NCBI RefSeq assembly: GCF_028331445.1
Contig: NZ_JAQMHX010000001.1
Coordinates: 806,001-870,000 of the forward strand
DNA from: Candidatus Phyllobacterium onerii
Lineage (GTDB): Bacteria; Pseudomonadota; Alphaproteobacteria; Rhizobiales; Rhizobiaceae
DNA: 64,000 nucleotides
Direction: 5' to 3'
The first letter of the stretch is position 1. Each line of letters opens with the position of its first letter. Under the pieces are notes generated by a model, which was not told the DNA's origin, did not search any database, and saw nothing but the letters and a program-made list of their open reading frames with translations. Positions 1 through 64,000 of the stretch are shown here, piece by piece. Both the position numbers and the translations under genes were made by a program.

Positions 1-44
1 CGCCTTCTACGATAAGTTTGCATTAAGAATTAGGGAGGGAACTT

Positions 45-332
45 ATGACTCGGCAGAAAACCGTGCTTTTTGCATGCGGAACGGGTATCGCCACGTCGAC
101 AGTGGTTGCGCATGCGGTCGAAGATGCAATGAAGGAACGTGGCATCCGCTTCAATTCAAGGCAGTGCAAGACGACAGAAGTGGCAGGGCAGATCGATGAT
201 GTCGACCTCATCGTCACAACCGCGCAACTGCCAAAGGATCTTGCCAAGCCCGTCATCACCACGCTGGCCTTTCTGACCGGTATCGGTAAGGCGGAAGCGC
301 TCGACAAGATTGAAGCGGTTCTGAGAGACTGA
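45..332 (+). CDS. gatB: PTS galactitol-type IIB component
   Basis: Phosphocarrier domain of a sugar phosphotransferase system: it would receive phosphate from an IIA protein and pass it to the sugar bound by the IIC permease. The 95-aa length and the N-terminal loop FACGTGIATST, with the phospho-accepting Cys at residue 11, fit the GatB/lactose IIB fold. A GGGAGGGA ribosome site lies just before the ATG. No IIA or IIC gene follows; the next gene is convergent, so any partners lie upstream outside the window. The specificity (galactitol or another polyol or pentitol) cannot be read from the sequence. Confidence 0.85.
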   Translation: MTRQKTVLFACGTGIATSTVVAHAVEDAMKERGIRFNSRQCKTTEVAGQIDDVDLIVTTAQLPKDLAKPVITTLAFLTGIGKAEALDKIEAVLRD

Positions 333-348
333 GACTGGAAACCGCACA

Positions 349-390
349 AGACAAATCCGCCGCTCATTGGCTTGAACGGCGGATTTGTCT
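349..390. terminator. 14-bp perfect inverted repeat between convergent genes
   Basis: AGACAAATCCGCCG at 349-362 is exactly repeated in inverse at 377-390 around a 14-nt loop. It sits between the stop of the IIB gene and the stop of the convergent MFS gene, whose stop codon it overlaps. Position and symmetry suggest a bidirectional terminator, although neither side has a long T run. Confidence 0.6.
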
Positions 391-1627
391 ATTCCGCTGG
401 CTGGAGGGCAGGGCGTACAGCAGCAGTCTCTTCAATGGGCCAGTGGACAATCGCCGCAAATATGCCGAGTACGACTCCGAGCCACCAGACCGGATCATAG
501 CTGCCGAAGTGGTCATAGAGATATCCGCCGAGCCAGACACCCAGGAACGAGCCGATCTGGTGCGAGAAAAACACGATACCGCCAAGCATGCCGAGATAGC
601 GGGTACCGAACATGATGGCGACGAGCGAATTTGTCGGCGGTACAGTCGAAAGCCACATCAGTCCCATCAGGATCGCGAAGACGATCACGGAAGTTCCTGT
701 CTGCGGCAGAAGTAGAAAGGCTGTGACCAATATCGAACGCCCAAGGTAGAGGAACGCCAGGAATTTCGGCTTGGAATAGCGCTGGCTGATCACGCCCGAT
801 GCAAGCGAACCGATGATGTTGAAAAATCCGATGAGTGCCAGCGCTAGTACCGCATAGGTAGCATCGATGCCAATATCGCCCAGATAGGCCGGAAAATGTG
901 CCGTGATAAACGCCACCTGAAACCCGCAGACGAAGAAGCCGGTCGTCAGTAGCAGGTAGCTCTTGTGTGCAAGTGCTTCCTTCAATGCCTCGCCAATCGA
1001 CTGCTTGTATTGAGCTTCCTTGGTTCTGCCGCTTGAGGAATTGCCACGCAGGGGTATGGCAAGGACTGGAACAATCAACATTGCCAGGCCGAGATAGACC
1101 AGAGCATCCGACCAGCCAAATCGATCGATGAGGCCCTGGCTGATCGGGGCAAAGACGAACATGCCTGCGGATCCTGCCGCTGTGCCGATACCGAAGACGA
1201 AGGTCCGACTGGCCGCTGAAACATTGCGCGCAAAAGCCGATAGAATGACGCCAAAGGAACCCGCGGCAATGCCAAGGCCCACGAGGACCCCGCCGCCGAG
1301 ATAGAGAATGCCCGGCGAGGTGGCCCAAGCCATCATGACCAAGCCGCTCGAATAGAATATCGCGGACAGGAGTAGCACGCGCCACGTGCCATACTTGTCG
1401 GCGATCGCGCCAAAGAATGGCTGTCCGGCACCCCAGAACAGATTCTGCAGTGCCATGGCCATGCCAAACGTAGTTCTATCCCAACCTTTCTCGGCGAGCA
1501 TCGGTAGTTGGAAGAATCCCATCGCGGAGCGGGGCCCGAATGTCAAAAGCGCAATGAGACAGCCGGTAATGATGATGAGCCATGGCACGCCGGACTTTTG
1601 GACGACACTTGCTTCGTTCTGCGACAT
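389..1627 (-). CDS. MFS transporter
   Basis: A 412-aa integral membrane protein with about 12 hydrophobic segments and the arrangement of the major facilitator superfamily: an N-terminal half, a charged cytoplasmic loop near residues 195-215 (SSSGRTKEAQYKQS) and a C-terminal half. The short loop GAIADKYGTWRVLL matches the conserved MFS loop 2-3 motif (G-x3-D-x2-G-x-R). It resembles the OFA/monocarboxylate-type permeases, but the substrate is not readable. It stands alone, convergent with the PTS IIB gene, and starts at an ATG after a short AT-rich leader. Confidence 0.85.
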   Translation of the reverse strand: MSQNEASVVQKSGVPWLIIITGCLIALLTFGPRSAMGFFQLPMLAEKGWDRTTFGMAMALQNLFWGAGQPFFGAIADKYGTWRVLLLSAIFYSSGLVMMAWATSPGILYLGGGVLVGLGIAAGSFGVILSAFARNVSAASRTFVFGIGTAAGSAGMFVFAPISQGLIDRFGWSDALVYLGLAMLIVPVLAIPLRGNSSSGRTKEAQYKQSIGEALKEALAHKSYLLLTTGFFVCGFQVAFITAHFPAYLGDIGIDATYAVLALALIGFFNIIGSLASGVISQRYSKPKFLAFLYLGRSILVTAFLLLPQTGTSVIVFAILMGLMWLSTVPPTNSLVAIMFGTRYLGMLGGIVFFSHQIGSFLGVWLGGYLYDHFGSYDPVWWLGVVLGIFAAIVHWPIEETAAVRPALQPAE

Positions 1628-1759
1628 GGCCGTCTCCTTTTATGGAGGCGCAGGATTATCTCATTTGTGATCCCAATCAATTGAATTGAGTTGATTGGTA
1701 CATAAATGAGTTTGATGAGTATCTCGGGTCCTGACCTGAGTGAGTAAGGGATTGATTTC

Positions 1760-1978
1760 ATGCGACTACTTCTGCCGATACTGGTGATCGGCGCTATGAC
1801 CCTCGGCGGTTGCGCCAACTCCGGCAATGTCAGTCCACTCGTTTGGTGCGATCGGCCAAGCGATCGCGATGCGAAGGTGTTTACCGATTGCACGCCTCGT
1901 ATTGGTGGCGACAGTCCGCAAAGACGCTATTTGCAAGAGCGCCGCTACAACGATTATCGTCAGTCCAGGGGAGGGTAA
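1760..1978 (+). CDS. small lipoprotein, unknown function
   Basis: A 72-aa protein with a 17-residue hydrophobic signal sequence ending in the lipobox LGGC, so it should be cleaved and lipidated at Cys18 and anchored in a membrane. The mature part is short, polar and arginine-rich at its end (QRRYLQERRYNDYRQSRGG) and keeps two further cysteines. I do not recognise a family. It is a single-gene unit ahead of the nad operon; the roughly 150 bases after it hold no other gene. Confidence 0.65.
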   Translation: MRLLLPILVIGAMTLGGCANSGNVSPLVWCDRPSDRDAKVFTDCTPRIGGDSPQRRYLQERRYNDYRQSRGG

Positions 1979-2127
1979 TTCCGGGGCCGGAAAGATCGTC
2001 AAGGCTACACCTGGCGTATCCTTCCCGTCAGGGAGTCACAAAAAAGCTCGATTATCGACCTTGAAGCCAGCAAAATAATCCCCTATGTATTTCGCGACGG
2101 CCCTGCCGTTTTTCTTTTGGTCATAAA

Positions 2128-2146
2128 TATGCTCAAAGTGAGTATA
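2128..2146. promoter_or_regulatory. palindromic operator upstream of nadA, candidate NadQ site
   Basis: TATGCTCA-AAG-TGAGTATA is a near-perfect inverted repeat (TAT-CTCA / TGAG-ATA, with one symmetric mismatch) 64 bp before the nadA ATG. Its right arm overlaps TATAAA (2143-2148), the best -10 candidate, so a bound protein should repress. A NadQ-family regulator gene lies 5 kb downstream at 7935-8891. Assigning this site to NadQ is inference from position and context. Confidence 0.6.
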
Positions 2147-2209
2147 AATGGCCGGTGACCAAAACTTGGCCAATTTGCCGAGTGAAAGAATGTCCAGGAG
2201 GAAGTGGAT

Positions 2210-3283
2210 ATGACCAGCGCTGCCCGCAACAAGACCGACCGTGTGTCCGGTCAAACCGCAGCGAAACGTTTTGGCATTCTCAAGATGCCGGACCTTGCCT
2301 ATACACCAGGGATCGCTGCTGAAACCGAGCATCTGTACGAACGTGTCGCTCACCATATCCCGCGGATCGAATGGCCGGTCTACGCACCTTATGTGGCTGC
2401 GATCAACCGTCTGAAGAAACAGCGCAACGCCGTCATCCTCGCTCACAATTATCAAACCCCGGAGATTTTTCACTGCGTGGCCGATATCGTTGGTGACTCC
2501 CTGCAGCTCGCCAAAGAGGCGACGCGTGTGGACGCTGATATCATCGTTCAATGCGGCGTGCACTTCATGGCGGAGACGTCCAAACTTCTCAATCCGCACA
2601 AAACTGTGCTGATCCCGGACATGCGTGCTGGCTGCTCGCTGGCCGAGTCCATCACCGGGGCTGATGTACGCCTGTTGCGCGAGACCTATCCGGGGGTGCC
2701 GATTGTCACCTACGTGAATACTTCCGCTGAAGTGAAGGCGGAAAGCGATATATGCTGCACATCGGCCAATGCGGTACAAGTTGTCGAAAGCTTTGGCGTT
2801 GATCGTGTTTTGTGTATTCCGGACGAATTCCTCGCGCAGAATGTTGCTGCACAGACCAACGTCAAGATATTGACGTGGAAAGGCCATTGCGAGGTGCACG
2901 AGCGATTCACGGCGGATGAGTTGCTCGCATATCGGGCAGCCGATCCGGATATCCAGATCATTGCTCATCCTGAATGTCCGCCTGAAGTGGTGGCAATCGC
3001 CGACTATACCGGCTCGACGCGAGGCATGATCGATTATGTGAAGGACAATCGTCCGGCCAAGGTACTGCTCGTCACGGAATGCTCCATGGCTTCCAATATC
3101 GAATCTGAAGTACCGGACGTAAAGTTCATCAAGCCGTGCAATCTCTGCCCGCACATGAAGCGCATCACATTGCCGAACATTCTTGAAAGCCTGGTCTACA
3201 TGCGTGAAGAAATTCACGTCGATCCGCTGATCGCCGAAAGGGCGCGGCTCGCTGTAGAGCGTATGGTCAACCTAAAGAACTGA
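2210..3283 (+). CDS. nadA: quinolinate synthase A
   Basis: Condenses iminoaspartate (made by NadB) with dihydroxyacetone phosphate to quinolinate in de novo NAD synthesis, using an oxygen-sensitive [4Fe-4S] cluster. The 357-aa protein shows the three cluster-ligand regions of the family: [18 protein letters not shown] and PCNLCPHM. Other conserved blocks are GCSLAESI and GHCEVHERF. The ATG at 2210 is chosen because AGGAGG lies 8 nt before it; an in-frame GTG at 2204 would be only 2 nt from that site. First gene of nadA-nadB-nadC-panC-panB, behind the palindrome at 2128-2146. Confidence 0.97.
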
Positions 3284-3297
3284 GACGAGAAAAGCTG

Positions 3298-4857
3298 ATG
3301 TCCACTCATTCCGATCCCGTCATCATCATCGGTGGCGGACTTGCCGGACTTTTTTGTGCACTGAAACTTGCTCCCCGGCCAGTCACCGTGCTTGCGGCGG
3401 CACCCATTGGTCGCGGTGCATCCTCGGCCTGGGCGCAGGCGGGTATTGCTGCTGCCGTGTCGGAAGGCGACACGAAAGAAAAGCACGTCGCCGATACTGT
3501 CGCCGCTGGTGACGGTATCGTCGATGAAAGCATCGCGCGTTTGATGGCTGGCGAAGCGGCGTCCCGTGTCCACGATCTTCTCGGCTACGGCGTTCCCTTC
3601 GACCGCGATCTCGAAGGCAGGCTGCAGGTATCGCGCGAAGCGGCGCATTCTGAAAGTCGTATCGTCAGGGTACGCGGAGATATGGCGGGTCGTGCGATCA
3701 TGCAGGCTCTGGTGAAAACAGTTGAAAACACGCCGTCTATCAGGGTGATGGAAGGGTATGTGGTCGAAGATCTGATGATCGAGAAAGGCGCGGTAACCGG
3801 CGTCATCGCGCGAACAGAAGCGGGGCGTGGCACGCAGGTAAAACTGGCTTCACGGGCGGTTGTGATCGCCACCGGCGGCATCGGCCATCTTTACGCCGTT
3901 ACTACCAATCCTTCCGAGGCACGCGGCGAGGGTATCGGCATGGCGGCACGGGCTGGTGCAATGATGGCGGATATGGAGTTCGTACAGTTTCACCCGACGG
4001 CGCTGGACGTGAACAAAGACCCGGCACCCCTGGCGACGGAGGCACTCCGCGGTCACGGCGCTACGCTGCTCAATCGCGCCGGTGAACGATTTATGCTCAA
4101 GCTGGATCCCGATGCGGAACTTGGTCCCCGTGATGTCGTGGCGCGCGGGATTTATGCTGAAGTCATGGCTGGTCGCGGTGCCTGGCTCGACTGTACCAAG
4201 GCCGTGGGTGCCTCATTCGCCGAGGAGTTTCCGACAGTCTACAAGTATTGTCGCGACGCCGGCATTGATCCTGTTGTCGACCCCATTCCTGTTATCCCTG
4301 CCGCGCACTATTTCATGGGCGGTATTCTGACAGACGCTGATGGGCGCACCTCGATCAACGGGCTGTGGGCTTGCGGGGAATGCACCTCGACAGGAGCGCA
4401 CGGGGCAAATCGGCTGGCGTCCAATTCCCTGCTTGAAGCCGTCGTGTTTTCTGCGCGCATTGCCGCCAAGATCGGCAAGGGTGACGCAAATTATACTGAA
4501 GATTGGTCGAAGGGCTCGGTAGACCGGGACGATCTGGCCGCCGAAGCGGATACGGCAGCCATGACCACACTCCGCAAGACGATGAGCGCCAGTTTTGGTG
4601 TTGTTCGTGACCGCAAAGGCATGCTTCAGGGGTTGAAGACTATTCTTGAGTTGGACAAAGCCAATCGCGATGCTGCCTTTCGGAATGTATTGGCGACGGC
4701 AAAGCTGGTCGCCGTCAGTGCGCTGCGACGCGAGGAAAGCCGTGGCGGCCATTTCCGCACTGACTTTCCAGAGAAACGTGCTGAGTGGCAGCACAGGACA
4801 TTTCTGACACTGTCCGATGCCGAAGCTTCTGTGAGTGAAATGATGGAGTTGGCCTGA
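3298..4857 (+). CDS. nadB: L-aspartate oxidase
   Basis: FAD enzyme that oxidises L-aspartate to iminoaspartate, the substrate for NadA. The 519-aa protein begins with the FAD dinucleotide fold [17 protein letters not shown] (residues 8-24). It carries the [14 protein letters not shown] segment and the terminal FAD block [22 protein letters not shown] shared with fumarate reductase and succinate dehydrogenase flavoproteins. It starts 14 bp after nadA, and its TGA overlaps the nadC ATG by one base, so translation is probably coupled. Confidence 0.97.
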
Positions 4858-5732
4858 TGGCTGAAGATATGCAAAAAGCCCTTCCGCCATCACTTCCGCA
4901 ATTGTTGATCGAGGATGCCGTGCGTGCTGCCCTGCTCGAAGATCTCGGCCGGGCAGGGGATATCACGACCAACGCGACCCTGCCGGAGGATGCGGTCGCC
5001 AGCGCGGTGCTTTCTAGCCGCGCGGCCGGTACGATCTGCGGCATGGATTTTGCCCGCACCGCCTTTGCGTTGATGGACACGAAGCTGAAAATCACTGCGC
5101 TGACCAGGGATGGCGCAAGGGTCGAGCCGGGTGACGACCTTGCGCGCATCGAAGGCAACGCCCGTGCCATCCTCTCGGCCGAACGCGTTGCGCTTAATTT
5201 CCTCATGCATTTGAGCGGCATTGCAAGCTATACCGCAAAATTTGCTGATTTGATTGCCCACACCAACGCCAGGGTCTGCGACACACGCAAGACCATTCCC
5301 GGCATGCGTGCCTTTGCCAAATATGCAGTGAAATGCGGTGGCGGCTCCAATCATCGTTTCGGTCTCGATGATGCGATCCTGATCAAGGATAATCACATCG
5401 CGGTCGCAGGCGGTGTCGCGAAGGCCATTCTCGCCGCACGCGCCTATGCCGGACATCTCGTCAAGATCGAGGTGGAAGTCGACGGCCTCAAGCAGTTTGA
5501 AGAGGCGCTTTCCGTCGCTGCCGATGTGATTCTTCTTGATAATATGGCGCCGGAACTGCTTGAAAAGGCGGTGAAAATCAATGGTGGCCGGGCGAAACTG
5601 GAAGCATCCGGCAATATAGCGTTTGACACGATCAAGGTGATTGCAGAAACCGGTGTCGATTATATCTCGACATCGAAAATTACCATGGCAGCACCAACGC
5701 TGGATATCGGACTGGACATCGAAATCAAATGA
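4857..5732 (+). CDS. nadC: nicotinate-nucleotide pyrophosphorylase (carboxylating)
   Basis: Quinolinate phosphoribosyltransferase: converts quinolinate and PRPP to nicotinate mononucleotide, CO2 and pyrophosphate. The 291-aa length is normal. Recognisable blocks are ALLEDLGRAGDITT, LNFLMHLSGIAS, CDTRKTIPGMR, KCGGGSNHRFGLDDAILIKDNH and the C-terminal EASGNI / GVDYIS. The annotated ATG shares a base with the nadB stop; a second ATG four codons later is possible. The stop overlaps the panC start as ATGA. Confidence 0.96.
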   Translation: MAEDMQKALPPSLPQLLIEDAVRAALLEDLGRAGDITTNATLPEDAVASAVLSSRAAGTICGMDFARTAFALMDTKLKITALTRDGARVEPGDDLARIEGNARAILSAERVALNFLMHLSGIASYTAKFADLIAHTNARVCDTRKTIPGMRAFAKYAVKCGGGSNHRFGLDDAILIKDNHIAVAGGVAKAILAARAYAGHLVKIEVEVDGLKQFEEALSVAADVILLDNMAPELLEKAVKINGGRAKLEASGNIAFDTIKVIAETGVDYISTSKITMAAPTLDIGLDIEIK

Positions 5733-6574
5733 AGGTCATCGCCACCATTGCAGAACTGCGCGCTGCCCTCAAAGCTCACCGCCTCAAAGGCAAATCCATC
5801 GGTCTCGTACCGACGATGGGCTATTTGCACATCGGCCATATCTCATTGGTTCGCCATTCAAAAAACGCCTGCGATGTCACCGTCGTTTCGATCTTCGTGA
5901 ACCCGACGCAGTTCGGACCGAATGAGGATCTGTCCTCCTATCCGCGCGACATGGCAGGCGACCTTGCCAAGCTCAAGGCCGAGGGTGTCGACTACGTTTT
6001 TACGCCGGACGTTGCGGAAATTTACCGCCAAGGCGCCCATACCATCGTTGATAACCCGGTTCTGTCCCGGATACTGATCGGCAAGATCAGGCCCGGGCAT
6101 TTTCGCGGCGTAACAACTGTCGTCACCAAACTGTTTAATATCGTTCAGCCGGACCATGCGTTTTTCGGCGAGAAGGACTATCAGCAATTGACGATCGTCC
6201 GCCGCATGGTGGCCGATCTCGACATGCCAATTGAGATAACCGGAGTGGCCACCGTGCGCGAAGACGACGGCCTTGCGTGTTCGTCGCGCAATGCCATGCT
6301 GACCCCTGCCGACCGTAAGGCTGCTGTCATCCTGGCGAAATCACTGGTGCAGGCGGAGGAATTGGTCGGACAAGGCCAGCGCTCCGTATCGGCCATCCGC
6401 AATGCGGTTCGCGCAGTTCTGGAAACCGAGAAGCGCGGCGAGATCGAATCCGTTGATATTCGCGATGCGCGGACGCTTGATCCGGTTTCGGGCAAATTCA
6501 AACAGCCAGTCGTCATTTTGTTGACAGTCCGCTTCGGCAAGGTGCGTCTGATCGACCAGCGCGTTATCGGTTGA
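5729..6574 (+). CDS. panC: pantothenate synthetase (pantoate-beta-alanine ligase)
   Basis: ATP-dependent joining of pantoate and beta-alanine to pantothenate, the precursor of coenzyme A. The 281-aa protein has the nucleotidyl-transferase HIGH motif in [14 protein letters not shown], the substrate block [18 protein letters not shown], and [10 protein letters not shown] followed by SSRNAML near the position of the KMSKS-like loop. It overlaps nadC by 4 bp. Placement inside the NAD operon couples two cofactor pathways in one transcript. Confidence 0.96.
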
Positions 6575-6593
6575 ACGGGAAGAAGGAGGAGCT

Positions 6594-7409
6594 ATGAGCC
6601 AGGAAATCGTCACGCGCCGGGTCACTGCACCGGAGATACGTGTCCGCAAGGGCGGCGAGCCAATCGTTGCGTTGACTTCCTACCACGCGAACACCGCGCG
6701 CATCGTCGACCAGCACGCGGATATTCTCCTCGTGGGCGACAGTCTCGCCATGGTTCTTTACGCCATGGAATCAACACTCGGTGTGTCGCTCGATCTTATG
6801 ATTGCCCATGGCCGTGCCGTGGTGCGTGGCTCAAAGCGGGCGATGGTCGTGGTCGATATGCCGTTTGGCTCTTACGAGGAGAGCCCCGAGATTGCGTTCC
6901 GCAATGCCGCTCGCGTCATGCAGGAGACCGGCTGCGGTGCCGTCAAGCTGGAAGGTGGCGTGCGCATGGCTGACACCATCCGCTTCCTGATCGAGCGCGG
7001 CATACCGGTGATGGCGCATATCGGGCTGACGCCGCAATCCGTCAACACGCTCGGTGGTTTCAAGACACAAGGCCGCGACACGGCACTATGGCCATTGCTC
7101 AAAGCCGATGCAAAGGCGGTGAGCGACGCTGGCGCCTTTTCAGTGGTGCTTGAGGGAATTGTGGAACCGCTTGCGGCTGAGATTTCGCGCGAGATCGCCA
7201 TTCCCACGATTGGAATTGGCGGGTCAGTCGAATGTGACGGTCAGATCCTCGTGCTTGAGGACATGCTCGGCTACAATCCGAAGCCGCCCAAATTCGTCAA
7301 GGTCTATGGCGCAGTCGGTACGGCTATCGACGAAGCTGTCAAAGCCTACGCGGATGACGTCCGTTCGCGAAAATTCCCGGGCGATGAGCACGTTTATCTA
7401 CTGAAATAG
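6594..7409 (+). CDS. panB: 3-methyl-2-oxobutanoate hydroxymethyltransferase
   Basis: Transfers a hydroxymethyl group from 5,10-methylene-THF to 2-oxoisovalerate to give ketopantoate, the first committed step of pantothenate synthesis. The 271-aa TIM-barrel protein shows [14 protein letters not shown], the metal-binding [40 protein letters not shown] and [21 protein letters not shown]. An AAGGAGG ribosome site lies before the ATG. Last gene of the nad-pan operon; three bases separate its stop from the convergent cupin gene, with no clear terminator. Confidence 0.96.
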
Positions 7410-7412
7410 GTA

Positions 7413-7925
7413 CTAGCTGCGTGGGTTTTGTTCGGTATCGGCGCCTTGCCAGTACTCCATAGTGGCGGCTCTATCGTAGCCTTCACTCAGTAATCGCACG
7501 CCGACGCGCCCGGTTTCGGGATAGACAACCACTTCGTTCGGGTTTTTCTCTCCGATCATGATGAAGCGGCAGGGCGCGTCGCTGTGGTTGTAAAACGAAT
7601 GTCCGACTTTCTGGCTGGCCGGAAAGCAGACGTGATCCCCTGCCTTCATCCGATATGTCTGGTCGCCGAGCCGCAGAGTCATCTCACCTTCGAGGATGAA
7701 CGCCTGCTCTTCCTCAAGCATGTGATAATGATTCATGTTGGATTCTTTGCCCGGCGCGAGCTCTTCCAGGGCAACACCAACGTGGTTCGCACCACCGAAG
7801 CCGGAAAGATAGCGAAATTTGGTGCCATAGCGCGTACCTTTCGACCATTCCTCCAACGGAACATTATCCGATGCGAATGGTTCGGATATTCCTTCGGCAT
7901 TGAGCGATGTCGGCTTGTCGTTCAT
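7413..7925 (-). CDS. cupin-domain protein
   Basis: A 170-aa protein with one cupin barrel in its middle. Motif 1 is HYHMLEEEQAFILEGEMTLRLG (metal-ligand pattern H-x-H...E...G) and motif 2 ends in VGHSFYNHSDAPC. Such proteins may be sugar isomerases, dioxygenases or non-catalytic small-molecule binders; nothing here decides. It begins 9 bp after the NadQ-like gene, so it is probably the last gene of that operon. A link to NAD or nicotinate metabolism is possible but unproven. Confidence 0.75.
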   Translation of the reverse strand: MNDKPTSLNAEGISEPFASDNVPLEEWSKGTRYGTKFRYLSGFGGANHVGVALEELAPGKESNMNHYHMLEEEQAFILEGEMTLRLGDQTYRMKAGDHVCFPASQKVGHSFYNHSDAPCRFIMIGEKNPNEVVVYPETGRVGVRLLSEGYDRAATMEYWQGADTEQNPRS

Positions 7926-7934
7926 CCCTTCCTC

Positions 7935-8891
7935 CTATCCCCTGCCACCAACGCGCAATCCCGCCACGCTGCGCTCTTCGAGCACATTGTGCCGGAACCG
8001 ATAAAGCGCTGCAGGCCTGCCTCGTGCCTGCGTTTGTTCTGCGCCGGTTGGCTCGACCAGTTCCGTTGTCTCGACCAATCTGCGGAAATTCTGCTTGTGC
8101 AGGTGGCGACCAGAAATCGCCTCCACAGTCTCCTGCAACGCAGTCAAGGTAAAGGTGGGGGGCATTAACTCAAATACCACAGGCCTGTATTTCAGCTTGG
8201 CGCGCAGCCGCGAGATGGCGGTCGCAAGAATGCGCCGGTGGTCAAAACTCATCGGAAGCCCCAGGCCACGCGAAAGATGTGTGCCTTCCGCCCGCCCATC
8301 GCGCGCCGCCTCCTCTATCAGTCCCGCTTCGTACAGGAGTTCATAGCGTTCAAGTACCCGCTCTTCATCCCACATAATTCCATCGTCTCCGAATGCGAGC
8401 CGGAAACGGCTTAGCCGCGCGGGAAGTCCGCTCTTCTCGGCCCAGGCATGCAGAGCGGGGCGGATCGTTTCGTCGATCATGGCGGGCTTGCCGACGCGCC
8501 AGTCTTCCCAAGGCAAGAACGAGTACCAGCTGCGCCAGCGCGCGCCGGATTTGCGAAGGGCATCTCCGTCATCGGTTATGCGCGTGAGCGCTAGATAACC
8601 GACTGAAACGATGTGCAGGTCGCGATCTTCAGCGGTTTTGTGGCGGCCACGATCACCGAAGGTGTAAAGTTGTTCGACATAGCCAAGACGTAAAGGCGTC
8701 TGCTCTGCCACCCACTCACGCAATCCGGTCTCGAAAGTTCGATGCAACAGCGGGTTGAACGGGCCGAAGGGCAGCTCGTCGCGCTCGTTGTCATCGCCAG
8801 AAGGTGTGGTCAAGATCAGCGGATCATTGTTTGCTACAGCCACTATGGCGGCGCTCAGATTGATTTCAACGGCATTGGGTGTGCCCGTCAC
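7935..8891 (-). CDS. nadQ: NadQ-like regulator of NAD synthesis (Nudix-related)
   Basis: A 318-aa protein matching, from memory, the alphaproteobacterial family annotated as the 'NAD regulator in Alphaproteobacteria' (COG4111/NadQ). It has an N-terminal Nudix-like domain without an intact Nudix box (around LPFGPFNP, then LRLGYVEQLYTFGDRGRH), a middle domain, and a C-terminal winged-helix region around SGRHLHKQNFRRLVETTELVEP. Members are predicted repressors of NAD genes. The start is a GTG two bases after the phosphatase stop. nadABC lies on the opposite strand in the same 9-kb stretch, with a palindrome at its promoter. The family assignment is firm; the direct target is inference. Confidence 0.8.
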   Translation of the reverse strand: MTGTPNAVEINLSAAIVAVANNDPLILTTPSGDDNERDELPFGPFNPLLHRTFETGLREWVAEQTPLRLGYVEQLYTFGDRGRHKTAEDRDLHIVSVGYLALTRITDDGDALRKSGARWRSWYSFLPWEDWRVGKPAMIDETIRPALHAWAEKSGLPARLSRFRLAFGDDGIMWDEERVLERYELLYEAGLIEEAARDGRAEGTHLSRGLGLPMSFDHRRILATAISRLRAKLKYRPVVFELMPPTFTLTALQETVEAISGRHLHKQNFRRLVETTELVEPTGAEQTQARGRPAALYRFRHNVLEERSVAGLRVGGRG

Positions 8892-8893
8892 GT

Positions 8894-9409
8894 CTACACC
8901 GTCAGTGGAAGAATGAATGGCGTGCCTTCGAATGCCTCTTCACCGCGACCGATCGCATTGATCGCATCTACCATTTTGCCGTTGCGAACGAGGATATCAT
9001 CGGCGAGCGCTACAAGTCTGCCATTGGGTGTGGCAGAGGGCGCATTTTGGCGCAATTTCTGCGCCAACAGCACTTCATCAAGCTCCGGATTAAGCGCAAT
9101 CGCTGTGATGTAGGCAGCGGCGGTCGAGCGCGAGATTCCAGCGTAGCAATGGATGAGCAAGGGTGCCTTGCGGTCCCAGCGCTGGCCAAACGCGATCAAC
9201 TGGGTGATGTGTTCGGACACAGGGTGTGTCATGCCCTCCGAAGGCTCGAGAATATCGTTGAATCCAAGAAACAGATGGCGCGCCTCCAGAATCTCTATGG
9301 GGCGAGGCACGACCGTATCGGCATTGATCAGGGTGATCATATCACGCGCGCCGAAACGAGTTGCAGACTCGGCAAGACGCGACAGAGGAGAGACAACGAT
9401 ATGCGGCAT
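8894..9409 (-). CDS. protein tyrosine phosphatase-like protein
   Basis: A 171-aa protein with the Cys-based phosphatase signature HCYAGISRST (nucleophile Cys88 and phosphate-binding Arg94, counted from the start MPHIVV). It resembles the 'predicted protein tyrosine phosphatase' family common in Rhizobiales. The reading frame is open 24 codons upstream, but that extension runs into the preceding HD gene and lacks a sensible signal, so the ATG at 9409, four bases after the HD gene stop, is preferred. Substrate unknown. Confidence 0.8.
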   Translation of the reverse strand: MPHIVVSPLSRLAESATRFGARDMITLINADTVVPRPIEILEARHLFLGFNDILEPSEGMTHPVSEHITQLIAFGQRWDRKAPLLIHCYAGISRSTAAAYITAIALNPELDEVLLAQKLRQNAPSATPNGRLVALADDILVRNGKMVDAINAIGRGEEAFEGTPFILPLTV

Positions 9410-9413
9410 GTTC

Positions 9414-10058
9414 TTATCCCCGGCTCTGTGCCCGTGACGCATTAAGTATAGCAAAACGCAGCAGAAAAGCATTTTGTGCATTCTGGGTTGCGAGTGCCGT
9501 CAAGTAGAGACCTTCCGGATTGATTCCGCGGGGACGCCCGAAAAACTGTACCGCTTCTTTCTCCGCAAATCCTGCAAGGCGCGTCGCTTCATAATAGGCG
9601 GCAATCGCATCCGCCCGCTTGATCAGGGCACGTAGACTTTGGTGAACGACGGGCGCGAGCGAAAAGCGCAGATGAATAGCGTGTTGCAGTCTCAATTCGA
9701 CGCTTTTGTAATCTCCACCGACAACGGCTTTGAACGGTGAAATCATGTCCCCGATCACATATTCGGGTGCATCGTGCAGGAGAGTTGCAAGGCGCTGTTC
9801 CGTCGTCGCCTCCGGGGCGATCTTCCCAAAGATTTCTTCGACCAGCAGCGAGTGCTGCGCTACCGAGAATGCGTGCTCACCGACGGTCTGGCCGTTCCAG
9901 CGTGCAACACGCGACAGCCCCTGGGCAATGTCCTCGATTTCAATATCGAGCGGCGAGGGGTCAAGCAAATCCAGTCGCCGCCCTGAGAGCATGCGCTGCC
10001 AGGCGCGAAATTCTGTTTTCTTTAAATTGCTCGGTTGCGGCTTTGCCGGTCGCAGCAT
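9414..10058 (-). CDS. HD-domain phosphohydrolase (YfbR-like)
   Basis: A 214-aa HD-superfamily protein. Metal-binding residues are visible in VGEHAFSVAQHS (His), LLHDAPEYVIGD (His-Asp dyad near residue 95) and a later Asp. The family includes 5'-nucleotidases such as YfbR, but members in this group are mostly uncharacterised. A TTG at 10070 directly abuts the ygfZ stop; the ATG at 10058, preceded by GGGGAATAGG, is the likelier start. It lies within the tight minus-strand chain ygfZ-HD-phosphatase-nadQ-cupin. Confidence 0.8.
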   Translation of the reverse strand: MLRPAKPQPSNLKKTEFRAWQRMLSGRRLDLLDPSPLDIEIEDIAQGLSRVARWNGQTVGEHAFSVAQHSLLVEEIFGKIAPEATTEQRLATLLHDAPEYVIGDMISPFKAVVGGDYKSVELRLQHAIHLRFSLAPVVHQSLRALIKRADAIAAYYEATRLAGFAEKEAVQFFGRPRGINPEGLYLTALATQNAQNAFLLRFAILNASRAQSRG

Positions 10059-10070
10059 CCTATTCCCCAA

Positions 10071-10922
10071 TCAGGCCTCTTGCTTCGCCTCGGGAAATGT
10101 AAACCGGTGTTCGGAGGGAATGGCAAGGTGGATCGGAATATCTCCTGCCAGAATGGCCTTGCCGCTATCCAATGCATCTTTTACGCGGTCGATCCGGACG
10201 AGGCCAAGGCCAGATGATCCTGCAACGCTACCGAGGGTGCCAATCTCGCGTTCGTTGGCAGTTATGGATGTACCAGTAGCCGGCAGGTCCGAGGCTCCCG
10301 TCACAATCAGGATACGTTTTCGCGCGGTTCCACGATGTTGCATGCGCGAGACAACTTCCTGACCGACAAAACAGCCCTTTCTGAAAGAAACGCCGCCAGT
10401 CTGGTCCAGATTAACATCATGGGGAAAGGCATCGCCGAGCGTATAGTCCATTGGCGCTTCCGCTACACCGTGGACGATACGCAGCGCGGTCCACATTGGT
10501 TCGGGAACGTCTGCTGCAGGCTCGCCGCCATAGCACCGCATAATGTTGAGCACTTGGGGAAAACGCCGGTCGCGCACTGTTGAATCGGTTTCTAAAGCGT
10601 CAGATTCATCTTCCCAGGAAATCTGAACAAGTGACTCTGAATCCACGGATATTTGCACTTTGGCGCGCAGTTTATAGAGCGTCAGCCTCTTCAACAAATC
10701 ATCTGCAGAGGTCTGCAGTGTATCAAGCCGCAGGCCATCGCCGTTCCGTGAAACGAGAAACTCGAACAGGATCTTGCCTTGTGGATTGAGCAAAGCGCCT
10801 GGTTTCAAATCCCCAGCGTGCAGCGTGTCGAGATCGGTGGTGATGAGATTTTGCAGGAAATTTTCGGCATCCTCGCCCGTAACGTTCAGGATTGCTCTTC
10901 CACTTAAACTTAGCCGCGGCAT
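10071..10922 (-). CDS. ygfZ: YgfZ/GcvT-domain folate-binding protein
   Basis: A 283-aa member of the YgfZ (COG0354/IBA57) family, which uses tetrahydrofolate and supports assembly or repair of certain Fe-S enzymes. The diagnostic motif KGCFVGQEVVSRMQHRG (K-G-C-x-x-G-Q-E) is intact, including its essential Cys. The N-terminal GcvT-like region shows FLQNLITTDL and PQGKILFEF. First gene of the minus-strand operon leading to the NadQ-like regulator; it is divergent from the dihydroorotase-like gene with a 76-bp spacer. Confidence 0.9.
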   Translation of the reverse strand: MPRLSLSGRAILNVTGEDAENFLQNLITTDLDTLHAGDLKPGALLNPQGKILFEFLVSRNGDGLRLDTLQTSADDLLKRLTLYKLRAKVQISVDSESLVQISWEDESDALETDSTVRDRRFPQVLNIMRCYGGEPAADVPEPMWTALRIVHGVAEAPMDYTLGDAFPHDVNLDQTGGVSFRKGCFVGQEVVSRMQHRGTARKRILIVTGASDLPATGTSITANEREIGTLGSVAGSSGLGLVRIDRVKDALDSGKAILAGDIPIHLAIPSEHRFTFPEAKQEA

Positions 10923-10998
10923 TCGATCACCCTTGCCTTTCCTGTCCCTGTTACGTAATCCGCACGGGACGCGTTCGCAAGGCTGGAGTGGAAAGCAA

Positions 10999-12333
10999 AT
11001 GGCTCAGACGTTCGATACGATTTTCAGGAGCGGGATTGTCGTCAACCAGGACGGTGTTGGCTTGCGCGATATTGGCATCGCTGACGGCCGCATTGCTGCC
11101 ATCGGCAATCTTGGCAGCGCTTCCGCTGCCGAGATCATTGACGCCACCGGTTTGCATATCCTTCCGGGCGTCGTCGACAGCCAAGTGCATTTTCGCGAAC
11201 CGGGCCTCGAACACAAGGAAGATCTGGAGAGTGGTTCGCGCTCCGCGGTGCTGGGCGGAGTGACGGCAGTCTTTGAAATGCCGAACACCAAGCCGCTGAC
11301 CACCTCCGCCGAAACGCTGGAAGATAAAATTCGGCGTGGCCACCATCGCATGCATTGCGACTTTGCGTTCTGGGTCGGCGGTACGCGCGACAATGCAAAT
11401 GATGTCGCCGAACTCGAACGTCTTCCCGGCGCTGCCGGCATCAAGGTTTTCATGGGCTCTTCCACTGGCGATCTGCTTGTCGAAGACGATGACGGGGTGC
11501 GTTCTATCCTGAAAAACACCCGCCGCCGTGCCGCTTTTCATTCAGAGGACGAATTCCGCCTGCGCGAACGCGAGGGTTTGCGCGTTCCGGACGATCCGTC
11601 TTCACACCCAATTTGGCGCGACGAGATCGCGGCGCTGCAATGTACCCAGCGTCTCGTACGCATCGCCCGCGAAACCGGCGCGCGCATCCATGTTCTCCAT
11701 ATTTCCACCGCAGAGGAGATCGATTTCCTCGGCAATCACAAGGACGTGGCGAGTTGCGAGGCAACGCCGCATCATTTGACCCTCGATGCCAGCCTATACG
11801 CGACGCTTGGAACGTTGCTGCAGATGAACCCGCCGGTGCGCGACGCGCGTCATCGCGACGGCGTATGGAAGGGCATCGGGCAGGGGATTGTCGACGTGCT
11901 CGGGTCCGACCACGCGCCGCACACACTTGAAGAAAAATCAAAGCCCTATCCGGCGTCGCCATCCGGCATGACGGGTGTGCAGACGCTGGTGCCGATCATG
12001 CTCGACCACGTAAACGCTGGGCGTATGTCGATCGAGCGTTTTGTTGATCTGAGCTCGCATGGCCCCAACCGCCTGTTCGGCATGGCCCGTAAAGGGCGGA
12101 TCGCGGTCGGCTACGATGCCGATTTGACCGTCGTCGATATGAAACGGCGCGAAACCATCACCAATGCGCAGGTTGGGTCAAAGGCCGGCTGGACGCCTTA
12201 TGACGGCAAGACGGTAACCGGTTGGCCTGTCGGCACGATCATCCGCGGTCACAAGGTCATGTGGGAAGGCGAGATCGTGACACCAAGCCAAGGCGAGCCG
12301 GTGTTGTTCGGCGAGGCGCTTCAGGGCAGATAG
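10999..12333 (+). CDS. dihydroorotase-like amidohydrolase
   Basis: A 444-aa amidohydrolase of the dihydroorotase/hydantoinase/allantoinase group. Visible metal-centre elements are IKVFMG (candidate carboxylated Lys149), His181 (FHSED), His234 (HVLHIS) and Asp304 (GSDHAPH). The first histidine of the HxH pair is replaced: the segment reads VVDSQVHFREPG, with Gln62 where His is usual and only His64 kept. It is commonly annotated as dihydroorotase, but the lost ligand leaves the activity open. The frame is open upstream to 10774, overlapping ygfZ; the ATG at 10999 gives the normal N-terminus. It overlaps the convergent phzF gene by 13 bp. Confidence 0.8.
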   Translation: MAQTFDTIFRSGIVVNQDGVGLRDIGIADGRIAAIGNLGSASAAEIIDATGLHILPGVVDSQVHFREPGLEHKEDLESGSRSAVLGGVTAVFEMPNTKPLTTSAETLEDKIRRGHHRMHCDFAFWVGGTRDNANDVAELERLPGAAGIKVFMGSSTGDLLVEDDDGVRSILKNTRRRAAFHSEDEFRLREREGLRVPDDPSSHPIWRDEIAALQCTQRLVRIARETGARIHVLHISTAEEIDFLGNHKDVASCEATPHHLTLDASLYATLGTLLQMNPPVRDARHRDGVWKGIGQGIVDVLGSDHAPHTLEEKSKPYPASPSGMTGVQTLVPIMLDHVNAGRMSIERFVDLSSHGPNRLFGMARKGRIAVGYDADLTVVDMKRRETITNAQVGSKAGWTPYDGKTVTGWPVGTIIRGHKVMWEGEIVTPSQGEPVLFGEALQGR

Positions 12334-13109
12334 ATTTCGGCTTTCATGAAAGTGACCGCTGCCCCCGTAATCAGCACGCGGTCACCCTCGAGCTCACAAA
12401 GCAGATGTCCGCCGCGCTTCGAGCGCTGGAACGCCGAAAGCCTGGGTTTACCGAGTTCTTCTGCCCAATAGGGCACGAGCGTGGCATGGATTGACCCAGT
12501 CACCGGATCTTCCGGAATGCCCGCATGCGGAACAAAATAACGTGAAACAAAATCGTGTTCGTCGCCCCTTGCCGTAATCACGAATCCAAAAGGATCGAGT
12601 TGGGTGATCCCCGGCAAGTCCGGAATGAAGTCGAGGACCGCCTGCTCATTCTTCAACACAACAAAGACGTTTTCGAAGTTCTGGAATGCCGATACGTGGT
12701 TGCCTCCAGTGATTTCGTTGAGCAGTGGAAGAATTTCGCCAATCGGTTCTGGCGGAAAACTTGGGAAATCAAGCTGGTATGCTGAGTTCTTCCTGTTGAC
12801 GCGCAAAGCGCCGACCTTGGTCTCAAATACCAGTTCGCCCTCCACGCCCAACTCGTTTGCAAGCACATGTGCCGTCGCGAGCGTCGCATGTCCGCAGAAG
12901 TCGGCCTCGTGCACTGGCGTGAACCAGCGCAAATCCCAGCAATCCGCATTGGGCTTCACAAAGGCGGTCTCGGCCAGATTGTTCTCGCAGGCAATCGCCT
13001 GCATTGTCTCTACTGGCAACCAGTCATCGAGGACAAGCACTGCGGCAGGATTGCCGCTAAAGAGTTCGGTGGTAAATGCGTCCACCTGATACATCGTCAA
13101 TGACTGCAT
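12321..13109 (-). CDS. PhzF-family isomerase/epimerase
   Basis: A 262-aa protein of the PhzF (phenazine biosynthesis-like) family, structurally related to diaminopimelate epimerase. The N-terminus YQVDAFTTELFSGNPAAVLVLDDWL, the block NLAETAFV with its conserved Glu, CGHATLATAHVL, and GIPEDPVTGSIHATLVPYWAE are typical. No phenazine genes are nearby, so phenazine production is not implied; most members are isomerases of unknown substrate. Single-gene unit, convergent and slightly overlapping with the dihydroorotase-like gene. Confidence 0.88.
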   Translation of the reverse strand: MQSLTMYQVDAFTTELFSGNPAAVLVLDDWLPVETMQAIACENNLAETAFVKPNADCWDLRWFTPVHEADFCGHATLATAHVLANELGVEGELVFETKVGALRVNRKNSAYQLDFPSFPPEPIGEILPLLNEITGGNHVSAFQNFENVFVVLKNEQAVLDFIPDLPGITQLDPFGFVITARGDEHDFVSRYFVPHAGIPEDPVTGSIHATLVPYWAEELGKPRLSAFQRSKRGGHLLCELEGDRVLITGAAVTFMKAEIYLP

Positions 13110-13163
13110 AGATAAGATCCTTGGAGGGTGATGGCCGCCACGCTAACGAACGCCAGCCAAGGG

Positions 13164-14090
13164 TCAATGCGCAAAGTCGAGATGACGAAGTTTTTCAGGA
13201 TTCCGCACGACGTAGATCGCCTTGATCTTGCCGTCCTCAATTTCAAGCGCAGTGGTTTGCGGAATCCCGTCACTTTCCGCTGTCACAAAGCCGGGCAGGC
13301 CATCGATGAGTCCTTCGTGCACCAATGGCGGTAAACTATAGGCTGCCCGGCGCGAAACGTCTCCGAAGAATAGGCAGACATTTGCCATTGAATGGATCGG
13401 ATCGATTGCAGCGAAGCGAATTCCGCCGCCATCGGCGTAGAGAACGACATCGTCTGCCAACAGGGACTGCAGGGCCTGCATGTCGCCGGTGCGGGATGCA
13501 TTGAAAAAAGCAGTGGCGATGCTTTTGCCTTGCTCATCCGAAACCGGAAAACGCGGCTTTGCTTTCTGGACGTGGTTGCGCGCTCGACTCGCGAGCTGCC
13601 TGCACGTTGCTGGATCTCGACTGATCGCCTCGGAAATCTGATTGAAATCTTGGCCGAACACGTCATGTAGAAGAAACGCTGCGCGTTCCAGGGGCGACAA
13701 TCGTTCCAGCGCCATCATCAAGGTCAGGGTAATATCGCTGTCGGATTCGTCCTCGCTCGGATCGAATATGGGTTCGGGCAACCAGTTCCCGACATAAGTC
13801 TCTCTCCGAACGCGCGCGGATTTGAGATGGTCGAGACAAAGCCGCGTGATGGTGCGCACGAGGAAAGCTTCCTCACTGCGGACATCAGACCGGTCGGCCT
13901 GATGCCAGCGAATGAAGCCTTCCTGGACGATATCCTCCGCCTCCGCGACTGACCCGAGCATACGGTAGGCAATGCGGGTCAGGCGCGGTCTGAGGCGATT
14001 GAACGCCTCGGCGCTATTGTCAGGCTGCGGCACTGTCTTTTGCCACCGGATGGACAGAGCGGAAGCCGATAGCCAGGCGGTTCCACCCAT
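13164..14090 (-). CDS. ECF41-type RNA polymerase sigma factor
   Basis: An extracytoplasmic-function sigma factor with a fused C-terminal SnoaL-like domain. Region 2 is AFNRLRPRLTRIAYRMLGSVAEAEDIVQEGFIRW; region 4 contains LERAAFLLHDVFGQDFNQISEAI. ECF41 hallmarks are present: NWLPEP in the linker, DGGG in the SnoaL domain and the near-terminal RNPEKL. In this group the extension controls sigma activity without a classical anti-sigma factor. The longest frame starts at 14090 inside the upstream AhpD-like gene; a GTG at 14033, overlapping that gene's stop, is a plausible true start. The promoter at 14519-14545 suggests autoregulation. Confidence 0.88.
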   Translation of the reverse strand: MGGTAWLSASALSIRWQKTVPQPDNSAEAFNRLRPRLTRIAYRMLGSVAEAEDIVQEGFIRWHQADRSDVRSEEAFLVRTITRLCLDHLKSARVRRETYVGNWLPEPIFDPSEDESDSDITLTLMMALERLSPLERAAFLLHDVFGQDFNQISEAISRDPATCRQLASRARNHVQKAKPRFPVSDEQGKSIATAFFNASRTGDMQALQSLLADDVVLYADGGGIRFAAIDPIHSMANVCLFFGDVSRRAAYSLPPLVHEGLIDGLPGFVTAESDGIPQTTALEIEDGKIKAIYVVRNPEKLRHLDFAH

Positions 14091-14478
14091 TGATGGTTAC
14101 GATCAACATGGACAGCTTGACGATCTCCTCCTCGGTGAACTGTTCCTTCAGCACGTCATAGACGTTGTCCGGAGCATGGGTTTTGGATATCAGCGTCAAT
14201 GCTTCCGTCCAGGCCAGCGCGGCGCGTTCGCGATCACTATAGAGCGGCGATTCCCGCCATGCGTTTAGCAAATATAGGCGCTGCTCGGTCTCGCCCTTCT
14301 TACGAGCGTCCTTCGAATGCATGTCGAGGCAGAAGGCGCAGCCGTTGATCTGTGAAGCCCGCATCTTGACGAGCTCTATAAGGCTCATTTCGAGCCCGCT
14401 GCCAACAACGCTCTCTTCCATCTTGAGCATCGGCTTGATGAGTTCTTGGAAATTGTAGAGGTTCAATCTTGGTTTCAT
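14020..14478 (-). CDS. carboxymuconolactone decarboxylase/AhpD-family protein
   Basis: A 152-aa all-helical protein with the AhpD-like active site CAFCLDMH (C-x2-C-x3-H), which can give peroxidase or disulfide-reductase activity. The surrounding text LVKMRASQINGCAFCLDMHSKDAR is typical of the peroxidase-related subgroup. It is the first gene of an operon with the ECF41 sigma factor; CMD-family proteins are a well-known target and neighbour of ECF41 sigmas. The ATG at 14478 follows AAGGAGATAG. Confidence 0.88.
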   Translation of the reverse strand: MKPRLNLYNFQELIKPMLKMEESVVGSGLEMSLIELVKMRASQINGCAFCLDMHSKDARKKGETEQRLYLLNAWRESPLYSDRERAALAWTEALTLISKTHAPDNVYDVLKEQFTEEEIVKLSMLIVTINGWNRLAIGFRSVHPVAKDSAAA

Positions 14479-14518
14479 CGTCTATCTCCTTATGTGGCAT
14501 TTAGTTGCCTGTACACAA

Positions 14519-14545
14519 GACGAGACAGCTCCGCCGAACGTGACA
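14519..14545 (-). promoter_or_regulatory. ECF41-type promoter of the CMD-sigma operon
   Basis: Read on the minus strand, TGTCACG (14545-14539) is followed after 16 nt by CGTC (14522-14519), 40 bp before the start of the AhpD-like gene. The ECF41 consensus I recall is TGTCACA in the -35 region and CGTC at -10 with about this spacing. The match lies exactly upstream of the operon containing the sigma factor. Confidence 0.75.
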
Positions 14546-14578
14546 TCCCGGCAAACTTTTTTATGAATCTTTGTAAGA

Positions 14579-15391
14579 TCAGTCGCCGGTGACGAAAAAC
14601 CGCCAGCGCCCCTTTGGCGTGATGCCAAGGCGATAGAATACATAAGTGCCGAATTGCTTCATCTCGTCGTAATCGCCTGCGGTGACGATCTGGAAGAGTT
14701 CGACCTTTTGCTTGGCATCGAGCTTGTCGAGCGGGTAGGCGAAGAAATAGGGCCAGACGTAGAGCTCGTCTGCCGTGCCGGCATCGAGGTGGACATAACC
14801 GGACTCGAGCACATCGACCAGAATAGCGAGAATTTCCTGGCCATCTGGATCGCCGGCGAGGCTTTTCAGATAGGCCAATGGATCGCCATCGATGTCTGTC
14901 AGCGAAAGCATGGTGACATCGTCGCCGGAACCGATCAGCGGACGAAGTGCTTCAATCGATCCGGACTTGGCCGCAGTCAGAATGAGCTCGCGCATTTTCT
15001 GCACCGGGAAAGGCAGTTTGGCGACGTCGTATTCGACCTGAGGCGTTGCTGCGCCTTCCTTGGCATTCGGCATGGCAGGATTATTGCTCTGCGCAGCAGC
15101 ACCATCATCATCATCCGTTGCCGCTGGTGCCTGTGCGGGCTGCTCCGGCGTAGCGTTGGGCTTTTCGGGAGAGGTGGGTTGGGTCTGCGTTTCGCCAGCT
15201 GGTTTTTGTTCGGCACCGGGCTTCGCAGGTTCGGTGGCTTTGGGCAGCTCTTCTTTCTTGATCTCGCTCAAGGCGAGCTGCGTCGGCGTATCCAAGCCGG
15301 CAGCAAAAGCCGGAACGGAGAAAGCACAAACCGCTGCCGCTAGGAAAAAGGTTCCGGCGATCGCGGAAGCGGAAAAGTGCTTTTCAGGCAT
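14579..15391 (-). CDS. exported protein with Pro/Glu-rich linker, unknown
   Basis: A 270-aa protein with a signal peptide (cleavage likely after SVPAFA, residue 30). A low-complexity linker rich in Pro, Glu, Ala and Gln follows, from about residue 50 to 110, with a DDDD run. A folded C-terminal domain of about 150 residues begins near VEYDVAKLPFPVQKMRELI and ends GRWRFFVTGD. I do not recognise the domain by name; the linker suggests a periplasmic protein that reaches some distance. It lies 13 bp downstream of a small gene on the same strand. Confidence 0.7.
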   Translation of the reverse strand: MPEKHFSASAIAGTFFLAAAVCAFSVPAFAAGLDTPTQLALSEIKKEELPKATEPAKPGAEQKPAGETQTQPTSPEKPNATPEQPAQAPAATDDDDGAAAQSNNPAMPNAKEGAATPQVEYDVAKLPFPVQKMRELILTAAKSGSIEALRPLIGSGDDVTMLSLTDIDGDPLAYLKSLAGDPDGQEILAILVDVLESGYVHLDAGTADELYVWPYFFAYPLDKLDAKQKVELFQIVTAGDYDEMKQFGTYVFYRLGITPKGRWRFFVTGD

Positions 15392-15404
15392 GCAGGATCA
15401 CCAA

Positions 15405-15662
15405 TTATTGCAGAATGCGATTAGATGAAAATTCACCCGCAGAAATACGTTCACGCAAGCCATCGAGCAAGGCCAATGCGGACACTTCGCCGTTGTCACG
15501 GATCAGTTCGGTCAATGCGGTGGCAAAAGCGGCTTCGGCCATAATTTCAGGCTCGATACCTTCAAGCGTGCCATCAGCCCAGACTTCATTCTGATATTCG
15601 ATTGCAACCAGCTTTTTTTCTTCTGCAACCAACCTATCAAGGTCTGTCGATGTCATGTTCAT
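15405..15662 (-). CDS. small hypothetical protein
   Basis: An 85-aa soluble, acidic protein from the ATG at 15662 (MNMTSTDLDRL); an ATG two codons later is also possible, and an upstream extension to 15716 lacks support. Predicted mostly helical (LVAEEKKLVAIEYQNEVWAD, then AAFATALTELIRDNGEVSALALLDGL). No family recognised. It is followed within 13 bp by the exported Pro/Glu-rich protein, suggesting a two-gene operon. Confidence 0.6.
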   Translation of the reverse strand: MNMTSTDLDRLVAEEKKLVAIEYQNEVWADGTLEGIEPEIMAEAAFATALTELIRDNGEVSALALLDGLRERISAGEFSSNRILQ

Positions 15663-15764
15663 GATATACCATCCTTGGCCGAAGCCAATTCTTAAACTAC
15701 CGCTAAACAATACCATACGTTTTGTTTAAAATGCGGTTCATTGGCTTCAACAGTTAAAGCCTGG

Positions 15765-16133
15765 TTAATTTCCATAGCCCGATACGATCTCCGAAGAAAG
15801 CCTTGTTCCTTCGATTTGGTAGCGGTCAATCGCCGCAATCGCCTGGCTCGTGCAGGTTGAGTAAGTTTCGTTGAACGTGCGATATCCGCGATTGAAACTG
15901 GCGATCAACTTAGCCCGGCGTGCCGGGTCTGGATTCTCCGCCAGGAGCAGCGAATCCATTCGATCCCGCCACTGGTTGCTCCTTTCGCCGCAAAGATTAC
16001 GCAGCGAATGGATCGATCCGAGAACCTCGGCCAAACGTAGGAGCTTTGCCTCATATAGAGGGTCGACCGCATAAGCTGGCACAGCCGTGGCGATTGCCGT
16101 CAAAAACGCTGTGATTACTATTACACGCCGCAC
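15765..16133 (-). CDS. TIGR02301-family exported protein
   Basis: A 122-aa secreted protein with signal peptide VIVITAFLTAIATAVPAYA. It matches the alphaproteobacterial family TIGR02301, marked by two well-separated cysteines (LCGERSNQWRDRM and YSTCTSQA) likely to form a disulfide; function unknown. A GTG start at 16133 is chosen because the signal peptide begins there; the longer frame begins with TTG at 16217, overlapping the Nudix stop. It lies downstream of the Nudix gene on the same strand. Confidence 0.72.
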   Translation of the reverse strand: MRRVIVITAFLTAIATAVPAYAVDPLYEAKLLRLAEVLGSIHSLRNLCGERSNQWRDRMDSLLLAENPDPARRAKLIASFNRGYRTFNETYSTCTSQAIAAIDRYQIEGTRLSSEIVSGYGN

Positions 16134-16213
16134 GAGATGACCCCGAGACCAATTCCCCGAAAGGGTTGTTGCCTGAAAGCTAGGCAGCTTCAAGGCGTCC
16201 GTGGTTAATACCC

Positions 16214-16645
16214 TCAACTTTTAAAACCGGCAGCCAATTCATGTACGACGTCCAGAACACTCTCGGTCACGTCGAATTTCGCCATTTCCTCCACCCGGAG
16301 CCAGTGCACGGCCGCCGCATCGTCCGCAGCGATGGCTTCTCCTGTTGGATCATGCGCCAGGAAGACGGCCAGGTGGAAAGGTTTCGCTGTTGGAAATTCC
16401 GGCGTCGAGTAATCGAAGGTGACGGTCGTGAGATAAGTTACTTCTGTTGCTGTTATGCCGGTTTCTTCATGCAGTTCGCGAATTGCTGCTTCTTGCGGCA
16501 TCTCGCCTTGCTCTCTCCTGCCACCCGGAAATGCCAGCCAGCCTTTTGACGGTTCGCGTGCTCGCTCCACCAAGAGGAAGGCCCGATCGCGGATGCAAAC
16601 GGTCGAAACGCCGTCGACAGTTGCGGAGAGGGGAATTTGGTCCAT
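16214..16645 (-). CDS. Nudix hydrolase
   Basis: A 143-aa hydrolase with a complete Nudix box at about residues 42-64: GGRREQGE, then AAIRELHEETGI, matching G-x5-E-x7-R-E-x2-E-E-x-G. It would cleave a nucleoside diphosphate linked to another moiety, as in the MutT/ADP-ribose type. The substrate cannot be told. It ends just before the TIGR02301 gene; upstream is a divergent SRAP gene. Confidence 0.9.
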   Translation of the reverse strand: MDQIPLSATVDGVSTVCIRDRAFLLVERAREPSKGWLAFPGGRREQGEMPQEAAIRELHEETGITATEVTYLTTVTFDYSTPEFPTAKPFHLAVFLAHDPTGEAIAADDAAAVHWLRVEEMAKFDVTESVLDVVHELAAGFKS

Positions 16646-16749
16646 ATGTCAGGGGTAGGTGGTAAGAGAAGTTTTGACAAGGCCACCTTGACCCAGCATC
16701 TCAAATGCGGATGATCGCCACTTCCAAAAACAAATCAGGCATTGACTGC

Positions 16750-17514
16750 ATGTGCGGACGTTTTTCACTCCTCGAAACGCCGGAAGAGATCGCGGCCTAT
16801 CTCGCGCTCATGGAGCTCGAGGCGTTTCCGCCACGCTATAATATTGCGCCGACACAGCCGATCCTCATGGTGATCGCCGGTGAAACACCGCCGCCGGGCA
16901 GCAATCGGCCTGATCGCAGGGCGCTTCTGGTGCGGTGGGGATTTATTCCCGGCTGGGTAAAGGATACGGCAAACTATCCACTGATGATCAATGCTCGTTC
17001 GGAAACGGCAATCGAGAAGGCATCGTTCAAGGCCGCAATGCGTCACCGCCGTGCGCTAATCCCGGCCTCGGGTTTCTACGAGTGGCGGCGGGACGGCAAC
17101 AGAAAATCGCAAGCCTATTGGGTCCGGCCCCGCAACGGCGCAACTATCGCATTCGCCGGCATCTATGAGCCGTGGGCAAATGCAGAAGGTTCCGAAATGG
17201 ACACCGGCGCGATCCTGACGACAAGCGCGAGCGAGGATCTGCGTTTCATCCACGACCGCATGCCTGTTATCATAGAGCAGAAAGATTTTGCGCGGTGGCT
17301 CGATTGCAAGACGCAGGAACCGCGCCATGTCGCCGATCTTTTGAGGCCCGCTCAGGCGGATTTCTTCGAAGCGATCCCTGTATCGGACAAGGTCAACAAG
17401 GTTGACAACACAGGTTCGGAAATCCAGGAACGGTTCGTCGAGACGTCAGTCGAAGCAAAGAAGCCGGCGCGCGTCAAACCGCCCGAGCCTGACAATCAGA
17501 TGAAACTGTTCTAG
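16750..17514 (+). CDS. yedK: SRAP-family abasic-site processing protein (YedK/HMCES)
   Basis: SOS-response-associated peptidase family: the Cys exposed after Met removal forms a thiazolidine cross-link with abasic sites in single-stranded DNA. The 254-aa form starting MCGRF puts Cys at position 2, as chemistry requires; the open frame to 16705 is therefore not used. Other active-site residues are visible in NARSETAIEK (Asn), SGFYEWRR (Glu) and HDRMPV (His). The lysine-rich C-terminus ends QMKLF. Single gene, divergent from the Nudix hydrolase. Confidence 0.93.
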   Translation: MCGRFSLLETPEEIAAYLALMELEAFPPRYNIAPTQPILMVIAGETPPPGSNRPDRRALLVRWGFIPGWVKDTANYPLMINARSETAIEKASFKAAMRHRRALIPASGFYEWRRDGNRKSQAYWVRPRNGATIAFAGIYEPWANAEGSEMDTGAILTTSASEDLRFIHDRMPVIIEQKDFARWLDCKTQEPRHVADLLRPAQADFFEAIPVSDKVNKVDNTGSEIQERFVETSVEAKKPARVKPPEPDNQMKLF

Positions 17515-17551
17515 GCCCTTAAATCCGACTTTTCTTGAGGATATCTACCCG

Positions 17552-18166
17552 ATGTTTTCTGCCGCTCTCTCCGGTTTTCTTCTTGGCGCGTCCCTTATTA
17601 TCGCAATCGGCGCGCAGAACGCTTTCATATTGCGGCAAGGACTGCTGCGAGAACATGTATTCCTCTTAAGCCTGATTTGCGCCCTGTCCGACGCCCTGTT
17701 GATAACGGCAGGCGTCGCTGGTCTTGGGACGCTGATCGCGCAGTCGCCCACACTCATCTCAGTCGTGACGCTCGGCGGTGCCGTATTCTTGTTCTGGTAT
17801 GCTTCCGTTGCCTTCCGGCGCGCGCTTCACCCCGAGGTACTGAAAGCTGCGAACACCGGCAACGGCAATTTGAAAGTGGCGATCGGCACCGTTCTGGCGC
17901 TGACCTTTCTCAACCCGCATGTCTATCTTGATACGGTCGTTCTGCTTGGCGGCCTGTCGGCTCGCTTTGAAGGTTGGAACCGTGCGGCCTATGGCGCAGG
18001 CGCCGCACTGGCGTCCTTCATATGGTTCTTCGGCCTCGGCTATGGCGCGAGGCTGTTGCAGCCGATTTTTGCAAAGCCGGCCGCGTGGCGCGTACTTGAC
18101 GTTTTGATCGGCCTCGTCATGGCCGGCATTGGTTTAAGTCTGTTAGTCCGTTTCCTGAACAATTGA
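17552..18166 (+). CDS. LysE/ArgO-family amino acid exporter
   Basis: A 204-aa membrane protein of the LysE superfamily with about six hydrophobic segments. The N-terminal signature FLLGASLIIAIGAQNAFILRQGL (GxQNAFxLRQG) and the mid-protein LTFLNPHVYLDTVVLLG are those of the LysE/ArgO basic amino acid exporters. Lysine or arginine is the likely substrate by similarity. No LysR regulator is adjacent. Its 3' end overlaps, convergently, a small minus-strand gene and a perfect stem-loop. Confidence 0.9.
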   Translation: MFSAALSGFLLGASLIIAIGAQNAFILRQGLLREHVFLLSLICALSDALLITAGVAGLGTLIAQSPTLISVVTLGGAVFLFWYASVAFRRALHPEVLKAANTGNGNLKVAIGTVLALTFLNPHVYLDTVVLLGGLSARFEGWNRAAYGAGAALASFIWFFGLGYGARLLQPIFAKPAAWRVLDVLIGLVMAGIGLSLLVRFLNN

Positions 18167-18310
18167 AGCAAACTTCAATTGTGGGCGTTGGCGAACGGTG
18201 CTGAGAACGGCTGCAAGGATCGCAGCTGGCCCGATCGCGCGGTATTGCGAGGTAAGATGATCGGCGCGGGCGCTTTCGCGCGGCTTTGCCGTTTGCTGGG
18301 CATCGGTCAT
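18143..18310 (-). CDS. 55-aa conserved-looking small protein
   Basis: A short frame on the minus strand: starts MTDAQQTAKP, contains QYRAIGPAAILAAVLSTV (a hydrophobic/amphipathic helix) and ends FASIVQETD. An AAAGGA ribosome site lies 7-8 bases before its ATG at 18310. It overlaps the lysE 3' end by 24 bp. The motif QYRAIGPAA resembles small hypothetical proteins I associate with Rhizobiales, but this is memory. It fills a stretch that is otherwise empty. Confidence 0.55.
   Translation of the reverse strand: MTDAQQTAKPRESARADHLTSQYRAIGPAAILAAVLSTVRQRPQLKFASIVQETD
18160..18181. terminator. perfect stem-loop at the convergent lysE / small-gene ends
   Basis: CAATTGAAG (18160-18168), loop CAAA, CTTCAATTG (18173-18181). 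It overlaps the lysE stop codon and the last codons of the convergent small gene. A 9-bp AT-rich stem without a long T run makes it a moderate candidate for a bidirectional terminator. Confidence 0.45.
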
Positions 18311-18368
18311 GGGTTTGGTCCTTTTATTCCCCTAAAGTCTAAGGCATCAGGATTCCCGTTCAAATTGG

Positions 18369-18426
18369 CCGGAAAGAAGGCACTTTCCGGGAGGATTTTG
18401 GGCTATTCGGTTAATTTGGATTAACC
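18369..18426. promoter_or_regulatory. two inverted repeats between the small gene and the cysS leader
   Basis: CCGGAAAG-aaggca-CTTTCCGG (18369-18390) is a perfect 8-bp stem. GGTTAAT-ttgg-ATTAACC (18409-18426) is a perfect 7-bp arm palindrome. The second contains TTAACCAT at 18421-18428, the extended CtrA half-site, with a second TTAA 6 bp away (CtrA prefers 7). They lie between divergent genes, 48-110 bp upstream of the leader promoter's -35 box. Their function is undetermined. Confidence 0.4.
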
Positions 18427-18473
18427 ATCGTAAAGTCGGCAAAAATGCAACACCGCGTCTTTGGCGGGAGCGC

Positions 18474-18502
18474 TTGACGATTTGCCCGCACTCGATCATA
18501 AA
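18474..18502 (+). promoter_or_regulatory. sigma-70-type promoter of the cysS-cimA leader
   Basis: TTGACG (18474-18479), a 17-nt spacer, then CATAAA (18497-18502). The predicted start point, 7-8 bases after the -10 box, is the A of the ATG at 18510, so the transcript would start on or next to the start codon of the leader peptide (leaderless). Confidence 0.7.
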
Positions 18503-18509
18503 TGCCCGC

Positions 18510-18563
18510 ATGAAAACGTCGCCCGTAACGATTATTATTACCTGTCGGATTATTATCAGCTAG
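18510..18563 (+). CDS. isoleucine-rich leader peptide of the cysS-cimA operon
   Basis: A 17-codon frame, MKTSPVTIIITCRIIIS, ending in TAG, 123 bp before cysS. Six of 17 codons are Ile in two runs of three (five ATT, one ATC), separated by Thr-Cys-Arg. Such a run is the mark of an attenuator leader peptide. It has no ribosome site because the predicted transcript begins at its ATG. The operon ends in cimA, an isoleucine-pathway enzyme, which fits the codon content. A single Cys codon could add a response to cysteinyl-tRNA, relevant to cysS. It is too short for ordinary gene finding. Confidence 0.75.
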   Translation: MKTSPVTIIITCRIIIS

Positions 18564-18654
18564 CGCTCGCTGGCCCGGCCGTTTTCGTCTCAAAAATCCT
18601 GATAAAGATGCAAAACGCACCGGTCGCCAGACCAGCGCGATGATATGCGTTTTG
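18559..18654 (+). promoter_or_regulatory. attenuator with mutually exclusive hairpins
   Basis: Hand pairing gives: hairpin 1:2, GCTAGC (18559-18564) with GCTGGC (18569-18574), covering the leader stop codon; pairing 2:3, CTGGCCCGG (18570-18578) with CCGGTCGCCAG (18620-18630), nine pairs with a 2-nt bulge; hairpin 3:4, CAAAACGCA (18611-18619) with TGCGTTTTG (18646-18654) enclosing GGTC/GACC. Segment 2 cannot be in both 1:2 and 2:3, and 2:3 excludes 3:4. The 3:4 hairpin is followed by or includes only four T, so it is a weak terminator on sight. Energies were not computed. Confidence 0.55.
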
Positions 18655-18685
18655 ACGATGAACCCCGAATTTTGAGATCCAGGAC

Positions 18686-20134
18686 ATGCCGCAGGTACTG
18701 AAGCTGTACAACACGCTCACGCGCACGAAGGAGACCTTTGTGCCGATCGATCCGAATAATGTGCGCATGTATGTCTGCGGCCCGACCGTCTATGACTATG
18801 CGCACATCGGTAATGCCCGGCCGGTTATCGTCTTCGACGTGTTGTTTCGGTTGCTTCGTCATATCTATGGCGAAAGCCATGTGAACTACGTTCGCAACAT
18901 CACCGACGTCGACGACAAGATCAACGCTCGCGCCGCCCGCGACTATCCGGACCTGCCTTTGAATGAAGCGATCGGCAAGGTCACCGAAGCAACGAACGAG
19001 CAATTCCAGGCGGATGTGGCAGCGCTCGGCAATCTGCAGCCTTCGTCTCAACCACGCGCGACCGAATATATTGCTGAAATGGCGGCGATGATCGATCGCC
19101 TCGTCGAGCGTGGCGTCGCCTATGTGGCCGACAGTCACGTCTTGTTTTCCCCATCGGCGATGAATGCCGCCAAAGGCCCCCGCTACGGATTGCTCTCCCG
19201 CCGATCATCTGACGACATGATTGCCGGTGCGCGCGTCGACGTTGCCTCTTACAAACGAGACGAGATGGATTTCGTTCTGTGGAAGCCCTCCAAGGAAGGG
19301 GAGCCGGGCTGGCCGTCGCCTGCGGGTATCGATGGTCTCGGTCGCCCGGGCTGGCATATCGAGTGCTCGGCCATGTCGATGGCGAAGCTGCTTGAGCCAT
19401 TTGGTGGCGGGTTGCAATGCGACGATCCGATGAAGAACATTTTCGACATCCACGCCGGTGGCATCGATCTGGTGTTCCCTCACCATGAAAACGAGCTCGC
19501 CCAGTCCTGCTGCGCCTTTGGCACCGACCGGATGGCCAATGTCTGGATGCACAACGGCTTCCTGCAGGTTGAGGGCCAGAAAATGGCCAAAAGCACCGGT
19601 AATTTCGTGACGATCCATGAATTGCTGGCGACTGACACCTTCGGTGGCCGTAAATGGCCGGGGGAAGTGCTGCGCCTTGGCATGCTCATGACCAACTATC
19701 GCGAGCCGATCGATTTCAGTGTCAGAAAGCTGGAGGAGGCAGAGAACATCCTCGCCAAAGCTCGCGAATATGTGGGCGATGCCGGCGTTGGTGTCGTTCC
19801 GGATGAGGCTGTCGATATCCTGTCGGACGACCTCGCAACGCCAGGCCTTGTCAATTGGCTGGCGTCGATCAGGAAGTCGCGCGTCCTCGATCCTGAGGCG
19901 TATCGTGCTGTGTTCGCGCTGCTAGGCATTGATCTGAGCGTAGAAAGCGTCTCACGCGAGCTCGAGAATGAAATCGAAGCCAAGATCCGCAATCGCCTCT
20001 CTTTGCTTGCAGCCAAGAGTTTCCCTGAGGCCGACCGCATCCGCGATGAGTTGCTGGAAAAGGGCGTTCAATTGAAGGACGGAAAAGATCCCGCTACCGG
20101 CGAACGTGTCACGACCTGGGAGATAAAGCGATGA
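18686..20134 (+). CDS. cysS: cysteinyl-tRNA synthetase
   Basis: Class I aminoacyl-tRNA synthetase charging tRNA-Cys. The 482-aa protein has [26 protein letters not shown], with a zinc-ligand Cys and the HIGH-type motif, [30 protein letters not shown] and FPHHENE, and the KMSKS-type loop [15 protein letters not shown] precedes the ATG. It is the first full gene after the isoleucine-rich leader; its stop overlaps the start of the GFA gene by 4 bp, so it belongs to one transcript with cimA. Confidence 0.97.
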
Positions 20135-20637
20135 GTCTGGATAACAAGCCCGTCTACACTGGCGGTTGCCAATGCGGTGCGATCCGCTTTCGCGTGGAGG
20201 GTGCACTCGGTGACGCATCGATCTGTCATTGCCGCATGTGCCAAAAGGCCTTCGGCAACTTTTTCGCGCCCCTGACATCAGTGCGCGGCACGGATTTTGA
20301 GTGGACACGGGGCGAGCCCAAGCGGTTTCAATCGTCTAATCACGTCAAGCGGGGTTTTTGCGCGAACTGCGGAACCCCGTTGACCTATGAAGCACCGGAC
20401 GGTGTGGCACTTGCTATCGGTGCATTCGATGAACCTGAAGAATTGGCGCCCACCCTTCAGTGGGGCGTCGAAGACAAACTGCCTTACGTTGATGATCTGT
20501 CAAAACTCCCCGGATACACATCTGACAGCGACGCGGAATCGGTGGAATTCCTCAAAACGATGATATCCTATCAGCACCCCGACCATGACACGGAACAGTG
20601 GCCGCTATTGGGGTCGCGAGGGGAGGCGGGCGAGTGA
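20131..20637 (+). CDS. GFA-family (glutathione-dependent formaldehyde-activating-like) protein
   Basis: A 168-aa zinc-fold protein of the GFA/DUF636 family. Cysteine pattern: [24 protein letters not shown] and [12 protein letters not shown], the zinc and CENP-V-like ligands. Although named after formaldehyde activation, most members have no proven activity. It is squeezed between cysS and cimA with overlaps at both ends (ATGA and GTGA), so it is co-translated; no pathway link to either neighbour is evident. Confidence 0.88.
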
Positions 20638-22247
20638 CAAAAGAACGGATCTATCTCTTCGACACGACATTGCGCGATGGCCAACAGACGCCTGGTATCG
20701 ACTTTTCAGTTGAGGACAAGAAAGTCATTGCATCCATGCTGGATGAGTTTGGCTTCGACTATGTCGAGGGCGGCTATCCGGGAGCGAACCCGACCGACAC
20801 CGCCTTCTTCGCCGAAAAGCGTACGAAGCATGCAAAATTCGCAGCTTTCGGCATGACCAAACGCGCCGGCGTCTCGGCCTCCAATGATCCCGGACTTGCA
20901 GCACTCATCCGTTCGCCAGCTGACACCATATGCTTTGTCGCCAAAAGCTGGGACTATCATGTTCGCGTAGCGCTCGGCTGCACGAATGAAGAGAACCTTG
21001 AGTCCATCGATGCTTCCGTTCGTACTGCAGTTGAGGCAGGCAAGGAAGCCATCGTCGATTGCGAGCACTTCTTCGATGGCTATAAGGCTAACCCGGAATA
21101 CGCGCTCGCCTGCGCCAAGACCGCCTACAGTGCAGGAGCCCGCTGGGTCGTGCTGTGCGATACCAACGGCGGCACGCAGCCCGCGGAAGTCACCGAAATC
21201 GTCCGTGCCGTGACGAAACACATCCCCGGCAACCATCTCGGCATCCACGCCCATAATGATACGGAGCAGGCAGTCGCCAACTCGCTTGCTGCGATCGATG
21301 CGGGTGTCCGCCATGTGCAAGGCACACTCAACGGTATCGGTGAGCGTTGCGGTAACGCCAATCTGGTGACGATCATCCCGACACTGATGCTGAAACCGAG
21401 TTGGGCGAACCGTTTCGAAACCGGCATCGGCCTCGAGAAACTCCAAGGGCTTTCCCGCCTGTCGCGCAGTTTCGACGAATTGCTCAACCGCGCACCCAAT
21501 GCGCAGGGTGCGTTCGTCGGCGCGTCGGCATTTGCAACCAAGGCCGGCATTCATGCGTCAGCCCTGATCAAGGAACCGGCAACTTATGAACATGTACCAC
21601 CGGAAACGGTCGGCAATCGTCGCAAGGTCATGGTTTCGGACCAAGGGGGCAAATCGAATTTCATCAATGAACTTGAACGTCGCGGCATTCCGGTGGCCAA
21701 GTCGGATCCGAGGCTCGATACGCTGATCGCGCTGGTCAAGGAACATGAGTCCGAGGGCTACGCCTATGAAGGCGCTGATGCCAGTTTTGAGCTCTTGGCG
21801 CGACAGACGCTCGGCACTGTCCCCGAGTTCTTCAAAGTCGACTCCTTCCGCTGCATGGTCGAGCGGCGCTTCGATGCAAATGGCAACATCAAGACCGTCT
21901 CGGAGGCCGTTGTCCGTATGGAGGTCGATGGTGAGACGCGGATGTCCGTCGCTGAGGGGCATGGACCGGTCAACGCACTCGATCTGGCGTTGCGCAAGGA
22001 CATGGGCCGATATCAGGACGAGATCGCTGATCTGGTGCTAGCGGATTTCAAGGTGCGGATATTGAACGGCGGCACCGAGGCCATCACCCGCGTGCTCGTC
22101 GAGTCGACCGATTCCAGCAATGTGCGCTGGTGGACGGTCGGTGTTTCGGACAATATCATCGACGCGTCCTTCCAGGCGCTAATGGATTCCATCGTCTATA
22201 AATTGATGAAAAATCGGGATTTGGCGGGAAAAATAGCGGCCGAATAG
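20634..22247 (+). CDS. cimA: (R)-citramalate synthase
   Basis: Condenses pyruvate and acetyl-CoA to (R)-citramalate, giving 2-oxobutyrate for isoleucine without threonine. The 537-aa protein belongs to the CimA-type HMGL/LeuA family: N-terminal barrel YLFDTTLRDGQQTPGIDFSV, metal-binding HAHNDTEQAVANSLAAIDAGVRHVQGTLNGIGERCGNANL, and a C-terminal LeuA-like regulatory domain from about residue 410. The length and text fit the ~530-aa CimA group (TIGR00977). The GTG start at 20634 follows GAGGGGAGGCG and overlaps the GFA stop. Presence of the leader peptide upstream of cysS supports the isoleucine role. Confidence 0.9.
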   Translation: MTKERIYLFDTTLRDGQQTPGIDFSVEDKKVIASMLDEFGFDYVEGGYPGANPTDTAFFAEKRTKHAKFAAFGMTKRAGVSASNDPGLAALIRSPADTICFVAKSWDYHVRVALGCTNEENLESIDASVRTAVEAGKEAIVDCEHFFDGYKANPEYALACAKTAYSAGARWVVLCDTNGGTQPAEVTEIVRAVTKHIPGNHLGIHAHNDTEQAVANSLAAIDAGVRHVQGTLNGIGERCGNANLVTIIPTLMLKPSWANRFETGIGLEKLQGLSRLSRSFDELLNRAPNAQGAFVGASAFATKAGIHASALIKEPATYEHVPPETVGNRRKVMVSDQGGKSNFINELERRGIPVAKSDPRLDTLIALVKEHESEGYAYEGADASFELLARQTLGTVPEFFKVDSFRCMVERRFDANGNIKTVSEAVVRMEVDGETRMSVAEGHGPVNALDLALRKDMGRYQDEIADLVLADFKVRILNGGTEAITRVLVESTDSSNVRWWTVGVSDNIIDASFQALMDSIVYKLMKNRDLAGKIAAE

Positions 22248-22266
22248 AGAGTTTTCTGTAGTTTTA

Positions 22267-22326
22267 GGGACGATATGTCCCAAAATTGTGCGAAAACATC
22301 AAACGACTTGATCGATTGATCAGTCG
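22267..22326. promoter_or_regulatory. two inverted repeats between cimA and rarD
   Basis: GGGAC-gatat-GTCCC (22267-22281), flanked by TTTTA and AAAA, may end the cimA transcript. A second element at 22304-22326 pairs CGACT with AGTCG and, inside, GATC with GATC around GATT, with one bulged T. It lies 45 bp before rarD and could be an operator for it. Neither has a T run. Confidence 0.4.
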
Positions 22327-22370
22327 AATTTAATAGACGGCATGCCGCGCGCGGACTACGACTTCGCACC

Positions 22371-23336
22371 ATGACCCAACAAATCGATAGCAATCGAGCC
22401 GTAGCCGGTAACCATTCGACATCCGATGCTTTCGTTGGAATGTCGGATGGAAAGAAGGGCTTTATTTTTGCCCTTTGTGCTTATCTGTTGTGGGGCATCC
22501 TGCCATTCTATTTGAAATCGGTCGCGCATATACCAGCGCTGGAAGTGGTGGCCCACCGTATTGTCTGGTCGGTTCCCATTGCCGTCGTACTGCTTTGGTG
22601 GCTTGGGTTGCTTGGCGATCTGAGGGTCGCCTTCACGACCCCGCGCATGCTGGCGATGGCTATATTGACCGCCAGTCTGATCACCGTGAACTGGGGCACG
22701 TACGTCTGGGCCATCGGCAATAATCACACTGTAGATACAGCGCTGGGCTATTACATCAATCCGCTGGTGAATGTGGTCCTTGGTGGCATCTTCCTGTCCG
22801 AACGCCTTTCGAAGGCGCAAATGGTTGCCATAGCTTTGGCAGCATGCGCGGTCATTCTGTTGACGGTGTCGTCCGGTGGTCTCCCGTGGATTTCACTCGT
22901 CCTCGCGTTCAGCTTTGGCTTTTATGGTTTCTTTCGCAAAACCTTGCCGATCGGTGCCATCCAGGGTTTCACGCTCGAGGTTCTAATACTTTCCGTTCCC
23001 TCGCTCGGTTTCATTGCTTGGACCCTGACGCAGAACACCAGCCACTTCACCAATGGCGCGCCGCACGACACGGGTTTGTTGCTGTTTGCAGGGCTTGCAA
23101 CCGCTGTGCCGCTTATCTTCTATGCCCTTGGCGCCAAGCTCCTGCGCTATACGACCATTGGTTTGATGCAATATATTGCGCCGACGATCGTGTTCTTCAT
23201 TGCAATCTTTGTCTTCGACGAGCCGTTCTCGCATGTACAGCTCATTGCATTCGGTCTGATCTGGTCAGCCCTTGCGATCTACACCTGGTCAATGGTGTAT
23301 GAGGCGCGAAAGCTGCGATTGGCACCGGCGCATTAG
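22371..23336 (+). CDS. rarD: RarD-type EamA-family transporter
   Basis: A 321-aa inner-membrane protein with ten hydrophobic segments of the drug/metabolite (EamA) superfamily. It carries the RarD-specific text GFIFALCAYLLWGILPFYLKSVAHIPALEVVAHRIVWSVP and LGYYINPLVNVVLGGIFLSERLSKAQ, plus IGLMQYIAPTIVFFIAIFVFDEPF near the end. Named for chloramphenicol sensitivity; the substrate is unknown. The start at 22371 gives a 20-residue polar head; a later ATG (MSDGKKG) is possible. Confidence 0.9.
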   Translation: MTQQIDSNRAVAGNHSTSDAFVGMSDGKKGFIFALCAYLLWGILPFYLKSVAHIPALEVVAHRIVWSVPIAVVLLWWLGLLGDLRVAFTTPRMLAMAILTASLITVNWGTYVWAIGNNHTVDTALGYYINPLVNVVLGGIFLSERLSKAQMVAIALAACAVILLTVSSGGLPWISLVLAFSFGFYGFFRKTLPIGAIQGFTLEVLILSVPSLGFIAWTLTQNTSHFTNGAPHDTGLLLFAGLATAVPLIFYALGAKLLRYTTIGLMQYIAPTIVFFIAIFVFDEPFSHVQLIAFGLIWSALAIYTWSMVYEARKLRLAPAH

Positions 23337-24346
23337 TTTCGCGATCCGCCGATCTTTCTCACGACGAGATAGACCATACCGGAAATACCGAGTGCCAAGG
23401 CAGTAATAAGCCAGAATCCATGTGTACTTTCCGCAAGCGGCAGTCCACCGGTATTCATGCCGAAAAGGCCGCTTATGACAGTGCTCGGCAAAAGGACCGC
23501 GGTCATCACCGACAGGACATATAGAAACCGGTTTGACTGATCCGTCAGTTTCGCCAGGAGTTCGTCCTGAAGCAGGCGTGCCCGCTGCTGCAGTTGTTCA
23601 CCTTCCGCATGCAACGTTTCCGCGCGGCGCGACAAGCCTTCGATCAGATCGTCCAATTCTTCGGGAAAAACCCGGCGATCGGCGTGATCAATATGACGGA
23701 ATAGACCTGTCGCCGCCGTGAGATAGCGGTGAAACACAACGATCTGACGCCGGACAGGCACGAGACGTTCCCGCTCGCCCTGCCAGTTCTCGCCGACGAT
23801 ATGATCCTCGATGGAATCCAGGGTTTCCGAGAGTTTGGTGATCTCTATTTTTAGAAGATCGAGAAAACGCCGGAAGATGGCGTTGAACAGCGCGATCGGC
23901 GATTTCGGCTTTACCTTGCCGCCGAGAATAGCCTGACGTACATCGTCGACGGATTGAAGGGGGTGACGGCGTCCGCTGATGAAGAAGCGTTCGTTGAAAG
24001 CGAAGCGAAAGTAACCAAGCTCCCGCGGATCGCCATAGTGCTTGTGCTGCAAATCCGGCAATTCACCATAAAGCCAACCCTCTTCATAGGTGATCTGATA
24101 CTGGTCGCCGGGAGAGAGGAATGCTTCCCGCACAACTTCCGGCAGGCTTTCGTCGGTTTCGAGATTGCGCCTTGCCCGCGCATCGGCAAGGCCGTAGCTT
24201 TTCCAAACCCACGCACTTTCTGCTGCTCCGGCATGTGCGGATGGCAATAGTGTGCCGTCGTCGCGGAAGCTGTGGGCGATGACAAACTCATCACTTTGGA
24301 TGAGGGGGGCGTTGCTTGGGGGATCGGGGGTAATATTGTCCGCCAT
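23333..24346 (-). CDS. CorA-family divalent metal transporter (ZntB-like)
   Basis: A 337-aa protein: a large cytoplasmic N-terminal domain, a long helical stretch (about residues 150-270, REALETLHAEGEQ-like coiled helix) and two C-terminal membrane segments. The signature GMN tripeptide follows the first one (ISGLFGMNTGGLP). The loop after it lacks the acidic MPE form of classic CorA, which suggests a ZntB-like zinc or other cation path. It is convergent with rarD, overlapping by 4 bp. Confidence 0.87.
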   Translation of the reverse strand: MADNITPDPPSNAPLIQSDEFVIAHSFRDDGTLLPSAHAGAAESAWVWKSYGLADARARRNLETDESLPEVVREAFLSPGDQYQITYEEGWLYGELPDLQHKHYGDPRELGYFRFAFNERFFISGRRHPLQSVDDVRQAILGGKVKPKSPIALFNAIFRRFLDLLKIEITKLSETLDSIEDHIVGENWQGERERLVPVRRQIVVFHRYLTAATGLFRHIDHADRRVFPEELDDLIEGLSRRAETLHAEGEQLQQRARLLQDELLAKLTDQSNRFLYVLSVMTAVLLPSTVISGLFGMNTGGLPLAESTHGFWLITALALGISGMVYLVVRKIGGSRN

Positions 24347-24363
24347 GAGATCCCTTCTGCTTG

Positions 24364-24969
24364 CTACAGCCGCTCTATGATTGCTTCATTGCCTTCCCGG
24401 TCACCTCGTGCAGCAGCGTTGAGGATGGCGGGTACGATATCCTCCGGCTTCTCTACCACAAGCGGATTGACCAAATGTGACGTGTGCACGAAACCCTCGG
24501 CTTTCATGTGCTCGATGAGGGCCAGCATCGGATTCCAAAATCCGTTGATGTTGGCGAAGACCATAGGCTTCCGATGACGGCCGAGTTGCGCCCACGTCAT
24601 GATCTCGACGATCTCTTCCACAGTGCCGATACCGCCGGGCAAGGTAACGAACGCGTCCGAACGCTCGAACATCTTATGCTTGCGCTCATGCATGTCTTCA
24701 GTAACAATAAGCTCTGAAAGCTGGCCAAGCGCGTGTTCGGTGGCCTCTTTGTTCATCAGGAATTTAGGAATAATTCCTGTGACTTTGCCACCCGCAGACA
24801 TGACTCCGTCTGCAACTGCGCCCATAATGCCTTTGGTGCCGCCACCATAGACGAGCTCAAGCCCATGCTCAGCAATTGTTTGGCCGAGAAGCTTGCCGCT
24901 TTGTTTGTAAATCGGGTCGCGGCCCGGCGAGGAGCCGCAGTAGACACAAATGGATCGAATCTTGCTCAT
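24364..24969 (-). CDS. LOG-family protein (cytokinin riboside monophosphate phosphoribohydrolase-like)
   Basis: A 201-aa Rossmann-type hydrolase. The conserved PGGIGTVEEIVE (PGG-x-GT-x2-E) and the upstream LVYGGGTKGIMGAVADGV with ERKHKMFERSDAF identify the LOG/YgdH family, which removes ribose phosphate from nucleoside monophosphates. In plant-associated bacteria such proteins can release active cytokinin, but many act in nucleotide salvage. The ATG at 24969 (MSKIRSICVYCGSS) matches the family N-terminus; the 22-codon upstream extension does not. Confidence 0.9.
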   Translation of the reverse strand: MSKIRSICVYCGSSPGRDPIYKQSGKLLGQTIAEHGLELVYGGGTKGIMGAVADGVMSAGGKVTGIIPKFLMNKEATEHALGQLSELIVTEDMHERKHKMFERSDAFVTLPGGIGTVEEIVEIMTWAQLGRHRKPMVFANINGFWNPMLALIEHMKAEGFVHTSHLVNPLVVEKPEDIVPAILNAAARGDREGNEAIIERL

Positions 24970-25143
24970 ACAATGAGTGGTGCCTTGCACATCACAAAAC
25001 GTCAAGTCGGTACAAATGCGAGACAAAAGTTTCATACGCCGGCTTTATGGATACGTCGAAAGAATGGGTCTGAATCTAAAGGGTTTTCTTGTAGCTTGGC
25101 AGAAAAGACGGTAGAGCAAAAGGAACAATAGGATCGGGGAACG

Positions 25144-26391
25144 ATGTTCGAGAATAAATTTGCGCTTTTGGGATTTGGTACTGTCGTTGCTGCTGGTCTG
25201 GTTGCGGCCTATGTTGGCTTGATGCCGGGCAAGCCCGTTTTGGAGCAACCGGCTCCTGTGATGAGCGGAACGGTGCAGACACAGCCTGCAGCGCCCTCGG
25301 CAAATTCCGAACCTCAAATTCAGTCCCTGACAACCGTACCGGATACAGAAGTTGCTTCCGGACAGGTTTCGACTCCGCCGCCAGCGACGGCAAATAATGG
25401 CGCGCCTACTTTCGATGTTCTACGCGTCGATCCCTCAGGCACTATCGTCATCGCCGGCAACGCCGCAAAAAATGCGACGGTTGACCTTTTATCGCGTTCA
25501 AGCGTCATCGGCACGACCAAATCGGCTGAGAATGGTGATTTTGTTATCGCGCTGGATAATCCGCTGAAGCCGGGCGACTACCAGCTTGTCTTGCGTTCGA
25601 CAACACAAGACGGCAGCGCCATGACTTCACTTGAGACGGCGATAGTTTCCATTCCAGAGTCAAAGACTGGTCAGGTGTTGGCTCTTGTTGAACAATCCGG
25701 CCAGCCAAGCCGTATGATTACAAAGCCCGAGCCGGTGGAACCCGCACCTTCATCCACCCAGCCAACAACAGTTGCTGCACCCAAGGGTAACAAGCCGGGC
25801 ATCGCTCCCGCAGAGAAAGCGTTGATCACGGTCGAGGCTGTCGAGCTTGAAGGCAGCAAGATTTTCGTCGCTGGTAATGCCCAAGCGGGCTCCGCGGTAA
25901 AGGTCTACGCAAATTCCACTCTGCTTGGAACGACAAAAACAGCACCTAATGGCCGGTTTTTGGTACAGACTGTTCAGCAGCTGGCTGTCGGTGACTATAT
26001 CATCCGTGCTGATATGCTGGGCAAGGATGGCGTGACGGTCGTGGCCAGAGCCGCGGTTCCGTTCAAGCGCGAGGCTGGCGAGCGTGTCTCGGCTGTCGCA
26101 CAGGCAACTCCTGGTGCCGATACGCAGACCGAGACTGGTGCGATTGTACCACAAACCGACGGACAGGCGCCGCAAGTCGCTGAAGCCGGCACGCCACTGC
26201 AGAACGTCGATGGATCGGTGATCATCCGCCGTGGTGACAGTCTTTGGCAGATTTCACGCCGTACCTATGGTGCTGGCATGCGCTACACCACTATCTATTT
26301 GGCTAACAAGGAACAGATCCGCAATCCGGACATGATTTACCCCGGGCAGATCTTCGCATTGCCAGAAAAAGATAAACCTTTAGTTCAATAG
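25144..26391 (+). CDS. membrane-anchored LysM protein with tandem Ig-like repeats
   Basis: A 415-aa protein: one N-terminal membrane segment (about residues 5-26), a Pro/Thr/Ala-rich linker and two similar beta-rich repeats. The repeats are near residues 95-165 (VDPSGTIVIAGNAAKNATVDLL..IGTTKSAENGDF) and 235-300 (LEGSKIFVAGNAQAGSAVKVYANSTLLGTTKTAPNGRF). A C-terminal LysM domain follows (VIIRRGDSLWQISRRTYGAGMRYTTIYLANKEQI..PGQIFALP). It probably spans the periplasm and binds peptidoglycan. A strong terminator follows. Confidence 0.88.
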   Translation: MFENKFALLGFGTVVAAGLVAAYVGLMPGKPVLEQPAPVMSGTVQTQPAAPSANSEPQIQSLTTVPDTEVASGQVSTPPPATANNGAPTFDVLRVDPSGTIVIAGNAAKNATVDLLSRSSVIGTTKSAENGDFVIALDNPLKPGDYQLVLRSTTQDGSAMTSLETAIVSIPESKTGQVLALVEQSGQPSRMITKPEPVEPAPSSTQPTTVAAPKGNKPGIAPAEKALITVEAVELEGSKIFVAGNAQAGSAVKVYANSTLLGTTKTAPNGRFLVQTVQQLAVGDYIIRADMLGKDGVTVVARAAVPFKREAGERVSAVAQATPGADTQTETGAIVPQTDGQAPQVAEAGTPLQNVDGSVIIRRGDSLWQISRRTYGAGMRYTTIYLANKEQIRNPDMIYPGQIFALPEKDKPLVQ

Positions 26392-26396
26392 AAAAG

Positions 26397-26418
26397 ACGG
26401 GCTGTTAACGCCCGTTTT
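26397..26418 (+). terminator. intrinsic terminator of the LysM gene
   Basis: ACGGGC (26397-26402), a 7-nt loop, GCCCGT (26410-26415), with four T and an A-rich stretch after. It lies 6 bp after the LysM gene stop. Confidence 0.75.
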
Positions 26419-26481
26419 CGAAAAAAAGAATCGCAATTTCTCCTTGCATCAGAAAATTATATCGTTTATCGCCGATGAACG

Positions 26482-26853
26482 ATGAAATGCACGGGCTCGT
26501 TCCAACATCATTCTGATGCCAATTCAGCGCGCATACTTGCCGCGTTGGCACATCCAGCGCGCTTGCGCATTATCCGCCAGCTCGCATGCCTTGATGCTTC
26601 GTGTTGCAAGGATATCGTCGCCGGGCTTGATCTGGCACAATCGACCGTATCGCAGCATTTGAAGGTTCTCGTCGATGCCGGTCTTGTCCGCTACAAGCAG
26701 TCCGGCCAGAGCTCTCATTACAGCATCGATCCGGCAGCGTTTGCCAGTATAGCCGCACTCGTGAACGACATGGCCCGCCTTTGCTGCTCACCAGAAACAA
26801 TCATCGGGGAAACGCAAGCGTTGCCCGAACTCGAAATTGCCTTCAAGGATTGA
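26482..26853 (+). CDS. ArsR/SmtB-family regulator, cysteine-rich
   Basis: A 123-aa winged-helix repressor: LAALAHPARLRIIRQL, recognition helix DLAQSTVSQHLKVLVDAGLV and wing YKQSGQSSHYSID. Cys36, Cys41 and Cys42 fall near the alpha-3 metal-site position (ACLDASCCKDIV), and Cys101-Cys102 sit in the last helix; Cys3, His9 and His10 are at the N-terminus. This suggests a thiol-rich metal or metalloid sensor. It is followed after 2 bp by an Atm1-type exporter, so it probably controls its own operon with that gene. Confidence 0.87.
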   Translation: MKCTGSFQHHSDANSARILAALAHPARLRIIRQLACLDASCCKDIVAGLDLAQSTVSQHLKVLVDAGLVRYKQSGQSSHYSIDPAAFASIAALVNDMARLCCSPETIIGETQALPELEIAFKD

Positions 26854-26855
26854 CA

Positions 26856-28742
26856 GTGGCCAATAAAACCGTCTCAGACGAGTCTGGAAAAACCCTTCAG
26901 ACCATTCGTAACCTCTGGCCTTATATGTGGCCGATGGAACGCCCTGATTTAAGAATGCGGGTCGTCTGGGCTTCCGTGTATCTGATCATCTCGAAGGTGG
27001 TCCTGATCCTCGTTCCTTATTTCTTCAAATGGGCGACGAATGCCTTGAACGGGAAATTCGAGGCATCTGATCTGGTGCCGGCACTTCTCGTCGGTCCTCT
27101 CATGCTGGTGGCAGCTTATAATGCAGCACGTATCGTGCAGGCGGGTTTAAACCAGCTGCGCGATGCACTCTTTGCCAGCGTCGGCCAATATGCCGTACGA
27201 AAGCTTGCCTATAAGACCTTCATACATATGCACGAATTGTCGCTGCGCTTCCACGTCGAACGCCGTACCGGCGGTCTTTCGCGCATCATCGAACGCGGAA
27301 CGAAGGGCATCGAAACCATCGTTCGCTTCACCATCTTGAATACAGCGCCGACGATCATCGAGTTCCTGATGACGGCGGTGATTTTCGCCGTGACATACGG
27401 AATGTCCTATTTGGCAGTCGTGGTGGCGACCGTGTGGCTCTACACATGGTTCACGGTAAGAGCCAGTGATTGGCGCATCGGCATTCGCCGGGACATGAAC
27501 GCCTCTGACACGGACGCCAACTCCAAGGCAATCGACTCGCTGCTCAACTATGAAACTGTCAAATATTTCGGCAATGAGAATATGGAGGCCGGCCGTTTTG
27601 ATGCTGCCATGGCGCGCTATGAGATTTCGGCGACACGCATCTGGACGTCGCTTGGCTGGCTCAACTTTGGACAGGCGGTGATTTTCGGCATCGGCATGGC
27701 GGTCATGATGATCATGTCGGGCAGGGAGGTGATTGCGGGTACGCAGACATTGGGGGATTTTGTCTTCATTAATGCAATGCTGATGCAGTTGTCCGTTCCG
27801 CTCAACTTTATCGGCTTTATTTATCGCGAAGTGCGTCAGGGTCTGACGGACATCGAGCAGATGTTCGACCTGCTCGATGTCGAGCAGGAAGTGATGGACA
27901 GGCCGGATGCCAAGCCGCTGGTGATCGACCGCGGGGCCGTGCGTTTCGACAACGTACAGTTCGCCTATGATCCGAAGCGCCCGATCCTGAAAGGCGTCAG
28001 CTTTGAGGTTCCCGCAGGCAAGACCGTAGCGATTGTTGGGCCTTCCGGTGCGGGAAAATCTACCCTGTCGCGCCTGCTGTTCCGCTTTTACGACATCCAG
28101 AAAGGCTCGATCACCATCGACGGCCAGGATATCCGTGACGTGACGCAAGACAGCTTGCGATCGGCTATCGGCATGGTTCCGCAAGATACTGTCCTCTTCA
28201 ACGACACCATCGCCTATAATATCCGCTACGGTCGCATCACTTCGACGGAGGCCGAGATGCGCAATGCGGCGGAGCTTGCACAGATAGGACCTTTTATTGA
28301 AACGTTGCCCGAAGGCTACGACGCCATGGTGGGAGAGCGCGGACTCAAGCTTTCCGGCGGCGAAAAGCAGCGCGTGGCGATTGCAAGAACGATTTTGAAA
28401 GCTCCGCCTATTCTGATCCTGGATGAGGCGACATCAGCGCTCGATAGCGCCACCGAGCATGAGATTCAGTCCGCGCTTGATCTTGTCAGTCGCAACCGCA
28501 CGACATTGGTTATCGCTCATCGGCTTTCAACCATCATCGGTGCGGATGACATTATTGTCCTGAAAGATGGAGTTATCGCCGAGCGCGGCACCCATGCGAA
28601 ACTTTTGGCCAAGAGGGGCCTCTATGCCTCCATGTGGAATCGTCAACGCGAGGCTACGGAAGCTGAGGAGCGTTTGCGCCGCGTACAGGAGGAAGACGAC
28701 CTTGGCGTTATCGTGCGTGGAAAGCCCGCTATGCCCGCTTGA
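26856..28742 (+). CDS. Atm1-type ABC exporter
   Basis: A 628-aa half-transporter with an N-terminal six-helix membrane domain and a C-terminal ATPase: Walker [10 protein letters not shown], signature LSGGEKQR, Walker B ILILDEATSALDSATE and a conserved switch His (VIAHRLST). The membrane segment FHVERRTGGLSRIIERGTKGIETIVRF is typical of the Atm1/HMT1 subgroup, which moves glutathione conjugates and metal-glutathione complexes out of the cell or matrix. The GTG at 26856, just after the ArsR stop, gives the right N-terminus. Pairing with a cysteine-rich ArsR favours metal or thiol-adduct export. Confidence 0.93.
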   Translation: MANKTVSDESGKTLQTIRNLWPYMWPMERPDLRMRVVWASVYLIISKVVLILVPYFFKWATNALNGKFEASDLVPALLVGPLMLVAAYNAARIVQAGLNQLRDALFASVGQYAVRKLAYKTFIHMHELSLRFHVERRTGGLSRIIERGTKGIETIVRFTILNTAPTIIEFLMTAVIFAVTYGMSYLAVVVATVWLYTWFTVRASDWRIGIRRDMNASDTDANSKAIDSLLNYETVKYFGNENMEAGRFDAAMARYEISATRIWTSLGWLNFGQAVIFGIGMAVMMIMSGREVIAGTQTLGDFVFINAMLMQLSVPLNFIGFIYREVRQGLTDIEQMFDLLDVEQEVMDRPDAKPLVIDRGAVRFDNVQFAYDPKRPILKGVSFEVPAGKTVAIVGPSGAGKSTLSRLLFRFYDIQKGSITIDGQDIRDVTQDSLRSAIGMVPQDTVLFNDTIAYNIRYGRITSTEAEMRNAAELAQIGPFIETLPEGYDAMVGERGLKLSGGEKQRVAIARTILKAPPILILDEATSALDSATEHEIQSALDLVSRNRTTLVIAHRLSTIIGADDIIVLKDGVIAERGTHAKLLAKRGLYASMWNRQREATEAEERLRRVQEEDDLGVIVRGKPAMPA

Positions 28743-28847
28743 ATGGTTTGCTCCAGCTGCCAATCTCCGATAAGTAACGCGCGACTTGTCTTGGAGCGCT
28801 CGCCGCTTCATGGACGATGAGCTGCGGGCACAACCAGGAATAAATTA

Positions 28848-29546
28848 ATGAGTCTTGTCGATTCCATACGCAACACCTTGGTACCTGTCCATCGGGAGGG
28901 GTACCCCTTCATCGCCGGTTTTGCCGTAGCGACGATCGTCCTCGGCTATTTTTGGGAACCGCTGTTCTGGATCGGTCTCATCCTCACTGCTTGGTGCATT
29001 TACTTCTATCGTGACCCGCAGCGCGTGACCCCGACCGATGACAAGCTGGTGATCAGTCCGGCAGATGGCATCGTGTCGGCTGTGGGGCCCGCCATCCCGC
29101 CGCGCGAGCTTGGTCTTGGCGACAAGGAGATGACCCGGATATCCGTGTTCATGAATGTCTTTTCCTGCCACATCAACCGCGCCCCGGTGCGCGGCCGAAT
29201 AACAACGATCGTGCACAAGCCGGGCAAGTTCCTGAACGCCGACCTCGACAAGGCCAGCACTGAGAATGAGCGCAACAGCCTTTTGATTGACGGTCCAAAT
29301 GGTGAGATCGCCGTCGTGCAGATTGCCGGGCTTATAGCGCGCCGCATTGTCTGCTGGGCCGACGAAAACACTGCCATTTCGATCGGCGAGCGGTTCGGTC
29401 TCATCCGCTTTGGCTCTCGCGTCGATGTTTATCTGCCGCAGGGCTTTACGCCGCGCGTTGCGATCGGCCAGACTGCGGTCGGCGGCGAATCCGTCATCGC
29501 CGAATTCGGTGGCGCGGCAAGCGCTCCGTTGGTCCGGATCAGTTGA
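28848..29546 (+). CDS. psd: phosphatidylserine decarboxylase proenzyme
   Basis: Converts phosphatidylserine to phosphatidylethanolamine. The 232-aa protein is the short form of the family; it self-cleaves at the Ser of [11 protein letters not shown] to form the pyruvoyl group. Other conserved blocks are [35 protein letters not shown] and ENERNSL. A hydrophobic segment near residues 22-48 anchors it to the inner membrane. It is followed after 10 bp by pssA, which supplies its substrate. Confidence 0.95.
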
Positions 29547-29556
29547 GGCAGGGCGC

Positions 29557-30399
29557 ATGACCGAGACCGAAGTCGATCCATTGTTTGACGAGAAGCCGCA
29601 GACTGCCGGACCGGTTGGCCGGCGCATTCCCATGCGATATCTCGCGCCCAATGTCATTACCGTTCTGGCCATCTGCGCCGGACTGACGGGTATCCGGCTG
29701 GCGTTCGAGAATCGTTTCGAACTGGCAGTGTCCATGGTGCTCCTCGCGGCATTTCTCGACGGGATCGACGGACGCATCGCCCGTATGATGAAGGGCTCCA
29801 CTAAATTCGGCGCACAGATGGATTCGCTGGCCGACATCGTCAATTTCGGTGTCGCTCCGGCGCTGGTCCTCTACGCCTATATGCTGGATCAGGCGCGCTC
29901 CTTCGGCTGGATAGCTGCACTGCTGTATTGCATCGCATGTTGCCTGCGTTTGGCGCGCTTCAACGTGATGCTAGACGTCGTCGGCAAGCCGCTCTGGCAG
30001 AACAATTTTTTCACCGGCGTACCGGCTCCGGCAGGAGCCATGCTCGTCATGCTACCGGTCTATCTCGGCTTTCTGGGTCTCGCGCCAACGCGCGCGATCG
30101 CCTTTGCCGCCGCAGCCTATACCGTCGGTGTCGCAGTGCTGATGATCAGCCGCCTGCCGGTCTACAGTGGCAAGGCCGCAGGAACGAGGCTGCGTTCGGA
30201 CTGGGTCATGCCCACATTCCTGTTCATCGTGGTCTACGTGGCATTCCTGATGAGCTACACGTGGCAAACGCTGACGCTTACAACAATCGCCTTCTTCATC
30301 ACACTACCGTTCAGTGCAAGGGCATGGAAGCGCTACGAAGCAGCAGATCGCGCCGCTTTGGCAAATACTGAAAGTGCTGGTTCCGAAACCCCTTCCTGA
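29557..30399 (+). CDS. pssA: CDP-diacylglycerol-serine O-phosphatidyltransferase
   Basis: Makes phosphatidylserine from CDP-diacylglycerol and serine. The 280-aa integral membrane protein has the CDP-alcohol phosphotransferase motif DGRIARMMKGSTKFGAQMDSLAD (D-G-x2-A-R-x8-G-x3-D-x3-D) in its third segment and about eight hydrophobic helices. The start MTETEVDP at 29557 follows GGCAGGGCGC; the frame is open far upstream inside psd but that part is not family-like. The psd-pssA operon forms the whole PE branch. Confidence 0.95.
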   Translation: MTETEVDPLFDEKPQTAGPVGRRIPMRYLAPNVITVLAICAGLTGIRLAFENRFELAVSMVLLAAFLDGIDGRIARMMKGSTKFGAQMDSLADIVNFGVAPALVLYAYMLDQARSFGWIAALLYCIACCLRLARFNVMLDVVGKPLWQNNFFTGVPAPAGAMLVMLPVYLGFLGLAPTRAIAFAAAAYTVGVAVLMISRLPVYSGKAAGTRLRSDWVMPTFLFIVVYVAFLMSYTWQTLTLTTIAFFITLPFSARAWKRYEAADRAALANTESAGSETPS

Positions 30400-30418
30400 T
30401 TTCGGAACCAATCTGCTT

Positions 30419-31417
30419 TCACTGCTCGGCTTCGATCAGATTTTTGCGGAAGAAGGCCAGGATTTCCGCGTTGAACTGCTTGTGAAAAGCAACCCGATCA
30501 AAGCCTGCCATGTCGGTGCACAGCTCAGGCTCACCGGAGTTTCCCACGAGTTTCGCGAATTCCTGGCTGCACGGTGGAAGAAAAGAGAAATGACCAGAGT
30601 TCGGCACGATGCGATAGTCTGGCTTGGCAGGCAGGTTATGCGCAACCGTTGCGGCATCTTTGGGTGATAAACCGTCTCCACCATATTCGGATGCCCATAA
30701 CTGGACAGGAACCGTTACTTTCCCCAAGCCTTCGGCGGTAAATAGGCTGCCGCCCGCGGGGTCGACCAATACCGCAGCTTTGATCCGCGGATCACCTACC
30801 AAAGGCGCAATTGCCGAGCGGCGAATTTGGTCGCAAAAGCGGTTTCCCGGGTAGGTCGGGCAATTATCAAGCAGCAATTTCCAGTCGGGGTTGCCGCCAA
30901 TCATGGCGAGGCCAGTGAAGCCGCCTCTTGAAAACCCGAAAACGCCGATTCGCGCCGGATCGATCTGCGATGCGTTTGACCAGCCGTCCAGCATGAAATC
31001 GACCAGCCTTGTCATGTCGACAGGGCGCTGGGTCATGGAGGCTATATCGTTCAGATCTCTCGTTTTCGATTGGCCGCTATCCCGTGGATGATTGATGGCC
31101 GCGACTACAAATCCTGCATCGGCAAGCATTTCAGCAAGTGCATGATAGTTGCCCGACCAACCTCCTACACCATGCGAGATCACGATGAGCGGACGTTTTT
31201 CACCTGTGAGTGGGCAGTCTTGGACAGCGGTCGAATAGTCAAAGCCGATTTCTACCCTTGTCGGTTTGCCAACACATGGGTACCAGACGGTAGCCGTCAG
31301 AACTGGTTCACGATCGTTGGAAGGCACCTCGATGAATTTGAGACCTGCGGCGTGCGCTGGTTGAAACGTGCTAAAAGCAGCAATGGCAAGGACTGCTGCG
31401 AGCTTGAGAATTTTCAT
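30419..31417 (-). CDS. secreted alpha/beta hydrolase
   Basis: A 332-aa exported hydrolase with signal peptide LKLAAVLAIAAFSTFQPAHAA. Catalytic elements: oxyanion segment VISHGVGGW, nucleophile Ser in GFSRGGFTG, acid near VLVDPAGG, and His in NSGHFSFLP. It resembles the platelet-activating-factor acetylhydrolase/dienelactone hydrolase group ('predicted dienelactone hydrolase'). Starts at the ATG at 31417 behind AGGGATCA; an upstream extension to 31561 has no signal-like start. It is followed by pssA's convergent end. It may be controlled by the nearby AraC regulator. Confidence 0.85.
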   Translation of the reverse strand: MKILKLAAVLAIAAFSTFQPAHAAGLKFIEVPSNDREPVLTATVWYPCVGKPTRVEIGFDYSTAVQDCPLTGEKRPLIVISHGVGGWSGNYHALAEMLADAGFVVAAINHPRDSGQSKTRDLNDIASMTQRPVDMTRLVDFMLDGWSNASQIDPARIGVFGFSRGGFTGLAMIGGNPDWKLLLDNCPTYPGNRFCDQIRRSAIAPLVGDPRIKAAVLVDPAGGSLFTAEGLGKVTVPVQLWASEYGGDGLSPKDAATVAHNLPAKPDYRIVPNSGHFSFLPPCSQEFAKLVGNSGEPELCTDMAGFDRVAFHKQFNAEILAFFRKNLIEAEQ

Positions 31418-31460
31418 GATTGATCCCTCATTTGGATGTCGTTGATGATGATTGAAGGCG

Positions 31461-32165
31461 CTACCGGATCGTGGCGCGGACATACTCGCTCCTGATCTCG
31501 ATTGACGGTTTTGCCCCGGGCGTGCTTTCGCGCTTGCTGTCGATGAACGAGGCCTTGGCATCGATCACGTAGCTGATGGGCGTATCCTTGACGAAGCTGA
31601 AGCTTGCGTCCAAGGCATGCGAATCCAGCCGGATCGTCTCGCTGTGGTTCGTCCGGTCGAACCGCATGTCGCTGCGGACTGCATCGCCCTTGATGTCGAG
31701 GCTTGATGCATAGCCGTCCAGAGAGAAATCGGCGGCATTGCCGCTGACGGTAATGCTGCGATACTCGCCGGACAATTTTGCGTAAAGCGCTTGCTGCTGG
31801 ATGTTGATATCGCCGTTCTTCGGCAGATTGACGTTAATGCGCACTTCGCAATCGGAAAGACTTATCAGAGGCGATTCCGCAACGTGGATCAGCAATGTCT
31901 GATCTTTCACTTCCGTTGTCGTATCTGTTTCGCACGCGTTCGAAAACCAGCTCGAATACCAGTTCGAAAACCAGCCCGATCGGTTGCCGGAGATAATTGC
32001 TGCGTAGGGCTGCGTGTCCGTGGTGGTGAACTCGACGCGGCTTGCCTCACCCGTTATGGCGACCGTTTTGATGTTGTCGAGCGGCTTGCTTGGCTCGGCA
32101 CTGGCCGCAACGGGCGTGAGTGTGGTTAGAATCAATATCAATGAAGCGAAAAAACCGGGCATCAT
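31461..32165 (-). CDS. exported beta-rich protein, unknown (DUF4097-like)
   Basis: A 234-aa protein with a signal peptide (cleavage near VAASAEP). A repetitive beta-strand body follows, rich in short I/V-x-I/V stretches (ISGNRSGWF, INIQQQALYAKLSGEYRSITVSGNAADFSLDGYASSLDIKGD), resembling the adhesin-like DUF4097 beta-solenoid. Two cysteines (NACETD and SDCEVRIN) could form a disulfide. It lies 43 bp upstream of the hydrolase on the same strand and is divergent from the AraC gene. Confidence 0.65.
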   Translation of the reverse strand: MMPGFFASLILILTTLTPVAASAEPSKPLDNIKTVAITGEASRVEFTTTDTQPYAAIISGNRSGWFSNWYSSWFSNACETDTTTEVKDQTLLIHVAESPLISLSDCEVRINVNLPKNGDINIQQQALYAKLSGEYRSITVSGNAADFSLDGYASSLDIKGDAVRSDMRFDRTNHSETIRLDSHALDASFSFVKDTPISYVIDAKASFIDSKRESTPGAKPSIEIRSEYVRATIR

Positions 32166-32307
32166 GTTCTCCTGAGATTCAGCGCCATTGTCAGCGCTGC
32201 CTCAAGAAGCGGGATAGTGCCGGTATTTTCGACCTCGATTGCATTTCAGGTCGTCCGCGATCGCAATTCAGAACATAGTAACGTTCCGAATTACATGGCT
32301 CTTGACG

Positions 32308-33366
32308 ATGATCTTTGTTCCGTTGCCCTTTGTCGTTGCGTTGCTGCTTTTCATCCTTCTGATCCAGATGATCAGACGGCGGGAAGTGACTGTTTCGAAT
32401 CCGTTTTTCTTTAGCCTGATTGCTGCCTACGCCCTGCAATCGATTGTCATTGGTCTGCGTTGGGGCTACGATCTTAGGGAAGTGTTGCCGGTCCAGGCCG
32501 TGCTTGCAGCCGCTATAGCATCGCTGGCCTGGCTCAGCTTCGAGGGCTTGCGTACCGGGCGCTCTCCCTTAAAGCGGCCTCTATTGTGGCTGCACGCGCT
32601 GCCGCCATTGCTTGTGGCGGCACTGGTCGCGTTCTGGCCCGCACCAATCTCTCTCGTGCTCATTCTGATCTTTGCGGGCTATGGCGTTGCGCTTACATGG
32701 CTGGCAGCGGCGGGTCCCGATGCTCTTGCCGCGTCGCGCCTCGATGGCGTTATCAACTCACATCGCGCGTTGCAGGTTACAGCTTTCGCCATCGCTGCCT
32801 CGGCGGTGATCGATGTCATTATCAGCCTCGACTTCGCGCAGTCCGGCGGCATTCATTCCGGCCAGATTGTCGCCATTGGCAACGTGCTTGCTTTGCTGGT
32901 TTTGGGTGCAGCGGCAACTGTGGCGGGTACCAACCAGTCATCGGCTGACGTTGAGGTCGAGGACAACGAGAGCACAAGCCAACCAAGTGCTGAGGATACG
33001 CAAATAGCAGCCTCTCTCGACGATCTGATGCAATCGCGAACGCTCTATCGCGATGTCGATCTCAATCTCAACCGGCTTGCCCGGAAAATGGGCCTATCGG
33101 CCCGGCAAGTATCGAGTGCGGTCAACCGCGTCAAGTCGATGAGCGTTTCGCAATATGTTAATGATTACAGGGTGAGGGAAGCTTGTCGCTCGCTCGCCGA
33201 CACATACGAACCGATCACGCGGATCATGTTCGATGCCGGCTTTCAGACGAAGTCGAATTTCAATCGCGAGTTCCTGCGTGTGACCGGCATGAGCCCGAAG
33301 GCGTGGCGTGGCCGGGCTTCTGTCGCAAACGAGAAGGCGGAAAAGATCATCCGCCTCGTTGGTTAG
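32308..33366 (+). CDS. membrane-anchored AraC-family regulator
   Basis: A 352-aa protein with an N-terminal integral membrane domain of about seven hydrophobic segments (from MIFVPLPFVVALLLFILLIQMI to about residue 205). A charged linker and a C-terminal AraC/XylS DNA-binding domain follow: LNRLARKMGLSARQVSSAVNRV, then ITRIMFDAGFQTKSNFNREFLRVTGMSPKAWR. Such proteins may sense a membrane or periplasmic signal directly. The ATG at 32308 is preferred; a TTG 69 bases upstream also keeps the frame open. It is divergent from two exported proteins, its likely targets. Confidence 0.85.
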   Translation: MIFVPLPFVVALLLFILLIQMIRRREVTVSNPFFFSLIAAYALQSIVIGLRWGYDLREVLPVQAVLAAAIASLAWLSFEGLRTGRSPLKRPLLWLHALPPLLVAALVAFWPAPISLVLILIFAGYGVALTWLAAAGPDALAASRLDGVINSHRALQVTAFAIAASAVIDVIISLDFAQSGGIHSGQIVAIGNVLALLVLGAAATVAGTNQSSADVEVEDNESTSQPSAEDTQIAASLDDLMQSRTLYRDVDLNLNRLARKMGLSARQVSSAVNRVKSMSVSQYVNDYRVREACRSLADTYEPITRIMFDAGFQTKSNFNREFLRVTGMSPKAWRGRASVANEKAEKIIRLVG

Positions 33367-34115
33367 CTCGGGTCGTTATAGCTCAGCAATCTGTCGTCGC
33401 GCACGTCGTAAAGCGTGCCGGTCACATCCAAGGCTGGATCGCAAAGCAGGACGATCTTTGCGGCGACTTCCGCCGGCGTGGGCAAGGTCTCAGGATCTTC
33501 GCCCGGCATAGCCTGCGCGCGCATGGCGGTCCGGGTTGCCCCGGGGTCGACGGAATTGATGCACAGGCGCGTCTGTTGCGATTCCTCGGCCCAGGTCCGC
33601 GCCATCACTTCCACAGCGGCCTTGGAAGCGGCGTAGGGTCCCCAATAGGCACGAGCAGTATGTGCCACGCTCGACGTTAGCAGGATGGCGCGCCCAGCGT
33701 CAGACAGCTTGAGGAGCGGATCAGTGGTGCGGATCAGGCGCCAGACGCTCGTGACATTAATTGCCATCAACCGGTCGAAGACTTTCGCCTCCACATGTCC
33801 GATTGGCGAAATCGTTCCGAGAATGCCCGCATTGGCGACCATGATGTCAAGCTTGCCCCAGCGCTCATGGATGGAACCGCCAAGCCGGTCGATGGCGGGC
33901 ATGTCAGTGAGATCCAAGGGAACCAGCGTTGCGGTTCCGCCTGCTGCCTTGATTTCGTCGTCGAGTTCCTCAAGCCCGCCCACCGTGCGGGCGACGGCAA
34001 TGACGTGGGCGCCGCGTGCAGCGAGTTCTTTGGAAAGCGAATAGCCAATGCCACGGGATGCGCCGGTGACAAGCGCAAGCTTGCCGTCCAGCCGAAAACT
34101 GCCGTCAGAAATCAT
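33363..34115 (-). CDS. short-chain dehydrogenase/reductase
   Basis: A 250-aa classical SDR: cofactor motif TGASRGIG, structural NAG (VANAGILG), catalytic Ser in LLTSSVAH and Y-A-A-S-K. An Arg after the glycine motif (VIAVART) suggests NADP(H) preference. Substrate unknown. Nine bp separate its start from the upstream purF stop, so purF-SDR is probably one transcript; its stop overlaps the convergent AraC stop. Confidence 0.9.
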   Translation of the reverse strand: MISDGSFRLDGKLALVTGASRGIGYSLSKELAARGAHVIAVARTVGGLEELDDEIKAAGGTATLVPLDLTDMPAIDRLGGSIHERWGKLDIMVANAGILGTISPIGHVEAKVFDRLMAINVTSVWRLIRTTDPLLKLSDAGRAILLTSSVAHTARAYWGPYAASKAAVEVMARTWAEESQQTRLCINSVDPGATRTAMRAQAMPGEDPETLPTPAEVAAKIVLLCDPALDVTGTLYDVRDDRLLSYNDPS

Positions 34116-34124
34116 AGAGTGAAC

Positions 34125-35618
34125 TCAACCGTTATTTGCGAGAAGCGAGAACTGGCGAACGTTACTCGCCCCATCCTTGTCGAGAAGCCGCGTCGGATAA
34201 TCGCCAGTGAAATAGTGATCGGTGAAAAGCGGTGAGCGCGGATCGCGGGGAGCCCCGCTGACGGCCTTGTAAAGCCCATCGATGGACAGGAATGCCAGGG
34301 AATCCGCACCGATATAATCGCACATCGCATCAAGATCCGCATACTGGTTGGCCAGAAGCTTGTCCGCATCGGGGGTGTCGATGCCGTAGAAATCCGGATG
34401 GAAGATCATCGGACTGGCAACGCGGATGTGAACTTCACTCGCACCTGCATCGCGTATCATCTGCACGATCTTGACCGAAGTCGTACCGCGCACGATGGAA
34501 TCATCCACAAGCACAACGCGTTTGCCTTCAATGACGGCACGATTAGCCGAATGCTTCAGCTTTACGCCGAAGGCGCGGATCGATTGGGTTGGCTCAATGA
34601 ATGTGCGGCCGACATAATGGTTGCGAATGATGCCAAGCTCGAAGGGAATACCGCTTGCCTGGGCAAAGCCAATGGCCGCTGGAGTTCCCCCATCCGGAAC
34701 TGGAACCACCACATCGGCTTCGAGTGGTGCTTCCTTGGCAAGGTTGATGCCCATGTTCTTACGGGCAGTGTAGACATTGCGCCCACCGACGACCGAGTCC
34801 GGACGGGCGAAGTAAACGTATTCAAACAAGCAAAGCCGTTCGCGCTTCGGGTTCTGCGGCTTGTATGTATCGATGCTGATCGAGCCATCAGCCTGGATTT
34901 CACAGACCACCACTTCGCCGTTTTCGATATCGCGGACGAACTTCGCACCGATAATGTCGAGCGCGCAGGTTTCGGAAGCAAAAATCGGCTTGCCATCGAG
35001 TTCACCCATGACGAGCGGGCGAATGCCGATCGGGTCACGCGCAGCGATGAGCTTGGTGCGGGTGAGGGCGAGCATCGCATAACCGCCTTCCATCTGGCGG
35101 ATCGCGTCGATGAAGCGATCGCTGGATGAGGCGTGGCGTGAACGAGCAATAAGATGCAATACGACTTCCGTATCGGAATTGGACTGGCAGATGGCGCCAT
35201 CGGCTATCAGCTGGCGGCGCAGGGTGAGGCCGTTGGTGAAATTGCCATTGTGGGCAATGGCGATGCCGCCGACCTCAAGTTCGGCCAGAAGCGGCTGCAC
35301 GTTGCGCAGAACCGTGTCGCCGGTGGTCGAATAGCGTACATGGCCGATCGCCCGGTCGCCGGGCAGTTGTGCAAGGGTTGCCGGATTGGTGTAGTGGTCC
35401 CCGACGAGACCCATACGGCGTTCCGAACAAAACTGTTTCCCGTCATAGGAGACGATACCGGCTGCTTCCTGGCCGCGATGCTGCAGGGCGTGCAGCCCAA
35501 GCGCGGTCAGGGTCGCGGCGTCGGGATGCCCCAAAATGCCAAACACACCGCACTCTTCATGCAGTGTGTCGTCATCCAGGGACATCAATTGATTATCGTT
35601 ACGAGAAATGTCGGTCAT
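34125..35618 (-). CDS. purF: amidophosphoribosyltransferase
   Basis: First step of purine synthesis: PRPP and glutamine to phosphoribosylamine. The 497-aa protein begins with a 22-residue propeptide ending DDDTLHEE before the nucleophile Cys (CGVFGILG), removed on maturation. The glutaminase part has HRGQEAAGI, HVRYSTTGD and HNGNFTN; the phosphoribosyltransferase part has the PRPP loop VVLVDDSIVRGTTS. It lies downstream of cvpA, as in many proteobacteria, with a 145-bp gap. Confidence 0.97.
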   Translation of the reverse strand: MTDISRNDNQLMSLDDDTLHEECGVFGILGHPDAATLTALGLHALQHRGQEAAGIVSYDGKQFCSERRMGLVGDHYTNPATLAQLPGDRAIGHVRYSTTGDTVLRNVQPLLAELEVGGIAIAHNGNFTNGLTLRRQLIADGAICQSNSDTEVVLHLIARSRHASSSDRFIDAIRQMEGGYAMLALTRTKLIAARDPIGIRPLVMGELDGKPIFASETCALDIIGAKFVRDIENGEVVVCEIQADGSISIDTYKPQNPKRERLCLFEYVYFARPDSVVGGRNVYTARKNMGINLAKEAPLEADVVVPVPDGGTPAAIGFAQASGIPFELGIIRNHYVGRTFIEPTQSIRAFGVKLKHSANRAVIEGKRVVLVDDSIVRGTTSVKIVQMIRDAGASEVHIRVASPMIFHPDFYGIDTPDADKLLANQYADLDAMCDYIGADSLAFLSIDGLYKAVSGAPRDPRSPLFTDHYFTGDYPTRLLDKDGASNVRQFSLLANNG

Positions 35619-35763
35619 TGCCGCCAGCCCTTCCGCCCCAAGATTACCTTGGATCGAGTCAATTGTGCCTATTTCGCATTATGCCACGTATATGGAGCAT
35701 TACCAAGTAAACGCCAAGGCCTGATAGATGCCAATATTGACGCAGTTGTGTTCTTCGACTGCA

Positions 35764-36369
35764 TCAAGGCTGGTTTGTCGACCCTTCCGGTGGAATGTCT
35801 TCCTTCGGCTCCGGTGTTGTGGTGGTGCCGTCGGGTGCTGCATCCGGCGCCGCTGTCGTACCGGGCTTCAGGCGATTAAGGATGGTCGATTCCGGATCTT
35901 CTGGCAACAGGCTGATCAGTTTTGTACCCAGCTGATCGATCATCGGTTTGGATTTTGCCTGACCAACCCATGCCGGTTGGTTCTCGGGAACAAGCCAATT
36001 GAAGAACAGCATGGCGACAACGACGAGAAGGATGCCGCGCGCTGCGCCGAAGAGGAAACCCAGCGTACGATCAAGTGCGCCGATACGGCTATCTATGATG
36101 AAATCGGCAATCTTCATTGTAATGATCGACACGACAATCAGCGTAACGACGAAGACGAGGCCAGCCGCTGCGATCTGCGCAATGGTATCATTGCTGATAT
36201 AGGGCGTAAGGAACGGAATGACCGGCTTGTAGAACAGATACGCGGCTGCCGCTGCAGCTGCCCAGGAAACCACCGACAAAACTTCGCGCGAAAAGCCGCG
36301 CACCATGGCCAAAACCGCCGAAACGAGAGTGATGCCCAATAGAATTCCGTCAAGCAACGTTATTGGCAT
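35764..36369 (-). CDS. cvpA: CvpA-family membrane protein
   Basis: A 201-aa protein with four membrane segments at the N-terminus (LLDGILLGITLVSAVLAMVRGFSREVLSVVSWAAAAAAAYLFY is the conserved opening) and a Pro/Thr-rich cytoplasmic tail. CvpA proteins are linked to colicin V export and membrane stress; the exact function is unsettled. Gene order cvpA-purF is conserved in proteobacteria. Confidence 0.9.
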   Translation of the reverse strand: MPITLLDGILLGITLVSAVLAMVRGFSREVLSVVSWAAAAAAAYLFYKPVIPFLTPYISNDTIAQIAAAGLVFVVTLIVVSIITMKIADFIIDSRIGALDRTLGFLFGAARGILLVVVAMLFFNWLVPENQPAWVGQAKSKPMIDQLGTKLISLLPEDPESTILNRLKPGTTAAPDAAPDGTTTTPEPKEDIPPEGSTNQP

Positions 36370-36410
36370 TTAAGTTCGTCCCCATATTCAGTCTGGCCAA
36401 CACTATCTGG

Positions 36411-37811
36411 TCAGTCGTCGCGTTGTCTCTTGTCAGGTCCCGATGCTGCAATCCGGGCCACAAGGTCCGGCAGCGAAGCGGTTTCTGTCAGACGAGCATT
36501 GCCGTTCTTTGCAACGTCGTTGCTTCCCTTGGGAAGAACAGCCTGCTTGAACCCAAGCTTATCTGCCTCCTTCAGCCTCTGCACAGCATGCGCCACCGGG
36601 CGAACCGCACCAGATAAACTGACTTCGCCGAAATAGACGCAATCTGCGGGAAGGGCAATACCGGCAATTGAGGAAACGAGCGCAGATGCAACTGCAAGGT
36701 CTGCTGCGGGCTCGGTTATTCGATATCCGCCTGCCACATTCAGGTAAACGTCGTGCTGACCGAACCTTACGCCGCAATGCGCTTCGAGTACGGCGAGAAT
36801 CATTGACAGCCGGTTTCCATCCCATCCGACAACCGCACGGCGCGGCGTGCCGAGCGTCGAGGGCGCAACTAGCGCCTGGATTTCGACGAGTATCGGACGT
36901 GTGCCCTCCATGCCTGCAAAAACCGCAGCTCCCGGCGACTTTTCGTTGCGTTCACCTAGGAAAAGCTCGGAAGGATTGGCGACTTCGCGCAATCCCTTGT
37001 CGGACATTTCGAAGACGCCGATCTCGTCCGTCGGACCAAAACGGTTCTTCACGGTCCTCAAGATGCGGTAATGGTGGCCGCCTTCGCCTTCGAAATAGAG
37101 CACGGCATCGACCATGTGCTCGATGACCCGAGGCCCTGCGATCTGACCCTCTTTCGTCACGTGCCCTACGAGAACGACTGCCGCGCCGGTCTGCTTGGCA
37201 TAGCGGATCATGGCTTGGGCGCCGGCTCGCACCTGCGTCACTGTGCCGGGGGCAGAATCGGCGGCGTCTGTCCACAATGTCTGGATCGAATCGATAATGA
37301 TCAAATCTGGCCGCTTCGAATCGGAGATGGTGGCCAAGATGTCTTCGACATTGGTTTCCGCCGCGAGCAGCACGTCAGTGTCGGCAGCGTGCAACCGCTG
37401 GGCGCGCAACCTGATTTGTGCCACCGCTTCTTCACCCGAAACGTAAACGACACGGTGACCCTGGCGGGCGAGGGCAGCTGCTGCTTGCGTCAGCAAGGTG
37501 GATTTGCCGATTCCGGGATCGCCGCCGATGAGGATGGCGGAGCCGCGGACAAACCCCCCGCCGGTAACGCGATCCAGTTCGCCGATGCCTGACTGGATGC
37601 GCGGTGCATCCTCGATTTCGCCGGAAAGCGTGGTCAGGGCTACTGCACGACCTTTTCGTGATGAGAGCTTGCCCGGTCCGCTGCCTATACCGCCAGCCGT
37701 ACCTTCCTCAACGAGCGTGTTCCACTCGCCGCACTCATCGCACTTGCCGGCCCAACGGGTGTGCACGGCGCCGCAGTTCTGACAAATAAATTGAATTCTT
37801 GGTTTGGCCAT
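36411..37811 (-). CDS. radA: DNA repair protein RadA
   Basis: RecA-like branch-migration helicase of recombinational repair. The 466-aa protein has a C4 zinc finger (FICQNCGAVHTRWAGKCDECGEW), Walker A GGDPGIGKSTLL, the RadA-specific KNRFG motif and a C-terminal Lon-like domain (GGYRITEPAADLAVA, PADCVYFGEVSLSGAVRPV). The ATG at 37811 shares one base with the alr stop. Confidence 0.97.
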   Translation of the reverse strand: MAKPRIQFICQNCGAVHTRWAGKCDECGEWNTLVEEGTAGGIGSGPGKLSSRKGRAVALTTLSGEIEDAPRIQSGIGELDRVTGGGFVRGSAILIGGDPGIGKSTLLTQAAAALARQGHRVVYVSGEEAVAQIRLRAQRLHAADTDVLLAAETNVEDILATISDSKRPDLIIIDSIQTLWTDAADSAPGTVTQVRAGAQAMIRYAKQTGAAVVLVGHVTKEGQIAGPRVIEHMVDAVLYFEGEGGHHYRILRTVKNRFGPTDEIGVFEMSDKGLREVANPSELFLGERNEKSPGAAVFAGMEGTRPILVEIQALVAPSTLGTPRRAVVGWDGNRLSMILAVLEAHCGVRFGQHDVYLNVAGGYRITEPAADLAVASALVSSIAGIALPADCVYFGEVSLSGAVRPVAHAVQRLKEADKLGFKQAVLPKGSNDVAKNGNARLTETASLPDLVARIAASGPDKRQRDD

Positions 37812-39019
37812 CAATCGCTTTCGGATTTGAGATAGCGCCGGTGATAGCGATTCCCAAGGCTGGTAAGCAACTCGTATCCGATCGTTCCAGCGGCGCGAGC
37901 GGCGTCGTCCAACGCAATGTTGTGTCCGAAGAGTTCGACGTAGTCCCCTGGGCTGACCGCATCTACTGGGAGATCAGTGATGTCGAAGGAGGTAAGATCC
38001 ATGGTGACGCGACCAATAATCGGAACTTTGCTCCCGGCAACAAAGCCTACGCCGCCGTTGGGTACGGCGCCGCGCAGCGGCACACCGCTGCCCGATGCGG
38101 AACGAAGATAACCATCCGCATAGCCTACCGAACAAACGGCAATACGCGTGTCGCGTTTAAGCGTCGCGGTAGCGCCGTAACCAACGGTCTCGCCCTTTAG
38201 TCCAGTGCGGATCTGTACAATGCGTGCTTCCAGCGTCACCACAGGGCGCATGGGATTGGCGGCGGACGAAAGTGGTTCGCCGCCATACATGGCAACGCCG
38301 GGGCGGCTAAGCTCATATTCACCTATGGCCGCGTGAAAAATGCCCGGGGAATTTGCGATGCTTGATTCAATTCCTGCAAAAGCGCTGCGAAGTTTTTGAA
38401 ATGATTCGATTTGTTTCCGGTTCAACGCATGCGCCTGATCGTCAGCCGTAGCGAGATGCGTCATCAGTAGAACCGGCTTTGGGTTCCGTAGATCAGCCGC
38501 GAAAGTCAAGGCTTCCTCGACGGTAATGCCGAGACGGTTCATACCGGTGTCCACGTGCAGCGCGAAGGGAAGTTTGTCCTTTCGACGCGCATTCAGGCGC
38601 TTCCACAAATCGAGTTCATCGACCGAGCCAAGAACGGGGATGAGATCCGATTGGCCGTAAGCTTCGAATGCTTCGGCGAAAAACCCGTTGAGCACAAACA
38701 CGCGCGCATCAGGCGCGACAGCTTTTACCCGCAGACCTTCCTCGGCCAGCGCGACAAAGAAAGTGCGGCATCCAGCCTGCCATAACGCCGGTACGACCTG
38801 CACAATGCCGAGGCCGTAGGCGTCGGACTTGACGACAGCACTGGCCTCTGCGGGTTTCGATTTTTCGGCGAGAAATAGCCAATTGGCGACAAGCGCATCA
38901 AGATCGATTGTTAGCCGTCCCCCGGCTAGCCGAGGATCTGCGCCGGTCGTGGTGATCTGGGGTTTTTTGGCAGCCAAAGGTTCACTCGAACCGTTCAGGA
39001 AGATGCGAATCTTCGGCAA
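37811..39019 (-). CDS. alr: alanine racemase
   Basis: PLP enzyme making D-alanine for peptidoglycan. The PLP-binding Lys is in VVKSDAYGLG; HVDTGMNRLGI and the catalytic-Tyr region GYADGYLRS are present. The start is unusual: the longest frame begins with TTG at 39019, overlapping the dnaB end by 38 bp; another TTG lies at 38977 just after the dnaB stop. No ATG or GTG lies before the conserved GGRLTIDLDALVANW. Length up to 402 aa, slightly long for the family. It lies between dnaB and radA on one strand. Confidence 0.95.
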   Translation of the reverse strand: MPKIRIFLNGSSEPLAAKKPQITTTGADPRLAGGRLTIDLDALVANWLFLAEKSKPAEASAVVKSDAYGLGIVQVVPALWQAGCRTFFVALAEEGLRVKAVAPDARVFVLNGFFAEAFEAYGQSDLIPVLGSVDELDLWKRLNARRKDKLPFALHVDTGMNRLGITVEEALTFAADLRNPKPVLLMTHLATADDQAHALNRKQIESFQKLRSAFAGIESSIANSPGIFHAAIGEYELSRPGVAMYGGEPLSSAANPMRPVVTLEARIVQIRTGLKGETVGYGATATLKRDTRIAVCSVGYADGYLRSASGSGVPLRGAVPNGGVGFVAGSKVPIIGRVTMDLTSFDITDLPVDAVSPGDYVELFGHNIALDDAARAAGTIGYELLTSLGNRYHRRYLKSESD

Positions 39020-40475
39020 GATCGGTAAAGCGGGTAAATTCCGCCTGGAACGCCAGTCTTACCGTGCCTGTCGGGCCGTGACGTTGTTTGGCGACGATGA
39101 CTTCCGCTTTGCCCACCGCCTCGTTGAGATCGGCTTGCCACTTGAAATGCTCTTCTGTGCCGGGCTTCGGTTCCTTGTTCTTGATGTAATATTCGTCGCG
39201 ATAGACGAACAGCACCACGTCGGCGTCCTGCTCGATCGAACCGGATTCGCGCAAGTCGGAAAGTTGCGGATGCTTGTCTTCGCGGCTTTCCACCTGACGC
39301 GACAGCTGGGAAAGGGCGATGATCGGTGTGTTCAATTCCTTGCCAAGCGCCTTTAGGCCCGTGGTGATTTCGGTAATTTCCTGTACGCGATTTTCCGAAG
39401 CGCGCTTTGACGACCCTTGCATGAGCTGAATATAGTCGATGACCAGAACGTCGAGCCCGCGCTGGCGCTTCAGGCGCCGCGCTCGCGCTGCAAGCTGGGC
39501 AATCGAAATACCGCCGGTCTGATCGATATAAAGCGGCACTTTCTGCATGTGCTGCGAACAGGCAACCAGCTTTTCGAAATCGGCTTCACTGATCTCGCCG
39601 CGACGGATTTTTGACGAACTGATTTCTGATTGCTCGGAAATGATACGCGTGGCCAGCTGTTCCGAAGACATTTCGAGCGAGAAAAAGCCGACCACGCCGC
39701 CATTCTTGGCCTTGAACGTACCGTCTGCCAATTGTTCGGGTTCATAGGCTGCGGCAATGTTGAATGCGATATTTGTCGCAAGCGAGGTCTTGCCCATGCC
39801 AGGGCGTCCGGCGAGGACAATCAGGTCGGATGGTTGGAGGCCGCCCATGCGCGCATCGAGCGCACGGATCCCTGTCGAGATACCCGAAAGGTGCCCGTCG
39901 CGCATGAACGCTGCGTTGGCCATGTCGACGGCAGTCTTGACCGCATCGGTAAATGTCTGAAATCCGCCATCGTAGCGGCCGGTTTCGGCAAGCTCGAACA
40001 GGCGTCGTTCCGCATCCTCGATCTGGCCCTGCGGCGCCACATCAACCGGCGCGTCATAGGCTATGTTGACCATGTCTTCGCCGATGGTGATCAAAGCACG
40101 GCGCGTGGCAAGATCGTAGATCGCCCGGCCGTAATCTTCGGCATTGATGATCGTTACCGCCTCCGCAGCGAGGCGGGCGAGATATTGCATCACCGTCATG
40201 TCGCCGATTTTGGCGTCAGCCGGCATGAATGTCTTCAGAGTTACAGGATTCGCCATCTTGCCCATGCGAATCATATCGGAAGCGACTTCGAAGATCTTGC
40301 GATGCAGCGGTTCGTTGAAATGGGTCGGCTTCAAAAAGTCTGAAACACGGTAAAACGCATCATTGTTGACGAGAATGGCACCCAACAGGGCCTGTTCTGC
40401 CTCGATATTGTTAGGGGCTTCGCGGTAAAGCGCTCCTTGAGCCTCGTTGATCTTGCGTACCGTAGCTTCAGCCAT
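38982..40475 (-). CDS. dnaB: replicative DNA helicase DnaB
   Basis: Hexameric fork helicase. The 497-aa protein has the N-terminal primase-interacting domain (NIEAEQALLGAILVNNDAFYRV) and the RecA-like motor: Walker A AGRPGMGKTSLATNIAF, Walker B DVLVIDYIQLMQG, SQLSRQVE, and the C-terminal block FVYRDEYYIK..AEVIVAKQRHGPTGTV. No intein. It heads the dnaB-alr-radA strand; the 267 bp upstream hold a GANTC cluster (40592-40604) and the cfa terminator. Confidence 0.97.
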   Translation of the reverse strand: MAEATVRKINEAQGALYREAPNNIEAEQALLGAILVNNDAFYRVSDFLKPTHFNEPLHRKIFEVASDMIRMGKMANPVTLKTFMPADAKIGDMTVMQYLARLAAEAVTIINAEDYGRAIYDLATRRALITIGEDMVNIAYDAPVDVAPQGQIEDAERRLFELAETGRYDGGFQTFTDAVKTAVDMANAAFMRDGHLSGISTGIRALDARMGGLQPSDLIVLAGRPGMGKTSLATNIAFNIAAAYEPEQLADGTFKAKNGGVVGFFSLEMSSEQLATRIISEQSEISSSKIRRGEISEADFEKLVACSQHMQKVPLYIDQTGGISIAQLAARARRLKRQRGLDVLVIDYIQLMQGSSKRASENRVQEITEITTGLKALGKELNTPIIALSQLSRQVESREDKHPQLSDLRESGSIEQDADVVLFVYRDEYYIKNKEPKPGTEEHFKWQADLNEAVGKAEVIVAKQRHGPTGTVRLAFQAEFTRFTDLAEDSHLPERFE

Positions 40476-40591
40476 TTTATATTTTCCTGTTCGTGGATCA
40501 CTATGGCCACGGCGTTTTTAACGGCGCAATGCAGAGGCGGACTATACATTGCCATCCACAGCAAGAAGTACAAAACAGGATGTTTACAGCT

Positions 40592-40604
40592 TGACTCAGA
40601 GTCA
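40592..40604. promoter_or_regulatory. paired GANTC palindrome upstream of dnaB
   Basis: TGACTCAGAGTCA is a perfect odd palindrome made of two GANTC sites (GACTC and GAGTC); a third, GATTC, follows near 40620. GANTC is the methylation site of the alphaproteobacterial cell-cycle enzyme CcrM. The cluster lies about 120-150 bp before dnaB. Function inferred from position only. Confidence 0.45.
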
Positions 40605-40683
40605 CCGATTTGGCGCGTGATTCGCGAATGGCAGTCTATACCCGCAACGCGGAATGTCGCAATTTGGTAGCCATGGAAAGCAC

Positions 40684-40717
40684 AAAAAATCCATCCGCAA
40701 ATCGCTCTGCGGATGGA
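40684..40717 (-). terminator. intrinsic terminator of cfa
   Basis: On the minus strand, TCCATCCGCA, an 8-nt loop, TGCGGATGGA, then six T. It lies 25 bp past the cfa stop. A 10-bp perfect stem with a U run is a strong rho-independent terminator. Confidence 0.9.
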
Positions 40718-40741
40718 CAGTGATGAGATTGATCGTCGGAC

Positions 40742-42022
40742 TTACCGCCCGGCGACTGATTCCTTGGTTTCCACCTGACTGTTGGCGGAGCTGCGTTCGC
40801 ATTCGAGCCGCTTGAGCCGCTTTTCTTCCTTCTCGATATAGTTCCGTGTCAGAGGCACGGCTTCCTGCCGATGTGCAATCTGGATCTGGAACACCACCAG
40901 GTTTTGCCAGCGGAATGCCGCTTCCGAAGCTGCGAGATAGAACTCCCACATCCGGCAGAACCGTTCATCATAGATCGCCTTGGCCTTCTCGCGGTTAGCC
41001 ATGAATCGCTCGCGCCAGATACGCAAAGTGTCCGCGTAGTGCAGCCGGAGAATCTCGATATCGGTGACAACGAGACCAGCCTTTTCGATGTGTGGCAGCA
41101 CTTCCGAGAGTGCCGGAATATAACCGCCCGGGAATATGTATTTCTGGATGAAGGCGTTTGTATAGGATGGGCCATCCGAGCGCCCGATAGAGTGCAGAAG
41201 GAACACACCGTCCTTCTTCAAAAGCCGCGCGGTATGCTGGAAATATTCCGGGAAGTGCCCGATACCGACATGTTCGAACATTCCGACTGACACGATGCGG
41301 TCGAAGGTCTCTTCGATAGTCCGGTAGTCCTGAAGGGTGAATTGCGCTTGTCCCGTCAGGCCTTCTTCGAATGCGCGCTTGTTGGCGATACCGAATTGCT
41401 CTTGCGACAGCGTTACACCAGTCACATTGGCTTCGAGGTGCTTGGCGAGGTAGATTCCGAGACCGCCCCAGCCGCAACCAATGTCGAGCGTCTTGTGCCC
41501 CTTTTTCAACAGCAGTTTCGCTGCGATGTGTCGTTTTTTCGCCAGTTGTGCCTCTTCCAGCGTTGCATCCGGCCGTTCAAAGTAGGCACAGGAATATTGC
41601 ATGTCCGTATCGAGGAACAACCGGTAGAGTTCTTCAGACAGATCGTAATGGCGCTGAACGTTGCTGGAAGCGCGCGTCAGCGTATTCATCTGATGTAGGC
41701 GGCGGGTGGCGCGGCGTATGCCTTCGATCGCCAACATCCAGGGTTCCTTGGCGACCGTTGCCCCGGTATTTTCGAAGATAATCTTCAGGACGTCATAAAT
41801 ATCGCCTTCGAGAACGTCGATATCGCCATTCATATAGGCTTCCGGGAAGTGTAGCGATGGGTCGAATGCGATCTTTCGTTCGGCCGCAGCGCTATTGATG
41901 CGAAAGGCGAATTGCTCTCCGGTTCCATCACCGAAGGTTTGAGATTTACCGGAAGAGTCTGTGATAACCAAAGTGCCAGTGTAGATCATCCGCGAGAGCG
42001 CGGCTTTTAGTATGGCATTCAT
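40742..42022 (-). CDS. cfa: cyclopropane-fatty-acyl-phospholipid synthase
   Basis: SAM-dependent methylene transfer to double bonds of membrane lipid acyl chains. The 426-aa protein has an N-terminal lipid-facing region, the SAM-binding loop LDIGCGWGGLGIYLA, and family blocks HYDLSEELYRLFLD, MQYSCAYF, VSVGMFEHVG and FIQKYIFPGGYIPAL. The ATG at 42022 is chosen over one two codons earlier; both fit. It is a single-gene unit with its own terminator, lying between rplI and dnaB. Confidence 0.95.
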   Translation of the reverse strand: MNAILKAALSRMIYTGTLVITDSSGKSQTFGDGTGEQFAFRINSAAAERKIAFDPSLHFPEAYMNGDIDVLEGDIYDVLKIIFENTGATVAKEPWMLAIEGIRRATRRLHQMNTLTRASSNVQRHYDLSEELYRLFLDTDMQYSCAYFERPDATLEEAQLAKKRHIAAKLLLKKGHKTLDIGCGWGGLGIYLAKHLEANVTGVTLSQEQFGIANKRAFEEGLTGQAQFTLQDYRTIEETFDRIVSVGMFEHVGIGHFPEYFQHTARLLKKDGVFLLHSIGRSDGPSYTNAFIQKYIFPGGYIPALSEVLPHIEKAGLVVTDIEILRLHYADTLRIWRERFMANREKAKAIYDERFCRMWEFYLAASEAAFRWQNLVVFQIQIAHRQEAVPLTRNYIEKEEKRLKRLECERSSANSQVETKESVAGR

Positions 42023-42135
42023 GAACAATCTCCATCATTGACGATAGAGCTCGGCCATTAACAGGCTCGGGAGGTGAGCCGTGGTCGGGCGTGGTAGGAC
42101 AAACAAATCTAATCGTTTTTTTGTTCCTGAAAAGC

Positions 42136-42164
42136 AAAAAAATACCCGGCACTGCTGCCGGGTA
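42136..42164 (-). terminator. intrinsic terminator of rplI
   Basis: On the minus strand, TACCCGGCA-gcag-TGCCGGGTA followed by seven T (42142-42136). It lies about 50 bp past the rplI stop and ends the ribosomal-protein transcript. Confidence 0.92.
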
Positions 42165-42215
42165 CTTTCAAAATGTTGATGAGATCATTCGAAAGAATGA
42201 TCTATCGAAAAAAGA

Positions 42216-42785
42216 TCAGGCGTTTTCTTCGCCTTCTTCGTCCTCATCGAAGAATTCGTCCGCAAGCGGAACTTCTTCGATACCGTAGATCGCCTCGGCG
42301 GAGGTAAGATCTTCGCCCTTTACCTGACGCTGGGCTTCATCTGCAGTACGGGCAATGTTGATCGTGACCGTTGCTTCGACTTCCGGATGTAGTGTCAGCA
42401 CGATCTTGTGCAGGCCAATGGTCTTGATCGGCGTGTTCAGTTCAACCTGGTTACGGTTGATCGAGAAACCTTCAGCGGTGATCAGATCAGCGATATCGCG
42501 TGTCGAAACTGAACCGTAAAGCTGACCGGTTTCACCAGCCGAACGAACGGCGATGAATGACTTGCCGTCGAGCTTTTCGGCGATCGCCTGTGCTTCCGTC
42601 TTGCGTTCGAGGTTGCGTGCTTCGAGCTGCGCGCGCTGACCTTCGAACTTCTTCTTGTTGGCTTCGTTGGCACGAAGAGCCTTGCCCTGTGGCAACAGGA
42701 AATTACGGGCGAAGCCGTCCTTTACCTTGACTGTTTCGCCCATCTGGCCGAGGCGGCTGATACGTTCGAGAAGAATGACTTCCAT
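42216..42785 (-). CDS. rplI: 50S ribosomal protein L9
   Basis: Large-subunit protein L9. The N-terminal 23S-binding domain [36 protein letters not shown] is textbook, followed by the long connecting helix ([20 protein letters not shown]) and the C-terminal domain. At 189 aa it is longer than the ~149-aa E. coli protein, because of an extra acidic tail ending [13 protein letters not shown], as is common in alphaproteobacteria. Confidence 0.98.
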
Positions 42786-42811
42786 TTGAATTATCCTTGT
42801 CTGTTCTAATG

Positions 42812-43783
42812 TTAATTGTCGTTGTTAGGTGGTGTTGTATTCGCAGCCTTCGAAACCGGGGCGTTGCGCGACGTGTCGAACAAACCGGCAAGAAGGAAGA
42901 GGAAAAGCACAAAGGCGAAAAGCAGAACCGCGAGGTACGCGAACCATAGTGCCACTGGACGCCATGGTGCGCCGCGCGTTCTTGCATGCAGTATGGCGAA
43001 ACCCGCCATCGTGAAACCGGCACCGAGTGCGCCGGCTATTGCCGTTGCGGCGTAGCCGACGCCGCCCGGCAAAAAGCAAGCAGCGCAAACGATGGCGAAG
43101 ATGATAAGCGCAGAGCGAGGCATACGCAGCGCCCGCGGCCAGTCATCATGCGGTCGGCGTAGTTTGCCGGAAGCGGCCGTCAGCCGCAGCGCCAGATAAA
43201 GATTAGCGACGATTATCGTCACCCATACTGCAGGCTGCAGAGCGGGCAGTACACGCACGACAAACAGTGCCATGCTCTGCGCAATGTCGGCATTTGCGGC
43301 AAGCTCTGGGTTGCTTGCGGCAAGCTGCTGCCCCAGTGATTTCGCCAGTTGGCCTGCAAGTTCATCGCCAAAGCCAACGAGCATGCCGATGACGATGAAA
43401 CTGGCTGCTATAATCAGCGCCAGGCGTAGCAGAGTATCGGCGAGTGGATACCAGACCATGACGTCCTTCGGTCCGCCGATTTCATCAGCAGGGCGCGCCA
43501 AGCCAGTAAAATAAGAGGCGGCGGCGGCGGGGAGCGCAGTGATCAGGACAACGATAAGGGCCGCCATTGGCGCGGCAAGCACGGACACGGCAACAGCCAT
43601 GGAAAGGGCGGCGATCAACCCGGCGGCCGTACCCCAGCCGAGAGCGGCGACAAAAATAGGCAGCGGCGAAAACAGCAACAGCGCCATGGCGAGGGTCGAT
43701 TGCGTGATAACGCCAACCGAAAGCAGTGCGGCGGCAAAACCCGCCAACACACCCACGCCGATATCTTTTGCAGTCAGTTTCAT
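42812..43783 (-). CDS. DUF2232 membrane protein
   Basis: A 323-aa protein with about eight to nine hydrophobic segments and few polar loops, recognisable as DUF2232 by its position between rpsR and rplI and by its opening [22 protein letters not shown]. The family is distantly related to membrane components of uptake systems, but the function is unknown. It lies 26 bp upstream of rplI; the 200 bp upstream of it hold a dispersed repeat. Confidence 0.82.
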
Positions 43784-43855
43784 TTCGCTCGCTGTCCTGC
43801 TTGTTTCAGCAGTTAGAGGCGGTCCTTAGACCAATACCTCAACTCGGGTTTCTAT

Positions 43856-43912
43856 TTGTTTTGACGCAATTCCGGACGGAAAACCGGTTCCCACTTTTCC
43901 TGGAATTGCTCT
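43856..43912. repeat. dispersed palindromic intergenic repeat of Brucellaceae type
   Basis: GCAATTCC (43866-43873) and GGAATTGC (43902-43909) form the outer arms of an imperfect palindrome around GGAAAACCGGTTCCCACTTT. From memory this resembles abundant small intergenic elements of Brucella/Ochrobactrum and relatives. It lies between rpsR and the DUF2232 gene. I saw no second copy in this window. Confidence 0.6.
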
Positions 43913-43985
43913 GGGATCACCAGACCCGCGCCCATCGCGGATGGTGGAATGGGGCGGCGGATCGAAATCCACCGCCTCAATTTTA

Positions 43986-44234
43986 TTATTTTACAACGTA
44001 TGGCAGCAGACCGAGGAAACGGGCACGCTTGATCGCCTGAGCGAGTTCGCGCTGCTTCTTCTGGCTGACAGCCGTGATACGGGAAGGAACGATCTTGCCA
44101 CGCTCGGAAATGTAGCGCGACAGGAGCTTTACGTCCTTGTAGTCGATCTTCGGCGCATTGGCACCCGAGAACGGGCAGGTCTTGCGGCGGCGATGGAACG
44201 GACGGCGGGTCGGGATCTGATTGATATCAACCAT
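43986..44234 (-). CDS. rpsR: 30S ribosomal protein S18
   Basis: An 82-aa small-subunit protein with the conserved [67 protein letters not shown], an almost complete family match. It forms a heterodimer with S6 on 16S rRNA. The start touches the rpsF stop, so S6 and S18 are made together. Confidence 0.99.
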
Positions 44235-44659
44235 TATTCTGCTCCTTCACCGGCTTCGTCACGTGGACGGCGTGGACGGCGCGGACGGTCGTCGTCGCGG
44301 CCACCGAACTTGTTGTCGTCGCGGTCACGGCGATCGTCACGGCGAGCGAGCATGGCCGACTGGCCTTCCTCGTGTTCGTCAACGCGGATCGTCATGAAAC
44401 GCAGGACGTCTTCGTTGATGCGCTGCTGACGCTCGAGCTCGGCAACAGCTGCTGCAGGAGCAGTGATGTTGAGCAGCGAATAATACGCCTTGCGGTTCTT
44501 GTTTATGCGATAGGTGAGGGCACGAAGTCCCCAGCTTTCAATACGCCCGACTGAGCCGCCATTGGTCTCGATGATACCCTTGTATTGTTCTACAAGCGCA
44601 TCGACCTGCTGCTGCGAAATGTCCTGTCGAGCAAGGAACACATGTTCATAAAGAGCCAT
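44234..44659 (-). CDS. rpsF: 30S ribosomal protein S6
   Basis: A 141-aa protein starting [15 protein letters not shown], with [22 protein letters not shown] long charged tail rich in Arg and Asp ([28 protein letters not shown]) is disordered and typical of rhizobial S6. The open frame to 44776 is upstream leader, not protein. It heads the rpsF-rpsR transcript. Confidence 0.98.
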
Positions 44660-44722
44660 TTGTCTTTGCCTTTCTTCGTTAATATTGCCCGGTATCAACG
44701 GTAAACCTCTGCGAATCTCTCT

Positions 44723-44857
44723 GCCGGAGACCGGCGAAGAAAGGACGCTGATGGAGACGATCGAGAGCGGAGACACGGGAGGCTGAAGCTTTTATGCTTC
44801 GACGGATCGAAATCCGGCCCTCCGTTCAGCCCCCAGCTGACGCCGAGCAATGAACGG
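44723..44857 (-). promoter_or_regulatory. structured 5' leader of rpsF-rpsR
   Basis: Four hairpins lie in the 200 bases before rpsF, written on the plus strand: CCGTTCA (44822-44828) with TGAACGG (44851-44857); CGGAT-cgaa-ATCCG (44803-44816); GAAGC (44785-44789) with GCTTC (44796-44800); GCCGG-aga-CCGGC (44723-44735). S6:S18 autoregulates through an rpsF leader RNA in other bacteria; I could not confirm its specific motif here. The remaining stretch to fabD (44858-45100) shows no gene. Confidence 0.4.
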
Positions 44858-45100
44858 GCGGCTTATACGGGCAAACGTTCAAAGAAGCAACCCGGCCTGG
44901 AATTTTATCCGAACATGAGCATTTGACTTTTGTAAACCAAGCAAACGTGAGCCCGTCGAACCACACAAAGCAGCACTGCTAACTTAATTCAAACCATTCT
45001 TACAGTTTATAACTCTGGCATCAAAGCTTGACTTCGTGCTTGCCTGTAGGCACATCGCGCGACAGATTCACCCTGTAAGCAACCTTTGGAGGCGCAGCTT

Positions 45101-46045
45101 ATGTCCATTGCATTCACCTTTCCGGGTCAAGGAAGCCAGGTTGTCGGCATGGGCAAGGCTTTGGCCGAGACTTTCCCCGAGGCGCGTGCTGTTTTCGACG
45201 AGGTTGACGAAGCTCTGGGTGAGAAGCTGTCTTCGATCATCTGGGAAGGCCCGGAAGAAACTTTGACGCTGACTGCCAATGCCCAGCCCGCACTGATGGC
45301 CGTATCCATCGCCGTGTTTCGCGTGTTGGAGTCCAAGGGCGTATCCTTGAAGGATAAGGTTGCCTATGTCGCCGGGCATTCTCTCGGCGAATATTCGGCG
45401 CTTTGTGCAGCCGGCACATTCTCGCTTTCAGATACGGCCCGCCTCTTGCGCATTCGCGGCAATGCAATGCAGAAGGCGGTTCCGGCGGGCGAGGGCGCCA
45501 TGGCCGCCATCATCGGCCTGGAACACGAAAATGTTGAAGCAATTTGTGCCGAAGCGTCGAAACAAGGCCCGGTCCAGATCGCCAATGACAATGGCGGCGG
45601 TCAGTTGGTGATTTCTGGCGCGAAGGGCCCTGTCCAGGCAGCGGCTGCGCTGGCATCTGCCAAAGGCGCCAAGCGTGCGATCATGCTGCCGGTTTCCGCT
45701 CCTTTCCACTCTGCTTTGATGGAGCCCGCCGCTGAGGCCATGCGCGTCGCACTGGCCAATGTTGCCAAAAACGATCCGGTTGTGCCGCTTATTGCCAATG
45801 TCCGCGCTGCGCCTGTCAAGTCTGCGACCGAAATCGCCGCATTACTGGTTGAGCAAGTGACGGGACAGGTGCGCTGGCGCGAGACGGTAGAATGGTTTGG
45901 CAATAATGGGGTCACAACGCTCTATGAAATCGGTGCCGGTAAAGTGCTGACTGGGCTTGCCCGCCGTATTAATAAGGACATATCCGGTATTGCTGTCGGC
46001 ACGCCAGAAGACATCGATGCGGCTGTCGCTGCCTTGAACGCTTAA
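45101..46045 (+). CDS. fabD: malonyl CoA-acyl carrier protein transacylase
   Basis: Moves malonyl from CoA to ACP. The 314-aa protein opens with FTFPGQGSQVVGMGKAL, has the active-site GHSLGEYSAL (Ser nucleophile) and His in PVSAPFHSALM. The ATG at 45101 follows TTTGGAGGCGC; the five-codon extension to 45086 is unlikely. It begins the fatty-acid cluster fabD-fabG-acpP-fabF; fabG follows after 13 bp. Confidence 0.97.
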   Translation: MSIAFTFPGQGSQVVGMGKALAETFPEARAVFDEVDEALGEKLSSIIWEGPEETLTLTANAQPALMAVSIAVFRVLESKGVSLKDKVAYVAGHSLGEYSALCAAGTFSLSDTARLLRIRGNAMQKAVPAGEGAMAAIIGLEHENVEAICAEASKQGPVQIANDNGGGQLVISGAKGPVQAAAALASAKGAKRAIMLPVSAPFHSALMEPAAEAMRVALANVAKNDPVVPLIANVRAAPVKSATEIAALLVEQVTGQVRWRETVEWFGNNGVTTLYEIGAGKVLTGLARRINKDISGIAVGTPEDIDAAVAALNA

Positions 46046-46058
46046 AAAGGAACGCGCA

Positions 46059-46796
46059 ATGTTTGATCTCACAGGCCGCAAGGCTCTTATCACGGGTGCG
46101 ACGGGTGGTATTGGCGAGGCAATCGCTCGTGCACTTCATGCACAGGGCGCAATCGTGGGTCTCCATGGCACCCGTGTGGAAAAGCTAGAAGCTCTGGCGT
46201 CCGATTTTAGCGATCGCGTCATGATCTTCCCGGCTAACCTTTCCAATCGAGATGAGGTCAAGGCGCTTGGCGAAAAGGCCGAAGCTGATCTTGGAGGCGT
46301 AGAGATACTCGTCAACAATGCGGGCATCACCAAAGACGGCCTCTTCGTGCGCATGAGCGATGCCGACTGGGACAGCGTGCTTGAAGTCAACCTGACTGCG
46401 GTTTTCCGCCTGACCCGCGAACTCACGCATCCGATGATGCGCCGCCGCTATGGCCGTGTCATCAACATAACCTCTGTTGTGGGCGTGACAGGAAATCCGG
46501 GTCAAACCAACTATGTCGCTTCTAAAGCCGGACTTATAGGCTTCTCCAAATCCTTGGCGCAGGAAATCGCCAGCCGTAACGTCACGGTCAACTGCGTTGC
46601 GCCGGGTTTCATCGAATCGGCAATGACCGACAAGCTCAACGACAAGCAGAAAGAAAGCATCATGCCGGCTATCCCGATGCGTCGCATGGGTACGGGCGCC
46701 GAAGTTGCTTCGTCGGTTGTCTATCTTGCCAGCAGCGAAGCATCTTATGTCACCGGTCAGACCATTCACGTCAACGGCGGTATGGCGATGATCTGA
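46059..46796 (+). CDS. fabG: 3-oxoacyl-ACP reductase
   Basis: NADPH-dependent reduction of beta-ketoacyl-ACP. The 245-aa SDR has TGATGGIGEAIA, VNNAGITKDGLF, catalytic NITSVVGVTGNPGQTNYVASKAG (Ser, Tyr, Lys) and the FabG C-terminus SYVTGQTIHVNGGMAMI. AAAAGGAACGC lies before the ATG. An inverted repeat follows the gene before acpP. Confidence 0.97.
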   Translation: MFDLTGRKALITGATGGIGEAIARALHAQGAIVGLHGTRVEKLEALASDFSDRVMIFPANLSNRDEVKALGEKAEADLGGVEILVNNAGITKDGLFVRMSDADWDSVLEVNLTAVFRLTRELTHPMMRRRYGRVINITSVVGVTGNPGQTNYVASKAGLIGFSKSLAQEIASRNVTVNCVAPGFIESAMTDKLNDKQKESIMPAIPMRRMGTGAEVASSVVYLASSEASYVTGQTIHVNGGMAMI

Positions 46797-46827
46797 TCGG
46801 GTTTGCATCGATCGTATCCACCGGTAT

Positions 46828-46859
46828 CGGTCTCAATCACATTTATGAGATTGAGACCG
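46828..46859. terminator. 11-bp inverted repeat after fabG
   Basis: CGGTCTCAATC (46828-46838), 10-nt loop, GATTGAGACCG (46849-46859), about 30 bp past the fabG stop. The perfect stem suggests a terminator or an RNA processing/stability element, allowing acpP to be expressed at a different level; there is no T run. Confidence 0.5.
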
Positions 46860-46897
46860 TGAATAAAGCGTGATAAGTCGCGCACCAGTCTGGGCAG

Positions 46898-46911
46898 TCA
46901 AATCGATTTGA
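46898..46911. promoter_or_regulatory. perfect 14-bp palindrome upstream of acpP
   Basis: TCAAATCGATTTGA is fully self-complementary and lies in the 261-bp fabG-acpP spacer, 147 bp before acpP. It has the look of an operator for a dimeric regulator; none is identified. Confidence 0.4.
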
Positions 46912-47057
46912 TGTCCTTTCAGTTCCGCAAGGAAAGAGCCGCAAGGACGGATGTTTTAGCTGTTAAACAGGGCGGAACAACCATCTTATTGCTTGATTAG
47001 AGTCATCCGTGCCGCTAACCAAGGCATAGGGAAAAACAAACAGGTTGAGGTTTCCAC

Positions 47058-47294
47058 ATGAGTGATACTGCAGAACGCGTCAAGAAAATCGTTATTGAAC
47101 ATCTGGGCGTTGATGCCGAGAAAGTCACCGATGGTGCGAGCTTCATCGACGATCTGGGCGCCGACAGCCTTGATACTGTCGAGCTCGTGATGGCTTTTGA
47201 AGAAGAGTTTGGCGTCGAAATCCCCGACGATGCTGCCGAGACGATTCTGACAGTCGGCGATGCCGTCAAGTTCATCGACAAAGCATCTGCCTGA
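47058..47294 (+). CDS. acpP: acyl carrier protein
   Basis: A 78-aa acidic protein that carries growing acyl chains on 4'-phosphopantetheine. The attachment Ser is in [18 protein letters not shown]. The start [19 protein letters not shown] is typical. The GGTTTCCAC before the ATG is a weak ribosome site. It has its own long upstream region, consistent with very high expression. Confidence 0.98.
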
Positions 47295-47399
47295 TTTTTG
47301 TTCGGCCCCGCAGCGATCGTGATATAAGGTGTTTAGCCTTGCTCGTTCATGCGTTGGGCCGGAAACAATCATGTTGCATTTGATAGTTAAGGATCTGCC

Positions 47400-48662
47400 A
47401 TGAGGCGTGTTGTCATAACCGGCCTTGGGCTGGTTTCTCCTCTCGCATCTGGGGTCGAACTAACCTGGTCGCGGCTCCTTGCCGGCCAGAGCGGCGCCCG
47501 GCGTGTGACGGAATTTGAAGTTGAAGATCTTCCTTGCAAGATTGCCTGCCGTATTCCGGTAGGCGATGGCTCTGATGGTACATTTAATCCTGACGATTGG
47601 ATGGAACCCAAAGAGCAGCGCAAGGTCGATCCTTTCATTATTTACGCTGTTGCGGCTGCCGACCAAGCGCTTGCGGATGCCAAGTGGGCGCCGGAAAGCG
47701 ATGAAGATCAGATCCGTACAGGCGTTTTGATCGGGTCTGGCATTGGCGGCCTTGAGGGCATTGTAGAAGCAGGTTATACACTCCGCGACAAAGGTCCCCG
47801 GCGCATCTCGCCCTTCTTCATTCCCGGCCGTCTGATAAACTTGGCTTCTGGACAGGTATCGATCAAACATAAGCTGCGCGGTCCGAATCATGCAGTTGTT
47901 ACCGCTTGTTCCACCGGCGCTCACGCCATCGGCGATGCCTCGCGTTTGATTGCGTTCGGGGATGCCGATGTGATGGTGGCCGGCGGCACGGAGTCGCCAG
48001 TCAGCCGTATTTCGCTAGCCGGCTTTGCAGCATGCAAGGCATTGTCCACTGCCAGAAACGACGATCCGACAGCTGCCTCGAGACCCTATGATGAAGACCG
48101 CGATGGGTTCGTGATGGGTGAAGGCGCGGGTGTTGTCGTCCTTGAAGAACTGGAACATGCCCTGGCTCGCGGCGCCAAGATTTACGCCGAGATCATCGGC
48201 TACGGCCTATCCGGCGACGCATACCACATCACTGCACCATCAGAGAGTGGTGAGGGCGCGCAGCGCTCTATGGAAATGGCTTTGAAGCGCGCAGGCATAA
48301 CCCCGGGCGATTTGGATTACATCAACTCGCACGGCACTTCGACGATGGCCGATACGATTGAACTCGGAGCAGTCGAACGCGTTGTTGGCGACGCCGCTTC
48401 GAAAATATCGATGTCATCCACCAAATCCTCCATCGGTCACCTTCTTGGTGCCGCTGGCTCGACGGAGGCTATTTTCTGCGTGTTGGCGATCCGCGATAAT
48501 ATCGCTCCTGCAACGATCAATCTCGATAAGCCGTCCAAGGAAACGAAGATCGATCTGGTTCCGCACAAGCCGCGCGAACGCAAGATCGATATCGCGCTTT
48601 CCAATTCCTTTGGGTTTGGCGGTACGAACGCTTCGCTCGTGATGCGGCGTTACCAACAGTGA
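47400..48662 (+). CDS. fabF: 3-oxoacyl-ACP synthase II
   Basis: Elongating condensing enzyme. The 420-aa thiolase-fold protein has the Cys-His-His triad: VTACSTGAHAI, NSHGTSTMADTIE, KSSIGHLLGAAG, and the C-terminal NSFGFGGTNASL. It begins 105 bp after acpP and completes the cluster. Confidence 0.98.
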   Translation: MRRVVITGLGLVSPLASGVELTWSRLLAGQSGARRVTEFEVEDLPCKIACRIPVGDGSDGTFNPDDWMEPKEQRKVDPFIIYAVAAADQALADAKWAPESDEDQIRTGVLIGSGIGGLEGIVEAGYTLRDKGPRRISPFFIPGRLINLASGQVSIKHKLRGPNHAVVTACSTGAHAIGDASRLIAFGDADVMVAGGTESPVSRISLAGFAACKALSTARNDDPTAASRPYDEDRDGFVMGEGAGVVVLEELEHALARGAKIYAEIIGYGLSGDAYHITAPSESGEGAQRSMEMALKRAGITPGDLDYINSHGTSTMADTIELGAVERVVGDAASKISMSSTKSSIGHLLGAAGSTEAIFCVLAIRDNIAPATINLDKPSKETKIDLVPHKPRERKIDIALSNSFGFGGTNASLVMRRYQQ

Positions 48663-48753
48663 TTTGATTTCGTGGCGAAGCGCTCTCGCGTTTTTGCCAT
48701 ATTCACAATCGATTCTGCCGGCGTCAGCCGGTATCATGTCCCGAGGTGTTTGC

Positions 48754-49962
48754 GTGAGCTCAGATCAGCAGTCTGAAGAGACAAACGGTTCAGCCGCCAA
48801 CGCGCCGGATCGCAAGCCGATTGTCCCGCAATCGGCCTCTGAAGCCTTGCGTCCTGAACCAGGCACACCGCCACCTCTGCCAAAGCGACGTTCGCGACGC
48901 GCTCGCAGCCAGATCGTGGTTTTTGCCAATTTCATGCTGTCGCTTGTCGTTCTGGTGGTTCTTGCTGCCGCGGCCGCAGTATACTTTGGCAAGCTGGCGT
49001 TCAATGAACCTGGGCCTAGCGACGTTACAACCAATTACGTCGTGAAAAGCGGTACCGGAATTGTCGAAATAGCCGACGGGCTGGAAAGGCGTAACATTAT
49101 CAGTGACGCCCGGGTCTTTAAATATGGCGTTCAGGCCTATGGCCATCAGGGCGACATGAAAGCTGGCGAGTACGAAATCAAGGCGCATGCATCCATGCGA
49201 GAGATCATGGACCTGCTGCGCAGCGGAAAATCGCTGCTTCGTTCGCTGACGATTCCCGAAGGACTTACCGTCGAGCAGATTTTCCAACGGGTGCGTGAGG
49301 ATGAAGTGCTTGTTGGTGATTTGCCGGCAATCATGCCGAGTGAAGGCTCACTTTTCGCCAATACGATGCGTTTTTCTCGCGGCACAACGCGCGAGGAACT
49401 GATCAAGAAGATGCAGGTCGATCAGAAAAAGCTGGTTGAAGATATATGGGAACGCCGCGATCCCAAGACTCCGTTGAAAACCATTGAAGAGTTCGTGACG
49501 CTCGCATCCATCGTCGAAAAAGAAACTGGCAAGGCGGACGAGCGTCCACGTGTTGCTGCGGTCTTCATTAACCGGTTGAACAAGCGCATGCGCCTTCAAT
49601 CCGATCCCACGATCATTTATGGCCTGTTTGGTGGCAAGGGCAAGCCGTCGGACCGCCCGATCCTGAAGTCAGATCTTGAGAAGCCGACGCCTTACAACAC
49701 TTATACGATCAATGGCCTGCCGCCCGGGCCGATTGCAAATCCTGGTCGTGACGCGCTGGAAGCCGTCGCTCATCCCTCACAGACCAAGGACCTTTACTTC
49801 GTTGCCGATGGCACTGGTGGACACGTATTTGCTGAGACGCTTGAAGAGCACAATGATAATGTGAAACGCTGGCGCGAGGTCGAGAAGAATCGTCTCGATG
49901 AAGCCGCCAAGGCGGCAACCGGTGACAAGAATGCATCGCCGGACGCAGACAACGGAAATTGA
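48754..49962 (+). CDS. mltG: endolytic murein transglycosylase MltG
   Basis: Cleaves nascent glycan strands and sets their length. The 402-aa form has a cytoplasmic Pro/Arg-rich head (PPPLPKRRSRRARSQ), one membrane segment (FMLSLVVLVVLAAAAAVYF), a LysM-like domain (NYVVKSGTGIVEIADGLERRNII) and the catalytic YceG region with Glu in LASIVEKETGKADERPRVAAVFINRL, then LQSDPTIIYG. A GTG at 48754 behind CCGAGG is the best start; an ATG at 48736 is the alternative. It is followed by a hairpin before yicC. Confidence 0.93.
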   Translation: MSSDQQSEETNGSAANAPDRKPIVPQSASEALRPEPGTPPPLPKRRSRRARSQIVVFANFMLSLVVLVVLAAAAAVYFGKLAFNEPGPSDVTTNYVVKSGTGIVEIADGLERRNIISDARVFKYGVQAYGHQGDMKAGEYEIKAHASMREIMDLLRSGKSLLRSLTIPEGLTVEQIFQRVREDEVLVGDLPAIMPSEGSLFANTMRFSRGTTREELIKKMQVDQKKLVEDIWERRDPKTPLKTIEEFVTLASIVEKETGKADERPRVAAVFINRLNKRMRLQSDPTIIYGLFGGKGKPSDRPILKSDLEKPTPYNTYTINGLPPGPIANPGRDALEAVAHPSQTKDLYFVADGTGGHVFAETLEEHNDNVKRWREVEKNRLDEAAKAATGDKNASPDADNGN

Positions 49963-49968
49963 TACTGG

Positions 49969-49994
49969 AAGGCCCGAGGAAGTTCAGGGCCTTT
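49969..49994 (+). terminator. hairpin between mltG and yicC
   Basis: AAGGCCC (49969-49975), 11-nt loop, GGGCCTT (49987-49993) with one further T, just after the mltG stop. Outer bases CTGGAA/TTCCAG extend the symmetry. Probably a weak terminator or attenuator before yicC. Confidence 0.5.
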
Positions 49995-50011
49995 CGTTCC
50001 AGGGGGTAGAC

Positions 50012-50899
50012 ATGTCATTGCAAAGCATGACGGGATTTGCCCGTCACCTCCGGAACAGCGCCGGGGTGCAAATCTCGTGGGAAATCAAGTCGGTTAATGG
50101 CAAGGGTCTCGACGTGCGGTTTCGCCTGCCGGCAGGTCTTGAAACGATCGAGCAGAAGGCCCGTATCCTTTTCAGCCAGCATTTCAAGCGCGGTAATTTC
50201 CAGGCGGCCGTTACCGTCGACCGCAACGCAGGTGTTGCCAAGGCGATCATCAACGAACCACTTCTGAAGGAACTGGCAGCGATCGCTGCACGTCTGCGCG
50301 AAGATTACGGTCTGGCAGCATCCACGCCGGAGGGCCTTATGGCGCTCCGCGGGGTCCTGGAGGCGCCGCAGGAGACCGCCGATCCGGAAGATCAGCACAA
50401 GATAGAAGAAGCCGTACTGGCGGTTCTGGACGAGACACTGGTTCAACTGGCACACAATCGCCAGGCCGAGGGCAAGGCGCTGGGCGAGATTTTGACTGTA
50501 CAAATCGCGGCGATCGAGATGCTGGTGGAACAGGCAAGGCTTGATCCAAGCCGCTCGTTTGATGCAATTCGCTCGCGGCTGGCTGCACAGGTCTCGCTGC
50601 TGCTCGATGCCGCGCCCGCATTGGATGAATCGCGGCTGTATATGGAGGCGGCGTTCCTTGCGACGAAGGCTGATATCCAGGAAGAGCTTGACCGGCTGGA
50701 AATGCATGTCACCGCCGCCCGTGATCTTCTGAAGGAAGGCAACGGTGTAGGCCGCAAGCTTGATTTCCTGACACAGGAATTCAACCGCGAGGCGAATACG
50801 CTCTGTTCCAAGGCCAACGCGGCTTCGATTACATCGATCGGACTTGACCTGAAGGCTGTTGTGGATCAATTGCGCGAGCAGATACAGAATTTGGAGTGA
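50012..50899 (+). CDS. yicC: YicC-family protein (putative endoribonuclease)
   Basis: A 295-aa member of the YicC/YloC family: opening [10 protein letters not shown], block [14 protein letters not shown], and C-terminal DUF1732 text [21 protein letters not shown]. coli YicC is reported to be an RNase acting on small RNA. The start at 50012 follows CAGGGGGTAGAC. It overlaps the region of the gmk start, as yicC-gmk pairs commonly do. Confidence 0.93.
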
Positions 50900-50901
50900 C
50901 A

Positions 50902-51549
50902 ATGCCGAACAGCATCAAAAGACGCGGTCTTATGCTCGTCCTGTCATCGCCGTCCGGGGCGGGGAAGTCGACAATTGCACGGCTGTTGCTGAACGATAAA
51001 GAAAAGCTTGAGCTCGCGCTTTCGATCAGCGTGACGACACGTCCGCGCCGCGCCAGCGAAATCGAGGGCGTCCATTATCATTTCATCTCGACACGCGAGT
51101 TCGAGCGGCTGCGCGACAGCGACGCGTTGATCGAATGGGCAGAAGTCCACGGCAATTTCTATGGGACCCCGCGTGAGGCCGCGGAAAATGCGCTCGCGGA
51201 CGGCCAGGATATGCTTTTCGACATCGACTGGCAGGGCGCGCTGCAGTTGCAGGAGAAGATGAAAGGCGATGTTGTCAGCATTTTCATCCTTCCACCATCC
51301 ATGGCCGATCTAAAAGAGCGGCTGCATCGGCGTGCCGAGGACGCTGAAGACGTCATCAACATGCGATTGAACAATGCCCGCAACGAGATCGAACGTTGGC
51401 GCTCCTACGACTATGTCATAGTCAACGAAGATCTGGACCGCGCCTATCATCAGGTCCAGTCGATCGTCACCGCCGAACGCCTGCGCCGTGACCGCTGCCC
51501 GGGTCTGTTCGATTTCGTCAGCAGTCTTCTTGATGAAAAACTGACCTAG
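50902..51549 (+). CDS. gmk: guanylate kinase
   Basis: GMP + ATP to GDP + ADP. The 215-aa protein has the P-loop [13 protein letters not shown]-binding TTRPR..EGVHYHF and FYGTPR, and [13 protein letters not shown]-type Walker B ([10 protein letters not shown]). The ATG at 50902 lies 5 nt after GGAG; a GTG two codons earlier overlaps the yicC stop and is the alternative. The stop overlaps the convergent rsmA stop. Confidence 0.97.
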
Positions 51550-52367
51550 AGCGCATTTGCGAGCATCACGAACTCTTCGATTGATAGCGTTTCCGCCCGG
51601 CGTGTCGGGTCGATTCCGACCTTGGCAAGCAGCGCTTCACCGCCAAGTGATTTGATGCTCTGGCGTAGCATCTTGCGCCTTTGGCCAAAAGCAGCCTGGG
51701 TTACACGTCCAAGCACTGCCGCATCGCAGGCGAGCGGGGCCACACGCGGTACCAGATGGACGACTGTCGATGTAACTTTTGGTGGCGGCGTGAATGCTTG
51801 CGGCGGGACGTCAAAAGTAATCTTCGCCTCCGTTCGCCAGCCAGCTAGTACGCCGAGACGGCCATAGGCATCCGAACCCGGGCGCGCGACGATCCGCTCA
51901 GCCACTTCGCGTTGAAACATCAGTGTCAGCGACGCATAGAACGGTGGCCATGGTTCACTAAGAAGCCAGCTGATCAGCAATTGCGTGCCGACATTATAGG
52001 GGAGATTGGCGACGATCTTCACATTGCTGCCGCCTGCTAGCGCAGAGAAATCCGTATCCAGGGCATCGCCGGCAATGACGCGAAGCCTGCCTTGGTAATG
52101 ATCGGATATTTCCTGCAAGGCGGCCAAGCAGCGTTCATCACGCTCGATGGCGATAACATTGGCACCTTGGGCGAGAAGGGCACGCGTGAGGCCGCCAGGA
52201 CCGGGTCCCACCTCGATGACAGTCTGATCCTTGAGATCGCCTGCCTGGCGTGCAACTTTTCCCGTGAGGTTCAGATCGAGCAGAAAATTCTGGCCGAGAG
52301 ACTTCTTTGCCATCAGCTCATGGCGTTGGATAACTTCGCGAAGCGGTGGAAGGCTATCTATGCTCAT
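51546..52367 (-). CDS. rsmA: 16S rRNA dimethyladenosine transferase
   Basis: Dimethylates two adjacent adenosines near the 3' end of 16S rRNA (KsgA). The 273-aa protein has [11 protein letters not shown], the SAM loop [14 protein letters not shown] and the catalytic [11 protein letters not shown] (N-L-P-Y). The C-terminal helical domain contains [16 protein letters not shown]. It overlaps the pdxA stop by 4 bp. Confidence 0.97.
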
Positions 52368-53377
52368 GTGTCGAGTGTGCGGTTTGCCGCCAGTTCATCA
52401 GCAAGCCGCAGCGCTGCAATGAGGCTGTCAGGCTTGGCCCTGCCGGATCCTGCGATATCGAAGGCTGTGCCGTGGTCCGGCGAGGTACGCACGAAGGGCA
52501 GGCCGAGCGTAACGTTGACGCTGTCATCGAAACCCAGCGTCTTGGCGGGGATCAGTGCCTGGTCGTGATACATGCAGATGGCGGCGTCATAGGTTGCTCG
52601 TGCAGCGGCATGGAACATTGTATCCGCCGGGAGAGGTCCACGCGCATCAATACCTTCAGCACACAGCGTTTCCACTGCCGGACGCACGATGACTTCGTCT
52701 TCCATACCCATACTGCCGCCTTCGCCCGCATGCGGGTTCAACCCGGCAATGGCAAGCCGTGGGTTGGCGATGCCGAACTGACTTTTGAGTGCCAGCGCAG
52801 TGATCCGGCAGACAGTCAGGATCGTCACTGTGTCGAGAACAGCGGGAACCTTGTTCAAGGCAATGTGAATTGTTACGGGAACTGCCCGTAGCAACGGTCC
52901 AGCCAGCATCATCACCGGCGTTACAGCATATCCCAGATGCTCACCGGCAAGATGTGCCAAAAACTCCGTATGACCCGGAAATTTGAAACCGGCCTCATAG
53001 AGCGGCTTCTTGGCGATAGGGCAGGTGACAACAGCGCGTGAGCGGCCTGCAAGCGTCAATGCAACGGCCTGTTCAATCGCCTCGATTGTTCCTGCCGCAT
53101 TTTCGGGCAGTGGAATGCCGGGTTGATCCGATTGCCGGTTCTTCAGCGCCACGATTGGCAACGCCTCATCGAATATAGCAGCCGCGTCCTCAGGCGTTGT
53201 GATTTCCAGTGGAACATTCACGCCAAGCTGCACGGCGCGCGAGGCGATTAGTTCCGAGTCGGCAAGCAGAAAAAACGCAGGAAGCTGCATGTGCTTGCGC
53301 AATATCCACGCAGCGAGCGCGATGTCGGGTCCAATACCCGAAGGATCACCGGAACTGACGGCGAGAGCGGCTTTCAT
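52364..53377 (-). CDS. pdxA: 4-hydroxythreonine-4-phosphate dehydrogenase
   Basis: NAD-dependent step of vitamin B6 synthesis. The 337-aa protein opens with [16 protein letters not shown]; metal-binding His are in FPGHTEFLA (with Asp/His partners later) and [41 protein letters not shown]. It lies 15 bp after the SurA-like gene on the same strand. Confidence 0.97.
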
Positions 53378-53392
53378 GCCAATGCAATCCCA

Positions 53393-54349
53393 TCATTCAG
53401 TGACGATCTTCGCCTTGCTGCGCAGTTCCTCGAGATATTTCTTGTCTACGGCTGCCGCTGATGCATCCGGCTTGCCATCACCACCCGCGGCTGCCGTTGC
53501 TTCCTGGGAAAAGACGAGGCGGGCTACGCGATCGTCCGAGACTTGACGGGTCGCGCAAACGCCGAGAAATTCGACGCCCTTATCCGTATCCTGGGTCGTC
53601 GTTGCATGGCCGACCGGCGTGGATATGACCAGCTTCGACCATTCGGGCGGCAGTTCCTGCTCTACGAATTTACCGAGATCGCGCACTGTGACATCCAATG
53701 TGCCCTTGGCGATATCGCGTGTTGTCTGGCAGCCGCTGAAACGGCCACGCATGGCATTGGCTTCACCTCGCCGCTTGGCGAGAATGCCGCGATTATTTGC
53801 GGGGACGACAAATATCACCTGCTGCAGTTGGTATTCGGTAGAGACGGGCTTCTTCCCGCCGTCCTTGAGCATGCGTTGCACGGCGTCCTGCTCGGACACC
53901 CTGGTTCCACCCTGTGTGCGATTACGGGTGGCGAGCGCGCGGCCCCAACTCATCTGCATACGGATATATTCTTTGAAGTGCTGCGGTGTCACACCGGACT
54001 TGTCCAACACACCGTTGAGCTGGTTGAGCGTCATCTTGTTGTTGGTAGCAAAGCGCGTATAGGCGTCGTTCACTTCATTGTCAGAAACAAGCAGATTGAG
54101 TCGTTTCAATTCCTGACGCTTGAGTGCCTCGTCGGTCAATTCATCTCGCGCCTGCTGGGTAAGGTTGCCCTTTTTATGCTGAAGTTTCAGAAAGGCAGCA
54201 CGCTTTGAAATATCGTAGTCGGTGATAGCGGCTCCATTGACGACAATCTTGATCTCGCTTGCTGCAGCAGGCAATGTCACGCCAACCGCCAGAACAGAGT
54301 TCAATGCAGTGATCATCGCCGCTGCAAGAATATGCTTCCTCACCATCAT
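53393..54349 (-). CDS. SurA N-terminal-domain chaperone-like protein
   Basis: A 318-aa exported protein (signal peptide ending LPAAASE) with the SurA_N chaperone module: INGAAITDYDISKR-like VVNGAAITDYDISKRAAFL and LTDEALKRQELKRLNLLVSDNEVNDAYTRFA. The following region around YQLQQVIFVVPA corresponds to a parvulin domain but the usual catalytic blocks are not visible, so prolyl isomerase activity is doubtful. Gene order lptD-surA-pdxA-rsmA is the classic outer-membrane biogenesis cluster, pointing to a periplasmic chaperone role. Confidence 0.85.
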   Translation of the reverse strand: MMVRKHILAAAMITALNSVLAVGVTLPAAASEIKIVVNGAAITDYDISKRAAFLKLQHKKGNLTQQARDELTDEALKRQELKRLNLLVSDNEVNDAYTRFATNNKMTLNQLNGVLDKSGVTPQHFKEYIRMQMSWGRALATRNRTQGGTRVSEQDAVQRMLKDGGKKPVSTEYQLQQVIFVVPANNRGILAKRRGEANAMRGRFSGCQTTRDIAKGTLDVTVRDLGKFVEQELPPEWSKLVISTPVGHATTTQDTDKGVEFLGVCATRQVSDDRVARLVFSQEATAAAGGDGKPDASAAAVDKKYLEELRSKAKIVTE

Positions 54350-54489
54350 TTCTCAACTTGTCCGATCATGGACCATTTTCGCGAAATGGACCGTGTTTTT
54401 GTTTTTGCGATGTTCATTTCCTCTTTATTGTCGCTTTACTAAGGCAAAAGCATGACTGGTCGCAAGTGCGGCCAGCTTAGACAATAAGA

Positions 54490-56838
54490 TTAGATCCCAC
54501 CGATATCGACCGGTTTGCCGATTCCCCACAAGGTCCGGAAGGAGATGTTGAAGCCGAACGTTGAGGTCTTGTCGCCCTCGACGTTGTTGACAGTTACCGG
54601 TTGCTCCTGAGTGTAGTACATGCTGTACGTGAAACACTCGTCATCATAGGCAAGCGCAGCGGTACGTTTTACGAGAGTACTTGACACAAGATCATACGTT
54701 CCGGAGCCGAGGAGTCGCCAGTTTGGCGTCAACTTTGCCTGTCCGCCGACAGTGACTTCCTGGCGGTCGTCGGGGAAACCGTAGGTTTCCTGTGCGGCAA
54801 TGAAAGCGTATTTCACGTAAACAGAGCCATATTTACCAGAGGTCGTGGTCGCCACTGTTGCACGCTTGACTTCAAAATCGTCCTTGTCGAACCTTCCGCC
54901 AGTCGTGATATTGAACGCGCCTTTATTTGCACCGATCATCGCAACATAGTCGGAACGAGCGGATTCCAGTCCCGATTCGGCACCTGCATTGACAAAATCT
55001 GGCGATGCAAAGGAATTGAGCCCGCCTAGCTGGAACGATTGGCCTGCAATACCATTCAAGCCCCAGCCATTGTTGAAGGTACCAGAGTAACGGAGACCGA
55101 GATTGGCACGGGTGCCACCCTCCACCCGATCATATCCGGAGAACTTGTCACGCTCGAACAGGTTCGATGCATCGAAGACAAAACTCTGCGCGTCTTCGTT
55201 CGGCATTTCACCCGGATAGGATTCGTTGTTGCGAACGAAAAGCTGGGCTGTTGGCTCAAGCACATGAGTCGAGTTGGCCGCTGTAAACAGAATTGGCCAT
55301 TTCGTTTCAAGACCAGCGGTAGCCATTGGACGGAAAGCATCAGAACGTGTGACACCGTCTGTATTGGAATCGACATACATACCGTCGCCTCGCAGGGCGA
55401 GAAGGGGGGTGATGACCAATCCGCTTGGGGTGATAAACGAACGTTTCCATTCGGCTTCCCCGGTTATACGGCCATCGTCGCCTTCTATGCCGGCTATGTA
55501 GCCAGTCCGATCGACACCGCTGAAATTGCCGTCAAATTTGTCGCGATGCAGGGCCTGCAAATTCAAATTGAAATTGAGTTCGCCGCCCGCAACCGACTGC
55601 GTAGGTGTGTAGGCATAGTCGAGGCTGGGCAGCACCCAGGGTTGCTTCTGCTCCGAGGAACTCGGATTGGAATCTTCCCAGCCTTCTTGAACATGGAAGC
55701 GGTAGAGACTGAGATCGAAATAGTTGCGGTCGTGCAGGCCGCGCAGATAGACTTGGTCGGTAATGTAATAATTGTCGTAGTCTGCGATGCCGTAGCGATA
55801 GGCGAAAGCCTTGTCCGACTGAGCAAGGACACTCCAACCATAAGTCCAGCGCGGGTTTATGTTGAACGCGCCGGTCGTTCCGATCATTCCCCGCGTCGTA
55901 TTGTTTTGATCAACCTCATCGCTGTCGGAAAATGCGCCAGGATCCTGCTGGTCGATGCCAGCAAGCTTGATCGTATACTGACCATTCGCCAGCCGGTGAC
56001 GCCACTCGGCCTCACCCAGGAAGCCCTGTTGCGTATAGTAGGTTCCCTGCAACGTCAGGTCGTAATTGGGAGCCAGTGCCCAAAAATAAGGAATGGTGAC
56101 ACCGGAACCCAACTCCGTCTCGTGGCGATAGCTCGGCATGAGGAAGCCGCTCTTGCGCTTGACTGTAGGATCGGCGATCTCGAACGCCGGCAGGAATGCC
56201 AGCGGCATGCCAAACATTTCGAAGCGGCCACGCTCAAAGCGAATGGTCTTCTTCTTGCCGTTCCAGATGATTTTCTGGGCACGTACCTGCCATAATGGAG
56301 CCCGTTCAGGCTTGGCCCGGCAGGGCTCGCATGCCGTGTAGATACCATTGTTGAATGTCGTCAGCTCGCCGCCGATGCGCTCCGCGCTCTCGGCTGCAAA
56401 GCGGGTATTGTCCGCCGCTTCAACCCGCAAGGCGTTGACGAAGCCTTCCTTGAAATCATCGGTGACATCGAGATTTTCCGCATAGATGCGGTTGCCGTCT
56501 TTCTCGACGATCTCGACCTTGCCTTCCGCTTTGAGGCGGCCGGTGTTCTGGTCATATGTGACCTTCCGCGCCACGAGGCGGTTTCCATCATAATCGATCT
56601 GCACACCGCCGACCGCTGAAATGGTCTTGGCGTTGATGTCATAGACAAGCTCATCGGACTCCAGCAGCAATTGTGCGTTTGGATCCGTTTTTACATTTCC
56701 GACAAGTGCATCACCCGTCTGGGCGTAGGCTGGGAGCGAAATCCCGCCCGCAAGGCATAGCAAGGCCGTGCTGCACGCAAGCCGTGCAAGCCACGCCGGC
56801 AACACCGAGCGCGTTAAATTCAATCCCACTCTAACCAT
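54490..56838 (-). CDS. lptD: LPS-assembly protein LptD
   Basis: Outer-membrane beta-barrel that inserts LPS at the cell surface. The 782-aa form has a signal peptide (CLAGGISLPAYAQ), an N-terminal OstA/LptA-like domain (LLLESDELVYDINAKTISAVGGVQIDYDGNRLVARKVTYD) and a long barrel ending in aromatic-rich strands (TFGFNISFRTLWGIGKPVDIGGI). The ATG at 56838 gives a proper signal peptide and overlaps lptG by 8 bp; the frame is open a further 14 codons. 140 bp without a gene separate it from the SurA-like gene. Confidence 0.95.
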   Translation of the reverse strand: MVRVGLNLTRSVLPAWLARLACSTALLCLAGGISLPAYAQTGDALVGNVKTDPNAQLLLESDELVYDINAKTISAVGGVQIDYDGNRLVARKVTYDQNTGRLKAEGKVEIVEKDGNRIYAENLDVTDDFKEGFVNALRVEAADNTRFAAESAERIGGELTTFNNGIYTACEPCRAKPERAPLWQVRAQKIIWNGKKKTIRFERGRFEMFGMPLAFLPAFEIADPTVKRKSGFLMPSYRHETELGSGVTIPYFWALAPNYDLTLQGTYYTQQGFLGEAEWRHRLANGQYTIKLAGIDQQDPGAFSDSDEVDQNNTTRGMIGTTGAFNINPRWTYGWSVLAQSDKAFAYRYGIADYDNYYITDQVYLRGLHDRNYFDLSLYRFHVQEGWEDSNPSSSEQKQPWVLPSLDYAYTPTQSVAGGELNFNLNLQALHRDKFDGNFSGVDRTGYIAGIEGDDGRITGEAEWKRSFITPSGLVITPLLALRGDGMYVDSNTDGVTRSDAFRPMATAGLETKWPILFTAANSTHVLEPTAQLFVRNNESYPGEMPNEDAQSFVFDASNLFERDKFSGYDRVEGGTRANLGLRYSGTFNNGWGLNGIAGQSFQLGGLNSFASPDFVNAGAESGLESARSDYVAMIGANKGAFNITTGGRFDKDDFEVKRATVATTTSGKYGSVYVKYAFIAAQETYGFPDDRQEVTVGGQAKLTPNWRLLGSGTYDLVSSTLVKRTAALAYDDECFTYSMYYTQEQPVTVNNVEGDKTSTFGFNISFRTLWGIGKPVDIGGI

Positions 56839-57919
56839 CCTCCTTGTGCAACAGAAAGGAGACCCCAAAAAATGTTGCAATCAACACGGGTGTCCATGCG
56901 GCAACAAAAGGCGGAACGAATCCCGCATTCCCGAATGCCTTGACCACAACAGTGACGACATAAAGCACGAAGCCTGCGAGGACGCCACCCAGAATCATCG
57001 TCCCCGATTGTCCAAACCGGACAAATTTCAACGAAACGGTTGCAGCAATTAAAGTCATCGCCATCAGCAGAGCCGGCAAAGCCAATAAAGACTGGAAATG
57101 CATATCAAAAGCGTTGGCTGGATAGCCAAAAGAGCGAGCTGCGGCAATTTTGTTACGCAGCTCAAAAAAAGGAATGGTCTCGGGTCGCGCGAGGCTTTCT
57201 TCAACGAATTCAGGGCGTAGATGCGTTGGAATGCGCACGGTGTCCAAGGAAACCGGCGTCTCTCCCAACACAAATTTCGTCACCTGATTCAGCTGCCAGA
57301 AACCGTCATCCAGATCAGCGCTCTTGGCGTCCAGCCGCTCGGTAACGTCCTGGTTCTTGTCAAGTCGAATGAAGACGGCGTCGACCAAACGCAATCCACG
57401 GTTGACGATCGACTTGGAGCCGATGATCGTTTCGCCCTCTTCGGTTTTTTGCCGCAACCAAGGGACGCGATCTGCCGATACATCATTGGCTTTTCCGGCG
57501 CGCCAGTTTGCCGTTATCTGTTCGCTTCTCTCAAAACCATAGGCAGCAAGCGGATTGACGATCAGCACAGCCGCCAGGCCGAAAAGAAACGCGCCCGTAC
57601 AGGCCGGCAGAAGAAACTGCCAGGCCGAAACACCGACAGAACGCGCGACGACCAGTTCATATTTACGATTGAGCGAAATAAGCGTCGCCATCGCCGCAAA
57701 CAGCGCGATGAATGGAAACACCTGCTGCATGATGTAGGGGATGCGCATCACCGACAGCCCAAAGGCACTGATCGCAGAATAGTCGGGCAGCGCAGACAGC
57801 TTTCCCGATAATTCGGTAAAGTCGAGGATGAGGGCCAACGCAAAGCTGCCCATCAGGAAATAGCATGTGATCGTCACATAGCGGAGGAAGAAGTAGCGCC
57901 CGAGCGTCCAGCCGATCAT
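56831..57919 (-). CDS. lptG: LPS export permease LptG
   Basis: A 362-aa inner-membrane protein of the YjgP/YjgQ family that with LptF and the LptB ATPase pulls LPS from the membrane. It has an N-terminal block of three membrane segments, a periplasmic beta-jellyroll part (about 110-260) and three C-terminal segments. Opening GWTLGRYFFLRYVTITCYFLMGSFALALILDFTEL and MRIPYIMQQVFPFIALFAAMATLISLNRKYELVVARSVG are typical. One base overlaps lptF. Confidence 0.94.
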   Translation of the reverse strand: MIGWTLGRYFFLRYVTITCYFLMGSFALALILDFTELSGKLSALPDYSAISAFGLSVMRIPYIMQQVFPFIALFAAMATLISLNRKYELVVARSVGVSAWQFLLPACTGAFLFGLAAVLIVNPLAAYGFERSEQITANWRAGKANDVSADRVPWLRQKTEEGETIIGSKSIVNRGLRLVDAVFIRLDKNQDVTERLDAKSADLDDGFWQLNQVTKFVLGETPVSLDTVRIPTHLRPEFVEESLARPETIPFFELRNKIAAARSFGYPANAFDMHFQSLLALPALLMAMTLIAATVSLKFVRFGQSGTMILGGVLAGFVLYVVTVVVKAFGNAGFVPPFVAAWTPVLIATFFGVSFLLHKEDG

Positions 57920-59121
57920 TACCGGTGTCCTCCGCGCTTGCGACCGAACAATCTTGCTCCAGCGCTCGCAAATGCCACCTGCCTGGTTTCAAAAGTACGT
58001 TTGAACCAGTTACTCCACGTTGTCGGGATACCGATCTGGCGATTGGTTGCGAGCGCATAAATCGCGGAAAGCGCTGCGAGAATTGGAATTGCGAAGAGCA
58101 TTGGCAGCATCGACGCGTTCTTGTCCGTGCTCTGCCCGGTCGAATATCCCAGCCAGAACACAATGAGGCTGATCGTTATCGCCGTAAATGAAGCGGATAT
58201 GCGTGCTTCGCGATGAGAGCGTGAGTCAGCAGCAGCGGCGAGGGAGATCAGTGCAAACACGATCGGATACATCCAGTCAGTCAGACGCTTGTAGAGCTCG
58301 GAAGTGTAGCGAAGCGGACGCTGTTGATATTGTTTGTCGTTCGGATCTGGATTCATGAGGTAATCGAGAGGCCGGTCCTTCGGAAAGATCGTGGCCTCCT
58401 TGTCATCCGACGAAAGAAATGCCGCGAGATCAAGAGCATAGGTATTGAACTTGATGATGGACACATTGCCGGTCTGCACATCGCGTCGATGGACCTCGCC
58501 ATCCTTCATGATTAGCAGGCCCTGATCGGCGGTTTGGACGACTAGGCCTTCCTTGGCGTAATAAATGAGATCCGTCGTCTTATCGCGCGAATCGGAAACG
58601 AACAGGCCCTGGATCGTGCCATTGGAATCGCGGTTCTCGATCTGGAGGTAAAGGTCCGTATCGATTTCCCGGAACGAGCCTTGTTGAACCACGAGATTGA
58701 TCACATCGCCACGCGCCTCGGCCACCATCTGGCGCATGTTCATCTGCGAATACGGCACGACGAAGTTGGAAATAAGGAAGGATGCAGCTGCGATGACGAT
58801 CGCAAAAAGCATGACAGGACGGATCACGGCGGAACGTGGCGCGCCCGCCGCATTGATGACCACGAGTTCCGAATCCTGGTTCATCGTCGAAAGCGTTTGC
58901 GTCACGGCAATCACCAGAGCAAACGGCATCACCACGGGAAAGGCGGATGGAAGCAGATTGGAACTGAATTTTAGAATATAGTAAAAGCTCTGTCCGCTGG
59001 TCGTCAGAAAATTGATACGACCGAGCACCTGAACGATCCATGTGATTCCGACCGCTGAAAGCAGAACGGCAAAAAACATGACGACGATCCGTCGCAAGAT
59101 GTATATCTCAATCAGGCGCAT
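57919..59121 (-). CDS. lptF: LPS export permease LptF
   Basis: A 400-aa partner of LptG with the same architecture. Diagnostic opening MRLIEIYILRRIVVMFFAVLLSAVGITWIVQ, NLLPSAFPVVMPFALVIAVTQTLSTMNQDSELVVINAAGA, periplasmic jellyroll, and terminal helices. A basic C-terminal tail (FGRKRGGHR). It is first of the lptF-lptG-lptD minus-strand operon, divergent from pepA with a 286-bp spacer holding GTTCAAT repeats. Confidence 0.94.
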   Translation of the reverse strand: MRLIEIYILRRIVVMFFAVLLSAVGITWIVQVLGRINFLTTSGQSFYYILKFSSNLLPSAFPVVMPFALVIAVTQTLSTMNQDSELVVINAAGAPRSAVIRPVMLFAIVIAAASFLISNFVVPYSQMNMRQMVAEARGDVINLVVQQGSFREIDTDLYLQIENRDSNGTIQGLFVSDSRDKTTDLIYYAKEGLVVQTADQGLLIMKDGEVHRRDVQTGNVSIIKFNTYALDLAAFLSSDDKEATIFPKDRPLDYLMNPDPNDKQYQQRPLRYTSELYKRLTDWMYPIVFALISLAAAADSRSHREARISASFTAITISLIVFWLGYSTGQSTDKNASMLPMLFAIPILAALSAIYALATNRQIGIPTTWSNWFKRTFETRQVAFASAGARLFGRKRGGHR

Positions 59122-59176
59122 GTCATGTTTCGCAAAAAGAGTTCCGCCACCTTGTTCGACCAGCCGTTCATTAAAG

Positions 59177-59276
59177 CCCGACCGTTCAATCTATGCCATG
59201 GGAGCCAAGGCATTATTTTGAGCTTTATGGGACGAACCCGTTACATGTTCAATAAACCCGACATATGTTCAATCTA
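59177..59276. repeat. three GTTCAAT direct repeats between lptF and pepA
   Basis: GTTCAATCTA (59184-59193), GTTCAAT (59247-59253) and GTTCAATCTA (59267-59276), each preceded within 10 bases by CCCG. The last two are 20 bp apart, about two helical turns. They lie in the only large regulatory spacer of the lptFGD operon and pepA, so they may be binding sites for an unknown regulator. Confidence 0.45.
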
Positions 59277-59407
59277 GTCAGGCTTGGCTAAAAATAGGCG
59301 AAGAAAGCTAGTTAACAAGGTCTTAGTCAATCCCTTCACGATCACCCCCTTCATTCATCAAGATCGATGATCATGAAAGTCACATTTTTGTTCAAACCGG
59401 AGATATC

Positions 59408-60904
59408 ATGTCCAAACGCCCATCCATCAGTTTCGCAAAATATGCAGCCGTCGAAAGCGGCACCGCAATCTTGCTTGTTCCCGCTGAAGGCAAAGCAGCT
59501 GCAGAAGCCGAATCTGTTGTCGGACAGGCATTGCTGTCGCGTATCATCAGCGTCTCGGATTTCAAGGGAAAACTTGCAACGAGCCTATCTACCCTCGCTC
59601 CAAATGGCACAGAACTGGAACGGCTGGTGCTTGTGGGTAGCGGCGATCCGACCAAGCTCAAGGGCGATGATTGGCTGAAAATCGGTGGCGCGGCATTTTC
59701 AAAAATCGGAAAATCCAAAAATGTCTCGGTGGTTCTTGCGTTGCCGGGTACAGATATCTCAGCCGAAAACGCTGCCGATTTCGCCCAGGGTGTGCTTCTT
59801 CGCTCCTACACGTTCGACAAGTACAAGACAAAGAAAGGCAAAGACGAGAGCGAGAAGGAAGATAAATTCGTCGCTAGCATCACTATCCAGGTAGCTGATC
59901 CTCACGCTGCGAAAAAGGCATTTGCGAGTGCCGAAGCGGTGGCGGATGGCGTTATTCTTGCCCGCAATCTGGTCAACGAACCTGCCAATGTTCTCGGTCC
60001 AGTCGAATTCGCCGAACGTGTCGAAGAGTTGAAAAAGCTTGACGTCAAGGTCGAGATTTTGACGGAGAAGGACATGAAGAAGCTCGGCATGGGCTCGCTG
60101 CTCGGCGTCGCACAGGGTTCCTCGCGTCCGGCGCGGATCGCGATCATGGAATGGCACGGCGGCAAAAGCAAAGACAAGCCGATCGCCTTTGTCGGCAAGG
60201 GCGTGACCTTCGATTCTGGCGGTCTTTCCATCAAGCCCGCTGGCGGCATGGAGGAAATGAAGGGCGACATGGGTGGTGCGGCCGCAGTCACCGGCCTTAT
60301 GCACGCCCTTGCCTCGCGCAAGGCCAAGGTCAATGTCGTCGGTGTCATCGGGATCGTTGAAAACATGATCAATGGTGATGCACAGCGCCCTGGCGATATC
60401 GTCACGTCCATGTCGGGCCAGACGATCGAAGTGCTCAACACCGATGCGGAAGGGCGCCTCGTCCTCGCAGACGCGCTTTACTATTGCAATGATCGCTTCC
60501 AGCCCAAGTTCATGGTCAATCTGGCTACCCTGACAGGCGCCATCATGGTGGCTCTCGGCGTTTATCAGGCAGGGCTGTTTTCCAATGACGATGCACTTGC
60601 CGCACAGCTCTTCGATGCCGGCCAGGCAACCGGCGAAAGGCTGTGGCGCATGCCACTCGGCGCCGAATACGACAAACTCATCGACACCAAGAATGCCGAC
60701 ATGAAGAACATTGGCGGACGTCACGGTGGCGCAATCATTGCCGCACAGTTCCTGAAGCGCTTCGTGGGTGATACGCCTTGGGCCCATCTCGACATTGCCG
60801 GCACCGCGATAGGTGCGCCGACCAATGAGTATAGCCAGTCCTGGGCTTCGGGCTACGGCGTTCGCCTTCTCGACAGGCTGGTTCGCGACAATTTCGAAGG
60901 GTAG
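59408..60904 (+). CDS. pepA: leucyl aminopeptidase (cytosol aminopeptidase)
   Basis: A 498-aa M17 metallopeptidase. The N-terminal macro-like domain is followed by the catalytic domain with [34 protein letters not shown] (metal ligands and Lys), the signature [14 protein letters not shown], and the hexamer-forming C-terminus with [10 protein letters not shown]. In E. coli PepA also binds DNA; no evidence for this here. An intrinsic terminator follows. Confidence 0.97.
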
Positions 60905-60914
60905 AAGTTAAAAC

Positions 60915-60942
60915 GGACTGGCTTGACGTGAGCCAGTCCTTT
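60915..60942 (+). terminator. intrinsic terminator between pepA and holC
   Basis: GGACTGGCT (60915-60923), 7-nt loop, AGCCAGTCC (60931-60939), then TTT. On the other strand four T follow the stem. It lies 10 bp past the pepA stop, 16 bp before holC. Confidence 0.75.
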
Positions 60943-60958
60943 CACACAGACTGCATCG

Positions 60959-61408
60959 ATGACTGAAATTCTCTTCTACCATCTGACTGAATCGACACTG
61001 GAGAACGCATTGCCGGGTCTCGTCGAGCGTTCGCTCGATCGCAAATGGAGAGTCGTCATCCAGACAGGTTCCGAGGAGCGGCGCGACAGTCTCGACAATC
61101 ACCTTTGGACCTGGTCCGATGCCTCATTCCTCGCCCATGCGACTGACCAGGAGCCTCATCCGGAGGAGCAGCCAATCATCCTGACAACAGGTTACGGCAA
61201 CGCCAACAACGCGACCGTGCGCTTTCTTGTCGATGGGGCCGAGCCGCAGTATGTCGAAGCCTATGAGCGGCTGGTCCTCATGTTTGATGGCCACGACCAG
61301 CAACAGCTTGAGCAGGCGAGGACGCAATGGAAACTGTTGAAAGAACAGGGTCACAAATTGACCTACTGGCAGCAGAACGCCGAAGGGCGTTGGGAAAAGA
61401 AAGCTTGA
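60959..61408 (+). CDS. holC: DNA polymerase III chi subunit
   Basis: A 149-aa clamp-loader accessory protein that binds SSB. It opens TEILFYHLTESTLENALPGLVERSLDRKWRVVIQTGSEERRDSLDNHLWTW and continues with PIILTT and VEAYERLVLMFDG, typical of HolC; pepA-holC is a common gene pair. The terminator at 60915-60942 sits between them, so holC may have its own promoter or rely on read-through. Confidence 0.93.
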   Translation: MTEILFYHLTESTLENALPGLVERSLDRKWRVVIQTGSEERRDSLDNHLWTWSDASFLAHATDQEPHPEEQPIILTTGYGNANNATVRFLVDGAEPQYVEAYERLVLMFDGHDQQQLEQARTQWKLLKEQGHKLTYWQQNAEGRWEKKA

Positions 61409-61418
61409 GAGACTGTTG

Positions 61419-62012
61419 ATGCGTCCGCTTTTGCTACTCCTCTTGATCGCTGGAATCGTGCTCGGGATTGGATATCCTTGGGTGGTCGGCAATTTCTCGG
61501 GAGAAGAAATCGGGTCATGGCGCGTCTATGATCGTCCCGGTCCCTACAAACCTGTCACCGTAACTTTGACCGCGGGCGACGCTCCGGTGCGCGCCTTCGT
61601 CGACATGCAGCCTTTGCGGAATTTCGTCCCTTCCGTCGGGCGCTCGGCGCTGACGGCCGTCGTCACGCGGCAAGGCAAGGACGTTCTTGTCAAGACCTTG
61701 AACTACGAGAACAGCAAAGCGGCCAACAGGGGCTCACCGCAGGGCCCGCAGGTCTATCGCGACGGCATCGGAGATATCGATCCGGTCGAAGATGGCGATT
61801 ACGTCTTCACCATCGGACCTGGCGATTTCGACGGCCTGGAGGTGGCGGAGGTTGATCTTGTCTTGCGCAAGGGCGCTGCCGCCGTCGACTGGCGAGCCAT
61901 GCCTGCTGGCATCGCGCTGATTGTGATCAGTCTTTTTGGGCTCGTTCGCCTGAGACGCAGTCGCAAGGCAGCAGCAAGCAACGTACCGCCTCCGCCCAAG
62001 TGGGGCAGATGA
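61419..62012 (+). CDS. membrane-anchored hypothetical protein
   Basis: A 197-aa protein with an N-terminal hydrophobic segment (LLLLLLIAGIVLGIGYPWVV), a soluble beta-rich middle (EIGSWRVYDRPGPYKPVTVTLTAGDAPVRAF) and a second membrane segment near the end (AGIALIVISLFGLVRL) followed by a basic tail. Two-pass topology puts the middle in the periplasm. No family recognised. It starts 10 bp after holC and overlaps the next gene by 4 bp. Confidence 0.7.
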   Translation: MRPLLLLLLIAGIVLGIGYPWVVGNFSGEEIGSWRVYDRPGPYKPVTVTLTAGDAPVRAFVDMQPLRNFVPSVGRSALTAVVTRQGKDVLVKTLNYENSKAANRGSPQGPQVYRDGIGDIDPVEDGDYVFTIGPGDFDGLEVAEVDLVLRKGAAAVDWRAMPAGIALIVISLFGLVRLRRSRKAAASNVPPPPKWGR

Positions 62013-62560
62013 TGGTGGATCAGGCAGGGACGTTTCCAAAGATCCTTACCGAAAGACTTCGGTTGCGCCGATTCGAGCCAAAGGATGATGCCGGGCTCCA
62101 CGCCTGTATTGGAGATGCAAATCTCGTGCGCTACTGGGATTTTTCTGCCTGCAAGAATATTCAGGAAACGCGGAGCTGGGTACGGGTGCTCGCCAAAACC
62201 ACGTCACCCAATGAATCCATCGCTTGGGCGGTTGCCGAAAAGGACAGCGATAATTGCATCGGCATGGTCAATTATCATCACCGTGAGCCGCTCAATCGCC
62301 GCTTGGAGATCGGCTACATTCTTCGATCGGAATGGCACGGCCGGGGACTAATGAGCGAAGGGATCCAAGCGGTGATGTCCCATTGCCTCGGTAAGCTGAA
62401 TACCCACCGCATCGCAGCAGTTATTCATCCCGACAATGCCCCGTCCATCAGGCTGGTGACGCGACTTGGATTCGCATGCGAGGGCGGGCCGCTGCGTGAT
62501 TACTGGCGTGTGGGCAACAACTATATGAGCCCCATGCTTTACAGTTTCATCGCCAACTGA
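62009..62560 (+). CDS. GNAT-family N-acetyltransferase (RimJ/RimL-like)
   Basis: A 183-aa acetyl-CoA transferase: LTERLRLRRFEPKDDAGLH at the N-terminus, acetyl-CoA region YILRSEWHGRGLMSEGIQAVMSHCLGKLNTHRIAAVIHPDNAPSIRLVTRLGF (the R-x2-G-x-G/A loop is HGRGLMSEG). The target (protein N-terminus or small amine) is unknown. An ATG at 62009, 62012 or GTG at 62000 are alternative starts, all overlapping the previous stop. Its stop overlaps the convergent regulator by 22 bp. Confidence 0.88.
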   Translation: MMVDQAGTFPKILTERLRLRRFEPKDDAGLHACIGDANLVRYWDFSACKNIQETRSWVRVLAKTTSPNESIAWAVAEKDSDNCIGMVNYHHREPLNRRLEIGYILRSEWHGRGLMSEGIQAVMSHCLGKLNTHRIAAVIHPDNAPSIRLVTRLGFACEGGPLRDYWRVGNNYMSPMLYSFIAN

Positions 62561-63204
62561 CGATCCTCATTGTGCTTTTCGACGATGCGGTAGGCACAGC
62601 GCCGGGCACCTTTCAATATGTGCTCGAAACGTTTGACCTCGACATTCGGCCCAAGCGCCGCCTGAAACACCTCGAGCTCTGACCGGCATAACTTCTGGCA
62701 GGCTTTGGCCGCTACGCAGATAGGGCAGTGATTCTCGATCAGGACAAGATCGCCGCCCGCGTCCCGGCCGACTTCGGCCATGTAGCCCTCTGCCGAACGA
62801 ATTTCTGCGAGTTGTTGGACTTTCAGTTCCAGCGACGTAATCGACGCAAGCGCCGAGCGGTATTGGGTGAGGGTCGATTTTTCGCGATGGGAAATCAACT
62901 GGTCGAGACCGGCATCACCAAAGACTGCTGACACCGACGCCAGAAGGTCCACTGTCAATTCGGCATGGTTGTCGGGAAATTGGGCGTTTCCCGCATCGGT
63001 CAAATGCCAGAAGCGCTTGGGCCTTCCGACACTCTCCCGGCTATCTTCGAAAGCCACAAGACCGTCCTCGTGGAGACGTGTAAGCATCTGCCGCACCGCC
63101 ACGGGGGTAACGCCAAGCCGGTCGGCCAGTACCGCGGCGCTCTGCGCTCCGGCCACTTTCAGCGAATAAAGCATGCGATTTGTCGTGCGATCCTGCATGG
63201 ACAT
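62539..63204 (-). CDS. SufR-like (COG2345) cysteine-containing regulator
   Basis: A 221-aa regulator with an N-terminal winged helix (AQSAAVLADRLGVTPVAVRQMLTRLHEDGLVAFED..GRPKRFWHLTDAG). A C-terminal domain bears the conserved motif ENHCPICVAAKACQKLCRSELEVF; Cys at 160, 163, 169, 173 and 203 are candidates to bind an iron-sulfur cluster, as in cyanobacterial SufR. It lies divergently from an MFS transporter with an 87-bp AT-rich spacer, its likely operator region. Whether it senses Fe-S status, oxidants or metal is not shown. Confidence 0.82.
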   Translation of the reverse strand: MSMQDRTTNRMLYSLKVAGAQSAAVLADRLGVTPVAVRQMLTRLHEDGLVAFEDSRESVGRPKRFWHLTDAGNAQFPDNHAELTVDLLASVSAVFGDAGLDQLISHREKSTLTQYRSALASITSLELKVQQLAEIRSAEGYMAEVGRDAGGDLVLIENHCPICVAAKACQKLCRSELEVFQAALGPNVEVKRFEHILKGARRCAYRIVEKHNEDRQLAMKL

Positions 63205-63238
63205 AAGATAGCAAGAAAAATTTAAAAAGCTATTGCTT

Positions 63239-63270
63239 GTTTTATTAGGAGGAATATAAAAATATAAAAC
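63239..63270. promoter_or_regulatory. AT-rich operator candidate between SufR-like regulator and MFS gene
   Basis: GTTTTAT (63239-63245) and ATAAAAC (63264-63270) form an inverted repeat with 18 bp between. Inside it AATATAAA is repeated in tandem (63253-63260 and 63261-63268). The spacer separates the divergent regulator and transporter starts; the composition is strikingly AT-rich for this genome. Confidence 0.45.
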
Positions 63271-63291
63271 TTGTTAAATTGAGGAAGTGCC

Positions 63292-64000
63292 ATGCACGAG
63301 ACGACAGAAGAAACCGGCAGTACCAGCTGGTCGGAGCTCTTGAGCCCGTCATATTCGGCGGCGACCCTGACGCTATGCCTTGGTGTAGCGCTGTTCGCCT
63401 TCAATGGTTTCCTGGTTTCCACATCACTTCCGACGGCAGTGCGCGAAATTGGCGGACTCGAGCTGATTTCCTGGGCTTTCACCCTCTATCTCGTCCTCTC
63501 CATTGTCGGCGGCGCCAGTGGCGCATTGCTGAAGGCCCGAGTAGGCGCGAGGATGGCGCTGGTGGGCGCCGCGCTGGTGTTTCTTGCGGGCACGCTCATC
63601 GCAGCGTTCGCTTCGTCGATGACCGAGGTATTGATCGGACGTGCGTTTCAAGGACTTGGCGAGGGCATCATCGCCGCGATTTGCTACGCACTTATTCCCG
63701 AACTTTTCCCCTCGCGGCTCGTTTCCAAAGTTTTCGGCGCTGAGGCCGTCGTTTGGGCGGTGGCTGCCTTCGGTGGGCCGTTGGTCTCGGGTCTGCTTAC
63801 CGAACATCTGTCGTGGCGTGCCGCGTTCCTCGTCAATGTGCCTTTGGCCCTGATATTCATTGCACTGGTCTTCTATATCGTGCCCAGGTTTTCCGGCGAG
63901 ATCGCACGCCTGTCCGTACCGTTCCTCCGGTTGGCGGCCATCGGGTTCGGTATCATGCTGGTCGCCTTTGCCAGCATCATGCAGACGGTTGCGACGGAAG
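63292..64000 (+). CDS. MFS transporter, cut by the window end
   Basis: The first 236 codons of a major-facilitator protein; no stop before the window edge. A polar head of about 30 residues precedes the first membrane segment (LTLCLGVALFAFNGFLVSTSLPTAVREIGG). Conserved segments include GRAFQGLGEGIIAAICYALIPELFPSRL and AVAAFGGPLVSGLLTEHLSWRAAFLVNVPLALIF, as in the drug:H+ (DHA) families. GAGGAAG precedes the ATG. The divergent SufR-like gene is its probable regulator. Confidence 0.85.
   Translation, partial: MHETTEETGSTSWSELLSPSYSAATLTLCLGVALFAFNGFLVSTSLPTAVREIGGLELISWAFTLYLVLSIVGGASGALLKARVGARMALVGAALVFLAGTLIAAFASSMTEVLIGRAFQGLGEGIIAAICYALIPELFPSRLVSKVFGAEAVVWAVAAFGGPLVSGLLTEHLSWRAAFLVNVPLALIFIALVFYIVPRFSGEIARLSVPFLRLAAIGFGIMLVAFASIMQTVATE

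Follow-up and report, generated by a model that had tools for sequence, protein, structure and literature searches.

Cys and Ile leader peptides and the leader before cysS-gfa-cimA

The closest described system is the uORFC-8-2 motif, a predicted cysteine attenuator before cysS with 145 examples, all in Rhodobacterales, which combines tandem Cys codons with an intrinsic terminator and for which its authors proposed ribosome-mediated attenuation (PMC8632094, RNA Biol 2021). The leader analysed here resembles uORFC-8-2 in being a short upstream ORF before cysS in Alphaproteobacteria with conserved Cys codons, and its position relative to the gene is the same. However, uORFC-8-2 is a Cys-only leader with a terminator, whereas here Ile is nearly fixed at position -3 from the stop, cimA is part of the operon, the leader is spread across the Rhizobiales and a canonical terminator is absent; instead of two tandem Cys codons the window peptide has one, and no 3' U run of an intrinsic terminator follows. 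Two leaders from outside the order (L132 and L137) contain a Cys-Cys pair like that of uORFC-8-2, and our guess is that both belong to Rhodobacterales. The words 'isoleucine', 'cimA', 'citramalate', 'Rhizobiales' and 'Hyphomicrobiales' occur 0 times in the main text of the uORFC-8-2 paper (PMC8632094), and no second paper using the term was found in the mostly openly accessible literature searched. Beyond uORFC-8-2, neither a Cys/Ile leader nor a Rhizobiales cysS leader was among the literature matches listed, which comprised titles and starts of abstracts and few subscription papers. An earlier note on this DNA knew of no described attenuator for these genes, which holds in the literature searched for cysS-cimA itself but not for cysS in Rhodobacterales, where uORFC-8-2, a candidate Cys attenuator, precedes it (PMC8632094).

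In Sinorhizobium meliloti, the AUG of the leader ORF of trpL/peTrpL is the 5' end of the transcript, as reported in a study of the small proteome whose main text contains neither 'cysS' nor 'cysteinyl' (PMC10117765). Our leader shares with trpL/peTrpL a probable AUG at the 5' end and the location before an amino-acid gene, but trpL/peTrpL has Trp codons, precedes trpE and is a transcription attenuator. Among multi-amino-acid attenuators, the thr (Thr/Ile) and ilvGMEDA (Ile/Val/Leu) leaders of E. coli are well known. An alphaproteobacterial ilvB leader peptide was described by Vitreschak et al. in 2004 and is reportedly terminator-based; that study is cited in PMC1273637. The ilvB leader is a branched-chain leader peptide from the same bacterial class but stands before another operon, and the ilvBN leader of Caulobacter contains Ile and Val codons (PMC4117421). 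The ilvBN, thr and ilvGMEDA leaders are comparable to ours in that one leader reads more than one tRNA, but their amino acids share a pathway and they terminate transcription, whereas here a Cys synthetase and an Ile synthase are combined.

The window, a stretch of 64,000 nucleotides from the 6.0 Mb genome of Candidatus Phyllobacterium onerii, contains the features listed in Table 1. The earlier note had named a cysS-gfa-cimA operon ending in cimA, and this gene order was borne out by the matches to TIGR00435, PF04828 and TIGR00977. The genes overlap by four bases at both the cysS/GFA and the GFA/cimA junction, the latter through the cimA GTG and the stop codon of the GFA gene (GTGA, 20634-20637), and because of these overlaps cysS, the GFA gene and cimA are probably translationally coupled. 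A longer cimA ORF starts at 20598, and 20634 is the better start. Among the 20 genomes of the genus, UUGA upstream of cysS was invariant and the next G was kept in at least 90%. A gene for a LysE-type amino-acid exporter (PF01810, 17552-18166) lies upstream of the operon on the same strand. In six Phyllobacterium relatives (L006, L012, L016, L017, L018, and L019), cysS is separated from the GFA gene by approximately 560-600 additional nucleotides with long inverted repeats of the CCCCCCTCTGTCCTG..ATCTCCCCC type, which we take to resemble intergenic mosaic repeat elements.

Table 1. Features of the leader region and the cysS operon in the window
Feature	Position	Strand	Evidence or remark
Promoter	18474..18502	+	-35 TTGACG 18474-18479, 17-nt spacer, -10 CATAAA 18497-18502
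Leader ORF, peptide MKTSPVTIIITCRIIIS	18510..18563	+	ATG 18510, 17 sense codons, TAG 18561-18563
RNA segment 1 AUGAAAACG, leader start	18510..18518	+	Helix A with segment 2 (18580-18588)
5' arm of stop-codon hairpin D, GCUAGC including the UAG stop	18559..18564	+	Covariation, stem counts
RNA segment 2 (hub) GCUGGCCCGGCCGUUUUCGUCUC	18569..18591	+	18569-18574 is the 3' arm of hairpin D
GUCUCAAAA, helix C with UUUUGAGAU beside the cysS ribosome-binding site	18587..18595	+	Predicted, minimum-energy fold
RNA segment 3 GAUGCAAAACGCACCGGUCGCCAG	18607..18630	+	Helix B with segment 2; duplex -25.4 kcal/mol in the window
Shine-Dalgarno-like AGGA (18681-18684) of cysS, with UUUUGAGAU (18670-18678)	18670..18685	+	Sequence
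cysS, cysteinyl-tRNA synthetase	18686..20134	+	TIGR00435, 388.9 bits against a cut-off of 340
GFA-domain gene (gfa)	20131..20637	+	PF04828; start overlaps the cysS stop (ATGA 20131-20134)
cimA, citramalate synthase	20634..22247	+	TIGR00977, 605 bits against a cut-off of 450

Both the 17-codon frame with six Ile codons in two triplets and the TTGACG-N17-CATAAA promoter, on which the earlier note was built, are present in the sequence. The Ile codons of MKTSPVTIIITCRIIIS are codons 8-10 and 14-16, the Cys codon is codon 12, and 7 nt separate the -10 box from the ATG. The leader stop and the cysS ATG are 122 nt apart, in place of the 123 bp noted before. Counting nested starts, the two strands of the window contain 703 ATG frames of 8-30 codons, of which this is the sole one with at least six Ile in at most 20 codons and the sole one with two III runs, and 20 dinucleotide shuffles of the window produced 0 frames of either kind. 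Our consensus promoter scan, the rule of which demands T at position 6 of the -10 box, did not report TTGACG-CATAAA. No Rfam family reached the gathering score in the window or in 10 relatives, the only sub-threshold match having 11.6 bits (E 3.6). From the position of the promoter, a transcript +1 on or adjoining the leader ATG is plausible. We consider it rather probable that the leader belongs to a ribosome-mediated attenuator that reads the charging of tRNA-Ile as well as tRNA-Cys, with control probably exerted on translation.

Occurrence of the leader among relatives

We searched for cysS in 59 relatives (57 matched), 249 genomes of the order (246 matched) and 144 genomes of the class (144 matched), the own genome being counted each time, and read the upstream regions of 146 cysS loci (L001-L146). 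A leader had to contain at least three Ile plus Cys codons, two of them within the last seven codons and an Ile among these, which was the case at 119 loci. Since the rule counts Ile and Cys codons, the Ile/Cys richness among the genera is partly built in; the rule requires neither Ile at -3 nor the presence of Cys. Doubtful cases were left out by hand (L025, L055, L057, L060, L118, L120, L124, L131, and L144), leaving 110 leaders; L120 may nevertheless be a true leader. Keeping one leader per genus (dropping L002-L020, L054, L069, L073-L075, L077, L078, L080, and L089) gave a set of 82 genera, in 61 of which segments 2 and 3 could be recognised. For L007, the start of cysS was assigned manually.

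All 20 Phyllobacterium genomes sampled (L001-L020, among them that of the window) have the leader frame, each time with one Cys and with 3 to 7 Ile, and across the order it was recognised in 74 of the 86 genera examined (85 genera counted first, L122 adding one without leader). Outside the order, 8 of 28 loci had a leader (L119, L121, L125, L126, L132, L133, L137, and L139), all eight with cimA downstream; cimA was seen in the fetched stretch of 21 of the 28 loci, 13 of which had no recognised leader. Leader length is approximately 13-26 codons, and example peptides of relatives are MKTVLCLCRSIIR, MKTSFGICSICIIG, MKTFGATAICICRIIIS, and MNTTICIICCIITC. The earlier note had suggested looking for the frame in Brucella, Phyllobacterium, Mesorhizobium and Agrobacterium, and a short ATG frame with Ile was found in all four; Agrobacterium vitis, Ensifer adhaerens and a Sinorhizobium are among the relatives carrying the leader.

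A codon-blind DNA pattern (ATGAAAAC-gap-CTAG-gap-GCTGG...CGTTTTCG), which is free of the Ile/Cys rule yet fixes the first codons, the TAG and segment 2, was scanned against one genome per species (84,980 species) and matched at least 119 loci. All 119 listed stretches are open in frame from the ATG to the TAG of the pattern, and in 117 of them cysS begins 80-300 nt downstream of the leader ATG, the remaining two (L157 and L194) ending before. Downstream, cimA was visible at 58 of the 119 listed loci, many of which end too early to tell. The genera among the listed matches include Brucella, Falsochrobactrum, Phyllobacterium, Mesorhizobium, Rhizobium, Ensifer/Sinorhizobium, Agrobacterium, Shinella and Hoeflea, and a single bin carries the label Brevundimonas (L191). 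The leader region of L015 recurs unchanged in L148. Within the genome of the window, this locus is the one place where the core pattern is present.

The promoter position was shared as well. In 76 of the 82 genera, a TTGAC or TTGAT starts 34-39 nt upstream of the leader ATG, as compared to 0-2 in other 6-nt bins, and in 68 of these 76 genera the base preceding the ATG is C; in the codon-blind set, the TTGAY-to-ATG distance is 35-37 nt at 118 of the 119 listed loci. A Shine-Dalgarno-like sequence precedes the leader ATG in 7 of the 82 genera versus cysS in 71. Because the -35 box sits 35-37 nt before the ATG, the leader ORF is probably leaderless, with its AUG at or next to the 5' end of the transcript.

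RNA pairings and the level of control

Covariation was assessed without an alignment, by comparing the pairing energy within each genome to that of segments swapped among genomes. Helix A, between the leader start and segment 2, had an energy of -17.4 with its own partner versus -14.8 when swapped (z -8.3, 0/5000 permutations), and helix B, between segments 2 and 3, gave a z of -8.4 (0/5000 permutations). These permutations leave shared ancestry in, but the control pairs of the same ancestry (leader/segment 3, leader/ribosome-binding site, and segment 2/ribosome-binding site) showed no gain, their effect being of opposite sign with positive z. When 743 window pairs were mapped blindly in 61 genera, helices D, A and B likewise headed the list, the stop-codon region with segment 2 at the top (z -7.5, typically GCUAGC with GCUGGC) and helix A at z -7.1. 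A stem of at least 6 bp holding the stop codon, as in hairpin D, was present in 65 of 82 genera versus 37 of 410 shuffles. The leader stop is TAG in 62 of the 82 genera, perhaps because the stop-codon stem pairs GCUAGC with GCUGGC, so that many TAG stops would be due to this arm of hairpin D. A role of slow termination at the leader TAG is possible. Helix C, between the stretch after segment 2 and the ribosome-binding site, covaried weakly (z -1.9 in the swap test, -3.5 in the blind map) and was dropped as a general feature on account of the former value.

Alternative pairing of segment 2 with the leader start, the stop-codon region or segment 3 is thus well supported by covariation. Mutually exclusive covarying pairings and a short upstream ORF with codons for the regulated amino acids are general marks of ribosome-mediated attenuators; helices A, B and D are such pairings, and the leader appears to be such an ORF. 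From comparative sequence evidence, we regard the combination of a conserved Cys/Ile leader peptide and a covarying RNA switch upstream of cysS-cimA as real.

In the mechanism that we propose, the leader start, the stop-codon region, segment 3 and the cysS start region are rival partners of segment 2, which cannot pair with all of them simultaneously. With ample Ile and Cys, translation would proceed to the leader stop, where the ribosome would either cover segment 2 or allow helices A and D to re-form, and segment 3 or segment 2 would mask the cysS ribosome-binding site. Under shortage of one or the other amino acid, the ribosome would stall on the last codons, its footprint covering the stop-codon arm of hairpin D and leaving segment 2 free, so that helix B could form, the cysS ribosome-binding site would open and cysS together with the coupled gfa-cimA would be made. 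Control would probably be exerted at translation, gfa and cimA following through the overlapping stop and start codons. The footprint of a stalled ribosome extends approximately 12 nt beyond the first nucleotide of the A-site codon, and with the A site on an Ile at -3 or -2 it would cover the stop-codon arm and spare segment 2, which matches where Ile is fixed. The assignment of the alternative pairings to ON and OFF states is made by analogy with precedent.

Masking of the cysS ribosome-binding site is modestly supported by our predictions, among which there are also contrary results. In compact leaders, a pairing between segment 3 and the ribosome-binding site can be found by eye (CCCCGGCC...GGCC..GGGG in L097 and L105), and in 58 compact leaders the local pairing of segment 3 with the last 14 nt upstream of cysS shows covariation (z -3.5, 1/5000 permutations), a signal that fades as the stretch is widened (z -3.5, -2.7, and -1.25 at 14, 18, and 22 nt) and that is absent in the 24 long leaders, the type of the window (z +1.3). 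In 61 genera, moving the A site from the stop to two codons before it lowered the predicted opening cost of the ribosome-binding site by 0.72 kcal/mol on average (30 up and 8 down by more than 0.5), whereas 12 shuffled sets gave -0.01 +/- 0.19. For an A site five codons before the stop, these genera showed no gain (mean 0.20 versus 0.03 +/- 0.20; 19 up, 18 down), and a stall at the first late Ile/Cys codon helped by more than 1 kcal/mol in 42 of 110 leaders and hurt in 22. A rule by which stalling opens the cysS ribosome-binding site in every genome was therefore rejected as mixed over the 110 leaders; the predicted effect is modest on average and confined to the stop-adjacent stall. For the RNA of the window itself, the opening cost did not drop (9.8 with the A site two codons before the stop versus 9.5 at the stop); among the stalls, only those placed earlier in the leader reduced it (to 5.2 and 4.8, and to 8.6 at five codons before the stop), and it was lowest without a ribosome (4.3), which is a misfit with an OFF state lacking translation.

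A transcriptional version of the same leader, in which RNA polymerase would terminate or pause at hairpin D and the pyrimidine-rich tract of segment 2 behind it, and would pass when a ribosome stalling at the final Ile/Cys codons occupies the 5' arm of D, is the strongest of the alternatives, though we judge it unlikely. It would account for the strong conservation of hairpin D, and its Rhodobacterales relative uORFC-8-2 was described with a terminal U run (PMC8632094). When up to 8 nt were allowed between hairpin and U tract, 51 of 82 genera matched with 4 U, versus 14.5 +/- 2.6 after shuffling, and 29 of 82 with 5 U, versus 6.6 +/- 2.8. This excess vanished at the usual spacing of 0-2 nt with hairpin D included (15/82 versus 11.4 +/- 3.0; 3/82 versus 4.2 +/- 1.6), CCGGCC intervenes between D and GUUUUC in the window, and only 1 of the 20 Phyllobacterium genomes (L019) has a terminator-like site after the stop. 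Among the 82 genera, terminator-like sites after the leader stop were not in excess with 4 U (15 versus 14.5 +/- 2.4 shuffled) and numbered 8 with 5 U (versus 4.8 +/- 3.0 shuffled). A canonical intrinsic terminator after the leader was rejected, since neither of two scans gave an excess over shuffles at 0-2 nt spacing. Because of the 51 genera that match with up to 8 nt, there may be a weak or unusual terminator with a longer spacer at hairpin D.

Amino acids read by the leader and the link to cimA

Among the 82 genera, eight of them outside the order, the leader contains Cys in 81 and at least three Ile in 78. Counted back from the stop, Ile occupies position -3 in 80 of 82 and -4 in 64 of 82, and codon -8 is Ile in 50 and Cys in 21. 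The codon-blind set gave the same picture, as all 51 distinct peptides from the 119 listed loci have Cys, at least two Ile, and Ile at -3. The ratio of six Ile to one Cys in the window is a tilt of its own lineage.

The leader is linked to cimA. This count started from 60 loci, less 3 that were truncated; among the 57 with enough sequence, a Cys/Ile leader was present in 50 of 53 with cimA downstream and in 0 of 4 without (Fisher p 9e-5, shared ancestry left in). The three exceptions are L036 and L044, which have cimA and no leader, and L091. At the homologous place, L091 (G177) has the leader MTKGPHTALAGFGSCTSCG, with Cys and without Ile, and cimA approximately 5.4 kb downstream; it is a natural case that may separate the Cys and Ile inputs. 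In the order, cimA was absent at E 1e-100 from 26 of 249 genomes, six of the 26 being inferred from missing table rows. Of these, 24 were examined and 22 had cysS, three with a leader (L290, L294, and L296). L294 and L296 come from drafts of 240 and 770 contigs, in which cimA may be missing, whereas L290 (G248) has no detectable cimA and yet a leader with Cys and Ile codons, MNGSLAICGICREIKS. No such leader was recognised in the remaining two cimA-less genomes, G184 (L060) and G108 (L108). The linkage count favours the attenuator reading both amino acids, whereas L036, L044, L091, L290 and the cimA loci outside the order with no recognised leader speak against it.

An isoleucine-only attenuator, as proposed in the earlier note, would make the Cys codons incidental. 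The window peptide with its six Ile and single Cys, the standing of Ile at -3 as the most conserved residue and the lack of the leader from most cimA-less genomes all favour it, but Cys is kept almost universally, also in the codon-blind peptides, and the leader of L091 has Cys and no Ile, making this explanation improbable. The conserved, probably leaderless, Ile-rich leader of the stalling type before cysS-cimA thus stands from the earlier reading, whereas sensing of Ile alone does not, nor does the placing of a tRNA-Cys synthetase simply under isoleucine control. Since the Cys codons are nearly as widely kept as Ile, cysS would have its own amino acid read too. Conversely, a cysteine-only attenuator of cysS as in Rhodobacterales, with Ile incidental and cimA riding along, would agree with the near-universal Cys, with the Ile-free leader of L091 and with the description of uORFC-8-2 from Cys codons alone (PMC8632094). 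We regard it as more improbable still, as Ile is more frequent than Cys and nearly fixed at -3, and the leader is rare where cimA is missing. That the ORF encodes a functional small protein, for which a trans role of the leader peptide peTrpL in S. meliloti offers a precedent (PMC7298713), or is a chance frame, for which its being open is the whole evidence, has a negligible probability, since length and N-terminal sequence vary while the Ile/Cys positions and RNA pairings are kept, and chance is excluded by the window shuffles and the codon-blind set.

Returning to the attenuator that reads both amino acids, we would extend it tentatively, with the balance close to even, to an old, order-wide, leaderless leader with two inputs (Cys OR Ile) that acts on translation rather than termination, in an operon uniting a tRNA synthetase for one amino acid with the committed synthase for a different one. 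Cells would in this way link their use of sulfur amino acids to isoleucine formation from pyruvate. If this is true, most Rhizobiales read two unrelated amino acids with one leader, and a single leader sets a tRNA synthetase as well as an anabolic gene. A motif so far described only for Rhodobacterales and only for cysteine would then be broader than known, there would be a natural case of translational control by an amino-acid leader peptide, and it would become testable why cysS and cimA stay together. Cysteine inhibits threonine deaminase, the usual entry to isoleucine, and citramalate synthase bypasses that entry, which outlines a physiological link between Cys and Ile.

An Ile leader directly before cimA was also sought, and none was present in ten cimA loci (L266-L275). 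At three of these (L267, L268, and L269, in G126, G239, and G154), a stretch like the C-terminal end of CysS lies just before cimA, found by a tblastn match for L268 and by eye for L267 and L269. In the same three genomes, cysS is located elsewhere without a leader peptide, and this arrangement together with the CysS-like stretch suggests a duplication or replacement of cysS.
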